Below, piece by piece: positions 1-64,000 of a stretch of 64,000 nt of DNA. Each line of letters opens with the position of its first letter. The stretch's first letter is position 1. This DNA is from an uncultured Dehalococcoidia bacterium (GTDB lineage Bacteria; Chloroflexota; Dehalococcoidia; Lucifugimonadales; UBA1127), in NCBI GenBank assembly GCA_951812285.1, contig OX638292.1:1323279-1387278 (forward strand), written 5' to 3'. Both the position numbers and the translations under genes were made by a program. Under the pieces are notes generated by a model. The model had not been told where the DNA came from and searched no databases. It worked only from the letters and a program-made list of their open reading frames with translations.

Positions 1-691
<691 letters not shown>

Positions 692-782
692 TATACCAAG
701 ACTATGCTGCGCACGCCACATTGTAGCCCCCGCCGTCAACCTCTTGAAAGGGTTGCGGGGCTGCAAGTGGAGCCCGAGTGCG

Positions 783-816
783 AGAGCGAGTGAACGCTGC
801 CTGAAGCGCTCGCTCT
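783..816 (-). terminator. Hairpin overlapping the stop of the RCC1-repeat gene
   Basis: AGAGCGAG (783-790) pairs with CTCGCTCT (809-816), and an inner CGCT/AGCG stem extends it. It overlaps the stop codon of the upstream minus-strand gene and lies between that gene and katG. No T-run follows on the minus strand, so intrinsic termination is uncertain. Confidence 0.35.
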
Positions 817-1789
817 ATGGCTCTACCCATTCTCGCAACAAGACGCTCATGGCCTCTTCTCCCCAACATACGCCCGAACCGTCGCGCCTGACCCCGCAAG
901 TTTGCCTCCACCCTGCGCTGACAAAGTCGAACTTACCGTCCGGTGCGTTCTCCCTATACCCTTCCCTGTTGCCCCAACACTCGATCTCGCCATCAGTCGT
1001 TATTCCGCAGCTATGGGTGTGTCCCGCACTGACCGAGGCAAATTCCCCTTGTGGAGGGGACGCTTGACCATCCTCATCATCACCCCAGCACACCACCTCA
1101 CTTTGCGTTGTCACTCCGCAGCTGTGGTCCTGCCCGACACTGATCGAAGAGAATTTCTCGTTCGGGGGTTCAGTCTGACCGCCGGAACGTCGTCCCAAGC
1201 AATGGGCGCTGCCGTCGACCAACAACCCGCAAGTAAACTCCCACCCTACGCCAACCGAGGTGTACTCCCCGGCGAACTCACCCGCCAGCCGGGTATCCCG
1301 ACCTTCGTCGACTTGCCAGCAGGTTAGACCGCCATCCATGTCTAACGCGCAATCGTGCTTCCAGCCGGCGCTGACCGAGACGAACTCCCCGACCGGAGGG
1401 ATGGTCACCGGACCTCCGCTACTGCCCCAGCAGACTATCGTGCCGTCGCGTCGCAAGCCGCAACTGTGACTGTGCCCTGTGCTGATGGAGTAGTATTCCC
1501 CCGCTGGCACGTCAGCCAGATTGGAGAACTCGCTGCCCCAACAGGCCGGGGAACCACCGGGTCTCAACCCGCAACCTTGATTCAAGGAGACGCTGATTGA
1601 TTCCCATTCTCCCTTTAATTCACCCTCGAAGGAGAATGGCCTTGCTTCAATCGTCGCCCGGACGTCGCTCGACGCCATGGAAGACCCGCCGCTGTCCTCC
1701 TCCGCGTCGCCGCCGCAGGCGAAGAGCAGCGCCGGCAAAGCGAGAATCAGAATTGCAATTGGGAGCCGCCGCTGCTGTCGCCTCTTCAT
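815..1789 (-). CDS. RCC1-like repeat lipoprotein
   Basis: Secreted, lipid-anchored protein of 324 residues. The N-terminus is MKRR, a hydrophobic stretch and a lipobox ending LLFAC-GG, so Cys is the likely lipidated residue. An Asp/Glu/Ser-rich linker follows. The rest is about six repeats of roughly 35-40 residues with the pattern SVSAGxxHSCGxxxDGxxxCWG, typical of RCC1/BNR-type beta-propeller repeats of bacterial surface proteins. Two conserved cysteines per repeat suggest disulphides outside the membrane. The start at 1789 is preferred over an upstream in-frame ATG at 1876, because a GGGGGG ribosome site precedes it and it opens directly into the signal peptide. Function is unknown; adhesion or surface display is plausible. 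Confidence 0.85.
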   Translation of the reverse strand: MKRRQQRRLPIAILILALPALLFACGGDAEEDSGGSSMASSDVRATIEARPFSFEGELKGEWESISVSLNQGCGLRPGGSPACWGSEFSNLADVPAGEYYSISTGHSHSCGLRRDGTIVCWGSSGGPVTIPPVGEFVSVSAGWKHDCALDMDGGLTCWQVDEGRDTRLAGEFAGEYTSVGVGWEFTCGLLVDGSAHCLGRRSGGQTEPPNEKFSSISVGQDHSCGVTTQSEVVCWGDDEDGQASPPQGEFASVSAGHTHSCGITTDGEIECWGNREGYRENAPDGKFDFVSAGWRQTCGVRRDGSGVCWGEEAMSVLLREWVEP

Positions 1790-1923
1790 CACAACCCCCC
1801 ACCGTCTCTTTGGGCAGGATGGTACGCCTGTGTTATGGGAAGGGCAATTGTATCCGTGACGCCAGCCATTGCTCACGGCACAGAACGCAGCAGCGAGCTA
1901 GAAGAAGGTGAGAGGTATTCGCC

Positions 1924-2745
1924 CTACAGGACCCCAAACCACCGCCTGCGTTCTCCCTGCGAGGGAAACGCCGCCTCCAGCGCCGCGATGTCCTCGTCCG
2001 AGAGCCGCCAGCCGGACGCGCCGCAGTTCTCCTCGACGCGCGCCGCCGAGTTGCTCTTGGGGATGACCATGACCCGGTCGTGGTGCAGGCACCAGTTCAG
2101 CGCCACCTGCGCGACCGTTGTCCCATTCTTGGCCGCCACTTCCGCCAGCGCCGCTGAACCCTTCCCGAAGTTGCCGAGCCCCCGCGCCAACGGGCTGTAC
2201 GCAATCACCGTTATGCCGTTCGCCTGGCAGTAGGGCAGCACCTCGCGCTCGATGGAGCGGTCGGTCAGGCTGTACTCCACCTGGTTCGACACGATGCGCG
2301 ATTTCGACAGCGCCGCCTGCGCATCCTCCATCTCGCGCACCGAGAAGTTGCTGACCCCGATGTAGCGCACCTTGCCCGCGTCCACCAGCTCCTCCATCGC
2401 ACCCATCGTTTCGGCGATGGGGATGCGGCTGTTCGGCCAGTGGAGCTGGTACAGGTCGATGACATCGCACTTGAGCAGCCTCAGGCTCTCGTCGGCGGCG
2501 CGGTGCACGTCCCTGCGTCGGAAGTGCGACGGCGAGACCTTCGTCGCTACGAACACGTCGCCGCGAATGCCCTCGATCGCCGCGCCGACGGCGTCCTCCG
2601 TGTGGTACGCCTCCGCCATGTCGATGAGGAACGCCCCCAGCTCGACGCCCCGCCGCAGCGGCGCGCTGCCGCCCGTGTACGCCCACGTGCCGAGGCCGAC
2701 GTCCGGGACTTGCACCCCGCTGCTGCCGAGCTCCTGCAGGTTCAT
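1924..2745 (-). CDS. Aldo/keto reductase
   Basis: NAD(P)H-dependent reductase of 273 residues with the aldo/keto reductase TIM-barrel pattern. The opening GLGTWAY matches the first barrel strand. DMAEAYHTEDAVG carries the catalytic Asp and Tyr. VATKVSPSHF holds the Lys, LYQLHWPN the His, and the end has the VIPKSN cofactor-binding segment. The start ATG overlaps the stop of the upstream minus-strand gene (ATGA), so the two are probably translated together. The substrate is not predictable. Confidence 0.92.
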   Translation of the reverse strand: MNLQELGSSGVQVPDVGLGTWAYTGGSAPLRRGVELGAFLIDMAEAYHTEDAVGAAIEGIRGDVFVATKVSPSHFRRRDVHRAADESLRLLKCDVIDLYQLHWPNSRIPIAETMGAMEELVDAGKVRYIGVSNFSVREMEDAQAALSKSRIVSNQVEYSLTDRSIEREVLPYCQANGITVIAYSPLARGLGNFGKGSAALAEVAAKNGTTVAQVALNWCLHHDRVMVIPKSNSAARVEENCGASGWRLSDEDIAALEAAFPSQGERRRWFGVL

Positions 2746-3422
2746 CGGTCCGTCCTTCCCTCGTCCAACGCAGGCGGCGGCGCTCCGTCCTCCAACGGTT
2801 GCGGCGAAGGCGTGAACGCACCCTCGACGGTGCCGCCGTCAGGACCCGTGCCCGGTGCCATCGGCGTCGGCATGCTTAGGTTGGTCAGGGAGTGCGAGAG
2901 CTTCCACTGCAGCCGGTCCAGCTTCGGCTGGAGGTTCGTCAGGTCGTTCACCCGTCGTCCTGCGTCCACAACGGCCCCGCGCATGGTCACCCTGACGTCG
3001 GTGACGATGCCCGTCCGTTCCGCCCCGAAGTTGACCTGCCCTGCGCGCGCCGTCGTGGGGTAGGCTTCCCCGCGCCAGTCGATGCCGACGACGTGCCGCC
3101 GGCCCTCAAGCGCGTACTTGATCATGAAGAGGCCAACGATCACGGGCGCAAGCACCACGCCCACCGCCGCGGCAAACCACTTTCGCTTGAGCGCCGAGAG
3201 GCTGGGCTGCTTCCACCGTGCTACCAGCGCCCCCTCGAACTCGCCGACGTTCCCCACCGGTCCCTGCGCGATGGGAACGTCCGCCAGATCGACGGTGAAC
3301 CCCTCGTCCTCAAGCGCCTGCACAAAGTTGTCTGTCATGCGGCGCGGATGGCCCGAGGTGCCTTCCCATCGCCACTGCACGGGCCAGTCGACCATCTCGG
3401 CTCGGAGCGCATCTACTTCCAT
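2742..3422 (-). CDS. Membrane-anchored protein of unknown function
   Basis: This 226-residue protein is not recognised. The first ~100 residues are soluble and include the stretch MEVDALRAEMVDWPVQWRWE. One strong membrane segment follows at about residues 87-109 (WFAAAVGVVLAPVIVGLFMI), then an apparently soluble region and a proline-rich tail. The start at 3422 has an AGGA box six bases upstream; an earlier in-frame ATG at 3572 would add 50 residues of unlikely composition. It overlaps the aldo/keto reductase by four bases and is the first gene of that pair. It may be conserved only in close relatives. Confidence 0.6.
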   Translation of the reverse strand: MEVDALRAEMVDWPVQWRWEGTSGHPRRMTDNFVQALEDEGFTVDLADVPIAQGPVGNVGEFEGALVARWKQPSLSALKRKWFAAAVGVVLAPVIVGLFMIKYALEGRRHVVGIDWRGEAYPTTARAGQVNFGAERTGIVTDVRVTMRGAVVDAGRRVNDLTNLQPKLDRLQWKLSHSLTNLSMPTPMAPGTGPDGGTVEGAFTPSPQPLEDGAPPPALDEGRTDR

Positions 3423-3609
3423 GATTATCCTATCTGAGACACGGCCATTGTTGCCGCGCGTTTTCGCATCAAACCGGCTTGTATAGTACCATGCTCGGTA
3501 GACCGGACCACAATGAGACTGATTGTCGTTAGCGGCTGCGCGACAGCCCAAACGGCGCCAGTTGCTGCACATAACGTCAATTCACACCAAACAAGCGGAG
3601 GAACGAGCT

Positions 3610-4506
3610 ATGCAGACTGTCCCCTTGGGGTCCACGGGCATTCAAGTCAGCCGGTTGGGCATCGGCCTCTCGGAGATTGGCTCCACGCCCATGGAGCTGT
3701 CCGCCGTCGAGACGCTGCTGAACGGAGGCCTCGACATCGGCATCAACTTCCTGGACACGGCCGCGTGCTACGGCAACAGCGAGGAGCTCGTGGGCAAGAC
3801 CGTGTCGCACCGCCGGAGCGAGTATGCCCTCGCCTCCAAGTGCGGCCACATCGCGGGCGGCTACCAGGGCGAGCCGTGGACGGCGCAAACGGTCACCGAC
3901 AGCATCGACCGCAGCCTGCAGTTGCTCCAGACCGACTACGTGGACCTCATGCAGCTCCACTCCTGCACCGTCGAGATCCTCGAGCAGGGCGACGTCATTG
4001 AGGCGCTCCTGAAGGCCCGCGACGCCGGCAAGACCCGCTTCGTCGGCTACAGCGGCGACAACGACGCCGCCATGTGGGCCGTGGAGAGCGGCATCTTCCA
4101 GACCCTGCAGACCAGCTTCAGCCTCGTCGACCAGAAGGCGCGTAACGGGCTCTTCGCCGCCGCCGAGGCCCAGGGCATGGGCGTCATCATCAAGCGGCCC
4201 ATCGGCAACGGCGTTTGGGGCCGCTCCGAAGTGACGAACCCCTACGCGCAGCAGTACTTCGAGCGCCACCAGGCCATGTCGGCCCAGGGAGCTCTGGAGG
4301 GCGATGACGACCCCATCCGCATGGCGATGGGCTTCACATTCGCGCACCCTGAAGTGGACACCGCCATCGTCGGCACCACGAACCTGCGGCACCTGCAGTC
4401 GAACGCCGCCATGCTGGATGAGGGGCTGTCGGTGTCCGAGGGTACGATGGACGTGCTCGTGCAGCGCTTTGCGGAGCTCGGCGCGGACTGGCGGCAGTTG
4501 ACCTAG
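3610..4506 (+). CDS. Aldo/keto reductase, second copy
   Basis: A 298-residue NAD(P)H-dependent oxidoreductase of the aldo/keto reductase superfamily, in a different subfamily from the copy at 1924-2745. Catalytic segments are FLDTAACYGNSE (Asp, Tyr), ALASKCG (Lys) and LMQLHSC (His). IVGTTNLRHLQSN near the end binds the cofactor phosphate. The start at 3610 follows GGAGGA at good spacing; an upstream ATG at 3523 lacks a ribosome site. The gene is divergent from the operon at 1924-3422. It converges with the next gene, leaving only six bases between stops. The substrate is unknown. Confidence 0.92.
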   Translation: MQTVPLGSTGIQVSRLGIGLSEIGSTPMELSAVETLLNGGLDIGINFLDTAACYGNSEELVGKTVSHRRSEYALASKCGHIAGGYQGEPWTAQTVTDSIDRSLQLLQTDYVDLMQLHSCTVEILEQGDVIEALLKARDAGKTRFVGYSGDNDAAMWAVESGIFQTLQTSFSLVDQKARNGLFAAAEAQGMGVIIKRPIGNGVWGRSEVTNPYAQQYFERHQAMSAQGALEGDDDPIRMAMGFTFAHPEVDTAIVGTTNLRHLQSNAAMLDEGLSVSEGTMDVLVQRFAELGADWRQLT

Positions 4507-4512
4507 AGGCGC

Positions 4513-5142
4513 CTACGCGGCCCCCAGCGCAACCGAGATCATGTGGCGTTCAAGCGTCTTGCCGAGGTTCTGCGTGACCTCCTGCCGGTTCGCGTCGCCG
4601 AAGGTGACCACGTAGACGACACCCAGCAGCCGGCCGATCCGGAAGTCGAGCACAGAAGACGAGACCAGGCCCTTGGGTCCCTCTTGCACGGCGCGAACCC
4701 CTACGGCCTCATGGTGGAACGGTGTTGTCACGGAGAATTGGTCCACCGAGACGAGCCGGTGGCCGGGGCCCAGCTCATGGCCCACTTTCTCCTTGAATTC
4801 CTCCAGAAAGACCTTCTCCATCCAACTGTTGACGGCCTCAGGGCTCTCCATGAAGTGCACGACCGTCGCGAGCGCCAGGTCCGCGCCCTCGGTCAGGTTG
4901 TCGTCGGAAACGGTGGTGAGCCACTCGCGTTGAAACCCGGTGACGCGCCCAAGCTGCCGCAGTCCCTGCGCCGAGTGTCCGGCGAGGGGCAGGTCTGCCA
5001 TGGACTCGTTGCTGAGTTCGCCCTCGCGCGCCACCTCAAAGCCCTCAGACCCCGGCGGCAACTGCTCCTTGGCCAGGAGCATCCGCTCTAGGTCATCGGG
5101 GTTGACGTTGTATGTCGCGCGAGTGACCGCGTCCTGCGCCAT
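4513..5142 (-). CDS. Conserved hypothetical protein
   Basis: A soluble 209-residue protein with no membrane segment or signal peptide and no family I recognise. A mixed helix/strand pattern is visible. The C-terminal half (VSVDQFSVTTPFHHEAVGVR, then VVYVVTFGDANRQEV) resembles lipoprotein-like or PsbP-like beta folds, but that is only an impression. An AGGA box lies eight bases before the ATG at 5142. Another in-frame ATG at 5151 overlaps that box and is less likely. Confidence 0.65.
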   Translation of the reverse strand: MAQDAVTRATYNVNPDDLERMLLAKEQLPPGSEGFEVAREGELSNESMADLPLAGHSAQGLRQLGRVTGFQREWLTTVSDDNLTEGADLALATVVHFMESPEAVNSWMEKVFLEEFKEKVGHELGPGHRLVSVDQFSVTTPFHHEAVGVRAVQEGPKGLVSSSVLDFRIGRLLGVVYVVTFGDANRQEVTQNLGKTLERHMISVALGAA

Positions 5143-5169
5143 GGCTGACATCCTACGGGTACTACTGCA

Positions 5170-5200
5170 ACGGGCCTCATGCGGATGACATGAGGCCCGT
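5170..5200 (-). terminator. Hairpin terminator downstream of tRNA-Sec
   Basis: ACGGGCCTCAT (5170-5180) and its exact complement ATGAGGCCCGT (5190-5200) form an 11-bp stem with a nine-base loop. It lies between the tRNA-Sec gene and the next minus-strand gene. No long T-run follows, so it may mainly protect the 3' end of the tRNA precursor. Confidence 0.6.
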
Positions 5201-5304
5201 TATCTTGCCTACAGGGCAACGAAGGCCCAACAGAATTGCGTGACCTTGCTGTCGAGACGTAGACGGGCTCCCAGCCTCGTCCCGTCAAGAAGAGTTCTGC
5301 AGTG

Positions 5305-5397
5305 TGGCGGGAGTGCGAGGGAGTCGAACCCACCCGCCCCGACACGAGGCGCAACGGATTTGAAGTCCGCAAGGGCCACCGGGCCCCATCCACTCCC
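5305..5397 (-). tRNA. selC: tRNA-Sec (UCA anticodon)
   Basis: The minus strand folds as a selenocysteine tRNA. The anticodon arm has the loop CTTCAAA, giving anticodon UCA, which reads UGA. The D-arm is a long 6-bp stem (GGGGCC/GGCCCT) closed by a 4-base loop, a hallmark of tRNA-Sec. The variable arm is long (CGCCTC/GGGGCG, loop GTGTC). The T-loop is TTCGACT. The acceptor stem has GGGAGTG paired with CACTCCC, discriminator G and an encoded CCA at 5305-5307. One G-G mismatch at acceptor position 8 and one T-T in the T-stem are imperfections. It lies between thioredoxin and an unknown gene. selA, selB and selD are not in this window. Confidence 0.93.
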
Positions 5398-5423
5398 GTA
5401 GATGCTGACGATGCGTCCCGGGA

Positions 5424-5750
5424 CTACTCGAGGGCGCTGTCCAGCCGCCGCTTGAGCTGCGCCTTGGGCATTGCGCCCACAATCTGCTCCACGGGCTGCC
5501 CGTTGCGGAAAACGATGAGCGTGGGGATGCTGCGAATGCCGAGGCTCATTGGCGTGTTCGGGTTGGAGTCGACGTCCACCTTGGTGAACTTGACCACGCC
5601 GTCGTACTCGTCGGAGAGCTCGTCGACTATGGGGGCGATCATCTTGCAGGGCTGGCACCAGTCCGCCCAGAAGTCCACCAGCACCGGCAGGTCGCTGTTG
5701 ACCACCTCCGCCTCAAACGTCGAGTCCGTAACCGCTTCCGGCTTTGCCAT
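5424..5750 (-). CDS. trxA: Thioredoxin
   Basis: Small cytoplasmic dithiol-disulphide oxidoreductase of 108 residues, the usual length. The active site is WADWCQPCK, a conventional CxPC motif, with the cis-proline in IRSIPTLIVF. VLVDFWA and FTKVDVDSNP match the family. GGGAGGA sits seven bases before the ATG at 5750. It is transcribed in the same direction as the tRNA-Sec gene 27 bases downstream, so they may share a transcript. It is a cysteine-containing enzyme, unlike the selenocysteine paralogue at 16291-17502. Confidence 0.96.
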   Translation of the reverse strand: MAKPEAVTDSTFEAEVVNSDLPVLVDFWADWCQPCKMIAPIVDELSDEYDGVVKFTKVDVDSNPNTPMSLGIRSIPTLIVFRNGQPVEQIVGAMPKAQLKRRLDSALE

Positions 5751-5918
5751 TGTGAAAGTCCTCCCTCTGTTTCCGTCCGCCGGTCCTGCGCCGCCCTTAC
5801 GAAGCATTATTCGGCATTGGTTAGCCTAAGTTTACCTATCGGCAATATAGGGCGCAACCCAAGTAGATCTCGCGTGCGAATCAGTTTTCGCTCCCCCGTG
5901 CCTCGTCCTCCCGGAATG

Positions 5919-5931
5919 TATACTCCACCCA
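5919..5931 (+). promoter_or_regulatory. -10 box placed for a leaderless transcript
   Basis: TATACT (5919-5924) lies exactly six bases before the ATG at 5931, and no ribosome site precedes that ATG. Transcription would begin at or next to the A of the start codon. No convincing -35 is visible. The uvrC start at 51025 shows the same geometry. Confidence 0.5.
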
Positions 5932-6566
5932 TGACCGGTCCCGACCAACCGCAAGCCGCAGCTTCCGAGCACACTTGGAAGCGCCGCGCCTTTCACCTCT
6001 GCGCAGCCCTCGCCATCCCCGCCGTCGCGATCGCGTTCGGATACAAGCCGGCGGTCTACTTTGCGGCCGTCGCCGCAGCGACACTCGCTGCCGGCGAGGC
6101 GGTGCGGCTAATCGTGCCTGCCGTCAACGTGCGGCTCCTCGCGTTGCTGGACGCGTTCTTCAAGCCAAGAGAGAAGCGTAGCCCCACCGCCGCGACGTAC
6201 CTCGCGCTGGCGTCGCTGGTCGTGCTGTTCCTCTTTGGCCGGGAGATTGCGGCGCTCGCCCTGCTCTTCACCGCGCTGGGCGACCCGGCGGCCGGCATCG
6301 TCGGCACGCGCTACGGCCGCCTGCGCACTCGGGTGCTCGGACGTCGACTCGGCGGCAAGAGCGTCGAGGGCACACTAGCCTTCTTTGCAGCGGCGACAGC
6401 CGTCGCGCTCGGCCTTTGGGCAGCGGGCGTCTACGGCACGCTCTGGCCCGCACTCGCGGGCGCTGCGGTCGCCGCCCTCGTCGAGTTCCTTCCCATCCCC
6501 GTCGAGGACAACGTGACCGTCCCCCTCACAAGCGCTGCCGTCATGTGGCTGCTCTGGGTGGCGTAG
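5931..6566 (+). CDS. Dolichol kinase / CTP-dependent diacylglycerol kinase-like membrane protein
   Basis: Integral membrane protein of 211 residues, with about six hydrophobic segments after a short cytoplasmic N-terminus (KRRAFHLCAALAIPAV). The cluster LGDPAAGIVGTRYGR followed by GRRLGGKSVEGTLAFF is the signature of the SEC59/DGK1 and phosphatidate cytidylyltransferase-like group, which transfers phosphate from CTP to polyprenols, diacylglycerol or phytol-type alcohols. VEDNVTVPL near the C-terminus is also typical. The substrate is not certain. The start is set by the -10 box six bases upstream; an ATG at 5916 lies upstream of that box's end. Confidence 0.82.
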   Translation: MTGPDQPQAAASEHTWKRRAFHLCAALAIPAVAIAFGYKPAVYFAAVAAATLAAGEAVRLIVPAVNVRLLALLDAFFKPREKRSPTAATYLALASLVVLFLFGREIAALALLFTALGDPAAGIVGTRYGRLRTRVLGRRLGGKSVEGTLAFFAAATAVALGLWAAGVYGTLWPALAGAAVAALVEFLPIPVEDNVTVPLTSAAVMWLLWVA

Positions 6567-6615
6567 GTCTGTCTGCGCACGTTTGCCATAACGTGTTTCT
6601 TGACATGAAACGCGG

Positions 6616-6644
6616 TTGACCCTCTATATTTGCGCTGCTACACT
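6616..6644 (+). promoter_or_regulatory. Promoter of the coaE-cbbQ-NUDIX-VWA operon
   Basis: TTGACC (6616-6621), a 17-base spacer and TACACT (6639-6644) form a good housekeeping-type promoter. It predicts a transcript start about 30 bases before coaE. A second TTGACA at 6600-6605 lies just upstream. Confidence 0.65.
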
Positions 6645-6679
6645 TGGTGGGTTCCTTGGCAGGGTCTCGGAGAGAGTGC

Positions 6680-7285
6680 ATGGTAGTCATCGGGCTCACG
6701 GGAGGCATCGGCGCCGGCAAGAGCGAGGTCTCCCGAATTCTGGCCGGACACGGCGCTGTCATCATCGATACGGCGCTCCTTGGACACGAGGCCTACGCCC
6801 CGGGAACTGTGCCCTGGAGGGCGGTCGTCAAGGCCTTTGGTCGCGATATCCTCCTCCCGGACGCACAGATTGACAGAAAGATACTGGGAGACATCGTCTT
6901 CTCGGATCCCGAGGAACTCGACCGCCTCAACGCCATCATGCGCCCCGCCATCGCTGACATGATTCGGGAACGATTGCGTGCTGCCGAGCGTCAGGGAAGG
7001 CGAGTAGCCGTGTTAGACTCGGCAACGCTGATAGAGGCCGGATGGACGGAACTGGTCGACGAAGTCTGGCTGACGACGGCGCCCGAGGAAGAAATATACC
7101 GGCGGCTGCGAGTGCGAAGCGGCCTCTCCGTCCGGCATATCGCCGAACGGATTGAGTCGCAGATTTCGGATGAAGTGCGAAGGGCTCACGCAGACGTGGT
7201 CATCGAAAACGACGGCAGCCTGACCGACCTCAGGGTCCAGGTCGAAGAGCGGTGGGCAGAGCGAATTCAAGCAAAGGTGGGGTAA
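6680..7285 (+). CDS. coaE: Dephospho-CoA kinase-like protein (CoaE)
   Basis: Last step of coenzyme A synthesis: ATP-dependent 3'-phosphorylation of dephospho-CoA. It has 201 residues, close to the usual size. The P-loop GGIGAGKS is at residues 8-15. [20 protein letters not shown] and LNAIMRPAI match CoaE, as does the lid [17 protein letters not shown]. Two family positions are unusual: the VIDAD motif reads IIDTA, losing the acidic residue important in characterised enzymes, and the usual P-x-L-x-E segment reads SATLIEAG. Activity is therefore likely but not certain. The start at 6680 follows GGAGAG. It is the first gene of an operon with an NUDIX hydrolase related to CoA pyrophosphatases. 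Confidence 0.85.
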
Positions 7286-7287
7286 CC

Positions 7288-8172
7288 ATGGAGCAGCCTA
7301 GGCCAAGAGGGACAGGGTTCCAGACACTACAGATTGAAGAGTACGTGGTTGAAGACGAGCCGTTTTACATGCCCTTGGGCAACGAGATTGCGCTATTTGA
7401 GGCCGCGTACCTCCAGAAGATCCCCGTCTTGCTGAAGGGCCCAACCGGCTGCGGCAAGACCCGGTTCGTGGAGCACATGGCCCACAGGCTAAGCCAGCCC
7501 TCCTCCGTACGACAGAGCAACGGCTCGGAGGTGCGCCCCGTGCCCCTGGTCACCGTGGCTTGCCACGAGGACCTCACGGCCAGCGACCTCGTCGGACGCT
7601 ACCTCATCGACGCCGAGGGCACCCGCTGGATCGACGGCCCGCTGACCCGTGCCGTCAAGGTCGGCGCCATCTGCTACCTCGACGAGATCGTCGAGACCCG
7701 CAAGGACACCACCGTGCTCATCCACCCCCTGACCGACCACCGGCGCATCCTGCCCGTCGAGAAGCAGGGCTTGCTGATGGAGGCCAATGAGGGCTTCCTG
7801 CTGGTCATCTCCTACAACCCCGGCTACCAGAGCGCCCTGAAGGACCTCAAGCACTCCACCCGGCAGCGTTTCGTCTCCATCGAGTTCGACTATCCGCCCA
7901 TGGAGATCGAGGCGAAGATCCTGGAGCACGAGGCTGGCGTCGATGCCGAGACCGCAATGAGCCTCGCCAAGCTGGGCGAGAAGGTCCGCAACCTGAAGGA
8001 CCACGGCTTGCAGGAGGGCTCCAGCACACGGCTGCTCATCTATGCTGGCAAACTGATCAGCCAGGGCGTCCCAGCGCGCGAGGCCTGCCAGGTCTCCATC
8101 GTTTGGGCCCTGTCCGACGACATTCAGGTGCAGAGGAGCATGGAGGAGGTAATCTCCTCGATATTCGAGTAG
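7288..8172 (+). CDS. CbbQ/NorQ-type MoxR AAA+ ATPase
   Basis: A 294-residue AAA+ ATPase of the MoxR class, CbbQ/NirQ/NorQ subgroup. With a VWA partner, such proteins act as activation or metal-insertion chaperones. Walker A GPTGCGKT is at residues 51-58 and Walker B ICYLDEI near 128-134. The sensor-1 region VISYNPGY follows, then [15 protein letters not shown]. It begins two bases after coaE with ribosome site AAGGTGG. The expected partner, a large VWA protein, lies two genes downstream. No RuBisCO or nitric oxide reductase gene is nearby, so the client is unknown. Confidence 0.9.
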
Positions 8173-8184
8173 ATTTTGGAGCGC

Positions 8185-8799
8185 ATGAGCATCCCCACCC
8201 CGGAGGTTTTACAGGCCCTCTTGGGGAAGGCCGAGCCCGCTACGGCTCTCCCGGGTAACCTTATGCACGCCGCCGTCCTCCTCCCGCTGTTCCAGCGCGA
8301 CGGCGACTACCATGTCGTCCTCACGCGCCGCAGCCAGAACATCCCCGACGCCGGCGTGATCTGCTTCCCCGGCGGCGGCTTCGAGTCCTCCGACCCCAAC
8401 CTTACGTCCACCGCCCTCCGCGAGGCGTACGAGGAGATCGGCGTCGCGCCGGAGGACGTGCGCGTTCTCGGCGCAATCGAGCCCTATTTCACGCGCTACG
8501 GCTTCGCCATCTACCCCGTCGTCGGGCTCATCCCCCCGGACTACCCCTACACCCCCAGCGAGTTTGAGGTTGACGAGATCATCGAGGTCCCGCTTGACAC
8601 CCTCTATGACCCGGCAAACCTCCGCCACGAGGGTCTGCTCCGGCCGGAAGGCCTCGTGAAGCGGTTTACGTACGTGTATGAGGGCCGTATTATCTACGGG
8701 GTTACGGCCCAGATGCTGTCCCGGCTCTTGGAACTTATTGCGGAAGGTATGGAAAAGGAGGTCCCATGGCAGAGCAGGACCCCCGCCTGGAGAGCATAG
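8185..8799 (+). CDS. NUDIX hydrolase, CoA pyrophosphatase (NudL)-like
   Basis: A 204-residue NUDIX enzyme. The NUDIX box runs from GGGFESSDPN through TALREAYEEIGV, with the extended spacing typical of peroxisomal and bacterial CoA diphosphatases, which split CoA into phosphopantetheine and 3',5'-ADP. LTRRSQNIPDAGVICFPGGG upstream also fits that subgroup. The start ATG at 8185 follows TTGGAG; a TTG nine bases earlier overlaps the ribosome site. Its 3' end overlaps the VWA gene by 34 bases and supplies that gene's ribosome site. Sharing an operon with coaE suggests control of the CoA pool. Confidence 0.85.
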   Translation: MSIPTPEVLQALLGKAEPATALPGNLMHAAVLLPLFQRDGDYHVVLTRRSQNIPDAGVICFPGGGFESSDPNLTSTALREAYEEIGVAPEDVRVLGAIEPYFTRYGFAIYPVVGLIPPDYPYTPSEFEVDEIIEVPLDTLYDPANLRHEGLLRPEGLVKRFTYVYEGRIIYGVTAQMLSRLLELIAEGMEKEVPWQSRTPAWRA

Positions 8800-11700
8800 C
8801 TCGGGAGCTGTCGCAGTTTCCCGCCGCCGTGCTGCAGCAGTACGAGTCGGCCCACGGAAAGGCCAGAACGCTGTTGTCCGCCGAGGACCTCGTCACCTGG
8901 GCGGAGCAGGGAGCGGCCATCTCGCGGCAGTCAGTTCGGGCTTGGGAGGCCGCGACTGACTACTACGCCGCCAGCATGGACGTCCTGCCCTTCCTCTCAT
9001 TCGCCAACTTCATCCCTTGGTCCAACTACGGCGCGGACCTCTGCCAGGCGTCCCCGACCATCGCGGCGGCCTACTTCCGCGCCAGCTCCCACACGCTCCC
9101 GCACCTGCGGCCCCGCCAGGTCGCCGGCTGGAGCGAGCTCGGCAAGTCGCTTTCCAAGGGCACCTGGAAGTCTACCGCGCTCGCCTGTAAGTTCTTCGAG
9201 GTCAGCCCGCAGATGGTCCCCACCATGACCTTCCCGGAGATGGAGCGCTTCATCCGCTTCATCGACATCCTCTCCCAGCGCTCCTACGACCTCGCAACCG
9301 AGTGCCTGGACCTGAGCCAGCAAGTTTTTGCCCAGCTCGGCGACAGCCGCGACAACTTCATCTCCCTCGTGACCACCCTCGCCGACGCCAACGGCAACTG
9401 GCGCGAGGTCAAGGACTGCTTCGCCGTCGGCAGCCGCGCCGTCGCCCGCGTCGAACGCACGCAGCGCGGCCGCTTCCTCAGCCTCGCCGAGCGCCTCTCG
9501 CGCAGCGGGCAAGGCGGCGTCATCTCCTTCCTCCGCGATGGCTCGCAGGGCCTCGGCCAGCTTGACTATGCCACGCACCCCGTAATCATCAGCCTCGGCG
9601 AGCGCCTCATCACCATCGCGCCGCCGGCGGTGCCGCCCTTCTTCGCCGTGGTCCCCTCCGTGCTTGGCCGCGTGTCGACGCCCCAGCTCGAGACTTGGTT
9701 CGGCGAGGGCGCACGGCTCCTCGGAGAGAACCTCGAGAGCGGCCTCGCATTCTTCCGAATGGAGTCCGCCTACTCTGAGGAACTGCTGGACAAGCTCTCC
9801 GCCGGCGTTGAGCTGAGCCGCGTCCGCGACGTCGTCGGCCTATACTCCCGCGCCCTGGCCGGCAACGACATGGAGATCGCCCCCTCGCAAGAACTCGTCG
9901 ACAAGGGCATCGGCTGGGTGTCCGGCAACCACGCCACCATCGAGGGCACCACCCTCTACCTCCCCGCCCTCATCGACGGCGCGCCCAGCAAGGCCGAGAA
10001 CTTCGCCAAGCTCAAGGTCATCGCGACCCACCAGGTCGTCCACCAGGAGTTCGGCAGCTTCGGCTTCGAGTACGAGAAGCCGTCCACGCTGTTCCGTGAC
10101 CTGCGGGAACTGGTGCAGCACGCCCGCCACCACATCCGTGACAAGTCCCACGATGAGGCCGAGGCGGAACCTGAGACCGTAGAAGAGGCCGTCGATTCCG
10201 GCCCCGTGTCGGCAGAGACCGGCTGGGTCACGGACATGCAGGGCTTCTTCGACGTCTTTCCCGAGCGCAAGATGGCCCTCGACATCTTCACCGTCGTCGA
10301 GGACAGCCGCCTCGACGCCCGTGTGCTCCGCGAGTACCGCGGCATTCGCCCCGCGTACCGCCGCCTGCAGGCGGAGTCGCTTGAAGAGCGTCCGCCCATC
10401 ATCGAGATGCCCGCGCAGCAGGGCCTAGTCGAGTTCCTCATCCGCGTGAGCCTCGGCCAGCGCACCAAACTGCCCGTTGCGTCGTACCTGCGCGAGGACG
10501 CGATGCTCATGGCCAAGCTCACGCTGCGGGTCATGCGCGTCGGCGCCACGGTGGAGGACGCCGCCGAGGCCGCCCTGCGCGTCTACCTCTTCATCGCCGG
10601 CATCCCCAACCACTTCATCCCCGGCAACCAGTGGGTCATGGTCGACGTCCCCGAGGACGATGACTACGAGGACCCGGAGAACATCGAGGACCTCCTGTCG
10701 CGGCTCGACAAGCCTGAGCCTGAGGAGCAGGAGCAGGAAGAGGGCGAGGGACAGGGCCAGCAGCCCTACCAGTCGCCGCAGGACGTCGAGTACCGCGGCG
10801 AGTTCAAGCCCGAGCTCGTGCAGCTCCTTGAGGAAATGAAGGAGGCCCAGCGCCAGGCCAACGAGGGCGAGGCCCCGCAGCTCACCCGCGAGATGCTGGA
10901 GGAGCTGCTCGCCCAGAGCGCCGAGCTCGAGCAGGGCGGCGACTATGACCTCGACACCAGCGCGACGGCCAAGAACCTCATGCGTGAGGTCGGCATGAAG
11001 CTGCCGCCCAAGGAGGCCGCGCAAGGCCAGGGCCCGTTCATCCACATCGAGGACGAGGGCGGCCCGCTGGAGGCCAAGGAACCCCACACCAGCGTCTACG
11101 ACGAGTGGGACTTCCGCGCCGGCGACTACCGCCCCAGGTGGTGCGTCGTCCGGGAGAAGACCATGTCGGAGGGCGACGTCGGATTCTGGCAGACCATCCT
11201 CCAGGCCAACTCCAACATGATCCAGGAAATCCGCCGCCAGTTCGAGCAGGTGCGCCCGGAGACCTTCCGCAAGATCCGCCGCCTCCAGGACGGCGAAGAG
11301 TTCGACCTGGACGCCCTCGTCGAGGCCATCGTCGACCAGCGCCTCGGCATCAGCCTGCCCGACCGCGTCTACTGGCGCCGCAACAAGACCGACCGCGACG
11401 TCGCCGTGCTCTTCCTCCTCGACATGAGCGCCTCCACCGGCGAGGCCATCGACGAGTCCCGCGGCGGCCCTGACGAGTGGGACGCACCCGGCAACCCTGT
11501 CGACTACATGCTCTGGCTCCGCAACCGCCGCGCCGGCGACGGCCCGCCGCGCCGCACCTACAAGCGCATCATCGACCTCGAGAAGGAGAGCGCCATCCTC
11601 CTTATCCAGGCGCTGGAAACCCTCGGTGACAAGTACGGCATCTACGGCTTCTCCGGCTACGGCCGCGAGAACGTCGAGTACTACACCATCAAGGACCTGA

Positions 11701-12089
11701 ACGAGGGCCTGACCGAGAAGGTGCACAAGCGCATCGACAAGATCACTCCCCTGCACGCTACCCGCATGGGCCCGGCCATCCGGCACAGCGTCAAGAAGCT
11801 CGACGACATCGACGCCAAGACCAAGGTGCTCTTCCTCATCTCCGACGGTCGCCCGCAGGACCGCGGCTACAGCCGCGAGGGCGTGGAGAAGGAGTACGCC
11901 GTCCACGACACCCGCAAGGCGCTCATGGAAGGCAAGCAGAAGGGCATCATTCCGTTCTGCCTCACCGTCGACAAGGCGGGCCACGACTACCTGAAGACCA
12001 TGATGGGCGACATGGGCTACGAGGTGCTCTCGGACATCAGCATGCTCCCGCAGCGCCTTCCGGAGCTCTACAAGCGCCTCACGGTCTAA
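8766..12089 (+). CDS. Large VWA-domain protein (CbbO/NorD-like)
   Basis: A 1107-residue partner of the CbbQ-type ATPase. The N-terminal ~600 residues are soluble and mostly helical. A highly acidic, Glu/Gln-rich linker lies at about residues 626-670. The C-terminal von Willebrand A domain begins near residue 880, with MIDAS residues in LDMSASTGE (Asp886, Ser888, Ser890). LFLISDGRPQDRGYSREG supplies the later MIDAS Asp. By analogy with CbbO/NorD it would tether the ATPase to a target protein through a metal. It is longer than typical NorD. The start follows a perfect AAGGAGG site. Confidence 0.88.
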   Translation: MAEQDPRLESIARELSQFPAAVLQQYESAHGKARTLLSAEDLVTWAEQGAAISRQSVRAWEAATDYYAASMDVLPFLSFANFIPWSNYGADLCQASPTIAAAYFRASSHTLPHLRPRQVAGWSELGKSLSKGTWKSTALACKFFEVSPQMVPTMTFPEMERFIRFIDILSQRSYDLATECLDLSQQVFAQLGDSRDNFISLVTTLADANGNWREVKDCFAVGSRAVARVERTQRGRFLSLAERLSRSGQGGVISFLRDGSQGLGQLDYATHPVIISLGERLITIAPPAVPPFFAVVPSVLGRVSTPQLETWFGEGARLLGENLESGLAFFRMESAYSEELLDKLSAGVELSRVRDVVGLYSRALAGNDMEIAPSQELVDKGIGWVSGNHATIEGTTLYLPALIDGAPSKAENFAKLKVIATHQVVHQEFGSFGFEYEKPSTLFRDLRELVQHARHHIRDKSHDEAEAEPETVEEAVDSGPVSAETGWVTDMQGFFDVFPERKMALDIFTVVEDSRLDARVLREYRGIRPAYRRLQAESLEERPPIIEMPAQQGLVEFLIRVSLGQRTKLPVASYLREDAMLMAKLTLRVMRVGATVEDAAEAALRVYLFIAGIPNHFIPGNQWVMVDVPEDDDYEDPENIEDLLSRLDKPEPEEQEQEEGEGQGQQPYQSPQDVEYRGEFKPELVQLLEEMKEAQRQANEGEAPQLTREMLEELLAQSAELEQGGDYDLDTSATAKNLMREVGMKLPPKEAAQGQGPFIHIEDEGGPLEAKEPHTSVYDEWDFRAGDYRPRWCVVREKTMSEGDVGFWQTILQANSNMIQEIRRQFEQVRPETFRKIRRLQDGEEFDLDALVEAIVDQRLGISLPDRVYWRRNKTDRDVAVLFLLDMSASTGEAIDESRGGPDEWDAPGNPVDYMLWLRNRRAGDGPPRRTYKRIIDLEKESAILLIQALETLGDKYGIYGFSGYGRENVEYYTIKDLNEGLTEKVHKRIDKITPLHATRMGPAIRHSVKKLDDIDAKTKVLFLISDGRPQDRGYSREGVEKEYAVHDTRKALMEGKQKGIIPFCLTVDKAGHDYLKTMMGDMGYEVLSDISMLPQRLPELYKRLTV

Positions 12090-12110
12090 CCCCACAGACC
12101 GAGCGACAGG

Positions 12111-12143
12111 AGAGGCCCGGCGGCCAGATACCGCCGGGCCTCT
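12111..12143 (+). terminator. Intrinsic-type terminator after the VWA gene
   Basis: AGAGGCCCGGCGG (12111-12123) and CCGCCGGGCCTCT (12131-12143) form a perfect 13-bp GC-rich stem with a seven-base loop, 22 bases after the stop codon. Only a short T stretch follows. Confidence 0.8.
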
Positions 12144-12637
12144 TCACGTCCTCCCACGTCCCCCAGTTGTACCCGCGCAGGCAGGAACCTCACATTCAGC
12201 GCACAGCCCACCCGTCCGTTGCCATTCTTGCGAAAGCCCCCTCGCCCGAGCGGGAAACGCCTCCCCTGACCCTGACACAGACCCCTCGCGCGTAAGCGCC
12301 CCCACTCGCTACGCTGTCCCCATGGAAGACGCAAGCGTTCGACGCAATCGGAACATCACAAATGCCCATACCGTCAGGCCGCCGCTCTGTTCCCTGGCGC
12401 CCCGTGTCCCTGCCAGGGGTTGGATAGGCGGACGGGGCAAAAATCTTTTTCATCTGATTTGTGTCTGAAATGCGACACTCTCCCTATAAAACCAAGGCGA
12501 AACAACCTCAGCCGCAGCTACGGAAGAATCCGCGACGAATCCAAACCGATGGTGCGCGCCGCCACTCCCGAAAGTCTCGCCCCTCCACCAGCCACACAGC
12601 AGCAAGCCGCACACCGGCCCGGGCCGGAGGGTGTATC
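12144..12637. other. Non-coding stretch before the MFS gene
   Basis: No plausible gene was found here. A weak hairpin (CCCTGGC 12392-12398 with GCCAGGG 12412-12418) is followed by an AT-rich patch (around 12437-12460). That patch probably contains the promoter of the downstream transporter gene. A TATAAA at about 12485 has no convincing -35 at normal spacing. Confidence 0.5.
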
Positions 12638-13972
12638 ATGGCCCCGGCCATTCTCATAGTGCCCTGCACCGGACCAAGGAGCGCATTGGAAACCACGCCC
12701 GCCTCTGAGGCCACCATCCCCCGCACGTGGCGGCACCGGCTGCCGTTCTTCCACGGCTACGTCATGGTCGCCATCGGCTTCGGCATGATGTTCGTGTCCA
12801 ACGGCATCAACTGGTCCCTCGGCGTCATTGCGATCCCAATGCGCGACGACCTCGACTGGACGATCACCGACGTCTTCGCCGGCCTCTTCCTCCGCATCCT
12901 CATGGGCGCCCTCGGCGCCTTCGCCCTGACCCGCTTCGCCGACACCCGGAACGGCGCGAGGCGGACTGTCTTCATCACCGGCATCTTCATCTGCACCAGC
13001 CTCGCCCTCACCAGCCAGGTGACCGAGGTGTGGCAGTTCTGGTTGCTGGTCGGCGTCGTGACCGGCTTCATGTCCGGCGGCCACGCCCTCCTATTCACCG
13101 CCGCCGTCGTGCCGCGCTGGTTCCGCAAGTACCGCGGCCGCGCAGTCGCCGCCGCCACGATGGGGTCGAGCACTGCTGCGTTTGTATTGCCGGCCCCCGT
13201 CGCCTTCCTCGTCGGCGAGCTTGGCTGGCAGGCGGCATGGATCATGCTTGCCTGTCTCTCGCTCGCGCTGTCCGTCCTTCCCTCGCTGCTCATCGTGCGG
13301 CAGCCGGAGGACCTCGGCATGACGCCAGACGGCCTGCCGCCCCAGAACGCCACGGACACGCGATCCCCCATGCGGGAGGAACCGGAGATCGACGCCCGCA
13401 CCGCCGTCCGCTCGCGCCTCTTCTGGCTGCTCGTCATAACCGTCTGCTTTGCCACCACGTCGTCCATGAGCGTGCCCGCCATCATGGCCCCGATGTACGA
13501 GTGGAAGGGCTTCGACGTCACCGCGGCTGCGTTGGGCGCCACTATCTACGGCCTGTTCAGCATGAGCAGCCGCTTCCTCTGGGGGTGGGTCGCTGACAAG
13601 GTGCACATTGCGGCGATGGCTGTGGGCGTCGGGCTCTTCAACACCATTACGTTCCCCTTGCTCATCGTGCTCAGCGGCGGCAGCGCCTACGTCTTTGCGG
13701 CCATGGTGGGCGTTGGCGTGTCCGGCCTTGTGGTTGTGCAGAGCCTCGTGTGGCCCTTCTTCTTCGGTCGCCGGAACCTCGGCGCCATCGTCGGTGTCAG
13801 CCGCCCCTTCCCGGTGTTCATGAGCGCCGGCGGCGTCCTCTTCATGCCCCTGATCTTCGACGCAACCGGCAGTTACAGCCTCTCCCTCATCGCCATGAGC
13901 GCTGCGGCGTTCATCAGCGTCGTATTCATGCTCATCGCCGTCCGAAGCCCCATTCCGAGGAACTCCGCATGA
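12638..13972 (+). CDS. Major facilitator superfamily transporter
   Basis: A 444-residue inner-membrane transporter with about twelve membrane helices, resembling the oxalate/formate and monocarboxylate porter branch. The motif between helices 2 and 3 is degenerate (LTRFADTRNGARR). VVPRWFRKYRGRAVAAATMG after helix 4 is typical of this branch. The central loop is at about residues 225-255. The substrate is unknown; an organic anion is likely. The start at 12638 has a GGAGGG site. A TTG at 12686 with AAGGAG just upstream is a real alternative and would remove 16 residues. The stop overlaps the next start (ATGA). Confidence 0.88.
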   Translation: MAPAILIVPCTGPRSALETTPASEATIPRTWRHRLPFFHGYVMVAIGFGMMFVSNGINWSLGVIAIPMRDDLDWTITDVFAGLFLRILMGALGAFALTRFADTRNGARRTVFITGIFICTSLALTSQVTEVWQFWLLVGVVTGFMSGGHALLFTAAVVPRWFRKYRGRAVAAATMGSSTAAFVLPAPVAFLVGELGWQAAWIMLACLSLALSVLPSLLIVRQPEDLGMTPDGLPPQNATDTRSPMREEPEIDARTAVRSRLFWLLVITVCFATTSSMSVPAIMAPMYEWKGFDVTAAALGATIYGLFSMSSRFLWGWVADKVHIAAMAVGVGLFNTITFPLLIVLSGGSAYVFAAMVGVGVSGLVVVQSLVWPFFFGRRNLGAIVGVSRPFPVFMSAGGVLFMPLIFDATGSYSLSLIAMSAAAFISVVFMLIAVRSPIPRNSA

Positions 13973-14922
13973 CCGAGGCGCCGCTGCAACGCACGACGTT
14001 CACCGTCCAACCCCTGCCGCCCTTCGACTTCGCGATGACCGCCGACTACGCGACCCACTTTCGCGGCCGCAACCTGTGGGAGTTCTACGAGGACGGCGTC
14101 TACAGCCGCGTCGTCGACCTCCCCTCGGGCCTCGGCGTGGCCAAAGTACAATCCCTGGGCGACGTCGACGCCCCCCTCCTCGAGGTCGAGGTCGTCGCCC
14201 CGTCCTTGGATTACAACGCCGTCGAGTCGGCCCGCCGCCAAGTCGAGTGGGTCTTCCAGGCCAGCGTTGACCTCGTCCCCTTCTACCGTATGGCAGAGGG
14301 CGACCCCTTCCTCGCCCCCCTCACGGCTATGCACCGGGGCTTCCGCGTCCCGCAGGGCACCTCCGTCCTCGAGGGACTTGTGAACGCCATCCTGGGGCAG
14401 CAGATAAGCGGCCAGGTCGCCCGCGCCGTACGCACGGCGGTCATGGAGGCCTACGGCGAGACCATCACCGTAGATGGAGTGGAGTATCGCGCCTTCCCAA
14501 CGCCCCAGGCGCTAGCCGCCGCCGGCGTCGAGGGGCTCCGCGCCCAGAAGCTCAGTTGGCGAAAGGCGGAGTACATAGCAGACATCGCGGCCAAGGAAGT
14601 CTCAGGTGAGATAGACCTGGAAGGCCTCTTCCAATGCACAGATGAAGAGGTGCTGGCATCGTTGACACCTTTGCGTGGCGTAGGCGTGTGGACAGTCCAC
14701 TGGCTCCTCGTCCGCACCCTCGGCCGCACCGACGGCTTCCCCCACGGCGACCTGGCCATCCAGCGCACCCTCGGCGAAGTGGTCAACAACGGCGTCCGAA
14801 TGACGGCGGAGGAAGCCCTGGAGTACTCGTTGCGGTGGTCGCCGTACCGCACCTACGTGACCACCTACCTATTCGCAGCCATCCGCTCCGGCCGACCGGA
14901 CTGGCTCCCCCCAACGCCATGA
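13969..14922 (+). CDS. alkA: DNA-3-methyladenine glycosylase II-like (AlkA family)
   Basis: Base-excision repair enzyme of 317 residues that removes alkylated purines. An N-terminal beta-rich domain comes first. The HhH-GPD domain starts near residue 120 (VLEGLVNAILGQQISGQVA). The hairpin is LTPLRGVGVWTVHWLLV, and the catalytic aspartate lies in FPHGDLAIQ. It overlaps the transporter gene by four bases, so it is translated from the same message. The link to the transporter is not obvious. Confidence 0.9.
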   Translation: MTEAPLQRTTFTVQPLPPFDFAMTADYATHFRGRNLWEFYEDGVYSRVVDLPSGLGVAKVQSLGDVDAPLLEVEVVAPSLDYNAVESARRQVEWVFQASVDLVPFYRMAEGDPFLAPLTAMHRGFRVPQGTSVLEGLVNAILGQQISGQVARAVRTAVMEAYGETITVDGVEYRAFPTPQALAAAGVEGLRAQKLSWRKAEYIADIAAKEVSGEIDLEGLFQCTDEEVLASLTPLRGVGVWTVHWLLVRTLGRTDGFPHGDLAIQRTLGEVVNNGVRMTAEEALEYSLRWSPYRTYVTTYLFAAIRSGRPDWLPPTP

Positions 14923-14957
14923 GGTTGCTTACGGGACCTCGGACAGGCTGGAAGGGA

Positions 14958-15185
14958 TCAGGCAGACCCGATCAACGTAGTTGCAAAGGTCGCCAATGTA
15001 GCTCCAAGTACGCCTATGACCAGCCAGATGAGCCTGTCGAGCTTGGCCTCAATGCGGTCCATCCGGACGTCCATTCGGTCCATGCGAACGTCCATCCGGT
15101 CCATACGCTCGCTGTGCTGCCGCTGCCCCTCCACCAACACCCCGATAGTCTGCGCCATTGTGAGTGACGCGGGGTCGACGGCCAT
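14958..15185 (-). CDS. Small coiled-coil membrane protein
   Basis: A 75-residue protein with no known family. Residues 25-50 are heptad-like repeats of RMDRMDV, predicting a coiled coil. They are followed by one transmembrane helix (IWLVIGVLGATLATFATTLI) and a very short tail. An AGGAG site lies six bases before the start at 15185. Similar small tail-anchored coiled-coil proteins are common as hypotheticals. The DNA repeat encoding RMDRMDV is visible at about 15055-15105. Confidence 0.65.
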   Translation of the reverse strand: MAVDPASLTMAQTIGVLVEGQRQHSERMDRMDVRMDRMDVRMDRIEAKLDRLIWLVIGVLGATLATFATTLIGSA

Positions 15186-15385
15186 CGTAAACTCCTATTT
15201 GGAAATGTAGTATCACGATAACAACATTTGCGGTGCATCACAATAGCAACAGCTGGAATTGACGGCGTATCCGGTGCCCATTTTTGAAGAACGGAGTGCA
15301 ACCACCCAAACAGGCTCCCTCCAACACCGTGAGGTGACATGTGGGCATTGCGCGTAAGGCGTGGAGGCGTGGCATAATCAGGGGT

Positions 15386-16237
15386 ATGGCGAGGAAATCC
15401 GCACTCCCCCTGATAATTGCCGCCGCACTGCTCGTGTCAGCGCTCGGAGCAACATGGAGCGGCGGTCAATCCGGCCCGACCGGCACGGAGCAGATCGCCA
15501 TTCCCTACGTCCCCATCGCTCTTCAGCCTGGATGGAACCTGATCTCCATCCCCTTCGACCCCTTCAACCCGGCGATCGACGCCATCGCCGTCCCCGGACA
15601 TCCCGCGGACGTCGTCATGACATACGACAGCGCGAATAAAGTGTGGTTGGTCTCTCAGCGAGACAAGGAAACGGGCCTGTTCAGCGGCGACATCGAGGAG
15701 ATGACCTCCAGCAGGGCCTACTTCGTACGGACAGACAGCTTTGTCCCTCTGTACGTTGGCCGACCGCCCATTCTGACGTGGAACACCCCGCCAGCGACGC
15801 CAGTAGCCCTCAACGTCACTGAAGGGTGGAACTTGGTCCCTGTCGTAGCCCTCAACTACCGCATACCCTACGCAGTAGCGGCTGACGACTACCTGCGGTC
15901 GCTCTCGGCGGGCGGACAGCCAACCTGGCTGCGGGCGATGGGCTACAACCCGCTGTCGCAACGGTGGGAGGCGATTTCCCCCGGCGACGTCGCCCTCGTG
16001 AGTGTGGGCAACCTGAACCCATGCACGGGCCTGCAACTCAACAAGGAGCGCGTCGAGTCGGGAACCGAGCGCTGCCAGGCGGGCGAGTACGCGGAGCGGT
16101 CACCCCAAGGCTCGATCACCGCCGGAGACATCTGGGGTGAGTTTGACGGTAAGGACCGGGTCGCCTTACGGGCGGCGCTGAGGATGGGCAAGGGTTACTG
16201 GGTCTACGCCTCCGCGGATGGCGTGATACTCCCGTAA
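15386..16237 (+). CDS. Secreted protein with GWNL repeats
   Basis: An exported protein of 283 residues. MARKSALPLIIAAALLVSAL is a signal peptide. Two similar halves follow, each beginning with a GWNL motif (LQPGWNLISIPFDP at about residue 45 and VTEGWNLVPVVAL near 146). Aromatic segments such as AYFVRTD and GYWVYASADG end the modules. GWNL modules occur in many uncharacterised surface proteins of Chloroflexota and archaea. Function is unknown. A CATAAT box seven bases before the ATG could give a leaderless transcript. A GTG at 15341 is an alternative start. Confidence 0.72.
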   Translation: MARKSALPLIIAAALLVSALGATWSGGQSGPTGTEQIAIPYVPIALQPGWNLISIPFDPFNPAIDAIAVPGHPADVVMTYDSANKVWLVSQRDKETGLFSGDIEEMTSSRAYFVRTDSFVPLYVGRPPILTWNTPPATPVALNVTEGWNLVPVVALNYRIPYAVAADDYLRSLSAGGQPTWLRAMGYNPLSQRWEAISPGDVALVSVGNLNPCTGLQLNKERVESGTERCQAGEYAERSPQGSITAGDIWGEFDGKDRVALRAALRMGKGYWVYASADGVILP

Positions 16238-16241
16238 TGAA

Positions 16242-16267
16242 GAGGGGCGGCTCAATCGCCGCCCCTC
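16242..16267. terminator. Bidirectional hairpin terminator
   Basis: GAGGGGCGGC (16242-16251) and GCCGCCCCTC (16258-16267) form a perfect 10-bp stem with a six-base loop. It lies between two convergent genes, the GWNL protein and the selenoprotein, and can serve both. Confidence 0.8.
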
Positions 16268-16290
16268 AAACGTACGTTACCAGTCGCACC

Positions 16291-17502
16291 TTACCTGCTG
16301 AAGGTATAGGTGAACAAACTGAAGTCCGGCGAGTTGGTGCTCAACCGAAGCTCAGCGCGGCCCTGCATCGGACTCTGGATCACGTTGTACATGCGCGGTC
16401 CATCAATATTGAGGACCGTATTGCCCTCGCCGTCCTCCTTGACGTCCTTGCCGCGGTGTTCGACGGGCACGGGCTCGCCGTCCAGCGTCACGATTACCGG
16501 GAATGGGTCGCCGCCCGTCGGCCGCACGACGACATTGACGCTGCGAGCACTGTAGTTGATGGCAATGTAGTCCTCGAAGTTATTGGAGGACCGGCCGTGG
16601 GTCACGCTCTCGCTGTCGATGCCCCAGAGGCCGTGCAGGTAGAACCTGCCGTCCTCGTAGTCACCCGGGTCGCTGAACTGGATGGGAGTGCTGTCCCTGA
16701 CAGACACGTCGTTGCCCAGGTATTTCCGGGTGCCCCACGCGCTGCCTGCATAGATCTCGTGGGTCCGTGGCTCGCCCGAGGGAGGCGCATCGCCCTGCTC
16801 AGGCACCACACCGCCGACGGGAATGTGGGAGATGTCGTTGCCGGCCTCTTCCAGCAGCGCGCGGATCCAGAGCTCAGTCTCAAGGTAGGCGCCCTCGCCG
16901 ATGTGGTGGAACCGCGCCTCTCCGTTCTGGTCCATGAGGAACTTGTGGGGCCAGTATCGGTTCTTGTAGGCCCTCCAGGTGTTGAAATCGTTGTCCATGG
17001 CCACCGGCCACGTTATCCGCTCCCGAACCATTGCTTCTCGGACGTTCCCCTCGTCCTTTTCAAACTCGAACTCCGGTGCGTGGACGCCAACGATTGTGAG
17101 CCCGTTGGCGGCGTACTTCTCGTTCCAGTCGCGCAGGTACGGAAGCGTTCTCAGACAGTTAATTCAGGTGTATGTCCAGAAGTCCACCATGACAACCTCA
17201 CCCTGCAGCTCCGTCATGGTGAGGGGTGGGCTGTTGAGCCACTTGGTGAGCCCGGTGAACTCCGGCGCCTGGTCCGCATCGCTCCCAGTGGCCGCCGTGA
17301 TCTCGACGCCACGCTGCAGCGCATCTTCGAGCGCGCTGATCTTCGGCGCCTCCGGCTCGACAGGCGCCGCCGGTGCGACGGCCGCAGCCTCGCCGGGCTC
17401 CGCCGCCGTCGTCGCGTCGCTGTCGCCGCCGGAGCAGCCCGCAAGGCCAAGCGTCGCCACCGCCGCCGCAAGGGCGATGATGATTCCGGTCCGACGTTTC
17501 AC
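16291..17502 (-). CDS. Selenocysteine thioredoxin-like lipoprotein (DipZ C-terminal-like)
   Basis: This 403-residue exported protein reads through one in-frame TGA. GTG at 17502, seven bases after GGAGG, opens a signal peptide with lipobox LGLAGC. A linker and thioredoxin-like domain follow. VVMVDFWTYT is followed by TGA at 17164-17166, then INCLRTLPYLRDW. The redox motif is therefore Sec-Ile-Asn-Cys (Sec113) where relatives have CxxC. The frame continues unbroken to TAA at 16291. The distal part (YWPHKFLMD, then IGEGAYLETELWIRALLEE and a beta-rich C-terminal domain) matches DipZ/TlpA-type proteins. A tRNA-Sec gene is in the same window. Conventional annotation would give two fragments or a pseudogene. 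The likely role is thiol redox chemistry outside the membrane. Confidence 0.9.
17164..17166 (-). other. In-frame TGA, predicted selenocysteine codon
   Basis: TGA replaces the first cysteine codon of a CxxC redox site. Both flanks are in one frame and match one protein family, and it is the only interruption. Downstream a short CGC/GCG stem with a GU-containing loop, inside GUC/GAC, is a possible but weak SECIS element at 8-36 bases after the TGA. Confidence 0.88.
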
Positions 17503-17633
17503 AGACACTCCTCCTTTCCCGAATATTGCTCAATGCTCAAGTGTCGTAATTCCAGTATACGCCGTATGTGACCGCAGTAGTAATGCGGGCCGACTAATGG
17601 TGCTTCGGCGCCGCTGCCCCGCAATTGCGCGCG

Positions 17634-18812
17634 CTAACGGGCGATGCGGATGAGGTCGTACATGTGCCGCGAGAGCCGGAGCGCTTGTCCAATGCGGTCA
17701 AACAGCCCTCCCTCACCCGGCACCGTGTGATTGAAGGAAAGGAACTCCGTATAGCGCACATCGTCCCGGTCCCCGACCGCCTCCACCAGCCGCCGCGACT
17801 CTGCGACGGGCACGTGCCGGTCATACCGGTCGTGCATCACCAGCAGGCGCGCCTGCAGCCCCTCGAGATGGTTCGAAGGCGAGATGTCGGCCAGCCCATC
17901 CCGAAAGTCCAGCGGCAGCATGAGGTACAGCGCCTCCGCCTCCTCCGGCGTCACCCCGTCGATGAGGCGCGCAACCGTGCTCCCCTGCAACAAGAGCGCA
18001 TTCAGCTCCGCATCGTTAACGGCCATCTCGTCAAGGTAATGTGCAGTGAGCACGGCCACATCCTCAGGGTCATCCACCGTCTCGATGAGCTCGTGTGAAA
18101 GGACCTGCAAAGTCAGCGAGTGCGGCTCCCATGGCGTGCGCTCGCCATCGTAGAGCACACTGCGGGACGCTGCCTCCAACATCAGAGATTCAAGGTCGTA
18201 GTACGGCCCGAATACGTTGACGAAATGCACGTCGTCACTGATTCGCGCGTCCGCCGCAGCCACCAGAGCGAAGGAGCCGCCGACGCTGAACCCGCCAATG
18301 CCCGTGCGCTCAGCGTCCACGTAGTCCTGCGCTGTCAGGAACTCGAACGCCCGCACCAGCTTCTCCGGGTCGTCCAGTTGCATGTCAGCATCGAGGCCCA
18401 GGTCCGGCGACCAGTGCAGCATCGTCACAAACCCAGCCCGCGCCAGCGCCTTGCCGAGGTTGACGGTGGTAGCATCGCTCAGCCCCGTAGGGCTCGCGCC
18501 GATTGACAACAACACAGCAGACCGAGGCTTTCCATCCGGTAGACGGTACACGTCCGCAACCTCGCTCCCCTCCTCTGAGCCATAGACAGCCTCGTAGCGC
18601 ACGGGCTCGCGGGTAACCCACGATTGCGGCTGCACGGGCAGGTCTAGCGTCTGCGCAACGAAGAGTGCCGTATGAAACGCAGCCCGCACCTGCGGCACGA
18701 CCATAACGACAATGGCTAGCACTATGAGAGGGAGGGCCAGGTACTTGAGCAGGAAGTAAAGGACACCGTAGCAGGCTCGCTGCAATCGGCGTACCAACCT
18801 TCTTCTTCGCAA
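17634..18812 (-). CDS. Membrane-anchored alpha/beta hydrolase
   Basis: A hydrolase of about 392 residues with one N-terminal membrane helix (VLYFLLKYLALPLIVLAIVV) and an extracytoplasmic catalytic domain. The nucleophile elbow is GFSVGG. A probable acid lies in LVMHDRYDRHVP and the histidine in FLSFNHTVPG, in the usual order. Substrate is unknown; esterase or lipase-like activity is the best guess. The only in-frame ATG (18974) lies inside the endonuclease III gene. I chose TTG at 18812, preceded by GGGAG; TTG at 18797 is also possible. Confidence 0.8.
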   Translation of the reverse strand: MRRRRLVRRLQRACYGVLYFLLKYLALPLIVLAIVVMVVPQVRAAFHTALFVAQTLDLPVQPQSWVTREPVRYEAVYGSEEGSEVADVYRLPDGKPRSAVLLSIGASPTGLSDATTVNLGKALARAGFVTMLHWSPDLGLDADMQLDDPEKLVRAFEFLTAQDYVDAERTGIGGFSVGGSFALVAAADARISDDVHFVNVFGPYYDLESLMLEAASRSVLYDGERTPWEPHSLTLQVLSHELIETVDDPEDVAVLTAHYLDEMAVNDAELNALLLQGSTVARLIDGVTPEEAEALYLMLPLDFRDGLADISPSNHLEGLQARLLVMHDRYDRHVPVAESRRLVEAVGDRDDVRYTEFLSFNHTVPGEGGLFDRIGQALRLSRHMYDLIRIAR

Positions 18813-18864
18813 ATCTGGCTCCCGTAAGGACTGTATCCGAGCTGACGGACTGCCTCGCCTCCGT

Positions 18865-19554
18865 CTACACCCCGCGCGACGGGCAGCCGTCGCGCAGGAC
18901 GCAGTCGGCGCAGAGCGGCCGCAGCGCTTTGCACACCTGCCGTCCGTGCGAGATAAGCGCGACGTGGAAGGCATATACCTCGTCCGGCGCCACCATCGCC
19001 TCGAGCATGTCGTGCGCCTTCTCGGCGGTCACCTTCGGCCCGATGAGCCCCAGCCGCTTCGAGACCCGGTGCACATGCGTGTCAACCGCCATTGCAGGCA
19101 TCCCCAGCGCGAAGCACAGCACGATCGCCGTAGTCTTGGGTCCCACGCCCGGCAGCGACCTCAGCCACGCCTTGGCTTCCTCGAGCGGCATCTCTGCGAG
19201 GAAGGAAAGGTCGTAGCCGCCGGTCAGTTCACGCACCTGTTTCAACGTCTCCTGGATGCGCGGCACCTTCTGCTTGGCAAGCCCCGCCGACATCACGTAC
19301 GGCGTGATCTCCGCAGGGTCGGCGTCGGCGATGGCATCCCACAATGGGTACGCCGCCCTTAACCGGTGCCCGGCACGCTCCGAATTCACGTCAGACGTGT
19401 GTTGCGAGAGGATCGTAAAGACCAGCTCCGTCACCGGATCGTAGCGCGGCGACCACTCCGCCCGCCCCTGCTGTGCCTCCAGCAGCGCCAACACCTCGGC
19501 GGCCCGCTTCCTTGGCGAGCGCGGTCGGCGTGGACGGCGTTCTTTGACGGGCAT
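18865..19554 (-). CDS. nth: Endonuclease III
   Basis: Bifunctional DNA glycosylase/AP lyase for oxidised pyrimidines, 229 residues. The helix-hairpin-helix is LPGVGPKTTAIV, with the catalytic lysine, and the catalytic aspartate is in AVDTHVHRVSKRLGL. The C-terminal iron-sulphur cluster pattern C-x6-C-x2-C-x5-C (CKALRPLCADCVLRDGC) is complete. A basic N-terminal extension (KERRPRRPRSPRKR) is present. It is the upstream member of a minus-strand pair with the hydrolase gene. Confidence 0.96.
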   Translation of the reverse strand: MPVKERRPRRPRSPRKRAAEVLALLEAQQGRAEWSPRYDPVTELVFTILSQHTSDVNSERAGHRLRAAYPLWDAIADADPAEITPYVMSAGLAKQKVPRIQETLKQVRELTGGYDLSFLAEMPLEEAKAWLRSLPGVGPKTTAIVLCFALGMPAMAVDTHVHRVSKRLGLIGPKVTAEKAHDMLEAMVAPDEVYAFHVALISHGRQVCKALRPLCADCVLRDGCPSRGV

Positions 19555-19650
19555 TTGCTACCTCAGACCCTGACATGGGGATGCTGCGCGAAACGCAATC
19601 GGCGTGGCAGCATCATGGTACACAAAACGCTTTGGCGAAAGGAGCAGGAT

Positions 19651-20049
19651 ATGGCGCGAATACTCGGTGACTTGACGATTCGGTTGAACAAGAACGGAAC
19701 GACTTGGAGTCTGGCGGAACCCTTGGAGTACCACGTCGGCGCCGAAGACAGCGACGAGGTCGTCGAGGTGCCGGCGGGCTTCGAGACGGACCTCGCCAGT
19801 GTGCCCTGGTTCGGCCGCTGGCTCGTGTCTAGCTGGAAGGGCACGGCCCGCGCAGCCGTCGTACACGACTTCCTCTACTCCGTCGTGGGACGGCGCCTGC
19901 ATGGTTTCACGCGGTCACAGGCCGATGCAATCTTCGGCGAAGCGCTGAGAGTGACAGGCTCCAGGCTGTGGCCCGTTATCTGGGCGGCCGTCCGCCTCTT
20001 CGGGCTCGCCGCGTGGCGCGGCCGCGAGCGAGAAGCTGTCGAGCGTTAG
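19651..20049 (+). CDS. DUF1353 family protein
   Basis: A 132-residue protein with the DUF1353 signature: PAGFETDLASVPWFGR and, about 30 residues later, AAVVHDFLYSVVGRR. The conserved Asp and His suggest a metal or catalytic site, but no activity is established for the family. Some members occur in phages; there are no other phage genes here. The start at 19651 follows AAAGGAG. Confidence 0.85.
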   Translation: MARILGDLTIRLNKNGTTWSLAEPLEYHVGAEDSDEVVEVPAGFETDLASVPWFGRWLVSSWKGTARAAVVHDFLYSVVGRRLHGFTRSQADAIFGEALRVTGSRLWPVIWAAVRLFGLAAWRGREREAVER

Positions 20050-20058
20050 CTGTCGCGG

Positions 20059-20087
20059 TTGCCGGGGTCTCCAACGGCGAATATACT
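20059..20087 (+). promoter_or_regulatory. Promoter of the DUF952 gene
   Basis: TTGCCG (20059-20064), a 17-base spacer and TATACT (20082-20087) are well placed upstream of the DUF952 gene. The predicted transcript would start near 20094, inside the large inverted repeat described separately. Confidence 0.6.
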
Positions 20088-20139
20088 GCCCCTGCGCCAA
20101 CGTCTCAATCTCTTAGCAGGCTATGGGCGCAAGGGGCAG
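20086..20139 (+). repeat. Inverted repeat in the leader of the DUF952 gene
   Basis: CTGCCCC-T-GCGCC (20086-20098) pairs with GGCGC-AA-GGGGCAG (20126-20139) across a 27-base loop. It begins at the predicted transcript start, so it could form a 5' leader stem or act as a protein-binding site. Confidence 0.5.
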
Positions 20140-20182
20140 GACTGCCCCGGCGCGCCGAACACCCACTACGGGAGAAAACACC

Positions 20183-20530
20183 ATGGCGACCATCTTCCAC
20201 ATCACCACTCATGAGCTCTGGCGGCGTTCTATCCCCCGCGGCCAGTACACCCACGAGAGCCTCCGGGCTGAGGGTTTCATCCACTGTTCAAACAAGGAGC
20301 AGTTGCTGTCTGTTGCCAACACTAGGTTCACTGGTCAAGACGACCTGGTGCTTCTGAGCATCGATACCAGCGACGTCATGTCCGTCATCCAATACGACAG
20401 CGCGCCCGGCTTCGACGAACCCTTCCCGCACATCTACGGTCCGCTCAACCACGACGCCGTCAAGGCCGTAATCGATTTCCCCCCGTCCGCCGACGGCTCG
20501 TTTACGTTGCCGCCGGACTTGGAGGAATGA
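20183..20530 (+). CDS. DUF952 family protein
   Basis: A 115-residue cytoplasmic protein. IFHITTHELWRRSIPRGQYT, then LRAEGFIHCSNKEQL and FPHIYGPLNHDAV are the conserved blocks of DUF952, a family resembling a glutathione S-transferase-associated or ADP-ribosyltransferase-like fold. Function is not known. GGGAG precedes the start at 20183. Confidence 0.88.
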   Translation: MATIFHITTHELWRRSIPRGQYTHESLRAEGFIHCSNKEQLLSVANTRFTGQDDLVLLSIDTSDVMSVIQYDSAPGFDEPFPHIYGPLNHDAVKAVIDFPPSADGSFTLPPDLEE

Positions 20531-20583
20531 CATAACTGTGTCTAGCGTATGCACCTCCGCGCCTACCCAGCGCAGGGGGGCAT

Positions 20584-20592
20584 TGCTATAAT
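20584..20592 (+). promoter_or_regulatory. Extended -10 promoter of tldD-tldE
   Basis: TGCTATAAT contains the extended -10 TG and a consensus TATAAT (20587-20592), 28 bases before the tldD start. No strong -35 is seen, as expected for extended -10 promoters. Confidence 0.65.
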
Positions 20593-20619
20593 GGCGCGCA
20601 TTATACGAAGGGGAGTGCC

Positions 20620-21978
20620 ATGCGAGACCTCATTGAGAGCGCCTTGAAGGGACTCAACGCTGACTACGTGGAGATTCGCATAGAGGAGCGGGAGTCCACC
20701 AACATCGCCTTCCGCGGCCGGGAACTGGACGAGATCGGCCACAGCACGGGCAAGGGCGGCAACGTCCGTGCCTGCGTCAAGGGAGGGTGGGGTTTCGCAT
20801 CCTTCAATAGCATCGACGACCTGCGGGCCAAGGCGGTGCAGGCCGTCGAGCAAGCTCGCATGGTGGGCAACGAGAAGACCGAGCTGGCGGACGCGCCCCC
20901 AGTCGTTGCTATCGTCCCCCCACACATCGTCCACGACCCTGCGCAGGTCTCCCTCGCCGACAAGCACCGCATCCTCGAGGAATATCTCGACCTGCTGTGG
21001 GGCGGGCCGGAGATCCAGACCTCGTCCCTTCGGTATGCCGACGGCCACCGCACCATGTACTACGGCAACACCCAGGGCACCTACACCGAGCAGGCCCGCA
21101 TCGACGTGAACTTTTGGGCCAGCGCCGTCGCGCGGGCAGGCGGAGAGGTGCAGCAGGCCAGCATCAGCATGGGCAGTCTTGGCGACTTCGGTCTGGTGCA
21201 CCGTATGCACGAGACTGTCGCAGAGCTCCCGCAAAAGGCCGTCGACTTCCTCAAGGCCCCGCAGGTCAAGGGCGGCGAGTACACCGTCATCCTCGACCCC
21301 ATACTTGCCGGCGTTTTCGTCCATGAAGCCTTCGGCCACCTCTCCGAGGCCGACCACGTCTACGAGAACCCCAAGCTGCGCGAGGTGATGGTGCTCGGCC
21401 GGCGCTTCGGCGGGGACTACCTGAACATCGTCGATGGCGCCAAGATTCCGTCCCTCCGCGGCAGCTTCCAGTACGACGAGGAGGGCGTGGAGTCCAACCG
21501 CACGGACCTCATCCGCGAGGGTGTGCTTGTAGGACGCCTCCATTCGCGGGAGACGGCAGCCAAGATGGGCGAGACCCCGTCGGGCAACGCCCGGGCCATC
21601 GGCCACCAGTTCCCGCCCATCGTCCGCATGACCAACACTGTCATCGAGCCGGGCGAGGCCACGCTTGAGGACCTGCTTGAGGGCGTCAAGGAGGGCGTGT
21701 ACTGCAGCAACTGGTACGGTGGCATGACCAGCATGGAGCAGTTCACTTTCTCTGCCGGTGAGTCATACATGATCCGCGATGGACGCATTGAGGAGGCCGT
21801 TCGGCCTGTCATGCTCTCCGGCAACGTCTTCACCACGCTGGAGAACCTGGACGGCGTCGCCAATGACCTGGAGATGAATGAGGGCGGCGGCTGCGGCAAG
21901 GGCGGTCAGTCGCCGTTGCCCGTGTCCAACGGCAGCCCCCACATCCGGCTGCGCAACTGCCTCGTGGGAGGGAGATAG
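20620..21978 (+). CDS. tldD: Metalloprotease TldD
   Basis: A 452-residue catalytic subunit of the TldD/TldE (PmbA) protease, which unfolds and degrades or trims peptides in the cytoplasm. The zinc motif HEAFGH is at residues 235-240, and the later GEATLEDLLEGVKEGVYCSN block matches the family. In characterised systems the heterodimer processes modified peptides and antitoxins. AAGGGGAG precedes the start. tldE follows one base after the stop, as expected for an obligate complex. Confidence 0.93.
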   Translation: MRDLIESALKGLNADYVEIRIEERESTNIAFRGRELDEIGHSTGKGGNVRACVKGGWGFASFNSIDDLRAKAVQAVEQARMVGNEKTELADAPPVVAIVPPHIVHDPAQVSLADKHRILEEYLDLLWGGPEIQTSSLRYADGHRTMYYGNTQGTYTEQARIDVNFWASAVARAGGEVQQASISMGSLGDFGLVHRMHETVAELPQKAVDFLKAPQVKGGEYTVILDPILAGVFVHEAFGHLSEADHVYENPKLREVMVLGRRFGGDYLNIVDGAKIPSLRGSFQYDEEGVESNRTDLIREGVLVGRLHSRETAAKMGETPSGNARAIGHQFPPIVRMTNTVIEPGEATLEDLLEGVKEGVYCSNWYGGMTSMEQFTFSAGESYMIRDGRIEEAVRPVMLSGNVFTTLENLDGVANDLEMNEGGGCGKGGQSPLPVSNGSPHIRLRNCLVGGR

Positions 21979-21979
21979 G

Positions 21980-23290
21980 ATGCGGGAAGAAGAGGTACTG
22001 GCCCTCGCACAGCAGCATGCGGACCAGGCGGAGGTGTTCTCCGTCAGCAGCCGCAGCATCCCCGTGTCCTACGAGGCCAATCGCCTGAAGAGCGTCGACA
22101 CGCGCGACTCGAGCGGCATGGCGCTGCGGATTATCAAGGACGGCCGCATCGGCTTCTCGTCGACAACGGACATGGAAGACACGGAGGGGCTGGTCGGCCG
22201 CGCCGTGGAGATGCTTCCCTTCGGCGCCCGCGCCCATATGGATTTCCCCGAATCGAGCGAATACACCCACGTGCCCACCTACGACGAGGGCACAGCAGCC
22301 CTGGAGTCCGCGTCCCTCGTCGAGGTAGGCGGCGCGCTCATCGAGAAGTTGCATGCCGACTTCCCGGACGTTGTCTGGGAGGGCCGCGTTTCCCAGGGTG
22401 TCTCGACCACAAGGTTGCTGAACAGCAGGGGCCTCGTAGCGGAGGAGACCTCCAGCAGCGTGGGCCTCGGCGTCGAGGGCACTCTGGTGCGGGACACGGA
22501 CATGCTCTTCGTATTCGGGCGCGCCAGCTCATGCAAGCCCGACCTGGAAACGAACGAAGTCATCGCCGCGCTGACGCGCAAACTGCAGTGGGCCGAGCGT
22601 GTCGCGTCCGCACCGACCGGACAGGTTCCTGTTATCTTCACCCCACAGGCCGTCGCCGGATTGCTGCTCGGCCCGTTGCTCGCGGGCTTCAATGGCCGCA
22701 ATATCGTGCAGCAGTCGTCGCCGCTCATAGAGAAGCTCGGCAGCCGCATCCTCGATCCGCGAATCACCGTCTGGGACGACCCCACCAACCCCTTTGTCCC
22801 CGGTAGCCGCACTTTTGATGACGAAGGTGTCCCTGCCACGCGCTTCCCACTGGTGCAAGAGGGCGTCATCGCCAACTTCCTGTATGACCTGCAGACGGCC
22901 GGGCAAGCGGGGGCCACAACGACAGGCAGCGCGCATCGTGGCCTCGCAAGCCAGCCGGGCCCCGGCGCCAGCGTCATCATCATCGACCCCGGAGACACCA
23001 CCTTCGCCGAAATGATTGCAGGCCATGAGAAGGCGTTGGTGGTAGAATCCTTCCTGGGCGCCGGTCAGGGCAACATCCTCGGCGGCGACTTCTCCGCCAA
23101 TGTCCTTCTGGGCTACGCAGTGGAGAAAGGTGAAGTGACCGGCAGGGTCAAGGACACCATGGTCGCTGGCAACGTCTACGCTATTCTGGAGGCGCTGGGC
23201 GCTTTGGGCTCGGAGCCGGAGTGGGTCGGCGGGTCGCTGCAGATCCCCGCCCTCTGCTGCAACGGCGTCTCCGTATCCTCCAAGGGATAG
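21980..23290 (+). CDS. tldE: TldE/PmbA, non-catalytic partner of TldD
   Basis: A 436-residue partner subunit lacking the HExxxH motif. VSYEANRLKSVDTRDSSG and the C-terminal GNILGGDFSANVLLGYAVEKG are characteristic of PmbA/TldE. It begins one base after the tldD stop and uses the GGGAGGGAGA at the end of tldD as ribosome site. No peptide precursor or modification enzyme is visible nearby. Confidence 0.92.
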   Translation: MREEEVLALAQQHADQAEVFSVSSRSIPVSYEANRLKSVDTRDSSGMALRIIKDGRIGFSSTTDMEDTEGLVGRAVEMLPFGARAHMDFPESSEYTHVPTYDEGTAALESASLVEVGGALIEKLHADFPDVVWEGRVSQGVSTTRLLNSRGLVAEETSSSVGLGVEGTLVRDTDMLFVFGRASSCKPDLETNEVIAALTRKLQWAERVASAPTGQVPVIFTPQAVAGLLLGPLLAGFNGRNIVQQSSPLIEKLGSRILDPRITVWDDPTNPFVPGSRTFDDEGVPATRFPLVQEGVIANFLYDLQTAGQAGATTTGSAHRGLASQPGPGASVIIIDPGDTTFAEMIAGHEKALVVESFLGAGQGNILGGDFSANVLLGYAVEKGEVTGRVKDTMVAGNVYAILEALGALGSEPEWVGGSLQIPALCCNGVSVSSKG

Positions 23291-23299
23291 GAGAGAGGC

Positions 23300-24214
23300 G
23301 TGACGCTGAAGGCCTTTCTGGAAGAGTTGGTGCAGGACGGCGGACCCATCAGGTACGCCGAACTGGTGGAGTTGTCCGGCCTCGCGCCCGACGAGATGGA
23401 GTTGGTCCGGGACGCGTGGCCGCGCATCGCCCAGGACCGCCGCCTCCTGCTCGTCTCCCGACTCGTCGAGACCAGCGAGGACAACGTCGATCTCGACTTT
23501 AGCCAGATATTCAAGCTTGCCCTTAAGGACGATGGTGAACAGGTTCGCGTCAAGGCAGTCTCCGGCCTCTGGGAGTGCGAGGAGCGGCCCCTGATGACCA
23601 CCCTCCTCCGCCTCATCCAGTACGACCCGTCGACGGAGGTCCGTACCGCTGCGGCTCAGGCCATGGGCAAGTACGCTGAACTGGCAGAGGATGGCAAGCT
23701 CCTCCCCAACGACCGTGTCCGCATCCAGTCGGCGCTGCTGCCGCTCGTCGAGGACGAGGGCCGTCCCGTGGAATTGCGCCGCCGCGCCCTTGAGGCCGCC
23801 GGCGTCTTCACCGACGACAAGATCTCGCAGCTCATCCAATGGGCCTACCGGCACCCCGACCCGCGCATGCAGCAGAGCGCCATCTACGCCATGGGGCGCA
23901 ACGCCAACCCAGAGTGGACGGCTATCATCCAGAACGCACTAGAGAGAGAAGAGCCGGCCATGCGCTACGAGGCCGCGCAGGCCTGCGGTGAGCTCGGGTC
24001 AGAGGAGATGATCCCGCACCTGCTGCCCCTCCTGAAAGATGAGGACGTGCAGGTGCGAATCTCATCCATTAACGCGCTGGGTGCCATTGGAGGGAACGTT
24101 GCCAAGAAGGCCCTAAAGATGTGCGCCCGCTCGGAAGACGAGACTGTGTCGCAGACCGCCAGCGAAGCCCTTGAGTCCCTGGAGTTGGAAGAAGACCCGC
24201 TTCACTTCAAGTAG
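23300..24214 (+). CDS. HEAT-repeat protein
   Basis: A 304-residue all-helical protein. From residue ~70 on it consists of HEAT repeats such as VRVKAVSGLWECEERPLMTT, VRTAAAQAMGKYAEL and VRISSINALGAIGGNVAKKA. Such scaffolds mediate protein contacts, and no enzyme motif is present. It starts with GTG nine bases after tldE, with GGAGAG in the gap, so it is probably co-transcribed with tldDE. Its 3' end overlaps the convergent ROK kinase gene by 13 bases. Confidence 0.85.
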   Translation: MTLKAFLEELVQDGGPIRYAELVELSGLAPDEMELVRDAWPRIAQDRRLLLVSRLVETSEDNVDLDFSQIFKLALKDDGEQVRVKAVSGLWECEERPLMTTLLRLIQYDPSTEVRTAAAQAMGKYAELAEDGKLLPNDRVRIQSALLPLVEDEGRPVELRRRALEAAGVFTDDKISQLIQWAYRHPDPRMQQSAIYAMGRNANPEWTAIIQNALEREEPAMRYEAAQACGELGSEEMIPHLLPLLKDEDVQVRISSINALGAIGGNVAKKALKMCARSEDETVSQTASEALESLELEEDPLHFK

Positions 24215-25188
24215 CTCGGGCCCACGCCCAGCTCGCCCCACGCCATCGCCGCCGCCCCCAGCAACCCCGCATCGTCGCCCAACACCGTCGGCGTGACCGG
24301 CAACGTCGCCTTGTCGCCGCGCATCCCGTGCACCCTCGCCGAAGCGGCCATCGCCGGCCAGAAGATATGCGAGTTGCTGGCCACGCCGCCTCCAATGACG
24401 ATCATCTCCGGGTCCAGCACGCTACGCAACGTGGCCACACCAATGCCCAAGTAGCGGCCACCGGCGCGCAGAACCTCGCTGGCGAGCCGGTCAGCGCGCG
24501 CCTCTGCTCGAACGAGCGTCTCGGCGCGCACTCGAGAAATCTCGCCGCGCGCCATCGATAGCACGATGCTGGACTCACCTGCCTCCAGCCGCTCGCGGGC
24601 CATGCGCGCCAGCCCCGTTCCCGACGCCATCACCTCCAGGCACCCGCAGCCGCCGCAGGGACACGGCGGACCAGCGGGCTCAACCACCAAGTGGCCAATT
24701 TCCCCCGCGAACCCGCGCAGGCCGCCGTAGACCTTCCCGTCGAGCACAAGTCCGCCGCCGACTCCCGTGCCGAGCGTCACCATGACCAAGTTGCTCATTC
24801 CTTGGCCGATGCCATAGACAAACTCGCCCAGCGCGGCAAGCGAGGCGTCGTTGTGCACCCAGGCGGGAACGCTGACGTTAGTTGAAAGGTCGGCAGTGGG
24901 CGAGGTGCCGTCCCAGGTTGGCAGGTTGGGAGGGTTATGCACCGTGGCGGCCACCGGGTCGACGGGGCCCGCCAGCGCCATGCCGATGCCAGCAACCTCA
25001 ACGCCGGGCACCGCCGTCGACATGCGCTCGAGCAGCCCGGCGAGCCGCCGCATTGCCGCCGGCTCGCCCCGGGACGCCTGCGTGGGGACGGTGTCCCTCA
25101 CAAGGACGTCACCCTCCGGCGAGATCAACGCCCCGCGCATTCGGGTGCCGCCCAGATCCACCGCGAAAACGGCCTGTTGGTCAACCAC
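24202..25188 (-). CDS. ROK family sugar kinase
   Basis: A 328-residue ROK protein, probably a glucokinase or related hexose kinase. VFAVDLGGTRMRGAL is the phosphate-binding loop. WVHNDASLAALGE holds the catalytic aspartate, and VTLGTGVGGG the second phosphate loop. The zinc motif CPCGGCGCLE is complete. No N-terminal helix-turn-helix is present, so it is an enzyme rather than a NagC-type repressor. GTG at 25188 with GGAGGAGG six bases upstream is preferred over ATG at 25308. Confidence 0.9.
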   Translation of the reverse strand: MVDQQAVFAVDLGGTRMRGALISPEGDVLVRDTVPTQASRGEPAAMRRLAGLLERMSTAVPGVEVAGIGMALAGPVDPVAATVHNPPNLPTWDGTSPTADLSTNVSVPAWVHNDASLAALGEFVYGIGQGMSNLVMVTLGTGVGGGLVLDGKVYGGLRGFAGEIGHLVVEPAGPPCPCGGCGCLEVMASGTGLARMARERLEAGESSIVLSMARGEISRVRAETLVRAEARADRLASEVLRAGGRYLGIGVATLRSVLDPEMIVIGGGVASNSHIFWPAMAASARVHGMRGDKATLPVTPTVLGDDAGLLGAAAMAWGELGVGPSYLK

Positions 25189-25325
25189 GCAAGCCTCCTC
25201 CTTTTCAACCGCTCCACTATACGCACAAACCGTACGAGTAGCTACAGCGCTCCCTTGGGTTGAAGTGCGGGGAACCCATGGGTGATAATGGCGCATCAGC
25301 TTGGTCACACATCCTTGATCCTCAC

Positions 25326-25802
25326 ATGGTGTGCACTATGACGATGCGCGGAACAGTAGAGCACCACACTTCTGCCGGCGGTGTGGTCTGCCGGGTTCGA
25401 GATGGGGTGGTTGAAGCCGTCCTCTGCGGCAGGGACAATCCCCGAAAGTGGAGCCTCCCCAAGGGTACGCCTGAAGAGGGCGAATCCACGGAGGATACGG
25501 CGCTCCGGGAGGTGGCCGAGGAGACCGGCCTCCAAGTGGAGATTGATGTCCCCATTGGCTCAATCACATACTGGTTCATGCGTCCCCCTGACGGCGTCCG
25601 GTGCCGCAAGGTGGTCCACTACTTCCTCATGCGTGCCGTCGGCGGTGACACAGCGCAGCATGACGCTGAGTTCGACGAGGTGCGCTGGTTTCCCGGCGGG
25701 GAGGCGCTTGCAATCATGCAGTACCCAAACGAGGCGCGCACACTCGAAAGGGCCCTCGCAAGGCTGGATTCAGTTGAGGCCGAGGCACACACGCAACGAT
25801 GA
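25326..25802 (+). CDS. NUDIX hydrolase
   Basis: A NUDIX enzyme of about 158 residues. The box G-TPEEG-E-STEDTAL-REVAEETG is complete. WSLPKGTPE upstream resembles diadenosine polyphosphate hydrolases and MutT-like proteins. The start is uncertain: ATG codons at 25278, 25326, 25338 and 25344 are all in frame and none has a strong ribosome site. I chose 25326, about 11 residues before the conserved HHTSAGGVV. The stop overlaps the GNAT gene by four bases. Confidence 0.85.
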   Translation: MVCTMTMRGTVEHHTSAGGVVCRVRDGVVEAVLCGRDNPRKWSLPKGTPEEGESTEDTALREVAEETGLQVEIDVPIGSITYWFMRPPDGVRCRKVVHYFLMRAVGGDTAQHDAEFDEVRWFPGGEALAIMQYPNEARTLERALARLDSVEAEAHTQR

Positions 25803-26395
25803 GGAAGCAGGAACCGGAACATTTCCTCATGGTCGGGGAGAAGGTGTGCATTCGAGAGAAGCGCCTCTCGGATGCCGAGGATGACCACTCCTGGCGACAG
25901 GATCCGGAGCTCGCGCGCCTCGACGCCGCCGCGCCGTTGCGCATGGACTTCCAAGAGTTCGTGCGCCAGTACAAGCGAGAGTTGGAGTACCCCAGCGCCT
26001 TCTCTCGCCGCTTCGGGGTCGACACGCACGACGGCGTCCACATCGGCAACTGCATGTACTACGACATGGACTACTTCCGCGGGACGGCCGAGCTGGGCAT
26101 ACTGCTCGGAAACCGCGACTACTGGGGCGGCGGCTACGGCACCGAGGCTGTTCAACTGCTGCTCTACCACATGTTCACGCACATGCCAGTCAAGCGCGTC
26201 TATCTCCACACCCTTGACTGGAACCACCGGGCTCAGCGCTCCTTTGAGAAGTGCGGCTTCCAGATAATCCGGCCCGTGAAGCGGAGCGGTTGGGAGTTCT
26301 TCTTCATGGAGCTCAAGCGGGACCGCTGGGCCGAACTTCAACGGGAGGAGCAACAGCGTGAGGCGATGGAGAGGGCGAAGGAGCCAACGCCCTAG
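25799..26395 (+). CDS. GNAT acetyltransferase (RimJ/RimL-like)
   Basis: A 198-residue acetyl-CoA-dependent N-acetyltransferase. The core shows AELGILLGNRDYWGGGYGTE, where the Q/RxxGxG-type loop that binds acetyl-CoA is represented by YWGGGYG. LHTLDWNHRAQRSFEKCGF follows. The C-terminal tail is rich in Glu, Arg and Gln. It is translationally coupled to the NUDIX gene. The acceptor is unknown. Confidence 0.85.
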   Translation: MRKQEPEHFLMVGEKVCIREKRLSDAEDDHSWRQDPELARLDAAAPLRMDFQEFVRQYKRELEYPSAFSRRFGVDTHDGVHIGNCMYYDMDYFRGTAELGILLGNRDYWGGGYGTEAVQLLLYHMFTHMPVKRVYLHTLDWNHRAQRSFEKCGFQIIRPVKRSGWEFFFMELKRDRWAELQREEQQREAMERAKEPTP

Positions 26396-26826
26396 CCAGC
26401 GCGCGCAGGCAGCTGTACGGTCGCTGTGCCCGTTGTCGTCTGCTCTCCTTGGCTGTTTATCAGCGTCAGCGCGCAGTCGACGAGGTGCGCGCCGCCTTGC
26501 TCGTACACCTTGGTGACGCGGCCTGAGCAGGTGAGGTCGTCGTTGGGGACGTCGGTGCCGCGATAGCGAACTGAGAGCTTGCGCAGGACACCATCAGCGC
26601 CCATCCAGTCGGTCACGACCTGGGCGAGGTAGGCGTTCTTGAGCGCCCCGTGCACGATGAGCCCCGGCAGCCCGATGTCCACCGCAAACTCCTTGTCATA
26701 ATGCACTTCGTAGAAGTCGCCCGACGCTCCGGCGTACTTGACGAGCTGCCGGGTGGACGGCCGCTTCACGACTGCGGGGAGCTCCAGACCCACCTCGACG
26801 TCATCCCAGAACGGTGACTCAGCCAT
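26392..26826 (-). CDS. MaoC-like hot-dog dehydratase
   Basis: A 144-residue single hot-dog domain. YAGASGDFYEVHYDKEFA contains the hydratase-2 type Asp and His, and GLPGLIVHGALKNAYLAQVV continues the motif. Proteins of this type hydrate enoyl-CoA thioesters. It pairs with the FAS1-like half upstream, so the two products probably form one heterodimeric enzyme. Its stop overlaps the convergent GNAT stop by four bases. Confidence 0.88.
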   Translation of the reverse strand: MAESPFWDDVEVGLELPAVVKRPSTRQLVKYAGASGDFYEVHYDKEFAVDIGLPGLIVHGALKNAYLAQVVTDWMGADGVLRKLSVRYRGTDVPNDDLTCSGRVTKVYEQGGAHLVDCALTLINSQGEQTTTGTATVQLPARAG

Positions 26827-26836
26827 GCCTTTCTCC

Positions 26837-27256
26837 CTAGTACCGAATCAGGGTGTTCTTCTGCGTCGCCACCCACTCGCCTTGCTGGTTGGTATAGCGC
26901 GTTTCTATCTGCAGGAAGACTGCGGGACCGACGCCAATGTTGCGCTGGTTCACGCTGGCAAAGCGCGTGACGCCCGTGATGGTGTCGCCGACGGTCACCG
27001 GTGCGCCGTACTCCCAGTCACTGCCGCCGTCCAGCATCTGCGGAAAAGCCTCAAGCTCCGGCGCCGAGGGCAGCTCCGACAGCATGGCCCGGAGGAACGT
27101 GGGTGGAGCGGTGTCCGTCCAACGCTCGCTGCCGTCGCCAATGGCCTCGGCGAAGCGGCGCACGTGACCGCGTTCGACAGGCATTACTGCGGGAGGGATG
27201 TCGCGCTCCATGAGGGCCCTGCGTGCCTCTGGCGAGAGGGACTTGTCTTGTGTCAT
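26837..27256 (-). CDS. FAS1-like dehydratase (MaoC N-terminal-like)
   Basis: A 139-residue protein resembling the N-terminal hot-dog half of MaoC/hydroxyacyl-CoA dehydratases, without the hydratase active-site motif. VERGHVRRFAEAIGDGSERW, GGSDWEYGAPVTVGDTI and QTRYTNQQGEWV-like blocks (here ETRYTNQQGEWVATQKNTL) are typical. Its stop is ten bases before the MaoC-like gene start, which supports a two-subunit enoyl-CoA hydratase. The start at 27256 has AGGAG upstream; an earlier ATG at 27307 lies near the groEL terminator. Confidence 0.82.
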   Translation of the reverse strand: MTQDKSLSPEARRALMERDIPPAVMPVERGHVRRFAEAIGDGSERWTDTAPPTFLRAMLSELPSAPELEAFPQMLDGGSDWEYGAPVTVGDTITGVTRFASVNQRNIGVGPAVFLQIETRYTNQQGEWVATQKNTLIRY

Positions 27257-27287
27257 CTGCCGCTCCTCATACCTGAATAGCATGAAA

Positions 27288-27318
27288 GGAGGGGCCCCTT
27301 GCGGCAAGGGGCCCCTCC
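27288..27318 (-). terminator. Terminator of groES-groEL
   Basis: GGAGGGGCCCCTT (27288-27300) and AAGGGGCCCCTCC (27306-27318) form a 13-bp stem with a five-base loop, followed by TTTC on the minus strand. It lies 22 bases after the groEL stop. Confidence 0.88.
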
Positions 27319-27339
27319 GTGATTCCCACGTTTGGGGAC

Positions 27340-28971
<1,632 letters not shown>

Positions 28972-28997
28972 CTATACTTATCCGGTTGCGGACGTGG

Positions 28998-29291
28998 CTA
29001 GGAGACCTTTGCCAGAATGTCCCGCTCCGCCAGGAGCAGGTACTCCTCGCCCTCTTCCTTGATCTCCGTGCCGCCGTACTTGGCGTAGAGGACGATGTCG
29101 TCCACCGCCACGTCCAGCTCGATGCGGTTGCCCTCATCGTTGCGCCTGCCGGGTCCTACGGCGACGACGCGCCCTTCCTGGGGCTTCTCCTGCGCGGTGT
29201 CAGGCAGGTAGATGCCGCTTCTGGTCTGTTCCTCCCGCTCCACGGGCTTCACAAGGACCCTGTCGCCCAGCGGTGCAAATGTCCGACCCAT
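28998..29291 (-). CDS. groES: Co-chaperonin GroES
   Basis: A 97-residue lid of the GroEL chamber. LGDRVLVKP at the start, the mobile loop [20 protein letters not shown] and [18 protein letters not shown] end ([17 protein letters not shown]) are standard. AAAGGAGAG precedes the ATG at 29291; an upstream in-frame ATG at 29321 is less likely. First gene of the groESL operon. Confidence 0.97.
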
Positions 29292-29330
29292 AGTCTCTCC
29301 TTTGAACGTATATTTGGACATAATACAGAG

Positions 29331-29357
29331 TTAGCACTCTCACGAGTTGTTTGCTAA
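29331..29357 (-). promoter_or_regulatory. CIRCE operator (HrcA-binding)
   Basis: TTAGCACTC (29331-29339), nine spacer bases and GTTTGCTAA (29349-29357) match the CIRCE inverted repeat. One half is perfect; the other has two mismatches to GAGTGCTAA. It lies immediately downstream of the predicted transcript start of groES, where the HrcA repressor acts in other bacteria. Confidence 0.9.
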
Positions 29358-29367
29358 TTCCTCAATG

Positions 29368-29397
29368 ATAGTACAAAGCAGGTTTTCAGACTGTCAA
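29368..29397 (-). promoter_or_regulatory. groESL promoter
   Basis: On the minus strand TTGACA (29397-29392), an 18-base spacer and TACTAT (29373-29368) give a strong housekeeping promoter just ahead of the CIRCE element. Confidence 0.85.
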
Positions 29398-29787
29398 GGG
29401 TTGGGCGCCCCTGATCCCCTGGGGCCCAGGTCCCCAACCGTACCCTGCCAAGGACCCATGACAGACCCTGAACCTCCACTCCGCCCCGGGCTAAAGACAA
29501 GGGTTGTGCGGCAGACTCAACCCGCAGACAACCAGCGCTCGCCGGGTTGCAGGGAAGGTTGTTTCTGAGGTTGTTTCCGCCGGGCCCGTAGCTAGGAACA
29601 GGTTGTTTCTGCATCAACATCGTAGCTGAGAGCGGGGGCTGCAGATACGAGGTTGTTTTCACAGCGCTTACCCTTCCACCCGGGGTTGGCCCTGCGGCCG
29701 AAGGCCTGTAGCAACGGTAGCCAAACGGGGGAGAGAAGCGCAAGAGAAATATGGCAGAGTGCAGGCATTGGGCAACCGGTAGGGGCC
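29398..29787. other. Intergenic region with four AGGTTGTTT direct repeats
   Basis: No gene is supported between purS and the groES promoter. AGGTTGTTT occurs at 29556, 29568, 29600 and 29650, always on the plus strand, three times extended to AGGTTGTTTC. A short palindrome (GTAGGGGCCCTAC, about 29781) overlaps the purS stop. Role unknown. Confidence 0.55.
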
Positions 29788-30045
29788 CTACGCGCCTGCT
29801 TCCTCCAGATCAAAGCGGTACTGCTCTATGACGGTGTTGGCTAGGAGGGTCTTGCACATGGCGTCGACCTGCAGGCTGGCCTCGTCTTGCGACGCCGCCT
29901 CCAGGCCGACTTCCAGGTACTTGCCGACCCGCACACTCTCCGGCGAGTCGAAGCCCAGGTTCTTGAGAGCGCTCAGCACCGTGATGCCCTGCGGATCGTT
30001 CACGGTGGGCTTTAGCGTCACGTAGACCCTGGCGAGGAAGCGCAT
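29788..30045 (-). CDS. purS: PurS subunit of FGAM synthase
   Basis: An 85-residue small subunit of the PurLQS complex (fourth step of purine synthesis). VYVTLKPTVNDPQGITVLSA and SVRVGKYLEV are family blocks. It closes the purine cluster. purQ and purL, usually next to purS, are not in this window and must lie elsewhere. Confidence 0.92.
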   Translation of the reverse strand: MRFLARVYVTLKPTVNDPQGITVLSALKNLGFDSPESVRVGKYLEVGLEAASQDEASLQVDAMCKTLLANTVIEQYRFDLEEAGA

Positions 30046-30050
30046 GGTTG

Positions 30051-30905
30051 CTAGCCGCCACTCGGGGTTTCGGTCTCTTCCGGTTCCGGCGTGGCGTCGT
30101 CTTCGTTCGCGTCCTCACCATTGCCGGCTGAGCCGTCTTCGCTGCCGTCGGCAGCCTCACTCGGCTCCTCTATGGTTTCGGGCTGAACACCGCCCTCGGG
30201 GGTCGCCGTCGGGTCTGGGACGCCCTGCGCCATGAGGCCCGGCGCGTCGCAGCCGCGAGCCACCTCAGGGCCCCGAGCCTGGTAGGCGTCCGCAAACTCC
30301 TCCATTGCGTCCTCGTCAACGGAGTCCAGGAGCAGCAGGCGGTTCCACGCCGTCATCGCCACGGGGGAAGTCATGTCTGGGTAGGGCGCGAACATGTAGT
30401 AGTTGGGCCAGTCCGGCAATCCGCGCGCCGCCGCCTCGAGCTGTCCGACAAAGACAGGGTCATCCGAGTTGTAGAGGATGTTGACGAAGCCATGCTCCAA
30501 GTTGTGCACCTGGATCTCCTCGGGCACGGGTTCCGTAAAGAGGCCACACCTCTCCCATGTAGGCGAGTGCGTACCCGACGTGGGGGGATAGGTGATGTAG
30601 TAGCCCGGGTCCACCCGGTCGCTTAGACCTTCAAGGTGAAGGCGGCCCTGGTCCTCGACCTCTACGCCGGGCCCGTCCGACGGCCGCGCGAAAAAGCCGC
30701 CGCGGTCGAGGAAGTCGTCAGGTCCCGTTGATCCGCCAGTGCCGAAGGAGGGGAGCGCCAGTCCGGCGATGATGAGGATGGCGAGAATGCCCATGCCCAC
30801 ACCAGCCAGGATGCGAACCAGCTTGTTCTTCTGCTTGTTCCGGCTCTGCCTGATCCTCCGCTTTTCGGTCTCTGACATTCTCCGGTTTGATCGTTGTCTG
30901 GCCAC
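30051..30905 (-). CDS. DUF3105 membrane-anchored protein
   Basis: A 284-residue protein. A basic N-terminus (RIRQSRNKQKNK) is followed by one membrane helix (ILAGVGMGILAILIIAGLAL). The extracytoplasmic DUF3105 domain shows YPPTSGTHSP, then VHNLEHGFVNILYNSDDP and MTAWNRLLLLD. The tail from residue ~225 is Glu/Pro/Thr-rich and probably disordered. Function is unknown. GTG at 30905 with GAGGAG upstream is preferred; ATG at 30878 also has GGAG but too close. It sits between purC and purS. Confidence 0.82.
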   Translation of the reverse strand: MARQRSNRRMSETEKRRIRQSRNKQKNKLVRILAGVGMGILAILIIAGLALPSFGTGGSTGPDDFLDRGGFFARPSDGPGVEVEDQGRLHLEGLSDRVDPGYYITYPPTSGTHSPTWERCGLFTEPVPEEIQVHNLEHGFVNILYNSDDPVFVGQLEAAARGLPDWPNYYMFAPYPDMTSPVAMTAWNRLLLLDSVDEDAMEEFADAYQARGPEVARGCDAPGLMAQGVPDPTATPEGGVQPETIEEPSEAADGSEDGSAGNGEDANEDDATPEPEETETPSGG

Positions 30906-30914
30906 GTCGCTCCT

Positions 30915-31808
30915 CTAGGGCAGGGGTTGCCCGGTCAGGCGCTGGTATGCCTCAAGGTAGCGGGCCCGGGTCTTGTCCACCACGTCTGCCGGAAGCTCCG
31001 GCGCCGGGGGTTCACGGTCCCACCCCATATCGGTCAGCGCGTCCCGAACGTACTGCTTGTCGTAGTTGGGCTGGCTCTTGCCGGGGGCGTAGCCTTCGGC
31101 GTCCCAGAAGCGGCTGGAGTCCGGCGTCAGCATCTCGTCAATGACGATGACCTGCCCGTCCAGCAGCCCGAATTCCAGCTTGGTGTCCGCGATCATGATG
31201 CCCTTGTCGCGGGCGTAGGCGTCGGCGGCGGCGTAGAGCTCAACGGTATTCTCGCCGAGCAGCCGTGCGGTCTCCTCGCCCACCAGGTCGCCAAGTTCGC
31301 TCAGCGACATTGGCATGTCGTGGCCCTCCTCCGCCTTGGTCGTCGGTGTGAAGAGGGGCTCGGGGAATTTGTCGCCCTCGACGAGACCCGCCGGCATCGC
31401 GATGCCGTGCACTGTGCCGCTCTTGCGGTACTCGGCCCACGCGGAGCCGGTGATGTAGCCGCGCGCGATGCACTCGACGTCGAGCCGCTGCGCGCGCTTG
31501 ACGACCATCGCCCGCCGCGCGACTTCGGCCGGAATTTCCGGCAAGGAGAGGCCGGGAACGTTGGCAGCGTCGTTGGCCATGCAGATGTAATGATTGGGCA
31601 TGCTGCCCGCCGTCATCGCGAACCAGAAGGCCGAGATGTTGGAGAGGACGACGCCTTTCTCCGGAATGGCCGTCGGCAGCACGACGTCGAACGCCGAGAT
31701 GCGGTCGGTGGCGACCATGAGCAGCAAGCCGCCGCCGAGGTCGTAGGTGTCGCGGACCTTTCCGCGGTGTATCTGGTTGGGAAGGCTGGTCTCAGCTATC
31801 GCTTCCAC
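30915..31808 (-). CDS. purC: SAICAR synthase PurC
   Basis: ATP-dependent ligation of aspartate to CAIR, purine step 8, in 297 residues. HRGKVRDTYDLGG is the nucleotide-binding start. VVKRAQRLDVECIARGYITG and DTKLEFGLLDGQ are conserved blocks. The start GTG at 31808 is preceded by GGGGG; an ATG at 31883 would run 41 bases into purB. Part of the purine operon. Confidence 0.95.
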   Translation of the reverse strand: MEAIAETSLPNQIHRGKVRDTYDLGGGLLLMVATDRISAFDVVLPTAIPEKGVVLSNISAFWFAMTAGSMPNHYICMANDAANVPGLSLPEIPAEVARRAMVVKRAQRLDVECIARGYITGSAWAEYRKSGTVHGIAMPAGLVEGDKFPEPLFTPTTKAEEGHDMPMSLSELGDLVGEETARLLGENTVELYAAADAYARDKGIMIADTKLEFGLLDGQVIVIDEMLTPDSSRFWDAEGYAPGKSQPNYDKQYVRDALTDMGWDREPPAPELPADVVDKTRARYLEAYQRLTGQPLP

Positions 31809-31842
31809 TGTAGTCCCCCAAGGTCCATAGATTTGTGCACCA

Positions 31843-33147
31843 TCAGGCGCCAATGCCCGCGGCCTTGTAGATGTAGTCCACATGGCCCAGGTAGTAGCCG
31901 TAGTCGAAGAGGCATTCGAGGGCCTCGCCCGGCAGCGCCGCAGTCACGCGCTCGTCCGTGCGGAGAAGGTCGCGGAAGTCCTCTTCGTCATCCCACGAGC
32001 GCGTGGTGTGTTCCTGTACGAGGTCATAGGCCTCGGCGCGGTCCATGCCGGCCTCGACGAGGGCGAGCATCACTCGCGGAGAGAACACGAGCCCTCGCGT
32101 CAACTCCAAGTTGCGCATCATCTGCCGCGTGTCCACCCGCATCCCGCCGACGATGCCGGTCATCAGCTCCAGCATGTAGTCGATGGCGAGGGCCGTGTCG
32201 GGCAGCGCCATGCGCTCGGCTGAGGAGTGCGAGATGTCGCGCTCGTGCCAGAGGGCGACGTTCTCGAGCGCCGTCGTAGCGTAGCCGCGGACGAGGCGCG
32301 CGAGGCCGCAGACGCGCTCGGACAGCTCAGGGTTGCGCTTGTGCGGCATCGAGGACGAGCCTTTGGTCACGTAGCCGGGCTCGCCGAAGGGCTCTTGCAC
32401 CTCACGGACCTCAGTGCGCTGCAGGGCCCGGACTTCCGTAGCTATCTTTTCTAGCGTCGCGCCTATGAGGGCGAGGGTCTGGACGAACTCGGCGTGTCGG
32501 TCGCGCTGGATGATCTGGTTGGATACGGCCACGGGCGTCAGTCCAAGCTGCTCGCAGACGGACGCCTCGATTTGGGGCGGGATGCCGGCGTAGGTGCCGA
32601 CGGGGCCGGAGATCATGCCGACGTTCACCCGCGAGCGGGCCTCCGCCAGCCGCTGGCGGTTGCGAGACATCTCGCTCCACCAGAGCGCCAGCTTCAGGCC
32701 GAAGCTCATGGGCTCCGCGTGGACGCCATGGGACCGGCCGATGCACGGCGTGTCCTTGTAGGCGATCGCCTGACTCTCCAGCACGTCCTGGAATCGGCCG
32801 ATGTCACCGTCGATGAGGTCGCAGGCCTCCGTCATCTGCATGGCGAGGGCCGTGTCCTTGACGTCGTTGGAGGTTAGGCCGTAGTGGACCCAGCGCGATT
32901 CGGGTCCCAAGCTCTCGGATACGGCGCGCGTGAAGGATACGAGATCGTGCTTGGTCTCCTCGAACCACCTGTCGTAGGAGGCGCGATTGAAGGTGGCGCC
33001 GCGGATGAGGGCCATGTCCTCAGGCGGCACGACGCCGAGGTCGCACCAGGCCTGGCATGCGGCTATCTCGACGCGCAGCCACAGCGCATAGGCGTTGTCA
33101 TCCGACCACACGCGCTTCATGTCGGGTCGGGAGTACCTTTCAATCAC
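31843..33147 (-). CDS. purB: Adenylosuccinate lyase PurB
   Basis: A 434-residue lyase acting twice in purine synthesis (SAICAR and adenylosuccinate cleavage). The fumarase-superfamily signature GSSSMPHKRNPE is complete, and the catalytic histidine region IGRSHGVHAEP is present. GTG at 33147 with GAGGGG upstream is the best start; an ATG at 33180 has none. It directly precedes purC. Confidence 0.96.
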   Translation of the reverse strand: MIERYSRPDMKRVWSDDNAYALWLRVEIAACQAWCDLGVVPPEDMALIRGATFNRASYDRWFEETKHDLVSFTRAVSESLGPESRWVHYGLTSNDVKDTALAMQMTEACDLIDGDIGRFQDVLESQAIAYKDTPCIGRSHGVHAEPMSFGLKLALWWSEMSRNRQRLAEARSRVNVGMISGPVGTYAGIPPQIEASVCEQLGLTPVAVSNQIIQRDRHAEFVQTLALIGATLEKIATEVRALQRTEVREVQEPFGEPGYVTKGSSSMPHKRNPELSERVCGLARLVRGYATTALENVALWHERDISHSSAERMALPDTALAIDYMLELMTGIVGGMRVDTRQMMRNLELTRGLVFSPRVMLALVEAGMDRAEAYDLVQEHTTRSWDDEEDFRDLLRTDERVTAALPGEALECLFDYGYYLGHVDYIYKAAGIGA

Positions 33148-33268
33148 GACATAACCCCTCGGGGAGTTGTGGGCCAACACCTAGGATAGCATGGCAAAAA
33201 GCGCGTAGCGAGGGGATTCCAGCTCAGCAAATTGCGCCTTTGCAGCATCGGTCAGCCATCCGCCACAG

Positions 33269-33985
33269 CTACGGTTGCCTCTGCTCGGCCGCCGCCTCGG
33301 GTTCCCACACGCCGGGGATACCCGCTCGGAAGGCGGCGAGCACGTCATGGAAGTCCTCGAAGGGGATGTACGCCACGCCGTTGGCGTCGCAGTGATTGCG
33401 CATTGTGGCGCGAGCGAATGCGGCGTCGGCGAGACGTGCGGCGCAGTAGTCGCTGTAGCCGTCGCCTATCATGACGGTCTTGATGTCACGCTCGGCACGC
33501 GACTCCTCCAGCACGCGACACTTGCAGTTCCCCCACTCCCAGCACTCTGGGGTGTCGAAGGGGTACGAGTATTGGAGGCGGCCCGGGTCGCCTTCGCAGG
33601 CCACCGCGCACACAGGAAGGGGGTCGAGGTTGGCCTGCTCCAATACGGAGCGAACATAAAATTCAAGGCCATTGGTAACGATTGTCAATTGAATAGCGTT
33701 TGTTTTACAAAAGCTTATGAACTCTTCAAAGCCTTCACGGGGCCAGCATATCCCCTTCAGGCCCTCGCTCATCGTTTGCAATGTGACATTTACGCCGTTG
33801 AAGGCGCGCTCCTGGTACTCGCGCAGTGTCATATCGCCCTTGCGGAAGGCCTCCCGGTGCGCTGTCCATGTGTCACTAGCGGGAAATGTCTCACCGCCGT
33901 AGCGTTCAAGCAGGGTCTCCGCCACATTCTGCGCGGCAGCCGTGCCGTCGAAGTCCACCAGCACCACAACGCGCGGGTTGCTCAT
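33269..33985 (-). CDS. HAD-superfamily phosphatase (MtnX-like)
   Basis: A 238-residue HAD hydrolase. Motif I is VLVDFDGTAA with the nucleophile and acid aspartates, motif II is TIVTNG, and motif III-IV is VMIGDGYSDYCAARLAD. It resembles MtnX/PSP-type phosphatases with a cap insert (CEGDPGRLQYSYPFDTPEC). The substrate is unknown. The start overlaps the purE stop (ATGA), so it is coupled to purine genes and may act on a nucleotide-pathway intermediate. Confidence 0.85.
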   Translation of the reverse strand: MSNPRVVVLVDFDGTAAAQNVAETLLERYGGETFPASDTWTAHREAFRKGDMTLREYQERAFNGVNVTLQTMSEGLKGICWPREGFEEFISFCKTNAIQLTIVTNGLEFYVRSVLEQANLDPLPVCAVACEGDPGRLQYSYPFDTPECWEWGNCKCRVLEESRAERDIKTVMIGDGYSDYCAARLADAAFARATMRNHCDANGVAYIPFEDFHDVLAAFRAGIPGVWEPEAAAEQRQP

Positions 33986-34449
33986 GCGTTGCGGAGACCC
34001 TCGCGGTACTTGGCGTAGGCGTCTCGAATGGTCTCGTGCTTCAGCCCGAGAATGCTTGCCGCCAGGTACGCAGCGTTGCGAGCGCCCCATGCGCCGATAG
34101 CTACGCACGCCACGGGGACGCCCGGGGGCATCTGCGCGATCGTGTACAGCGCGTCGATGCCCTGCATGTCGCTGCTTGGCAGCGGTACGCCGATGACCGG
34201 CAGCGTCGTCCACGACGCCACCACGCCCGGGAGCGCTGCGGACCCGCCCGCTGCAGCGATGATCACCTCGATTCCGCGCTCCTCCGCCGTTGTGACGTAC
34301 TCCATCACGCGTCCCGGCGACCGGTGCGCGGACATTGCGTTGTATTCGTACGGGATTCCCATGTCGTTCAGCACCTTGAACGCGTCCTCAATGCGCGGCT
34401 CGTCGGTGCGGCTGCCGACCAGGACTCCCACTAGCGGTGTCTGTTCCAT
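33982..34449 (-). CDS. purE: N5-CAIR mutase PurE
   Basis: A 155-residue class I PurE. VGSRTDEPRIEDAFKVLNDM and SAHRSPGRVMEY carry the substrate-binding residues; AAAGGSAALPGVVAS is the conserved loop. No purK is adjacent. AAGGAGGAG lies about 13 bases before the start, a longer spacing than usual. Confidence 0.95.
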   Translation of the reverse strand: MEQTPLVGVLVGSRTDEPRIEDAFKVLNDMGIPYEYNAMSAHRSPGRVMEYVTTAEERGIEVIIAAAGGSAALPGVVASWTTLPVIGVPLPSSDMQGIDALYTIAQMPPGVPVACVAIGAWGARNAAYLAASILGLKHETIRDAYAKYREGLRNA

Positions 34450-34488
34450 AGCTGACTGGTAACTCCTCCTTCCTTACGGCTGGGTCTG

Positions 34489-35151
34489 TTAGCTCCCGGC
34501 GCGATCGTCCGGGGGCAGGATGTAACACGTCTCGAACTCGCACACCTCATCCACGAGGCGCAGCTTCAGGCACTCGGTCGCGGACAGGAAGCGGTCGCGG
34601 CCCGAGTACACGAAGTTCGTCCACCAACGCGGCGTGTGCGTACCGGTCCGCCTGTGGAACAGCTCGCCGATCTTCTGCTGGTACGTCGTGGCAAGCTTCT
34701 GGTAGTCGGCGAAGATCTTCTGGTCCTCACCTACGACCGTCCACTGGCCGCTGTGCAGCATCATGGTCGAGAAGAAGCCCATCGAGCGTCTGTCGCCCGC
34801 CTGCGCCATGATCGCGCCCATGGAGTACGCGTAGCCGAGAACGACCGTGTCGACGGGGATCACGAAGTCCCGCTTAATCTTGTACATCATCTCCATCATG
34901 GCGAACCCGGCGCCCATGGATCCGCCCCCGGAGTTGATGTACACGGTAATTCGCTGCTGACCGCCGATGCGCTTCAGGTGGGAGGCAATGACCAACAACG
35001 ACTTGGCGAAGCGCTCCGCCTCAACGTCATTAATGTCTCGGACGAAGTAGACGCCTACCTGGTCCAGAAAGGCCCTGCGGGCGCTCTGCTCCTCTATCAG
35101 CTCATTCACCGACGGTATCTGCTGTACCGGCTGCTCGCCCGGTTGCTGCAC
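34489..35151 (-). CDS. ClpP-like serine protease
   Basis: A 220-residue member of the Clp protease proteolytic subunit family. The triad is intact: Ser110 in GYAYSMGA, His133 in MMLHSG and Asp186 in GRDRFLSA. YINSGGGSMGAG replaces the usual N-S-P-G-G strand. The N-terminal ~30 residues and CYILPPDD tail are unlike ClpP. No ATPase partner is adjacent. It starts with GTG three bases after purD, using GGGAGG. Its place within purine genes is unusual. Confidence 0.85.
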   Translation of the reverse strand: MQQPGEQPVQQIPSVNELIEEQSARRAFLDQVGVYFVRDINDVEAERFAKSLLVIASHLKRIGGQQRITVYINSGGGSMGAGFAMMEMMYKIKRDFVIPVDTVVLGYAYSMGAIMAQAGDRRSMGFFSTMMLHSGQWTVVGEDQKIFADYQKLATTYQQKIGELFHRRTGTHTPRWWTNFVYSGRDRFLSATECLKLRLVDEVCEFETCYILPPDDRAGS

Positions 35152-35154
35152 GGC

Positions 35155-36432
35155 CTACCTCCCACTCGCCGCCGGCGCGAGCGCCGCGATGTCCCGGCGG
35201 TAGTACGCGCCCTCGAAGCTGATGCGCGCCGCGTTCTCGTACGCCCGCGAACGGGCCTCCTCCAGCGTTTCGCCTATAGCCGAGACCGTAAGGACGCGCC
35301 CGCCCGCCGTAACGACGCCGCCATCGTTGGACGTCGACGTGCCCGCATGGAACACGGCAACCCCTTCGTCTACGTCATCCATGCCAGAAACCGGATAGCC
35401 GGTCGTGTAGGCCTCCGGGTAGCCGCCCGACGCCACTACGACGCCAACGCCCGCCTTCGGCGACCACGCGATGGGCGTGCGGTCCACCGTGCCATCGACG
35501 ATGGCTTCAAATACGTCCAAAAGGTCCGTCTCCATGCGTGGGAGCACTGCCTGCGTCTCCGGGTCGCCGAGCCGCGCGTTGAACTCGATAACCTTGGGGC
35601 CGTCTGCCGTCAGCATGAGGCCGCCGTACAGGACGCCCCGGAACGGACAACCCTCTTCGGCCAGGGCACGGACAATGGGCGCCATAACTTCCGACATCAC
35701 CTGCGCCTCAAGTTCCGCGTTCCACACGAGCGGCGGGCTGTAGCTGCCCATGCCCCCGGTGTTCAGGCCCAAGTCGCCGTCACCAATGCGCTTGTAGTCG
35801 CAGGCGGCCATCAGCGGGCTTAAGTGGACGCCGTCAGTGAAGGTGAAGACGCTGATCTCCTGTCCTATGAGGCATTCTTCCACCAGTACCCGCCGTCCGG
35901 CGTCGCCGAATACGCGGTCCTCCATGGACTCCCGAAGCGCTTCGAGGGCCTCCTCGGTCGACGCGCAGACCCGGACGCCCTTGCCCGCTGCGAGGCCGTC
36001 GGCCTTGATGACGATGGGGGCTGACGCCAGCGAGACGTATTCGCGGGCCTCGCCGTAGCTGGAAAACACCTCCGCACGGCTTGTGGGGACGCCGTGGCGC
36101 TCCATCAGGCGCTTGGCGAAGGACTTGGACGACTCGATTCGAGCAGCCGCCTGCGTCGGGCCCACTATGCGGAGTCCCTCAGCCTCGAAGCGGTCAACAA
36201 CGCCCGCCTCCAGCGACATCTCCGGCCCCACGACGGTCAGGTCGATTGCGTGCTTCCGGGCCGCAGCCAGCAAGCCATCGACATCCGTGGGCTGGACGTC
36301 GATGTTGACGCCAAGCTGTGCAGTGCCCGCGTTGCCGGGCGCGGCGAAGATCTCGGTGACGCGAGGGCTTGCTCGGAGCTTCCACGCAATGGCGTGCTCC
36401 CGCGAGCCGTTGCCGATGACCATCACGCGCAT
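35155..36432 (-). CDS. purD: GAR synthetase PurD
   Basis: A 425-residue ATP-grasp enzyme joining glycine to phosphoribosylamine. MVIGNGSREHAIAWKL starts the protein. VVGPEMSLEAGVVD, IKADGLAAGKGV and EFNARLGDPETQA are standard motifs. The start at 36432 leaves seven bases after guaA; the ribosome site GGGAG is distant. An ATG at 36549 would overlap guaA by over 100 bases. Confidence 0.96.
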   Translation of the reverse strand: MRVMVIGNGSREHAIAWKLRASPRVTEIFAAPGNAGTAQLGVNIDVQPTDVDGLLAAARKHAIDLTVVGPEMSLEAGVVDRFEAEGLRIVGPTQAAARIESSKSFAKRLMERHGVPTSRAEVFSSYGEAREYVSLASAPIVIKADGLAAGKGVRVCASTEEALEALRESMEDRVFGDAGRRVLVEECLIGQEISVFTFTDGVHLSPLMAACDYKRIGDGDLGLNTGGMGSYSPPLVWNAELEAQVMSEVMAPIVRALAEEGCPFRGVLYGGLMLTADGPKVIEFNARLGDPETQAVLPRMETDLLDVFEAIVDGTVDRTPIAWSPKAGVGVVVASGGYPEAYTTGYPVSGMDDVDEGVAVFHAGTSTSNDGGVVTAGGRVLTVSAIGETLEEARSRAYENAARISFEGAYYRRDIAALAPAASGR

Positions 36433-36439
36433 GCGGCGG

Positions 36440-38107
<1,668 letters not shown>

Positions 38108-38491
38108 ACAACCCCCTTAGCGGAAATCGTAGTGGGTGTGCGGCAAGCGTAGCACCGCCAAACGCACTCCGTCTACGCGCTTCCTCTCCATTTTCGGCGA
38201 TTGCGGGCGCTGTGTGGAAGCGCGTTTGCGGCGAGTTTGGAGCGGCTTGCGCACCATCGGTGTTCAACCGCAATGGCAAGTCACTCTTGAGCGGGCCCGT
38301 GACTCCACCATTGGATTCGATTCGAGTCGTTGCCTATTTACCTTTGCGGGATGAGTCAGATACGAAAATGGCGATTTCAGATATGACTCGATTGGTACAT
38401 GCGAGCGTCCTTTCGCTGAGAACGGGGCTCTTTCGGCTGAAGTCGAGCCCATTTTTGTGCAATTTTCTCTCATCATGTAATGTCCCACGCG

Positions 38492-38531
38492 CTGTACTCG
38501 ACCCAAGGAACCTGTACTCGACCCAAAGAAC
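38492..38531. repeat. 20-bp tandem duplication
   Basis: CTGTACTCGACCCAAGGAAC (38492-38511) is followed directly by a second copy differing at one base (38512-38531). It lies about 100 bases upstream of the tsaC promoter. Confidence 0.85.
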
Positions 38532-38629
38532 ATGGTCTTAGCGTAGCGTGGGCGGGGGGTTGTGTGCGAGGAATTGTGGCAGGGTAAGGGAAGAGAGCGG
38601 CGGCGCTGGCATTTTGGTTGGATGAAAAT

Positions 38630-38637
38630 GCTATACT
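38630..38637 (+). promoter_or_regulatory. Extended -10 promoter of the tsaC operon
   Basis: TGCTATACT contains the extended -10 TG and TATACT (38632-38637). Transcription would begin near 38644, which excludes the upstream TTG at 38618 as start codon. Confidence 0.6.
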
Positions 38638-38671
38638 CAGAGGGCCGGATTCAGATACGGAAGCAGGCTTC

Positions 38672-39322
38672 GTGACGTCTCAATCAGCTACAGCAGACAT
38701 AGCCGCCGCAGTGGAGACGCTGCGGGCCGGGGGGCTCGTCGCATACCCGACGGACACGCTGTACGGGCTCGGCGCGGACGCGCTGAACGAGGCCGCCGTC
38801 GAGCGCGTGTTCGAGGCGAAGGGGCGGCCGCAGGGCATGCCGCTGCCGCTGCTCATCTCGGACGCGGAGCAGATTACGATGGTGGCCGCCGACGTGCCGG
38901 ACGCGGCGCTGTGGCTGGCCGAGGCCTTCTGGCCCGGCGGGTTGACGCTGGTATTGCCCGTGTCGGAGGCGGTGCCGCCGCTGGTGACGGCGCGAGGGTG
39001 GAAGGTGGCCGTCCGGCTGCCCGACCACCCGGTGCCGCGCGCGCTTGCAGAGGGCCTGGGCCGCCCAATCACGGGCACGAGCGCCAACCGGAGCGGCGGA
39101 CCGGAGCCGCGCACGGCCGACGGCGTCCGCGAGGCGCTCGGCGAGGCGGTGGACATCGTGCTGGACTCGGGGCCCTCACCTGCGGGGAGGTCGTCAACCG
39201 TGCTGGACGTAAGTACGGAGCAGCCTCGCATCCTGCGACTGGGCGCCGTCTCGCAGGAAGAAATCGAGCGAGTGTTGGGCGCGCCTGTGGCCAGGGAACG
39301 GCCGGCGGAGGCGAGCGCATGA
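38672..39322 (+). CDS. tsaC: Threonylcarbamoyl-AMP synthase TsaC
   Basis: First enzyme of t6A37 tRNA modification, 216 residues. YPTDTLYGLGADALNEAAV, PLPLLISD and PGGLTLVLP are family blocks. KVAVRLPDHP and ITGTSANRSGG form the threonine/ATP site. GTG at 38672 is chosen because the promoter lies between it and the earlier TTG. The stop overlaps the prenyl synthase start (ATGA). Confidence 0.92.
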   Translation: MTSQSATADIAAAVETLRAGGLVAYPTDTLYGLGADALNEAAVERVFEAKGRPQGMPLPLLISDAEQITMVAADVPDAALWLAEAFWPGGLTLVLPVSEAVPPLVTARGWKVAVRLPDHPVPRALAEGLGRPITGTSANRSGGPEPRTADGVREALGEAVDIVLDSGPSPAGRSSTVLDVSTEQPRILRLGAVSQEEIERVLGAPVARERPAEASA

Positions 39323-40326
39323 CCACGCCCGACCTGATCACCAGACACGCCGCAGCAGTGGAAGCCGCGCTACGGGACGCGGTCGAGAGCCGCGCAGACC
39401 AGCTCTACCGCATGATGGAGTACCAGCTTGGCTGGGTGGACGAGCAGGGGATGGCGCAGTCGCTCGCACCGGAGCGGCCGCGCGCCGCGCTGTGCCTCGG
39501 CGTCTGCGAGGCGCTTGGTGGCAATTTGTCGGCCGCACTGGCGTCCGCTACTGCCGTGGAACTGCTGCACGAGTTCACCCGCGTCCACGAGGACATCCAA
39601 TCGGGGGCGCCGGAGCAGGGCAACCGGCCGAGCGGCTGGTGGATCTGGGGGCCGGCGCAGGCCATCAACGTCGGCGACGCGCTGCACATGGTCGCACGGC
39701 TGACGCTGCTGCACGCCGAGGGCGTGGACCCGGAACGAGTGCTGGAATCGGCGATGGCCATGGACGACTCCGCGCTGGACCTGTTCGAGGGGCAGCAGCA
39801 GGACCTGTCGTTGCAACTGCAACCCACAGCCACGAAGCAAGCGTATCTCGCGATGGCTGAGCGGCGGACGGGGGCGGTGCTTGGCTGCGCGGCGCAGCTT
39901 GGCGCGCTGGCGGCGGGAGCGGACGACGCGGCGCAGGAGGCGTGCCGTGAGGCTGGACGCAGCCTCGGCGTCGCGTTGCGGCTGCAGGAGGACATCCGGC
40001 AGCTATGGAGCGGCGGCGAGGGGGCTCCGAACCCCGTCGTGCGCAAGAGCTTCCCCGTCGTGCTGGCGATCGAGAGCGCGCCGGTTGCTGTGAAGCGCGA
40101 GATCGGCACACTGCTGATGGCGCGGACGCACGGGCCGCAAGACGCCGCGCGCCTCGCCGAGCTGCTCGACGAGGCGGGGGCACGGCAAGGCGCCCTCGAC
40201 ACCGCGCTGGCGGCGCGGACCACGTTCGCGGATGGCCTTGGCCGCGCGGGCATCGTGCCGGAGCGGCAGGCCGACCTTGTCGCACTGGCGGCGTACATGA
40301 CACCGGACCTGAATCCCGCACCCTGA
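39319..40326 (+). CDS. Divergent polyprenyl synthetase-like protein
   Basis: A 335-residue all-helical protein of the isoprenyl diphosphate synthase superfamily. INVGDALHMVARL, LDLFEGQQQDLSL and ERRTGAVLGCAAQLGALAAG match the conserved order of the family. Both aspartate-rich motifs are altered: the first reads HEDIQSGAPE (residues 90-99) and the second LQEDIRQLW (222-230), where active enzymes have DDxxD. Magnesium-diphosphate binding may be weak or changed. It could be a non-catalytic subunit or a specialised enzyme. It is coupled to tsaC and lies upstream of pgk. Confidence 0.8.
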   Translation: MTTPDLITRHAAAVEAALRDAVESRADQLYRMMEYQLGWVDEQGMAQSLAPERPRAALCLGVCEALGGNLSAALASATAVELLHEFTRVHEDIQSGAPEQGNRPSGWWIWGPAQAINVGDALHMVARLTLLHAEGVDPERVLESAMAMDDSALDLFEGQQQDLSLQLQPTATKQAYLAMAERRTGAVLGCAAQLGALAAGADDAAQEACREAGRSLGVALRLQEDIRQLWSGGEGAPNPVVRKSFPVVLAIESAPVAVKREIGTLLMARTHGPQDAARLAELLDEAGARQGALDTALAARTTFADGLGRAGIVPERQADLVALAAYMTPDLNPAP

Positions 40327-40334
40327 GGAAAGCC

Positions 40335-41525
40335 ATGCCAAAGCAGACTATTCAAGACGTCGACGTGCGCGGGCTCCGTGTGCTGGTGCGCGTTGATTTC
40401 AACGTCCCAATGGAGGACGGGCGCATCAGCGACGACAACCGCATCCGCGCGGCCCTGCCCACCATCAACTACCTCCGCGAGCGTGACGCACGCGTCATCC
40501 TCTGCTCGCACCTGGGGCGACCGAACGGGAAGGTGGACGAGGGCTCGCGGCTGGAGCCCATCGCGGAAGGGCTGGAGGCTGTGCTGGACGCGCCCGTCAA
40601 CTACGTGACGGAGTGCGTGGGCATCGAGGTGGAGGCTGCCGTCGCGGCGATGGAGCCGGGCGAGGTGCTGCTGCTGGAGAACCTGCGCTTCCACCCGGGC
40701 GAGGAGAAGAACGACCCGGAGTTCGCGCAGCAGCTTGCTCGACTGGCTGATTTGTACGTGAACGACGCCTTCGGCACGGCTCACCGGGCGCACGCGTCGA
40801 CGGCGGGCGTCGCCGACTACCTGCCCGCCGTGAGCGGATTCCTCATGGAGCGCGAGATCACGATGCTCGGCAGCGTGCTGGAGGACCCGAAGCGCCCGCT
40901 GGCGGCCGTCATGGGCGGGGCGAAGGTATCGGACAAGATTGCCGTGCTGGAGACGCTGCTGGACAGCGTCGACGTGCTGGTCATCGGCGGGGGCATGGCG
41001 GCGACGTTCATCAAGGCAATGGGCCATGGCGTCGGCGACTCGCTTCTTGAGGAGGAGCGGGTCGACTTTGCGCGGGAGACCATCGAGCGGTGCGGGAAGC
41101 AGGGCGTCAAGCTCGTTCTGCCGCCGGACCTTGTGGTGGCCGACGCCTTCAGTGCGGACGCGGCGACGCAGGTGGTGGCGGCCGAGAGCATCCCGGACGG
41201 CTGGCGCATCATGGACGTCGGACCAAGCGCCGTTTGGGACTTCACTGAGGCGCTGCGGCCGTGCGGCACCGTGCTGTGGAACGGGCCGATGGGCGTCTTC
41301 GAGTGGGAGGCGTTTTCTCACGGCACACGGGCCGTCGGTCAGGCTGTGGCGTCGCTGGAGAATGCTGTTACCATTGTCGGCGGAGGGTCCACCGCAGAGG
41401 CCGTAGGCGAGCTTGGACTCGCGGAGGACATGACCCACATCTCGACTGGCGGGGGCGCGTCGCTGGAGTTCTTCGAGGGTAAGGTGTTGCCCGGCGTCGC
41501 GGCCCTCCGCGACAAGGAAGCGTAA
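40335..41525 (+). CDS. pgk: Phosphoglycerate kinase
   Basis: ATP-forming glycolytic enzyme of 396 residues. RVDFNVPMEDGRISDDNRI, LCSHLGRPNGK and LLLENLRFHPGEEKND are the substrate-binding N-domain. VMGGAKVSDKI and VLWNGPMGVFE with VGGGSTAEAV complete the C-domain. TGAGGAAAG precedes the start. Followed by apgM and tpiA, giving a lower-glycolysis operon. Confidence 0.98.
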   Translation: MPKQTIQDVDVRGLRVLVRVDFNVPMEDGRISDDNRIRAALPTINYLRERDARVILCSHLGRPNGKVDEGSRLEPIAEGLEAVLDAPVNYVTECVGIEVEAAVAAMEPGEVLLLENLRFHPGEEKNDPEFAQQLARLADLYVNDAFGTAHRAHASTAGVADYLPAVSGFLMEREITMLGSVLEDPKRPLAAVMGGAKVSDKIAVLETLLDSVDVLVIGGGMAATFIKAMGHGVGDSLLEEERVDFARETIERCGKQGVKLVLPPDLVVADAFSADAATQVVAAESIPDGWRIMDVGPSAVWDFTEALRPCGTVLWNGPMGVFEWEAFSHGTRAVGQAVASLENAVTIVGGGSTAEAVGELGLAEDMTHISTGGGASLEFFEGKVLPGVAALRDKEA

Positions 41526-41535
41526 AGGAGCCGCC

Positions 41536-42741
41536 ATGATCGACTTTCCCGCGCTGGCGGAGATAGTCAGCAAGTCGCCGTCCAAGATCGTCATGCTGGT
41601 GGCTGACGGCCTCGGCGGGCTGCCGCACCCGGACACGCGCAAGTCGGAGCTGGAGACGGCGTCGACGCCGAACCTCGACAGGCTGGCGGGCGTGAGCGCG
41701 TGCGGGCTGACGACGCCGGTGCTGCCGGGCGTCGCGCCGGGCAGCGGGCCGGGGCACCTGGGCCTCTTCGGCTACGACCCGGTGAAGTACCTCATCGGCC
41801 GCGGCGTGCTGGAGGCACTGGGCATCGGCGTGCCCGTCGCGCCGGGCGAGGTGGCGGCGCGCGGCAACTTCTGCACCGTCGGCGAGGACGGCACGATCGT
41901 AGACCGGCGCGCGGGACGCATCTCGTCCGAGGAGAGCGCGCCTCTCGTCGAGATGCTCGACAGCATCGACGTGCCGGGCGTGCAGGCGTCGGTGTACCCG
42001 GTGAAGGACTACCGCTTCGTGCTGAAGCTGACCGGCGAGGGGCTGAGCGACCAGGTGACGGAGACGGACCCGCAGCGCGTGGGCGCCAGGCCGCTGAACG
42101 CTGAGGCGATTGTCGCGGAGGCGGCGGCGACGGCCGACGCAGTCAACCACTTCATCCGCGAGGCGCGCAGCATGCTGGCGGAGCAGCCCAAGGCCAACAT
42201 GCTGACGTTGCGGGGCTTCTCGCTGCTGCCGCACCTGCCGTCGATGGTCGACAGCTACCTGCTCGACCCGGCGGCGATCGCCGCATACCCGATGTACCGC
42301 GGGCTCGCGAGCCTACTCGGCATGAGGGTGATTCCGACAGGCGGAACGTTTGCCGACGAGGTGGCGACGCTGCGGGAGCACTGGAATAAGCACGATTTCT
42401 TCTACCTGCACTACAAGCCCTCCGACGCCGCGGGCGAGGACGGGGACTTCGACGCGAAGGTGGAGACGCTGGAGGCGCTTGACCGGTTCATTCCGGAGGT
42501 GCTGGCGATGGAGCCCGACGTATTCATGGTGGCCGGCGACCACGCCACGCCCGCGATCATGGCGGCGCACTCGTGGCACCCGGTGCCGTTCCTGCTGCAC
42601 TCCAAGTGGACGCTAGGCGAGGGAGTGGGCAGCTTCGACGAGCGCGCGCTCGGTGGGGGCTCGCTGGGCCGGTTCCCGGCGGAGCACATCATGCTACAGG
42701 CGCTGGCCCACGCGGACAAGCTGGTGAAGTTCGGGCCGTAG
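41536..42741 (+). CDS. apgM: Cofactor-independent phosphoglycerate mutase, archaeal type
   Basis: Interconverts 3- and 2-phosphoglycerate; 401 residues. KIVMLVADGLGGLPHP provides the metal-binding aspartate, and STPNLDRLA and PGSGPGHLGLFGYDP (with the phosphoserine nucleophile) follow. FYLHYKPSDAAGEDGDF and MVAGDHATPAIMAAHS are the second metal site. This is the ApgM branch common in archaea and Chloroflexota. AAAGGAG is upstream; ten bases separate it from pgk. Confidence 0.95.
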   Translation: MIDFPALAEIVSKSPSKIVMLVADGLGGLPHPDTRKSELETASTPNLDRLAGVSACGLTTPVLPGVAPGSGPGHLGLFGYDPVKYLIGRGVLEALGIGVPVAPGEVAARGNFCTVGEDGTIVDRRAGRISSEESAPLVEMLDSIDVPGVQASVYPVKDYRFVLKLTGEGLSDQVTETDPQRVGARPLNAEAIVAEAAATADAVNHFIREARSMLAEQPKANMLTLRGFSLLPHLPSMVDSYLLDPAAIAAYPMYRGLASLLGMRVIPTGGTFADEVATLREHWNKHDFFYLHYKPSDAAGEDGDFDAKVETLEALDRFIPEVLAMEPDVFMVAGDHATPAIMAAHSWHPVPFLLHSKWTLGEGVGSFDERALGGGSLGRFPAEHIMLQALAHADKLVKFGP

Positions 42742-42773
42742 GGGCTCTCAGGCGGCGGAGGCAGTCAGGAAAG

Positions 42774-42804
42774 CGTCGGGGTTCCCGCCTCCGCGGGAAC
42801 GACG
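42774..42804. repeat. Palindromic repeat, REP-like, copy 1
   Basis: GTTCCCGC (42781-42788), loop CTCC and GCGGGAAC form a perfect 8-bp stem. Outer CGTC/GACG arms extend it. It lies between apgM and tpiA and shares its core with 46847-46866. Confidence 0.75.
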
Positions 42805-42820
42805 GGTTGAAAGGAGCAAC

Positions 42821-43582
42821 ATGGCGCGGGCCGTGGTTGCGGGCAACTGGAAGATGAACACCTCTGTGGCGGAGGCGCGGGCGCTTGTGTCCGACCTGCG
42901 CGAGAGCATTGGGCACATGGAGGGCGTTGACCGGGTGCTTTGCCCGCCATTCCCGTATCTTGCGCTGGTGCGCGACATCGTGACGGGCTCGAGCATCGCC
43001 GTTGGCGCGCAGAACATGAGCCAGCACGAGAAGGGCGCATTCACGGGCGAGGTCTCGCCCGGCATGGTCGCCGAGCTGTGCACGCACGTCATCATCGGCC
43101 ACTCCGAGCGGCGCGCGCTGTACGGCGAGACCGACGAAAGCGTGAACCTGAAGGTGGAAGCGGCCCTCAAGGCGGGGCTGACGCCCATCATCTGCGTCGG
43201 CGAGACGCTGGCGCAGCGCGAGGCCGGGGCGGCTGAGGCCGTCGTCGAGCGGCAGCTCGTGAAGGCGCTGGACGGCGTCGAGACGCCGGGGGCGCTCATC
43301 GTCGCGTACGAGCCGGTGTGGGCCATCGGCACCGGCGTGCCCGCGACGCCGGACCTGGCGGCGGACATCATGGGCGGCGTCATCCAACGCGTGCTCGACA
43401 GCACGTACGGGGCCTCGGCGGCCTCGGCGACGCCGCTGCTGTACGGCGGCAGCGTCACGGCGGAGTCGGTGCGCGGGTTCGTCGAGCAGGAGTGCATCCA
43501 CGGCGGGCTTGTCGGCGGGGCGAGCCTGCGGGCGGACGAGTTCGCGGAGATTGCCCGCATCACGGCGGAGGTCAAGGGGTAG
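42821..43582 (+). CDS. tpiA: Triose-phosphate isomerase
   Basis: A 253-residue TIM barrel. AGNWKMNTS holds the catalytic Asn and Lys, IIGHSERRALYGETDE the His, and VAYEPVWAIGTG the glutamate and loop 6. YGGSVTAES is the phosphate site. AAAGGAGCAAC precedes the start. Third glycolytic gene of the operon. Confidence 0.98.
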   Translation: MARAVVAGNWKMNTSVAEARALVSDLRESIGHMEGVDRVLCPPFPYLALVRDIVTGSSIAVGAQNMSQHEKGAFTGEVSPGMVAELCTHVIIGHSERRALYGETDESVNLKVEAALKAGLTPIICVGETLAQREAGAAEAVVERQLVKALDGVETPGALIVAYEPVWAIGTGVPATPDLAADIMGGVIQRVLDSTYGASAASATPLLYGGSVTAESVRGFVEQECIHGGLVGGASLRADEFAEIARITAEVKG

Positions 43583-43614
43583 CGCGAGGCCTTGCAGCAA
43601 GGGGATATCCACCC

Positions 43615-43992
43615 ATGCCAATTTCACGGCTCCAGTTCGAGATGGGCATTGACGCCGGCATCGAGGCGCTCATGGTGTCCGTCTGCGACCTGCTGGAGAC
43701 CAACCCCGACACCGCCTATTCCGAGGAGGAGCTGTACCAACTCTTCACGGCCAACGCGCCGGGCAGCTACATCGACACGTCGTACCTGGACATCGCGCTG
43801 CAGAAGGTGGTGGAGCTTGGCGCGGTGGAGGCGCGAGCCGTCGCCAACGCTAAGTACTACGCCTTCCTGCAGGAGATCGACCGGGAGACGTGGGAGCTCG
43901 TGTCAGACGAGTCTGAGGCTGACGAGTCTGAGGATTCGGATGCCGAGGCTGAGTCGTCCGAGGACTCAGTTGAAGAACAGTCGTCCGCCTAG
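43615..43992 (+). CDS. Hypothetical protein with acidic tail
   Basis: A 125-residue protein of no recognised family. Residues 1-90 look like a small helical domain (FEMGIDAGIEALMVSVCDLL, then SYLDIALQKVVELGAVEARA). The last 35 residues are almost entirely Glu, Asp and Ser, probably disordered. AAGGGG precedes the start at long spacing. It lies between tpiA and miaA. Confidence 0.7.
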   Translation: MPISRLQFEMGIDAGIEALMVSVCDLLETNPDTAYSEEELYQLFTANAPGSYIDTSYLDIALQKVVELGAVEARAVANAKYYAFLQEIDRETWELVSDESEADESEDSDAEAESSEDSVEEQSSA

Positions 43993-44010
43993 CCTCCGGA
44001 GAAACCATCC

Positions 44011-44952
44011 GTGACCACGCCGCCCGCGCAGCCAACCCCGCTCCTCGTCATCGTCGGGCCTACGGCTGTCGGCAAGAGCGCGCTTGCGATGCACCTCGCC
44101 GTGCGCTACGGCGGTGAGATCGTGAATGCGGACAGCCGGCAGGTGTACCGGGGCATGGAGGTTGGCACAGCTGCGCCATCGCAGGCCGAAAGGGCCGCCG
44201 TGCCGCACCACCTCTACGGCATTATCGCCCCGGACGAGGGATTCAGCCTGGCGACGTACCTGCCGCTGGCGACGGAGACCATTGCGGACATCGGCGGGCG
44301 CGGCGGGCTGCCGGTGGTCGTCGGTGGGACGGGGCAGTACGTGAACGCGCTGGTGGGCGGGTGGCAGGCGCCGCGCGTGGCACCGAACGCGGATCTGCGG
44401 GAGCGGCTGGAGGCGATCATCGCGCAGGACGGCGTCGAGACAGCCGCGCAGGAGCTGCTGGAGGCCGACCCGGAGGCGGCGGCGCGCATCGACCTGCGCA
44501 ACCCGCGACGCGTTGTGCGGGCACTGGAGGTTGTCGCGGCGCTGGGGCCGGGGGCGCACGGCGAGCAGTCGGCTCCGCCGTACCGGACGCTGCTGCTCGG
44601 GCTGACGACGGCCGACCGCGAGGAGCTGTACGAGCGCATCGACGACCGCGTGGACGCGATGCTCGCGGGCGGGTGGCTGGACGAGGTGCGGGGGCTGCTC
44701 GACGCGGGGTACTCGGCGGAGCTGCCGGCGCTGTCGAGCATGGGGTACCGGGAGCTGGCGCAGCACCTGCGCAGCGAGATGCCGCTCGAGGAGGCGGCGC
44801 GGCGCATCAAGGCGGCGCACCACCGGCTCGCGCGGCAGCAGTATACGTGGTTCAAGCCGACGGACGCGCGCATCCGGTGGTCTGTGGCTGGCGAGGACGT
44901 TGAGGCGCGCGCCGAGGGCGCGGTGGGGCAGTGGTTGGAGGCGGGCGGTTGA
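44011..44952 (+). CDS. miaA: tRNA dimethylallyltransferase MiaA
   Basis: Transfers dimethylallyl from DMAPP to A37 of tRNAs reading UNN codons. 313 residues. P-loop IVGPTAVGKSAL, then NADSRQVYRGMEVGTA, VVGGTGQYVNAL and the late QQYTWFK tRNA-contact segment. GTG at 44011 has CCGGAG upstream. It ends an operon that starts with another A37 gene, tsaC, and contains a prenyl synthase-like gene. Confidence 0.96.
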   Translation: MTTPPAQPTPLLVIVGPTAVGKSALAMHLAVRYGGEIVNADSRQVYRGMEVGTAAPSQAERAAVPHHLYGIIAPDEGFSLATYLPLATETIADIGGRGGLPVVVGGTGQYVNALVGGWQAPRVAPNADLRERLEAIIAQDGVETAAQELLEADPEAAARIDLRNPRRVVRALEVVAALGPGAHGEQSAPPYRTLLLGLTTADREELYERIDDRVDAMLAGGWLDEVRGLLDAGYSAELPALSSMGYRELAQHLRSEMPLEEAARRIKAAHHRLARQQYTWFKPTDARIRWSVAGEDVEARAEGAVGQWLEAGG

Positions 44953-44974
44953 GGCCCGCGCAGTCCCCTCGAGA

Positions 44975-45664
44975 TCAGTAAGTGCCTGACCGAGGGTCGC
45001 TGCGGATGATTACCACGGTGTCGCAGACTAGGTCGTGGATGCCGCGCCTGTCGCTGCGGAGGGCGACCATGAACGCGCTGACGATGGCCGGGATGAGGAA
45101 GAGCGCGAAGGTGGCGGTCAGGACGGCGTATCGCGCGAAGGCCCGGCCGGGGCCGAGCATCGTGCCGTCGGGGCGGAGGATGCGCATGCGGAAGAGCAGG
45201 ACGCCGATGGTGCCGCCGAGCATCGAGACAAACGCGGTCGCGTAGATGCCGGTCAGGACGAAGTTCAGCCCCTGCCCGGCGGTGAACCCGCCACCGGTGG
45301 CGGTTACCGTTCCGTCCTCTGCCGTTTCCGTTTCAGGGGTGAGGGTGTCGAAGAGGTTCTCGCCAAAGAGCAACCAGGAGAACAGGGCGGAGACCAGGAA
45401 CAGCGGAACGCTGTCGATGATGGACGCGAGGAAGCGGATCCAGAATCCGGCGGGACGGCCCATCTCGAAGGCAGGGAAGACGCGACCCTCGCCGAATCCG
45501 ACGGGCTCCTCCTCACGGAGCTGCGTCCAGCAATTTGTGCAGATGCTGCGGTCGGCGAAGTTCTCCTGGCCGCAGGATGGGCAGTTGACGTAGAGTGCTG
45601 TGCCGCAGTCCCGGCACAGCCTGGCAACCTCAGGGTTCTCGTGGCCGCAAGACGGGCATCGCAT
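44975..45664 (-). CDS. RDD-family membrane protein with double zinc ribbon
   Basis: A 229-residue protein. The N-terminus carries two CxxC pairs of zinc-ribbon type (RCPSCGHEN with CRDCGTAL, and NCPSCGQEN with CTNCW). An RDD membrane domain with about four helices starts at FWIRFLASIIDSVPLFLV; RR-D-D elements appear in the tail RGIHDLVCDTVVI. RDD proteins may act in ion exchange or envelope stress. ATG at 45664 is preceded by GGGAGG; a GTG three codons upstream overlaps that site. Confidence 0.83.
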   Translation of the reverse strand: MRCPSCGHENPEVARLCRDCGTALYVNCPSCGQENFADRSICTNCWTQLREEEPVGFGEGRVFPAFEMGRPAGFWIRFLASIIDSVPLFLVSALFSWLLFGENLFDTLTPETETAEDGTVTATGGGFTAGQGLNFVLTGIYATAFVSMLGGTIGVLLFRMRILRPDGTMLGPGRAFARYAVLTATFALFLIPAIVSAFMVALRSDRRGIHDLVCDTVVIIRSDPRSGTY

Positions 45665-45809
45665 GGGCGTCACCTCCCAGTATGCCCATTGTATTCACGG
45701 ATACGCGGAGTAGAAACCCCGCCCTTGTCGTCGTTTGCGGCGCCCACTACACTGAAAGCGGTTTCCGTAACGGGGTTCGCAACCCGCGACACGCAACTGG
45801 GGGCAGGGT

Positions 45810-46724
45810 ATGGACTTCGCGAAAATGCACGGCGCCGGCAACGACTTCGTCGTCATTGACGGGCGCGAGCTGGACCGCGACTGGGGCTCGATGGCGGCCT
45901 CGATGTCCGACCGACACTTCGGCGTCGGTTCCGACGGGCTGCTGCTGGTCGTGCCGTCCGACGTGGCCGACCTGCAGATGCGCATGTGGAACCCGGACGG
46001 CTCCGAGTCGGAGATGTGCGGCAACGGCATCCGCTGCTTCAGCAAGTACGCAATCGAGCGGGGTATGGTCACGCTGCGCGACGGCACGTTCACAGCCGAG
46101 ACGGGCGCGGGTGTGCTGGAAATCCAGCCCATCATGCGAGACGGCCAGGTGGTGCGGGCCCGCGTGAACATGGGCCGCCCGGAGCTTGCTCCCGAGCGCG
46201 TCCCCGTCGACCCGGCGCAGCGGCTTGTGCCAATCGGCGCGGGGCACACGACGGCGCATTCCGGCAGCGGCGCAAATGCGCGCTACTACAATCCGACGGA
46301 CATCGTCTTCGACTGGCCGCTGGCCGTGCCGGGCCACGCCTTTGCCTTCACAGGCGTCTCCATGGGCAACCCCCACGCCGTGGTATTCCTGGACACACCC
46401 GTAGAGGAGTTCGCGCTGGAGGCCATCGGCCCGCTGGTGGAGCACCACCCGCTCTTTCCCAACCGCGTCAACTTCGAGATCGTAAACGTCGTCGACCGGA
46501 CGCACCTGACGGCGCGAGTCTGGGAGCGCGGCGCGGGGCTGACGCTCGCGTGCGGCAGCGGCGCGTGCGCCGTCGCGGTGGCGGCGCGCATCCACGGCTA
46601 CACCGACGAACAGGTCGCCGTGCAGCTGCCGGGCGGCACCCTCACGATGACATGGGACGGCGAGGGCGACATCTTCCTGGAGGGCCCGGTGGAGCTTGTC
46701 TACGAGGGCCGCTGGCCAGACTAG
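45810..46724 (+). CDS. dapF: Diaminopimelate epimerase
   Basis: Converts LL- to meso-diaminopimelate; 304 residues. MHGAGNDFVVIDG starts the fold. The two catalytic cysteines lie in SEMCGNGIRCFS and LACGSGACAVAV. GVSMGNPHAVVF is the inter-domain hinge. An insertion of about 20 residues (SGSGANARYYNPTD) precedes the hinge. It is followed by dapL. Confidence 0.97.
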   Translation: MDFAKMHGAGNDFVVIDGRELDRDWGSMAASMSDRHFGVGSDGLLLVVPSDVADLQMRMWNPDGSESEMCGNGIRCFSKYAIERGMVTLRDGTFTAETGAGVLEIQPIMRDGQVVRARVNMGRPELAPERVPVDPAQRLVPIGAGHTTAHSGSGANARYYNPTDIVFDWPLAVPGHAFAFTGVSMGNPHAVVFLDTPVEEFALEAIGPLVEHHPLFPNRVNFEIVNVVDRTHLTARVWERGAGLTLACGSGACAVAVAARIHGYTDEQVAVQLPGGTLTMTWDGEGDIFLEGPVELVYEGRWPD

Positions 46725-46846
46725 CCGTGCGTCGTTTTTGACATAACGCTTAGGGCTCTGCTCCGTGTTTGCCGGATTTCCGCATAGAGGCATGGCCAAG
46801 CAGAGAGGCTGAGTTTACAGGTGCAGCTTGCGGGCTAGCCCTCTGG

Positions 46847-46866
46847 ATTCCCGCTTTCGCGGGAAT
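46847..46866. repeat. Palindromic repeat, REP-like, copy 2
   Basis: ATTCCCGC (46847-46854), loop TTTC and GCGGGAAT make a perfect 8-bp stem, with GACG directly after. It lies between dapF and dapL. The core matches copy 1 at 42781-42800. Confidence 0.78.
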
Positions 46867-46889
46867 GACGAAAACGTGAAGGGGTCACT

Positions 46890-48062
46890 ATGAAGTTCAC
46901 CCAGCGCGTCCAGCAGCTTCCGCCCTATCTTTTTGTGGAGATCTCCCGGCGCATTGCGGCCAAGCGGGCCGAGGGCAAGCGCGTCGTCACCTTTGGCATC
47001 GGCGACCCGGACCTCGCGACGCCGGACCCGGTGCTGGAGGAGCTGAAAGAGGCATCGCACCGCCGCCCGAACCACCGCTACCCGGAGACCGAGGGACTGC
47101 CCGAGTTCCGGCAGGCCGTCGCGGGGTGGTACAGCGACCGGTTCGGGGTGGAGCTGGACCCGGCCACCGAGGTGATGTCGCTCATCGGCGCGAAGGAGGG
47201 CATTGGGCACATCGCGCTGGGGCTGCTGGAGCCGGGCGACATCGCGCTGCAGCCTGACCCCGCGTACCCCGTCTACAACGTCGGCACGCTCTTCTCCGGC
47301 GCCGAGCCATACTGGCTGCCGCTGACCGAGGAGGGCGGCTGGCTGCCGGACCTCGACGCCATACCCGACGACGTCGCGCGGAAGGCGCAGGTGCTCTGGC
47401 TGAACTACCCCAACAACCCCACGGGCGCCATCGCCGAGCTGGACTACTTCGAGCGCGCCGTCGACTTCTGCCGAAAGCACGACATCGCGCTGCTGCACGA
47501 CGCGTGCTACACGGAGGTCGCCTTCGACGGCTACCGACCGGTGAGCGCGCTGCAGGTGCCCGGGGCGAAGGACGTGTGCCTCGAGTTCCACTCGCTGTCG
47601 AAGAGCTACAACATGACGGGCTGGCGCATCGGCATGGCCGTGGGCAACGCGGACCTAGTCAGGGCGCTCTTCCTGGTCAAGTCCAACCTCGACTCCGGCG
47701 TCTCTCAGGCGGTGCAGCAGATGGGCATACGTGCGATGGAGACGAGCCAGGAGGAGATCGACGAGCGCAACGCGCATTACCAGGCGCGGCGCGACAAGGT
47801 GATCGAGGCGTTGCGCGGACTCGGCATCACCATGGAGCCGCCCAAGGCGAGCCTCTACGTCTGGGCGCCAGTGCCGGAGGGCTTCACGTCGGCCTCCTTC
47901 GCCACCGCCGTGCTCGACGACCTCGACATGGTAGTGACGCCCGGCACGGGCTACGGCAAGTACGGCGAGGGCTACATCCGGCTCTCGCTCACGCTGTCGG
48001 ACGAGGACCTGGAGGAGGGCGTCCGGCGGCTGCAGTCGTGGAAGGTGCCGACGCCGCAATAG
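46890..48062 (+). CDS. dapL: LL-diaminopimelate aminotransferase
   Basis: A 390-residue class I PLP aminotransferase that makes LL-diaminopimelate from tetrahydrodipicolinate. FGIGDPDLATPDPVLEEL, LNYPNNPTGA and the PLP lysine in SLSKSYNMTGWRIGMAVGN are clear. Position next to dapF supports the DapL role over general aspartate aminotransferase. AAGGGG precedes the start. Confidence 0.92.
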   Translation: MKFTQRVQQLPPYLFVEISRRIAAKRAEGKRVVTFGIGDPDLATPDPVLEELKEASHRRPNHRYPETEGLPEFRQAVAGWYSDRFGVELDPATEVMSLIGAKEGIGHIALGLLEPGDIALQPDPAYPVYNVGTLFSGAEPYWLPLTEEGGWLPDLDAIPDDVARKAQVLWLNYPNNPTGAIAELDYFERAVDFCRKHDIALLHDACYTEVAFDGYRPVSALQVPGAKDVCLEFHSLSKSYNMTGWRIGMAVGNADLVRALFLVKSNLDSGVSQAVQQMGIRAMETSQEEIDERNAHYQARRDKVIEALRGLGITMEPPKASLYVWAPVPEGFTSASFATAVLDDLDMVVTPGTGYGKYGEGYIRLSLTLSDEDLEEGVRRLQSWKVPTPQ

Positions 48063-48087
48063 CGCGTTAAGAGCCAAGGGGGGGCCG

Positions 48088-48471
48088 ATGCCAGACACGT
48101 ACGTCCACTTCGAGATCCCGGCGGACGACCCGGACAAACTCATGGGCTTCTACGGCGACGTCTTCGGCTGGCGCTTTCAGCGGCTGTCCAACCCCGCGAT
48201 ACCCGGCGGCGAGTACATCGCCATCTCCACTCGCGACGAGGGCGAGCCAGGCCTGGACGGCGGGATGTACAAGAAGGTCTTCGAGGGCGACGGGCCGCGG
48301 TCGTACATCAGCGTGTCATCGCTGGACGAGACCGTCGCCAAGGTGGAGGCCGCAGGCGGGAGCGTCACAATGCCGCGGATGGCGGTGGCGGGCATCGGCT
48401 GGATTGCCGTCATCACGGACCCAGAGGGCAACGTGCAGGGCGTCATCGAGGCGGACGCCAACGCCGCGTAG
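48088..48471 (+). CDS. VOC-family (glyoxalase-like) protein
   Basis: A 127-residue vicinal-oxygen-chelate fold protein. YVHFEIPADDPDKLMGFYGD gives the first metal-ligand region and VITDPEGNVQGVIEA the last. YISVSSLDETVAKVEAAGG is the second module. The substrate is unknown. AAGGGGGGG precedes the start, 25 bases after dapL. Confidence 0.88.
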   Translation: MPDTYVHFEIPADDPDKLMGFYGDVFGWRFQRLSNPAIPGGEYIAISTRDEGEPGLDGGMYKKVFEGDGPRSYISVSSLDETVAKVEAAGGSVTMPRMAVAGIGWIAVITDPEGNVQGVIEADANAA

Positions 48472-48489
48472 CCTAGCTGCAGACCGAAC

Positions 48490-48555
48490 GTGGCACGCTA
48501 GAAAATAGTGCCACATCTTGATAGCTCGTTGTAGGCTAGGTGCTCGGCGGCACCT
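48490..48555. terminator. Two hairpins between convergent genes
   Basis: GTGGCAC (48490-48496)/GTGCCAC (48508-48514) and AGGTGC (48538-48543)/GCACCT (48550-48555) lie between the VOC gene and the convergent GIY-YIG gene. No T-run follows, so efficiency is uncertain. Confidence 0.5.
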
Positions 48556-48571
48556 GGATTCTGGTGTCGTC

Positions 48572-49039
48572 CTAATGAGTATCGAAGTTGTTGTAACGGG
48601 TAGTCTTCAACTCCAACGAAGCGTAGACCTCAAAGACGGTTTGAATCACAGAGTCCCTAATCTCAACCGCCCTGACATCCATATAGTGGACGCGTTCCTT
48701 CATCTCCTTGAATTCTCGTTCGTATTTCTGGGCAAGCGCTTCTCTACTCAATTCCGCTTCATGCCCTGTCGCTACACCTAACTTCTCTTGCAGAAGTCTG
48801 AAAGCGAAAACTGCCTGATTGTGTCCTGCACTTTCAATCGTGTGTTGCCGAATTCGTTTTCGCATCCCTTGCTTGGATGTACTACCAACTCGTCCGACAT
48901 ACATGGGTACCCCATCTTCATAAAAGACGTAAATGCCCTTTTCAGGGAGACCTTGGTAAGTAGGGGCACGGTACGCTTGCCCAGTCTGCAATTGCTCCAA
49001 TAGCGGTTGCATGCGAGCGACGATGTCTTCAAAGTTCAT
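48572..49039 (-). CDS. GIY-YIG nuclease-family protein
   Basis: A 155-residue protein with the GIY-YIG pattern as KGIYVFYEDGVPMYVGRVG, followed by a basic helix with RKRIRQH and a Glu-rich segment. Such small stand-alone nucleases may act in repair, restriction or mobile elements. The region is clearly richer in A and T than its neighbours and uses different codons, which suggests transfer. ATG at 49039 is preceded by GGAG. It is next to uvrC, another GIY-YIG protein. Confidence 0.82.
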   Translation of the reverse strand: MNFEDIVARMQPLLEQLQTGQAYRAPTYQGLPEKGIYVFYEDGVPMYVGRVGSTSKQGMRKRIRQHTIESAGHNQAVFAFRLLQEKLGVATGHEAELSREALAQKYEREFKEMKERVHYMDVRAVEIRDSVIQTVFEVYASLELKTTRYNNFDTH

Positions 49040-49081
49040 ACTTTGGCTCCGTGGGTACAATCAACGGAGAGACACTTCCAC

Positions 49082-49111
49082 TTAGAGCTCGTCCTTTTAG
49101 AGCTCGTCCTT
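49082..49111. repeat. 15-bp tandem duplication at the uvrC stop
   Basis: TTAGAGCTCGTCCTT occurs twice in direct succession (49082-49096 and 49097-49111). On the minus strand both encode KDEL-stop; the first copy ends uvrC. Confidence 0.85.
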
Positions 49112-51025
49112 CACGTTCTGCGCGAGCGCTCGCGTCATGCCCGGCACTGCCGACAGCTCCTCCAGCGTCGCCTCGCGGATGGCCGCGACGCTCCCGAAGC
49201 GCTGCATGAGCATGCGGCGGCGCTTGGGGCCGATGCCGTGGACGGTGTCCAGGCCGGAGCGGGTCTGGCGCTTGGAGCGCAATCGCTGGTGGTAGGTGAC
49301 GGCGAACCGGTGGGCCTCGTCGCGAACGCGCTGGACGAGAAAGAGGCCCTGGGAGTTGCGCGGAAGCATCGTCGGCTCCGGGCTGTGCGGCACGAAGATC
49401 TCCTCCTCGCGCTTGGCCAGCGACGCCAACGGCACCACGTCCGTTGAGAGTCCCATCTCCAGGAACACGCCGTGCACGGCTGAGAGTTGCCCTTTGCCGC
49501 CGTCGATGAGGACGAGGTCGGGCACGTTCTCCCACGCCTTGCCGTCCGGAGCTTCAGGCAGTTGCTCGGCGTTCTCTACGCTCGAGTCGACCGCATCCTC
49601 GGCATTGTCCTCCGTCGGCAGCGAGGCAGCCATTCGGGCAAAGCGGCGGCGCAGCACCTCCCGCATTGACTCGAAGTCGTCGGGGCCCTCGACGGTCTTG
49701 ACCTTGAAGCGGCGATAGTGCTCCTTGCGCGGGGCGCCGTTCTGGAAGACGACCATGCTGCCAACAGTGTCGGAGCCCTGGACGTGCGATATGTCGTAGC
49801 ACTCGATGCGCTTGGGCAGGCGCGGCAGGCTGAGCGCCTCCTGCACCTCAGCCATCGCCGAGTCGAGGGCTCCCTGCCCCGCGAGCCGCTGCGCCCTCGA
49901 CATGCTGAGCCCCTGCGATGCGTTCTCCGCGACCATTGCGACGAGGCGGCGCTTCTCACCGCGGACGGGCACCTGCAGCTGCACGTTCGTACCGCGGCGG
50001 CCGGTGAGCCACTCGGTCAGCAGGGGCGTTTCGTCGGCGGGGTGCTGCATGAGGATGGTGGGCGGCACGTAGGAGGCGCGGTCGTAGAATTGCTGGATGA
50101 AGGTGCCGAGGACGCGCCCCTCCTCCTCGTCCTGCACGCCGTCCATGATGAAGTGGTCGCGGCCGACGAGCTTGCCGTTGCGGATGAAGAATGCCTCCAC
50201 CCACGCCTCGTTGCGCTCCTGCGCCATCGCGATGACGTCGGTGTCCTGGTTGCGCAGCGAAACGACCTTCTGGTCCTCGCCGACGCGCTGGATGGCCTGC
50301 ACCTGGTCGCGCAGGCGGGCGGCGCGCTCGAACTCGAGCTTCTCCGCGGCCTCGTGCATGCGGTGGTTGAGCTGACGCAGGACGTCGGTGGTCTTGCCGT
50401 CGAGGAACATGAGCACCTGCTCGATGACCTCCATGTAGTTGTCCCGGTCCGCGTAGCCGACGCACGGGGCGACGCAGCGGTGGATGTAGTACTCGAGGCA
50501 GGGGCGCGCGTCCGTGCCGGTGATGTTCTTGGTGCACGAGCGGTAGGGGAAGAGCTTCTTGAGCAGCGCGAGGGTCTTGCGCACGGAGCCGGCACTGGCG
50601 AAGGGCCCAAAGTAGCGTGCGCCGTCGTTCTGGACGCGGCGGGTGAAGTAGACCTGCGGGAACTCCTCGCTGGGGTCGATCTTGATGTACGGGTAGGTCT
50701 TGTCGTCGCGCAGACGGGTGTTGAAGGGCGGGCGGTGCCGCTTGATGAGCGTATTTTCAAGGATAAGGGCCTCGCTCTCCGAGTGCGTGACGACGAACTC
50801 GAAGTCGCGCGCTTGCTGCACCATGCGGCGGATCTTGGGCGCGAGGCCGAAGGGCGTGCCGAAGTAGGAGCGCAGCCGGTTGCGCAGGTTGGCCGCCTTG
50901 CCGACGTAGATGAACTGGCTGGAGGCGTTCTTGAAGAGGTAGACACCGGGGCGCGCCGGGACGGAGCCCAGGCGTTCTCGCATGGGGCCGTTCGCGAGGG
51001 ACGGGGTCTTCGTGGCGTCAACCAT
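49097..51025 (-). CDS. uvrC: Excinuclease ABC subunit C
   Basis: A 642-residue nucleotide-excision repair nuclease making both incisions. The N-terminal GIY-YIG domain is PGVYLFKNASSQFIYVGKA. The cysteine region C-x6-YIHRCVAPCVGYAD follows. The UVR motif is in LRQLNHRMHEAAEKLEFERA. The RNase H-like domain has ECYDISHVQGSDTVGSMVVF and LVLIDGGKGQL. HhH motifs end the protein. ATG at 51025 lies six bases after a TACAAT box, suggesting a leaderless message; ATG at 51043 is an alternative. Confidence 0.95.
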   Translation of the reverse strand: MVDATKTPSLANGPMRERLGSVPARPGVYLFKNASSQFIYVGKAANLRNRLRSYFGTPFGLAPKIRRMVQQARDFEFVVTHSESEALILENTLIKRHRPPFNTRLRDDKTYPYIKIDPSEEFPQVYFTRRVQNDGARYFGPFASAGSVRKTLALLKKLFPYRSCTKNITGTDARPCLEYYIHRCVAPCVGYADRDNYMEVIEQVLMFLDGKTTDVLRQLNHRMHEAAEKLEFERAARLRDQVQAIQRVGEDQKVVSLRNQDTDVIAMAQERNEAWVEAFFIRNGKLVGRDHFIMDGVQDEEEGRVLGTFIQQFYDRASYVPPTILMQHPADETPLLTEWLTGRRGTNVQLQVPVRGEKRRLVAMVAENASQGLSMSRAQRLAGQGALDSAMAEVQEALSLPRLPKRIECYDISHVQGSDTVGSMVVFQNGAPRKEHYRRFKVKTVEGPDDFESMREVLRRRFARMAASLPTEDNAEDAVDSSVENAEQLPEAPDGKAWENVPDLVLIDGGKGQLSAVHGVFLEMGLSTDVVPLASLAKREEEIFVPHSPEPTMLPRNSQGLFLVQRVRDEAHRFAVTYHQRLRSKRQTRSGLDTVHGIGPKRRRMLMQRFGSVAAIREATLEELSAVPGMTRALAQNVKDEL

Positions 51026-51037
51026 GTCCGTATTGTA
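51026..51037 (-). promoter_or_regulatory. -10 box placed for leaderless uvrC
   Basis: TACAAT (51037-51032) and six bases precede the ATG at 51025 on the minus strand, with no ribosome site. The geometry is identical to that at 5919-5931. Confidence 0.45.
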
Positions 51038-51094
51038 CGGCATGCGGTAAGCCCCGCACCCGCGGGTGGCTGTATTGGAAGCTGAAACGGCCAG

Positions 51095-51454
51095 TTAGTC
51101 TCCGAGGATGGTGGTGAGCACGATGAGCAGCACGGCGGTGAACACGGCGAGCGCGGTGATGCGAATGAGCTCCTTGTTCAGAAGCGGGTCGCCCTGCACG
51201 GACGCGCCGGAGACCGTGGCGCCCGGAGGCTGCGCGACAGTGGCGCGGCGGGAAGGCGTCGCGGGGGCAGCCGCGGCGGCCGGGGGCGCCTCAGGGACGG
51301 CATCGGCCGATGCCGGCACCGTCGCTTCGGCTACGGGCTCGGCAGAGACGGGCGCGACCTGCTGCGCGGCGACCGAGGCCTTCGGCGCGCCGGCGCGGTT
51401 CTTGCGGGTGCGGTGACCCTTGTGACCTGTCGCGCCTCTGGAACTGCGGGGCAT
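51095..51454 (-). CDS. Small tail-anchored protein of unknown function
   Basis: A 119-residue protein. The N-terminus is basic (RSSRGATGHKGHRTRKNR), the middle ~50 residues are Ala/Pro-rich and low in complexity, and the C-terminus is one membrane helix (ITALAVFTAVLLIVLTTIL). GGAGGA precedes the ATG at 51454. No family recognised. Confidence 0.6.
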   Translation of the reverse strand: MPRSSRGATGHKGHRTRKNRAGAPKASVAAQQVAPVSAEPVAEATVPASADAVPEAPPAAAAAPATPSRRATVAQPPGATVSGASVQGDPLLNKELIRITALAVFTAVLLIVLTTILGD

Positions 51455-51519
51455 GTGCGTCCTCCGGGGCCCGGGCACACGTGCGGCGCACGGGCGAAGT
51501 TGTTGTTGTGTCAGGGTGG

Positions 51520-52236
51520 CTAGGCGTCCAGTGGAACCGCCTGCGCCACAAGCTTGGCGGCCCTCTCTATTCCAAGGGTAGCAGGGTTTACCATCACATG
51601 ATACAGGTGCGGGTCGTCCGGGTGGGCCTTGAAGTGGCGCCGGTAGAAGCTGACACGGGCCCGCTCCTCCACCATCACGTAGCGCTCGGCGTCTGCGCGG
51701 TCCATGCTGTTGCGGCGCATGGCCGTGTCGATGCGAAACTCGATCGGGGCCACGACGCCAACGTGGAGTGCGCCGGGCACGTCCTTCAACACCATGTTGC
51801 CGCCACGCCCCATGATGACGACGTTGCCTTCCTTCGCCAGGTCCTTCATGACGTCGGAGAGGACGTGGAAGAACTGCGTGTCGTCGATGAGCCTTGTGGG
51901 CGCGGCCGCCACCGCTGCAGTCTCCTCGTCGCCCTCCCCCTCCGGGTAGGGGCGCGCGAGCAGCGTGTCGACACCCGTGCCGAAGAAGGGGTCGCCGCCG
52001 TTGCCGGAGTAGGCGGAGCGCTCGAAGGCGATCTGAACGAGGCGCGTCAGGCGGCTGCCGAGCGACTGGTCTTCCTCTTCCTTCTCCTCCAGGGCGGCAA
52101 TCGGGGCGCCGACGCGCTTTGCGGCCTCGGCGAGGAGGACACGGTCTACATAATCGATGTCAAGAAGACGGGCGACCTCCTGCCCGACTTCACGGGCGGC
52201 GCCGCCGAGCTGTCCGTTCAGCGTGATAACGGTCAT
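51520..52236 (-). CDS. Cytidylate kinase-like protein
   Basis: A 238-residue protein of the cytidylate kinase-like family. The P-loop position reads LNGQLGGAAREVGQEVA, a degenerate form (GxxGGxGxx in place of GKS/T). DYVDRVLLAEAAKR and VVIMGRGGNMVLKDVPGALH are family blocks. The lysine of a classical P-loop is missing, common in this subgroup. Function is uncertain. Start overlaps the rpiB stop by four bases. Confidence 0.85.
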   Translation of the reverse strand: MTVITLNGQLGGAAREVGQEVARLLDIDYVDRVLLAEAAKRVGAPIAALEEKEEEDQSLGSRLTRLVQIAFERSAYSGNGGDPFFGTGVDTLLARPYPEGEGDEETAAVAAAPTRLIDDTQFFHVLSDVMKDLAKEGNVVIMGRGGNMVLKDVPGALHVGVVAPIEFRIDTAMRRNSMDRADAERYVMVEERARVSFYRRHFKAHPDDPHLYHVMVNPATLGIERAAKLVAQAVPLDA

Positions 52237-52724
52237 CGTCCGCCTCCTGTTTGTGGTGCGGCGGCCGCGGGACGAACAAAGTCGCCATCGCGGCGGTCCA
52301 TGCTCTTCAACCATTCTATGTTGGCGAGCTCGGAATCGTCAGCCCTCCCAGCGAACCAGGCGTCCAGGATCTCGGACGCCACCGCAGTCGAGACGCCGCG
52401 GAGGCTCATGGCGAGTATGTTGGCGTCGTTCCAGCGGCGGGCGCCGTCGGCGGTGGCGGCATCGGCGCAGAGGGCCGCGCGGGCGCCCGGCACCTTGTTC
52501 GCCGCCATGCTCACACCCGTGCCGGTCCAGCAAAAGAGGATGCCCTGCGGGACTTCTCCGGAGGCGACCAGTGTGGCGACAGCGTGCGCGACGACGGGCC
52601 AGTTTGGGTCGTCACCGGGGGCGAGGGCGCCGTGGAACTCGGGCTCCATGCCGCGACGCACGAGGTCGGCGACCACGGCGTCGGTCAGCTCGGTCTTTTC
52701 GTCACTCCCTACGGCGATGCGCAT
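52233..52724 (-). CDS. rpiB: RpiB/LacAB-family sugar-phosphate isomerase
   Basis: A 163-residue isomerase, probably ribose-5-phosphate isomerase B. GILFCWTGTGVSMAANKVPG holds the catalytic cysteine and anion hole (usual form C-G-T-G). RAALCADAATADGARRWNDANILAMSLR is standard apart from Trp in place of His at the HNDAN motif. The C-terminus is extended. It could also act on another aldose phosphate. Confidence 0.85.
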   Translation of the reverse strand: MRIAVGSDEKTELTDAVVADLVRRGMEPEFHGALAPGDDPNWPVVAHAVATLVASGEVPQGILFCWTGTGVSMAANKVPGARAALCADAATADGARRWNDANILAMSLRGVSTAVASEILDAWFAGRADDSELANIEWLKSMDRRDGDFVRPAAAAPQTGGGR

Positions 52725-52744
52725 CCTCGCCTGTTCCCTCCGGC

Positions 52745-53641
52745 CTATCTGCCACGGGGATGGGCTTCCTCGAACTGCTCGCGCATGTGGTCATCCGTGA
52801 GGTGCGTGTAAATCTGCGTGCTGGCAATGCTGGCGTGGCCGAGGAACTCCTGCACCTGGCGCAGTGAGGCGCCGCCGCGCAGCATGTGCGTCGCAAAGCT
52901 GTGGCGCAGGGTGTGCGGCGTCACCGGGCTGGCGATGCCCGCCTTGCGCGCATATTCCTTCAGGATGAGCCAGAATCCCTGCCGCGTGAGCTGTTCGCCG
53001 CGACGGTTCAGGAAGAGCGCCTGCTCCTTCTGCCTACGGCCCAGGAAGGACTCGCGCCCCTCTTCGATGTAGAACTCCAGGGCGTCGATGGCCTGCTCGT
53101 GGAAGGGGATGAGGCGCTCCTTGTTGCCTTTTCCGATGCAACGCACGAAGCCGCCGCTGAGGTTGACGTCGGCGACCTTGAGCGAGACGAGCTCCGTCAC
53201 CCGCATCCCCGTCGCGTAGAGCAGCTCCAGCATCGCCTTGTCGCGGCGCGACTCAGGCGTGTCGACGGCCATGGGGGCGTCGAGCAGGCGGACGACCTCG
53301 TCCTCGGTGAGGGCGGTTGGCAGGCTGCGGCCGATCTTGGGCGAGCTGAGCTCGACGGCGGGGCTGTTCTCGATCGTCCGATCGTCGACCAGGAAGGCGA
53401 AGAAGGAGCGGACGGCGGCAGTCTTGCGGGCTCGGGTCGTCTCGGAGTAGCCCTTCTCCTGCAGCACCAGCACGAAGTCGGCAAGGTGGTCTGGGGTGAC
53501 ACGACGCCAGTCGGAGGGGCCGTCGGATTCCAGGTGCTTCTGGAGGGAGTAGAGGTCGTTCCGGTACGCCATGATGGTGTTCCCGGAGAAGCCGCGTTCC
53601 ACGGCGAGATGGTTGAGATACGCGTCAATCTGCTGCTTCAT
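52745..53641 (-). CDS. xerD: Tyrosine recombinase XerD
   Basis: A 298-residue site-specific recombinase for chromosome dimer resolution. The SAM-like N-domain ends near residue 90. Catalytic residues: Arg in YATGMRVTELVSL, Lys in IGKGNKERLIP, HxLR in PHTLRHSFATHML, His in LGHASIASTQIY, and Tyr in IYTHLT. Start ATG at 53641. It is the first gene of a minus-strand group with rpiB. No integron or phage context, so a housekeeping role is likely. Confidence 0.93.
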   Translation of the reverse strand: MKQQIDAYLNHLAVERGFSGNTIMAYRNDLYSLQKHLESDGPSDWRRVTPDHLADFVLVLQEKGYSETTRARKTAAVRSFFAFLVDDRTIENSPAVELSSPKIGRSLPTALTEDEVVRLLDAPMAVDTPESRRDKAMLELLYATGMRVTELVSLKVADVNLSGGFVRCIGKGNKERLIPFHEQAIDALEFYIEEGRESFLGRRQKEQALFLNRRGEQLTRQGFWLILKEYARKAGIASPVTPHTLRHSFATHMLRGGASLRQVQEFLGHASIASTQIYTHLTDDHMREQFEEAHPRGR

Positions 53642-53876
53642 AACGACCCCTTATCGACTAGCCCGTCCAGCGACAGGCCGTGCAACGCCCCTGGAATCCT
53701 GAATGGAAGATAGTACAAACGCGCATATTCTACAATAGCCAACCCGAATGTCCAGAGCGGGAGGCTACGGATTGGGGAGCATGTGTGGGTTGCACCCTCT
53801 GACAACCCGGTGGGGAGAACGCATATGCAAAGGGGAGCAAGGGCGAGGTCCAGCACGCCCTGATGCCGTCACAAGC

Positions 53877-53905
53877 TTGACAAACACAAGGGATTGGAGG
53901 ATAAG
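53877..53905 (+). promoter_or_regulatory. Promoter of the cox operon
   Basis: TTGACA (53877-53882), a 17-base spacer and GATAAG (53900-53905, four of six consensus bases). Transcription would start near 53912, inside the first repeat of the array. Confidence 0.6.
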
Positions 53906-53982
53906 AGTAGCATATCAGTAGCATATCAGTAGCATATCAGTAGCATATCAGTAGCATATCAGTAGCCTATCAGTAGCATATC
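53906..53982. repeat. Seven tandem 11-bp repeats upstream of coxB
   Basis: AGTAGCATATC is repeated seven times without spacers; only copy 6 (53961-53971) differs, reading AGTAGCCTATC. The 11-bp period is close to one DNA helical turn. The array follows the cox promoter -10 directly and ends 30 bases before the coxB start. Confidence 0.95.
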
Positions 53983-54012
53983 CTAGGTTTGCGCAGGGCC
54001 GCTGGAGGGGTT

Positions 54013-54747
54013 ATGAAACCCCGTGATGCTTACGCTGCTTTCGTTATTTGGGTGGTGCTCACCGCCCTTGGTGAAGCCTTTGTGCTCCGCGCCAACATCT
54101 ATCCTCTCGCCGGCAACGAATTCGCACGTGACGTAGACGACGCCTTTCGGCTGCTCATGGCGCTGGCAGTCCCGGTCTTCACGTTTGTCGTCACCGTCTT
54201 GGTATACAGCCTCTTGCGCTTCCGGCGAAACGGGGAACCGGCAGAGGACGGCCCGCCTATCCACTCCCACCGTGGCGCTGTGTGGGGATGGTTTGCGGTC
54301 ACTTCCGGCCTGACTCTACTGGTCATGGTCCACCCCGGGTTTACGGGGCTGCTGGAACTGCGGGAAAGCCGGCACCAGGAGATGGTTGTCGCCGTGCAAG
54401 CCGCCCAATGGAGCTGGAACTTCACCTTTCCGGGCCGGTCAGAGCTGGAAAAGGTGAAGGACTTGAAGCTCCCCACAGACACCAAGATCCGGTTTGACGT
54501 GACCTCTCGGGATGTAGTGCATTCCTTCTGGTTGCCCATGTACCGGATGAAGATCGACGCAGTGCCGGGACGCGTCAACAGCGTCTACGTCGCCACGGAG
54601 GAAGCGGTCTCTTATGGGGAGAACGTCAACGTGCGCGTGCAGTGCGCAGAGCTGTGCGGCACGGGGCATCCGCGCATGCAGGTGCGGGTGGAGGTGGTGG
54701 AGCGACCTGAGTTCGATGCGTGGTTAGCTGAGCAAGAGGCAGGGTAG
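54013..54747 (+). CDS. coxB: Cytochrome c oxidase subunit II
   Basis: A 244-residue subunit that accepts electrons through the CuA centre. Two N-terminal membrane helices are at residues 7-25 and 45-68. The cupredoxin domain carries FDVTSRDVVHSFWLPMYRMK (His ligand) and CAELCGTGHPRMQVRV (two Cys, His, Met). No cytochrome c domain is fused. GGAGGGG precedes the start. First gene of the cox operon. Confidence 0.95.
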   Translation: MKPRDAYAAFVIWVVLTALGEAFVLRANIYPLAGNEFARDVDDAFRLLMALAVPVFTFVVTVLVYSLLRFRRNGEPAEDGPPIHSHRGAVWGWFAVTSGLTLLVMVHPGFTGLLELRESRHQEMVVAVQAAQWSWNFTFPGRSELEKVKDLKLPTDTKIRFDVTSRDVVHSFWLPMYRMKIDAVPGRVNSVYVATEEAVSYGENVNVRVQCAELCGTGHPRMQVRVEVVERPEFDAWLAEQEAG

Positions 54748-54767
54748 GGAGGGGGCAGGACACGGGC

Positions 54768-56630
54768 ATGGCAGCAACGGCGTTGATTGCGAGAACTCGG
54801 GACTGGGCCTTTGGCCCCATTTTGCGGGGGCTTCTGACGGGCCTGGTTGGGTTTTCCTTGGGAGCGGGCTTCACTGCCGGGGTACGGGCCTTGGCGGGCG
54901 CCGATGCCATCGCCTTTGGGCCGGTCATCTTCGGCGGGTACTGGTTCGGGCTGGCTGGTTGGCTGCTGGGTGTGGGCGTGTGGCGGACCTGGGCGCGTGA
55001 GTGGCTGGGCATGCCGGTCGACTGGACTATGCGCAACGGATGGCAGCGGTACTTCGACTTCACCACGGACCACAAGGTCATAGGTGTCCAGTACTTGGTC
55101 ACCTTTTTGGGAATGTTCTTCCTGGCTGGACTCCTTGCCATGCTAATGCGCATAGAACATCTGACCGGGGGGCAGGTTCTCTTCTCGCCATCCCAGTACA
55201 ACTATGTCATGAGCCTCCACGGAATCACGATGATCTTCGTGGCGGTGGCGGCAGTAATTGGCGGGTTTGGCAACTACGCCGTGCCGATCATGATTGGCGC
55301 GGCGGACATGGCATACCCACGGTTGAATGCCCTGAGCTACTGGCTGGCGGCGCCGGTGCCGGTCTTGCTCCTGGCGACGTTCTTTGCCGGCGGGTTTGAC
55401 GCCGGTTGGACGTCCTACCCGCCGCTGGCCGTTGAAAACCGCGACGGACAGATCCTCTTCAATCTGGCCTTTATCACCCTGGGGTTGTCGTCCATTGCGG
55501 GCTCCATCAACTTCATAGTGACCGTGACGAAGCTGCGGGCGCGAGGGCTGTCCTTTGGCCGGCTGCCCATCTTCGTTTGGGGCGTGTTCGCCATGTCGCT
55601 GCTGGGTTTCTTCTTCACCCAGTACGTGGCGGCGGCGATGATGATGACACTGTTGGACCGCCTGTTCGGTATGGTGTTCTTCGACGCAGCCGGCGGCGGC
55701 GACCCGCTCCTCTACCAGCACATCTTTTGGTTCTATTCCCACCCGGCAGTGTACATCATGGGGATACCGGGGTTGGCGCTGGCGCTGGAGGTCATCACCC
55801 ACTTCTCCCGCAAGCCGCTCTTCGCCTATCGGTGGGTGGTAGGCGGCATACTGGCGATCACCGCCCTCAGCGCCGTGGTGTGGGCCCACCACATGTTCAC
55901 GGCCGGACTCAGCGATATCGAGCTCTTCTTCTTCGTGACCACCACGGAGCTGATATCCATACCGACGGGCCTCATCTTCCTAGGGGCGCTGGGCACCATT
56001 TGGGGAGGGCGGCTATGGCTGCGCACCCCCATGCTGTTTGCGCTGGCCGTAATCTTCAACTTCCTCATCGGCGGTCTCACCGGCATCTTCCTGGCGGACG
56101 TCTTCACGGACATTCACCTGCAGGACACCTTCTTTGTGGTGGCGCACTTCCACTACACCATCGTCGGCGCTGGCATCTTCGGCCTCTTCGCCGGCATCTA
56201 CTATTGGTTCCCGAAGATCACGGGAAGGAGCTACTCCGAGTTTTGGGCAAAGTTGCACTTCTGGTGGATGTTCCTGGGCTTCAACATGACGTTTCTGCCC
56301 ATGTTCTGGCTGGGGCTGAATGGCATGAACCGGCGGGTCGCGTCGTACCCTTCGGACTTGGAGGCCCTGAACGTGGTAGCGAGCCTGGGCGGCTTCTTCC
56401 TGGGCGCCGGCTTCCTGGTGTTCCTAGCTAACATCGTGGTGTCATGGGTTCGCGGGCCGGCAGCCTCGGCGAACCCGTGGCGCGCGCGGACGCTGGAGTG
56501 GCACACGTCGTCGCCTCCGCCTGTGGAGAACTTCGAATCCGAGCCCGAGGTGGTGGGGCACCCCTACGACTACGGGACGCCGGGCGCGGTGCACGCGATG
56601 TTGGCCGGCGCCGAGGAAGAGGGTGGGTAG
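54768..56630 (+). CDS. coxA: Cytochrome c oxidase subunit I
   Basis: A 620-residue heme-copper oxidase catalytic subunit with about 14 membrane helices. Heme and copper ligands appear in MSLHGITMIF, WFYSHPAVYIM, WAHHMF and VAHFHYTIVG. YSHP in place of GHPE marks the A2 (YS-motif) subfamily, common in Chloroflexota and thermophiles. An extra ~80-residue N-terminal segment with two helices precedes the core. The C-terminal tail is soluble. 20 bases after coxB. Confidence 0.96.
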   Translation: MAATALIARTRDWAFGPILRGLLTGLVGFSLGAGFTAGVRALAGADAIAFGPVIFGGYWFGLAGWLLGVGVWRTWAREWLGMPVDWTMRNGWQRYFDFTTDHKVIGVQYLVTFLGMFFLAGLLAMLMRIEHLTGGQVLFSPSQYNYVMSLHGITMIFVAVAAVIGGFGNYAVPIMIGAADMAYPRLNALSYWLAAPVPVLLLATFFAGGFDAGWTSYPPLAVENRDGQILFNLAFITLGLSSIAGSINFIVTVTKLRARGLSFGRLPIFVWGVFAMSLLGFFFTQYVAAAMMMTLLDRLFGMVFFDAAGGGDPLLYQHIFWFYSHPAVYIMGIPGLALALEVITHFSRKPLFAYRWVVGGILAITALSAVVWAHHMFTAGLSDIELFFFVTTTELISIPTGLIFLGALGTIWGGRLWLRTPMLFALAVIFNFLIGGLTGIFLADVFTDIHLQDTFFVVAHFHYTIVGAGIFGLFAGIYYWFPKITGRSYSEFWAKLHFWWMFLGFNMTFLPMFWLGLNGMNRRVASYPSDLEALNVVASLGGFFLGAGFLVFLANIVVSWVRGPAASANPWRARTLEWHTSSPPPVENFESEPEVVGHPYDYGTPGAVHAMLAGAEEEGG

Positions 56631-56632
56631 GG

Positions 56633-57187
56633 ATGGCAGCCATCACACACACAGGCCATGACAGCCGGGCTATCAACAGCATGGGGCTCTGGCTATTCAT
56701 TGCGTCTGAATTTGCCCTATTTTCCGCGTTCATTTTTGCTCGCTACTACCTGACGGGGAGGGACCAGCCAGAGGAGTTGAACATTGGCCTTGGGTACGCC
56801 ATAACGGTGGTCCTGTTAAGCAGCAGTGTGTGCGCCTACTTGGCTGAGCAGGCGATTGCGCGGGGAGACCGCCGGCGCTTCTTGCGTTTCACTCTGGCGG
56901 CCATTGTGCTAGGCACGCTGTTCCTTGTCGGCGTAGGCCTAGAGTGGCGGGAGGCGGCCCACTCCTTCCCGCCGCCGGACCTGTACGGCACCGTCTTCTT
57001 TTCGCTGACCGGACTCCACGCATCCCACATGGTCACCGGGCTGCTGGCGCTGCTGTTCATCTGGGTCCAGGGCCGGCGGGGCCGTTTCGACGCTGAAGCG
57101 CATTGGGGCGTTACCGGCGTGGTCCGATATTGGCATTTTGTTGACCTGGTGTGGCTCATAGTTTTCCCAACCCTCTATTTGGTGTAG
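56633..57187 (+). CDS. coxC: Cytochrome c oxidase subunit III
   Basis: A 184-residue, five-helix subunit III, shorter than the seven-helix form. MGLWLFIASEFALFSAFIFA, LTGLHASHMVTGLLAL and WHFVDLVWLIVFPTLYL are characteristic. It begins two bases after coxA, using the GTGGG of that gene's end as ribosome site. No separate subunit IV is visible. Confidence 0.93.
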   Translation: MAAITHTGHDSRAINSMGLWLFIASEFALFSAFIFARYYLTGRDQPEELNIGLGYAITVVLLSSSVCAYLAEQAIARGDRRRFLRFTLAAIVLGTLFLVGVGLEWREAAHSFPPPDLYGTVFFSLTGLHASHMVTGLLALLFIWVQGRRGRFDAEAHWGVTGVVRYWHFVDLVWLIVFPTLYLV

Positions 57188-57224
57188 CGACGTGCCTTGT
57201 AAAAGGAGAAAGGAGCAGGAAACG

Positions 57225-57968
57225 ATGCGATTCCTAATGACGGGACTAATGGTGGTCTTGGCGCTCCTCTTAATGGCCGCCTGCGGAGAAGGCGCTGTAA
57301 AGCCTGACGATACCGGCACGGTTACCATTGAATTGACGGAGTCTGCGTTCACGCCCAGCAACATTGAGGTAGTGGCAGGGACTACCGTCCGGTTTGTGCT
57401 GAACAACACGGGCGAGGAAGAGCACGAGTTCATGATTGGGAGGGTCGTCTCCAGTGAGGTGGGCTACCCGGACACCTTTGAGACGGATTTCTTCCACGGC
57501 GTAACTGTGGACGTGGTTGGCGAGCCGCTTATGGTTATGGACGGCGAAGCTATGCTCACAAGGGACGGCAAGATGGCCATGGAGGGCATGGCGACAGAGG
57601 GCGACCATGACGAGGGGTCAAGCACCATGGAAGGGATGGCCATGGACGGCATGGCGACAGAGGGCGACCATGACGAGGGGTCAAGCACCATGGAAGGGAT
57701 GGCCATGGACGGCATGGCGACAGAGGGCGACCATGACGAGGGGTCAAGCGCCATGGAAGGGATGGCCATGGAAGGCGAGCATGGGGAGATGGCCATGGAT
57801 GGAGACCACGGGTTCATGATATCCCAAGCCGCCGGGACGGGCGGCACGATCGTGACGATTGAGATCCCGGAGGACAAGGTGGGCACCTGGGAAATTGGCT
57901 GCTTTATTGACGAAGGAACGCACTACGAGGACGGGATGAAGGGCACGCTCACCGTTACGGAATCCTAG
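57225..57968 (+). CDS. Cupredoxin-like lipoprotein with Met/His-rich repeat insert
   Basis: A 247-residue exported copper protein. The signal peptide ends LLLMAACGEG (lipobox). VTIELTESAFTPSNIEV and EEEHEFMIG (His ligand) open a cupredoxin fold; CFIDEGTHYEDGMKG supplies Cys, His and Met. Between them lies a ~75-residue insert with three 21-residue repeats of MATEGDHDEGSSTMEGMAMDG, rich in Met, Asp, Glu and one His per unit. The insert may bind copper. It follows coxC, so copper delivery to, or electron transfer with, the oxidase is likely. Confidence 0.88.
   Translation: MRFLMTGLMVVLALLLMAACGEGAVKPDDTGTVTIELTESAFTPSNIEVVAGTTVRFVLNNTGEEEHEFMIGRVVSSEVGYPDTFETDFFHGVTVDVVGEPLMVMDGEAMLTRDGKMAMEGMATEGDHDEGSSTMEGMAMDGMATEGDHDEGSSTMEGMAMDGMATEGDHDEGSSAMEGMAMEGEHGEMAMDGDHGFMISQAAGTGGTIVTIEIPEDKVGTWEIGCFIDEGTHYEDGMKGTLTVTES
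57588..57776. repeat. Three 63-bp tandem repeats inside the cupredoxin gene
   Basis: Units start at 57588, 57651 and 57714, each beginning ATGGCGACAGAG. Copies 1 and 2 are identical as far as can be read; copy 3 differs at a few bases. 63 is a multiple of three, so frame is preserved. Confidence 0.92.
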
Positions 57969-58274
57969 TCCGGTCACGCTGAAGTCCGGCAGTCAATGGG
58001 CGTTCAGACGGCTTGGCGCCGGGACTTTGTGGTGGGGTTGGGGCAGCCGCCCGTTCCGGGGGCGCCCCAACCCCACAGTTGTCTTGTCCGTCACCCCTTT
58101 CGTCCTGATCCTGCCGAACGCTTGACCACGATCGGCCTCATGCCGGCAGCGCAAGCACTTCTGCCGCACCTTCATGCCCGCTGTTGCCGTCATCCTTGCC
58201 GCACTGTTGGCGGCCATGCTAGGATAATTCGGCTTTTCCCTACGAAACACCCTTAGTACAACGAGCGTACCTCT
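57969..58274. other. Intergenic region after the cox operon
   Basis: No gene supported. It contains the long hairpin at 58032-58076 and a mixed-composition stretch to the carboxyltransferase start. Confidence 0.5.
58032..58076 (+). terminator. Strong hairpin terminator of the cox operon
   Basis: GTGGGGTTGGGGC (58032-58044) and GCCCCAACCCCAC (58064-58076) form a perfect 13-bp stem; the 19-base loop itself contains a GC pairing segment. About 60 bases after the cupredoxin stop. Confidence 0.75.
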
Positions 58275-59827
<1,553 letters not shown>

Positions 59828-59831
<4 letters not shown>

Positions 59832-60322
59832 GCGCAGCGGAGCAGGCCGGGCCCCGGTCCTTTGACGTCGTCGTCGAGGGCGCCGAGCTATCCGTGACTG
59901 TGTCGCCGGGCGAGGCGGCGGAAGCGGGCGCGATGCAGGTCACGGTCGACGGGCAGCCGTTCAGCGTGACGGTCACGCCGACGGCAGAGGCCGCGGCTCC
60001 CGCAGCGGCACCGGCTCGGCCGGCGCCTGCGTCGAGGCCGCAACCGGCATCGCAGCCCTCACGGCAGGCAGCTCCGGCGCCCGCCGCGCAGGCTGCGCCG
60101 GGCGAGCGGCTGCTGACGGCGCCCATGCCGGGCACGGTGGTGCGCTATACTGTATCGGAATCACAGCGCGTGGCCGCCGGCGAGACGGTCGTCGTGCTGG
60201 AAGCGATGAAGATGGAGAACACTCTCCCCGCGCCCGCCGCCGGGGTCGTGACGCGCCTGCCGCAGCAGGCGGGCGCCCGGGTCGCGAGGGGAGACGTGCT
60301 GGCGGTCATCACGACGGAGTAG
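59828..60322 (+). CDS. Biotin carboxyl carrier protein
   Basis: A 164-residue carrier. The N-terminal ~55 residues are a small beta domain, followed by an Ala/Pro-rich linker (residues 55-90). The biotinyl domain has [13 protein letters not shown], in which the Lys of AMKM is the biotin site. Start GTG overlaps the carboxyltransferase stop (GTGA), supporting a fixed complex. Confidence 0.92.
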
Positions 60323-60389
60323 ATTCGGCGAACAACAATGCAACAGAGCGCGGGCAACCCCGCCGGGGCGGGCCCGCAAGGAGGAAATG

Positions 60390-61595
60390 ATGGTAGACAC
60401 CCAGGCAATTGAGGCAGCCAAGGAGCATTTCGGCGTCGTGCTGCAGCAGCAGATGGAGCGAGTCGAGCGGTTGAAGTCGGCGGAACCGCCGGTCGATTTC
60501 TCGGCCGTTTCGCCGATCCACGTGGGCGTTATGGGCGGCGACGGCATCGGGCCGTACATTGCGGCCGAGGCGCAGCGCGTGCTCGAGTACCTGCTCCGCG
60601 ACTCCGTGGAGGCGGGCAAGGTGGCCTTCCGGGTCATCGAGGGCCTGACCATCGAGAACCGGGCCGAGCACCTGAAGTCCATACCAGACGACGTGCTGGC
60701 GGAGATCAAGGAGTGCCACGTCACATTGAAGGGCCCCACCCACACACCTGAGCAGGGCGACGGCTGGCCCAACCTTGAGAGCGCCAACGTGGCCATGCGC
60801 AAGGAGTTGGACCTCTTCGCGAACGTGCGGCCTGTGCGCATCCCTGCCGACGGCATCGACTGGACCTTCTTCCGGGAGAACACGGAGGACCTGTACGCCG
60901 TGGGCAGCCAGGGCATCAACGTCGACTCCGACCTGGCGATCGACTTCCGCGTCATCACGCGCCCCGGCTCGCAGCGCATCATCGATGCGGCGTTCGAGTA
61001 CGCCAAACGCACGGGCAAGACGAAGGTGACGGCCGTCACCAAGGCGAACGTCGTCAAGACGACGGACGGCAACTTCCTGAACCTGGCGCAGGACATCGCG
61101 AAGAACTACCCGGGCATCGAGCTGGACGCCTGGTACATCGACATCATGACCGCCAAGCTGCTCGACCCCGCGCGGCGCGCCGAGTTCCAGGTGCTGGTGA
61201 TGCCCAATCTGTACGGCGACATCCTGACGGATGAAGCCGGCCAAATCCAGGGCGGCGTGGGCACGGCGGGGAGCGCCAACCTCGGCAACCAGTCCTCCAT
61301 GTTCGAGGCTATTCACGGCAGCGCGCCGCGCATGGTCTCGGAGGGCCGCGCCCAGTACGCTGACCCGAGCTCGATGCTCCGCGCCGGCGCGATGCTGATG
61401 GAGCACATCGGCTACCCGGACCTGGGCCAGCGGCTGCACCAGGCGCTGGACATCTGCGGGCAGTACGAGCGCGAGATCGTGATGACGGGCCGCAGCACTG
61501 GCGCGACGGGCGCCGAGTTCGGCGACTACATCATGGCGACCGTGGAAGACGCCAACGTCGGCAACCGCTGGCAGGCATACGTCGACGCGGGGTAG
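60390..61595 (+). CDS. icd: Isocitrate dehydrogenase family protein
   Basis: A 401-residue beta-decarboxylating dehydrogenase. GVMGGDGIGPYIAAEAQRVL is the N-terminal block. ESANVAMRKELDLFANVRPV contains the S-x-N-V substrate motif of isocitrate enzymes rather than the L-x-x-R of isopropylmalate dehydrogenases. FFRENTEDLYA and MFEAIHGSAPRMV continue. TCA-cycle isocitrate dehydrogenase is the likely role; cofactor preference is not set. A ~40-residue N-terminal extension is present. ATG at 60390 has AGGAGG at better spacing than the ATG three bases earlier. Confidence 0.88.
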   Translation: MVDTQAIEAAKEHFGVVLQQQMERVERLKSAEPPVDFSAVSPIHVGVMGGDGIGPYIAAEAQRVLEYLLRDSVEAGKVAFRVIEGLTIENRAEHLKSIPDDVLAEIKECHVTLKGPTHTPEQGDGWPNLESANVAMRKELDLFANVRPVRIPADGIDWTFFRENTEDLYAVGSQGINVDSDLAIDFRVITRPGSQRIIDAAFEYAKRTGKTKVTAVTKANVVKTTDGNFLNLAQDIAKNYPGIELDAWYIDIMTAKLLDPARRAEFQVLVMPNLYGDILTDEAGQIQGGVGTAGSANLGNQSSMFEAIHGSAPRMVSEGRAQYADPSSMLRAGAMLMEHIGYPDLGQRLHQALDICGQYEREIVMTGRSTGATGAEFGDYIMATVEDANVGNRWQAYVDAG

Positions 61596-61688
61596 GCCAT
61601 CGATCCAGCATCGTCCCGTCCAGTTCCCGCTTCATCGGGAGCGGCGGGCGCGTGGGTCTCTGCGATACACAGACGCAAAGGGAGAGCT

Positions 61689-62627
61689 ATGGCACGCAAG
61701 AAGGTAACGGTTGTTGGCGCGGGCAACGTGGGAGCGACCACGGCGCAGCGCATCTTTGACCGCGGGTACGCCGACGTGGTGCTCGTGGACATCGTCGAGG
61801 GGCTACCGCAGGGCAAGGCGCTAGACATGCTGGAGTCCGGCCCCGTCGTCGGCTCAGACGCCTCCGTCATCGGCACCAACGACTACGCGGACACGGCGGG
61901 CTCCGACGTGACTGTGGTCACCTCGGGCATCGCGCGCAAGCCGGGCATGAGCCGCGACGACCTCCTGTTCACCAACATGGACATCGTCGGCAGCGTCATC
62001 AAGCAGGTGGTGGAGAACTCGCCGGACGGCATCGTCGTCACGGTGACGAACCCGCTGGACGCGATGACGCAGCACGCGCTCGACGTCTCCGGGAAGCCGC
62101 GCGAGCAGGTCTTCGGCATGGCGGGCATCCTAGACACGGCCCGCTTCCGCACCTTCCTCGCGGCGGAGCTGAACGTGTCCGTGCAGGACGTGCACGCCTA
62201 CGTGCTGGGCGGCCACGGCGACACGATGGTGCCGCTGGTCGGCGCGACGAACGTTGGCGGCATCCCGGTGGCGGACCTCATTGCGAAGGACCGTCTGGAT
62301 GCCATCGTGAAGCGCACGCAGGACGGCGGCGGCGAGATCGTCTCGCTGCTGAAGACCGGCAGCGCCTTCTACGCCCCCGCGGCCTCCGTGGCGCAGATGG
62401 TCGAGTCGATCCTGTTCGACCGCAAGCAGATCCTGCCGTGCTGCGTGAAGCTGCAGGGCGAGTACGGCATCGAGGGCCTCTGCGTAGGCGTGCCGGTCAA
62501 GCTCGGCGCCGCCGGCGTCGAGGAGGTGATCACGCTGTCGCTCACCAACGAGGAGCAGGCCGCTCTCGACAAGTCGGCGGACGCCGTCCGGGAGCTCATC
62601 GACGTGATGGCCAACAGGCAAAACTAG
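61689..62627 (+). CDS. mdh: Malate dehydrogenase
   Basis: A 312-residue LDH-like malate dehydrogenase. Rossmann motif [12 protein letters not shown] with Asp in VVLVDIVEG (NAD preference). The specificity loop [12 protein letters not shown] has Arg, as in malate enzymes. [10 protein letters not shown] and the catalytic His in [11 protein letters not shown] are complete. It follows icd, giving two TCA-cycle genes together. Confidence 0.96.
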
Positions 62628-62657
62628 GAAAAGGGAGCAAATCCGGGGGGATTAGCC

Positions 62658-62864
62658 ATGACTACGAATAACGTGGAAGAGTTGGAAGAGAAGATCCAGA
62701 GCGCGGCGGACGAGCTCATCGAACTGGAGACCGCCGACGACGTGCGCCGGTGGTGGAACCGCCACTACTACGGGCTGGGCCACAAGCGGCTCGGCAGGCT
62801 GCTACTGGGGCAGTCTGTCGAGAGCCTGCTGGAGCGCGCCTCGGCCAGCCGCGGCGACAACTAG
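62658..62864 (+). CDS. Small hypothetical protein
   Basis: A 68-residue soluble protein, helical (NVEELEEKIQSAADELIELE, then VRRWWNRHYYGLGHKRLGRL). No family recognised. It lies 30 bases after mdh. Ribosome site is weak (GGGGGG about 11 bases upstream). Confidence 0.6.
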   Translation: MTTNNVEELEEKIQSAADELIELETADDVRRWWNRHYYGLGHKRLGRLLLGQSVESLLERASASRGDN

Positions 62865-62886
62865 CCAAAACCGGGGACCGCAATCG

Positions 62887-62920
62887 CCGCTCGTTCTGAC
62901 GGCAGGGGCCGTTGGAGCGG
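62887..62920. terminator. Nested hairpin between convergent genes
   Basis: CCGCTC (62887-62892)/GAGCGG (62915-62920) encloses ACGGC (62899-62903)/GCCGT (62908-62912). It lies between the small hypothetical gene and the convergent amidase. Confidence 0.55.
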
Positions 62921-63006
62921 GCGGCGTCCTGTTGCGCACAAGCCTGCTTCATATCCGCTCGCCCTTAGCGAATCCGCAGCAAGAACGGCGTGCCGCTAGC
63001 TCGATG

Positions 63007-63999
63007 CTAGCTCACCGGCGGGCGGTGTTGCGCCCACGGGTGCGCGGCCTCGACGGCCGCCGATGCGCGGAGCAACGTCGCCTCGTCGGCGAAGCGCCCC
63101 ACGAGCTGCACGCCGATGGGCATCCCTCCGCTGGAGAAGCCGTAGGGGACGCTGGCGGCCGGTTGGCCCGTCATGTTGTAGAGGTAGCAGAAGGGCGTGA
63201 AGCCCCATCGTGCCTCGACCGGCTGCCCGTCGATGGTGTCCGGCCAGCCCTCGATGGGGAAGGCTGGCACGGCGTTGACGGGGCTCAGGACGAGGTCGTG
63301 GCTGAGGAAGACGTCGCGCATCAGGCCGTTGAAGCGCTCCATGTCCCGCAGCGCGCGTGCCAGGTCGGCGACGGTCCACGTCGCGGCGAGCTCCAGGTAC
63401 TCGCGCATTGTGGGCATGAGCATGTCGGCCTGCGTGTCCAGCAGGTGGCCGAGGCCTGCCGACATGTCGCTGACGAAGATCTTGCGGAAGCTCTCGCGCA
63501 GCGTCAGCCCGTCCACTTCGGGGTCGATCTCGTCCACCTCCGCACCGAGGTCTGCGAGCAACCCGGCCGCCTCGCGCACGACGGCGCGCACCTCCGGGTC
63601 GACGGGCATTCGCCCTATGCTTGGGGCGTAGGCCACGCGAAGGCCCTTGATGCCGTCCTGCAGGCCCGTAGTGAAGTCTGGCGGCTGCTCCAGGATAGAC
63701 ATGGGGTTCTCCGGGAATGGGCCAGACATAACGTTAAGCATCATGGCCGCGTCTCGGACGTCCCGCGTGAGCGGCCCCGCGACGCCGAAGACGTTCCACC
63801 CGCCTGTCGCGCCGTAGGGGGCCGGGATGCGCCCCCGCGACGGCTTGAGGCCGTAGACGCCGCAGTAGTTGGCCGGCACGCGAATGGACCCGCCGCCGTC
63901 GCTCCCCTGCGCGACCGGCGACAGCCCTGACGCGACTGCGGCCGCGGAGCCGCCGCTCGAGCCGCCGGGCGTGCGCTCGGGGTCCCACGGGTTGCGGCC
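63007..63999 (-). CDS. Amidase, C-terminal part (gene enters from beyond the window)
   Basis: The last ~330 residues of an amidase-signature enzyme; the reading frame is open at the window end, so the N-terminus and catalytic Lys are outside. [13 protein letters not shown] and [20 protein letters not shown] carry the cis-Ser and nucleophile Ser of the Ser-cisSer-Lys triad. [20 protein letters not shown] is also typical. It could hydrolyse amides generally or serve as a GatA-like protein; no gatB or gatC is in view. Confidence 0.93.
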
Positions 64000-64000
64000 G

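Follow-up and report, generated by a model that had tools for sequence, protein, structure and literature searches.

A predicted lipoprotein selenoprotein with a DipZ C-terminal-like fold in an uncultured Dehalococcoidia bacterium

The window analysed here is a 64,000-nucleotide stretch of DNA from an uncultured Dehalococcoidia bacterium (assembly GCA_951812285.1, contig OX638292.1), the genome of which is a single contig of 2.86 Mb and is 94% complete. On the minus strand, two open reading frames of the window join into one frame that runs from 17502 to 16291, closes with TAA (16293-16291) and contains only one internal stop, a TGA at 17166-17164 in the surroundings FWTYT-TGA-INCLRTLP. The preferred start is GTG 17502, as a GGAGG (17510-17514), by direct reading its likely Shine-Dalgarno sequence, lies 7 bases upstream; an alternative GTG at 17508 is separated from the GGAGG by 1 base only. 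With the start taken at GTG 17502, the TGA is codon 113, and a 405-residue reading that we used for Pfam searches and column numbering begins two codons earlier, at GTG 17508. Out of 404 codons, the TGA falls on the one that specifies the catalytic cysteine, that is, the first Cys of a TlpA/DipZ-type CxxC site, just as the original prediction had it in describing one frame interrupted by a single TGA. The second Cys of the site, Cys116, is encoded by TGT at 17155-17157, hardly varies among relatives (column C118 when counted from GTG 17508) and would be the resolving cysteine. On the basis of its frame, Pfam domains, relatives and signs of selection, we describe 16291-17502 as a predicted selenoprotein gene.

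Both redoxin-type Pfam models, PF08534 and PF00578, scored above their cut-offs, the latter over residues 79-197 of the 405-residue reading (AhpC-TSA/Redoxin, TlpA-type; 16918-17274, minus strand), and the active site reads U-I-N-C, a UxxC motif. This domain is followed by a Thioredoxin_10 domain as in DipZ (PF17991, residues 249-403, 66.6 bits against a cut-off of 27.1; 16300-16764, minus strand). The ResA model PRK03147 gave 57 bits, below its cut-off of 170. The best solved relative by sequence was 2hyx, the C-terminal part of Mycobacterium tuberculosis DipZ (E 2e-48, residues 76-349). An AlphaFold2 model built from 83 sequences had a mean pLDDT of 84.9, with redoxin domain blocks at 88-98, and Foldseek also placed 2hyx first for this predicted structure (E 8.3e-31 over 332 columns, with a TM of 0.79 when scaled to target length). 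Full DipZ includes an N-terminal CcdA-type membrane domain. The corresponding model, PF02683, was absent from the protein and was not found in the genome, and we have therefore filed the protein as DipZ-C-terminal-like rather than as DipZ. The earlier description 'DipZ-like' thus holds for the fold, with a redoxin domain preceding Thioredoxin_10 and a match to 2hyx, but not for the CcdA membrane half. At the N-terminus, a signal-peptide-like stretch is followed by the lipobox LAGC, whose cysteine is Cys23 (17434-17436, minus strand); both were read by eye, and LAAC stands in the same place in one congener, G004. These features suggest that the protein is a lipoprotein, probably exported and lipidated.

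The machinery needed to insert selenocysteine is encoded in the genome. The tRNA-Sec gene that had been noted in the same window is present at 5305-5397 on the minus strand, with anticodon UCA, as called by ARAGORN and by Rfam model RF01852 (5309-5397, 72.9 bits). A search for selA, selB and selD, which the original prediction had proposed as a check, recovered all three above curated cut-offs, with 541 bits for selA, 380 bits for selD and 313 bits for selB (345 bits with neighbours in frame). The selD gene carries an in-frame TGA of its own, HCAG-TGA-AAK, at a usual Sec site of SelD. Of 30 genomes tested for selB, 28 had a match over the cut-off, among them all 10 in which the TGA form discussed here occurs; its presence is consistent with decoding but hardly discriminating, because it occurs nearly everywhere in the clade. 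In some bacteria, UGA can be read by a Cys-charged, UCA-reading tRNA, and such decoding would suit both the cysteine that relatives have at the site and the weakness of the SECIS signal (see below). However, the UCA tRNA of the window is a standard tRNA-Sec by its Rfam score, and selA and selD are present. We therefore consider it very unlikely that the codon is read as cysteine.

Selenocysteine at codon 113 is further favoured by relatives within the genus. In a family search of six genomes, the TGA form was found in three of the five genomes of the genus: the source genome, G003 (93% identity) and G004 (82%). In G002 and G005 the sequence is instead FWTYT-C-INC, and the codons at the site (17164-17166 in the window, minus strand) are TGC and TGT, respectively. 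The flanking genes match the window in all four congeners, showing that the TGA and Cys forms occupy one locus. Past the TGA, dN/dS (NG86) was 0.078 against G003 and 0.163 against G004, and 0.213 between G003 and G004, and the first 60 codons had no nonsynonymous differences among the three TGA-form genes. Before the TGA, in the part that comprises the signal peptide, the linker and the first portion of the domain, dN/dS was 0.352-0.380; over the 40 codons just before it, values were uneven (0.20, 0.50 and 0.21) and rest on few changes. The UGA and the frame beyond it have thus been kept under selection in three genomes, as is expected of a bacterial selenoprotein.

The Cys-form genes of the genus showed disruptions of their own. 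In G005 (L157) a TAG stands at a conserved Trp codon, and in G002 (L158) the frame breaks; both are draft assemblies, and the disruptions may be assembly errors or may reflect loss of the gene. In the tree, the G005 and G002 genes are joined by P0019 and P0018, which are intact Cys proteins. Further stops or frameshifts in close relatives had been named in advance as a sign of decay; they do occur in the genus, but only in these two Cys-form genes and in none of the three TGA-form genes.

A decaying gene, in which the TGA is a true nonsense codon or a miscall, would account for a stop that cuts the frame within the redoxin domain, for the disrupted Cys-form copies in the G002 and G005 assemblies and for the want of a clear SECIS. 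Yet the identical TGA occurs in three separately assembled genomes, and in a dead gene the sole stop would not stay at the catalytic Cys position, as it does in this genus and again in three other tree groups (see below). The dN/dS of 0.08-0.21 past the TGA, with an unchanged protein sequence over the next 60 codons, is a strong argument against decay. A pseudogene or sequencing error is hence highly improbable, and the view that readthrough is likelier than a pseudogene is supported by this selection together with the same TGA in two congeners.

Selenocysteine at this site appears to extend beyond the genus. Matches were found at E ≤ 1e-60 in 92 of 393 genomes in a search of the class and at E ≤ 1e-40 in at least 161 of 250 genomes in a search of the order. 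A TGA at the same site was also seen in short proteins terminating after the redoxin domain (G285, G226, G340, G184, G301, L101 and L106). In total, the TGA was present at this site in 10 genomes and four tree groups, the genus included, a count that leaves out four matches of G394. A tree of 59 redoxin-domain rows, 11 of them Sec rows with the G184 copy represented twice, requires four Sec/Cys changes, at least three of which are forced by well-supported branches, with a bootstrap range of 4-4. Two candidates for the TGA form were rejected, as G034 has its TGA before the domain and Cys at the site, and G185 also has Cys at the site. In G285, G226, G340 and G184 (L148-L151), the short Sec redoxin gene is the immediate neighbour of a full-length paralogue of the Cys form (FWTYTC[IV]NC), and the NHL gene of these four genomes has no stop. 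Selenocysteine seems to move between redoxin genes.

The protein database contained 5134 matching proteins. Among the best 120 of these, 102 had Cys at the site, one (P0111) fitted neither site pattern, and 17 were shorter than 300 residues and start only past the site; one of these 17 stubs, P0004, is a cluster marked as the window's own. The expectation that homologues carry Cys at residue 113 was accordingly borne out by all but one of the 103 longer proteins in this set and by both syntenic Cys-form orthologues. For P0001-P0015, a TGA is deduced from the positions at which the fragments start. Annotation appears to miss such genes, given that 17 of the 120 best database hits are C-terminal stubs. 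Gene callers do yield fragments of this kind (P0001-P0015, P0020 and P0023), but a separate gene or reinitiation from ATG 17031 can be dismissed as most improbable, as the cut would fall within one thioredoxin fold, fragment starts vary among relatives and the Cys relatives P0016-P0019 are single frames. The TGA on the one catalytic-Cys codon, its recurrence at this position in two congeners and the database stubs that start past the site are together more than chance. We conclude that the minus-strand gene 16291-17502 very probably encodes a membrane-anchored selenoprotein with a Sec113-I-N-Cys116 site, and we count it as a high-confidence predicted selenoprotein.

The original prediction had also pointed to the 60 or so bases past the TGA as the place to look for a bacterial SECIS element, and there nothing distinctive emerged at the usual distance. 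A published model (PMC13188914) specifies a loop of 3-9 nt with a G within its first two positions, 16-37 nt past the UGA, and an MFE of -7.5 or lower; our own constrained scan was wider, allowing loops of 3-14 nt that start 12-37 nt past the TGA. These hairpin scans identified a near hairpin at 17115-17146 (minus strand) of -10.1 kcal/mol, the 9-nt loop of which is placed 28 nt past the TGA; it lies at the usual SECIS distance and within the loose published limits. It resembles what is seen at Cys-site controls, 24 of 94 of which have a more stable qualifying hairpin and 44 of 94 of which reach -7.5. The 60 nt past the TGA show no excess of structure, since an energy as low was reached by 705 of 1000 synonymous shuffles. 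The mean stability of five distinct Sec sites was lower than that of Cys sites (-8.2 and -12.6, respectively), and alifold gave no consensus hairpin across the distinct Sec sites, with 169 of 200 random Cys sets scoring as low. We also scored a GU/GG-loop signature, which is no independent test because it was drawn from the very Sec genes scored: this site gave -0.7, the other eight Sec sites of the genome gave -7.0 to -11.5, all 29 NHL-type Sec sites of the order (one from the source genome) gave -7.0 or lower, the short Sec forms (L101 and L106 left aside) gave -2.8 to -6.3, and 3 of 94 controls reached -8.

Further downstream, distal windows contained a 9-bp hairpin of -14.7 kcal/mol with its loop starting 62 nt past the TGA (17085-17110, minus strand), a speculative SECIS candidate that was found after looking. 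Of 1000 synonymous shuffles, 15 were as low in the same window, as were 4 of 108 Cys sites; when any 35-nt window within the 150 nt past the site was allowed, 25 of the 108 Cys sites were. We treat it as a lead only. Synonymous change was also reduced in this region. Relative to G003, it affected 0 of 39 same-residue codons in the 40 past the TGA and 49 of 308 elsewhere, and relative to G004 it affected 5 of 39 codons past the TGA and 76 of 264 elsewhere. No dip was seen in a pair of Cys paralogues compared in the same way (4 of 37 and 30 of 334). We do not take this constraint as proof of a SECIS, because the comparison was post hoc and slow change is also seen in the codons that immediately precede the TGA. 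A broader scheme, which we offer tentatively and judge rather unlikely as a whole, is that exported DipZ/TlpA-type thioredoxins of Dehalococcoidia-type bacteria swap Cys and Sec repeatedly at a single catalytic residue, that the UGA is decoded without a near SECIS hairpin such as the genome's other Sec genes have, via a hairpin about 45-65 nt downstream or by a relaxed SelB, and that the lipoprotein works outside the membrane without CcdA. If a near SECIS is truly absent, the gene tests how far a bacterial SECIS can shift.

The gene is one of several Sec candidates in its genome. In total, 8 of 11 AhpC-TSA matches had a TGA at the catalytic-Cys position. Three of these sites are peroxiredoxin-like (FTGG-U-T, NTPG-U-T and GGGN-U-T), and the rest comprise TTW-U-PTC and ATW-U-PTC in one tandem frame, a U-PPC redoxin, an NHLRC2-like FC-U-VNC and the gene of the window. 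The tandem frame (L165 and L166, G000:C1:1672202-1673302, in the source genome outside the window) has two TlpA-type domains and two TGA codons, with a strong GU/GG-loop hairpin past each TGA, and is a candidate double-Sec lipoprotein. Another four of the eight TGA-bearing matches are AhpC-TSA genes outside the window (L160, L161, L163 and L169). The source genome is thus predicted to hold a selenoprotein-rich redoxin set.

The NHLRC2-like gene, also outside the window (L028 1492-2985, G000:C1:1127058-1128548), combines a thioredoxin domain with NHL and has its TGA at FWTFC-U-VNC. Its family had matches at E ≤ 1e-100 in 134 of 250 genomes of the order, with 12 rows free of stops and the rest having one TGA (one also a TAG). 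When 30 loci were read, the site was TGA in 29 and TGC in 1, and the TGA genes have in common a near-invariant hairpin core, CCGCAGTTGCGG. A Sec NHLRC2-like family is apparently order-wide.

As to function, the UGA would be read as selenocysteine by the encoded SelA, SelB, SelD and tRNA-Sec, and the product would be a lipid-anchored, outward-facing selenol/thiol-disulfide oxidoreductase. The Sec113 selenolate may act as the nucleophile on a disulfide (or an oxidised thiol) of an exported client to form a mixed selenenyl-sulfide, which Cys116, by analogy with its family, would then resolve. A reductant would next be needed to restore the selenenyl-sulfide. Three models for candidate donors, PF02683 (CcdA/DsbD_TM), PF13386 (DsbD_2) and PF07884 (VKOR), had no match in the genome; in 14 control genomes the same searches found matches in 10, 10 and 3, respectively. 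The genome lacks these CcdA, DsbD_2 and VKOR matches even though it encodes several exported thioredoxin-like proteins.

That selenocysteine occurs in thioredoxin-like proteins was already known, as the original prediction had stated. A 2026 catalogue (PMC13188914) counts 119 Sec families or subfamilies, among them redoxin (PF08534) and TlpA-like UxxC forms, and thioredoxin-like UxxC selenoproteins are shown in passages of PMC1794560, PMC2398784 and PMC1088965, where DipZ did not turn up; PMC12013277 had none of six terms looked for. PMC13188914 nowhere uses the words DipZ, NHL or Chloroflex in its text and names no NHL family. Passages of PMC4959059, a paper from a search on selenocysteine in Dehalococcoidia, concern formate dehydrogenase. 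Searches of open-licence literature for SAR202 with selenoprotein returned nothing, and those for DipZ with selenocysteine returned a paper on GH126. Whether the DipZ-type lipoprotein form had been described was left undecided in the original prediction; we did not find it with Sec in the accessible text of the 2026 catalogue or of the other open-licence literature searched. The gene represents an additional predicted architecture among bacterial selenoproteins, in which a lipoprotein combines a UxxC site with the two-domain fold of the DipZ C-terminus, and its natural set of Sec and Cys orthologues at one syntenic locus makes the gain from Sec directly testable.

Several known systems resemble this protein. 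The redoxin (PF08534) and TlpA/thiol-disulfide isomerase (cd02966) UxxC selenoproteins in Table 1 of PMC13188914 also have Sec first in the motif; the table describes them by domain and motif only (representative HEU0032618.1) and does not name DipZ, and they may overlap with the form described here. Human NHLRC2 and the NHL thioredoxins (PDB 6GC1) share a related thioredoxin domain and a DFWT-type approach to the active site, but have NHL repeats where this protein has Thioredoxin_10. ResA/TlpA-type oxidoreductases (for example, PDB 1ST9) are membrane-anchored and have the redoxin fold (Foldseek E about 1e-10), but are without Thioredoxin_10 and carry Cys where this protein has its predicted Sec. 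DipZ of M. tuberculosis (PDB 2HYX and 5CYY) has redoxin and Thioredoxin_10-type domains in the same order; by comparison, the protein described here has Sec, by prediction, in place of the first Cys, is without the CcdA-type half and is a predicted lipoprotein.
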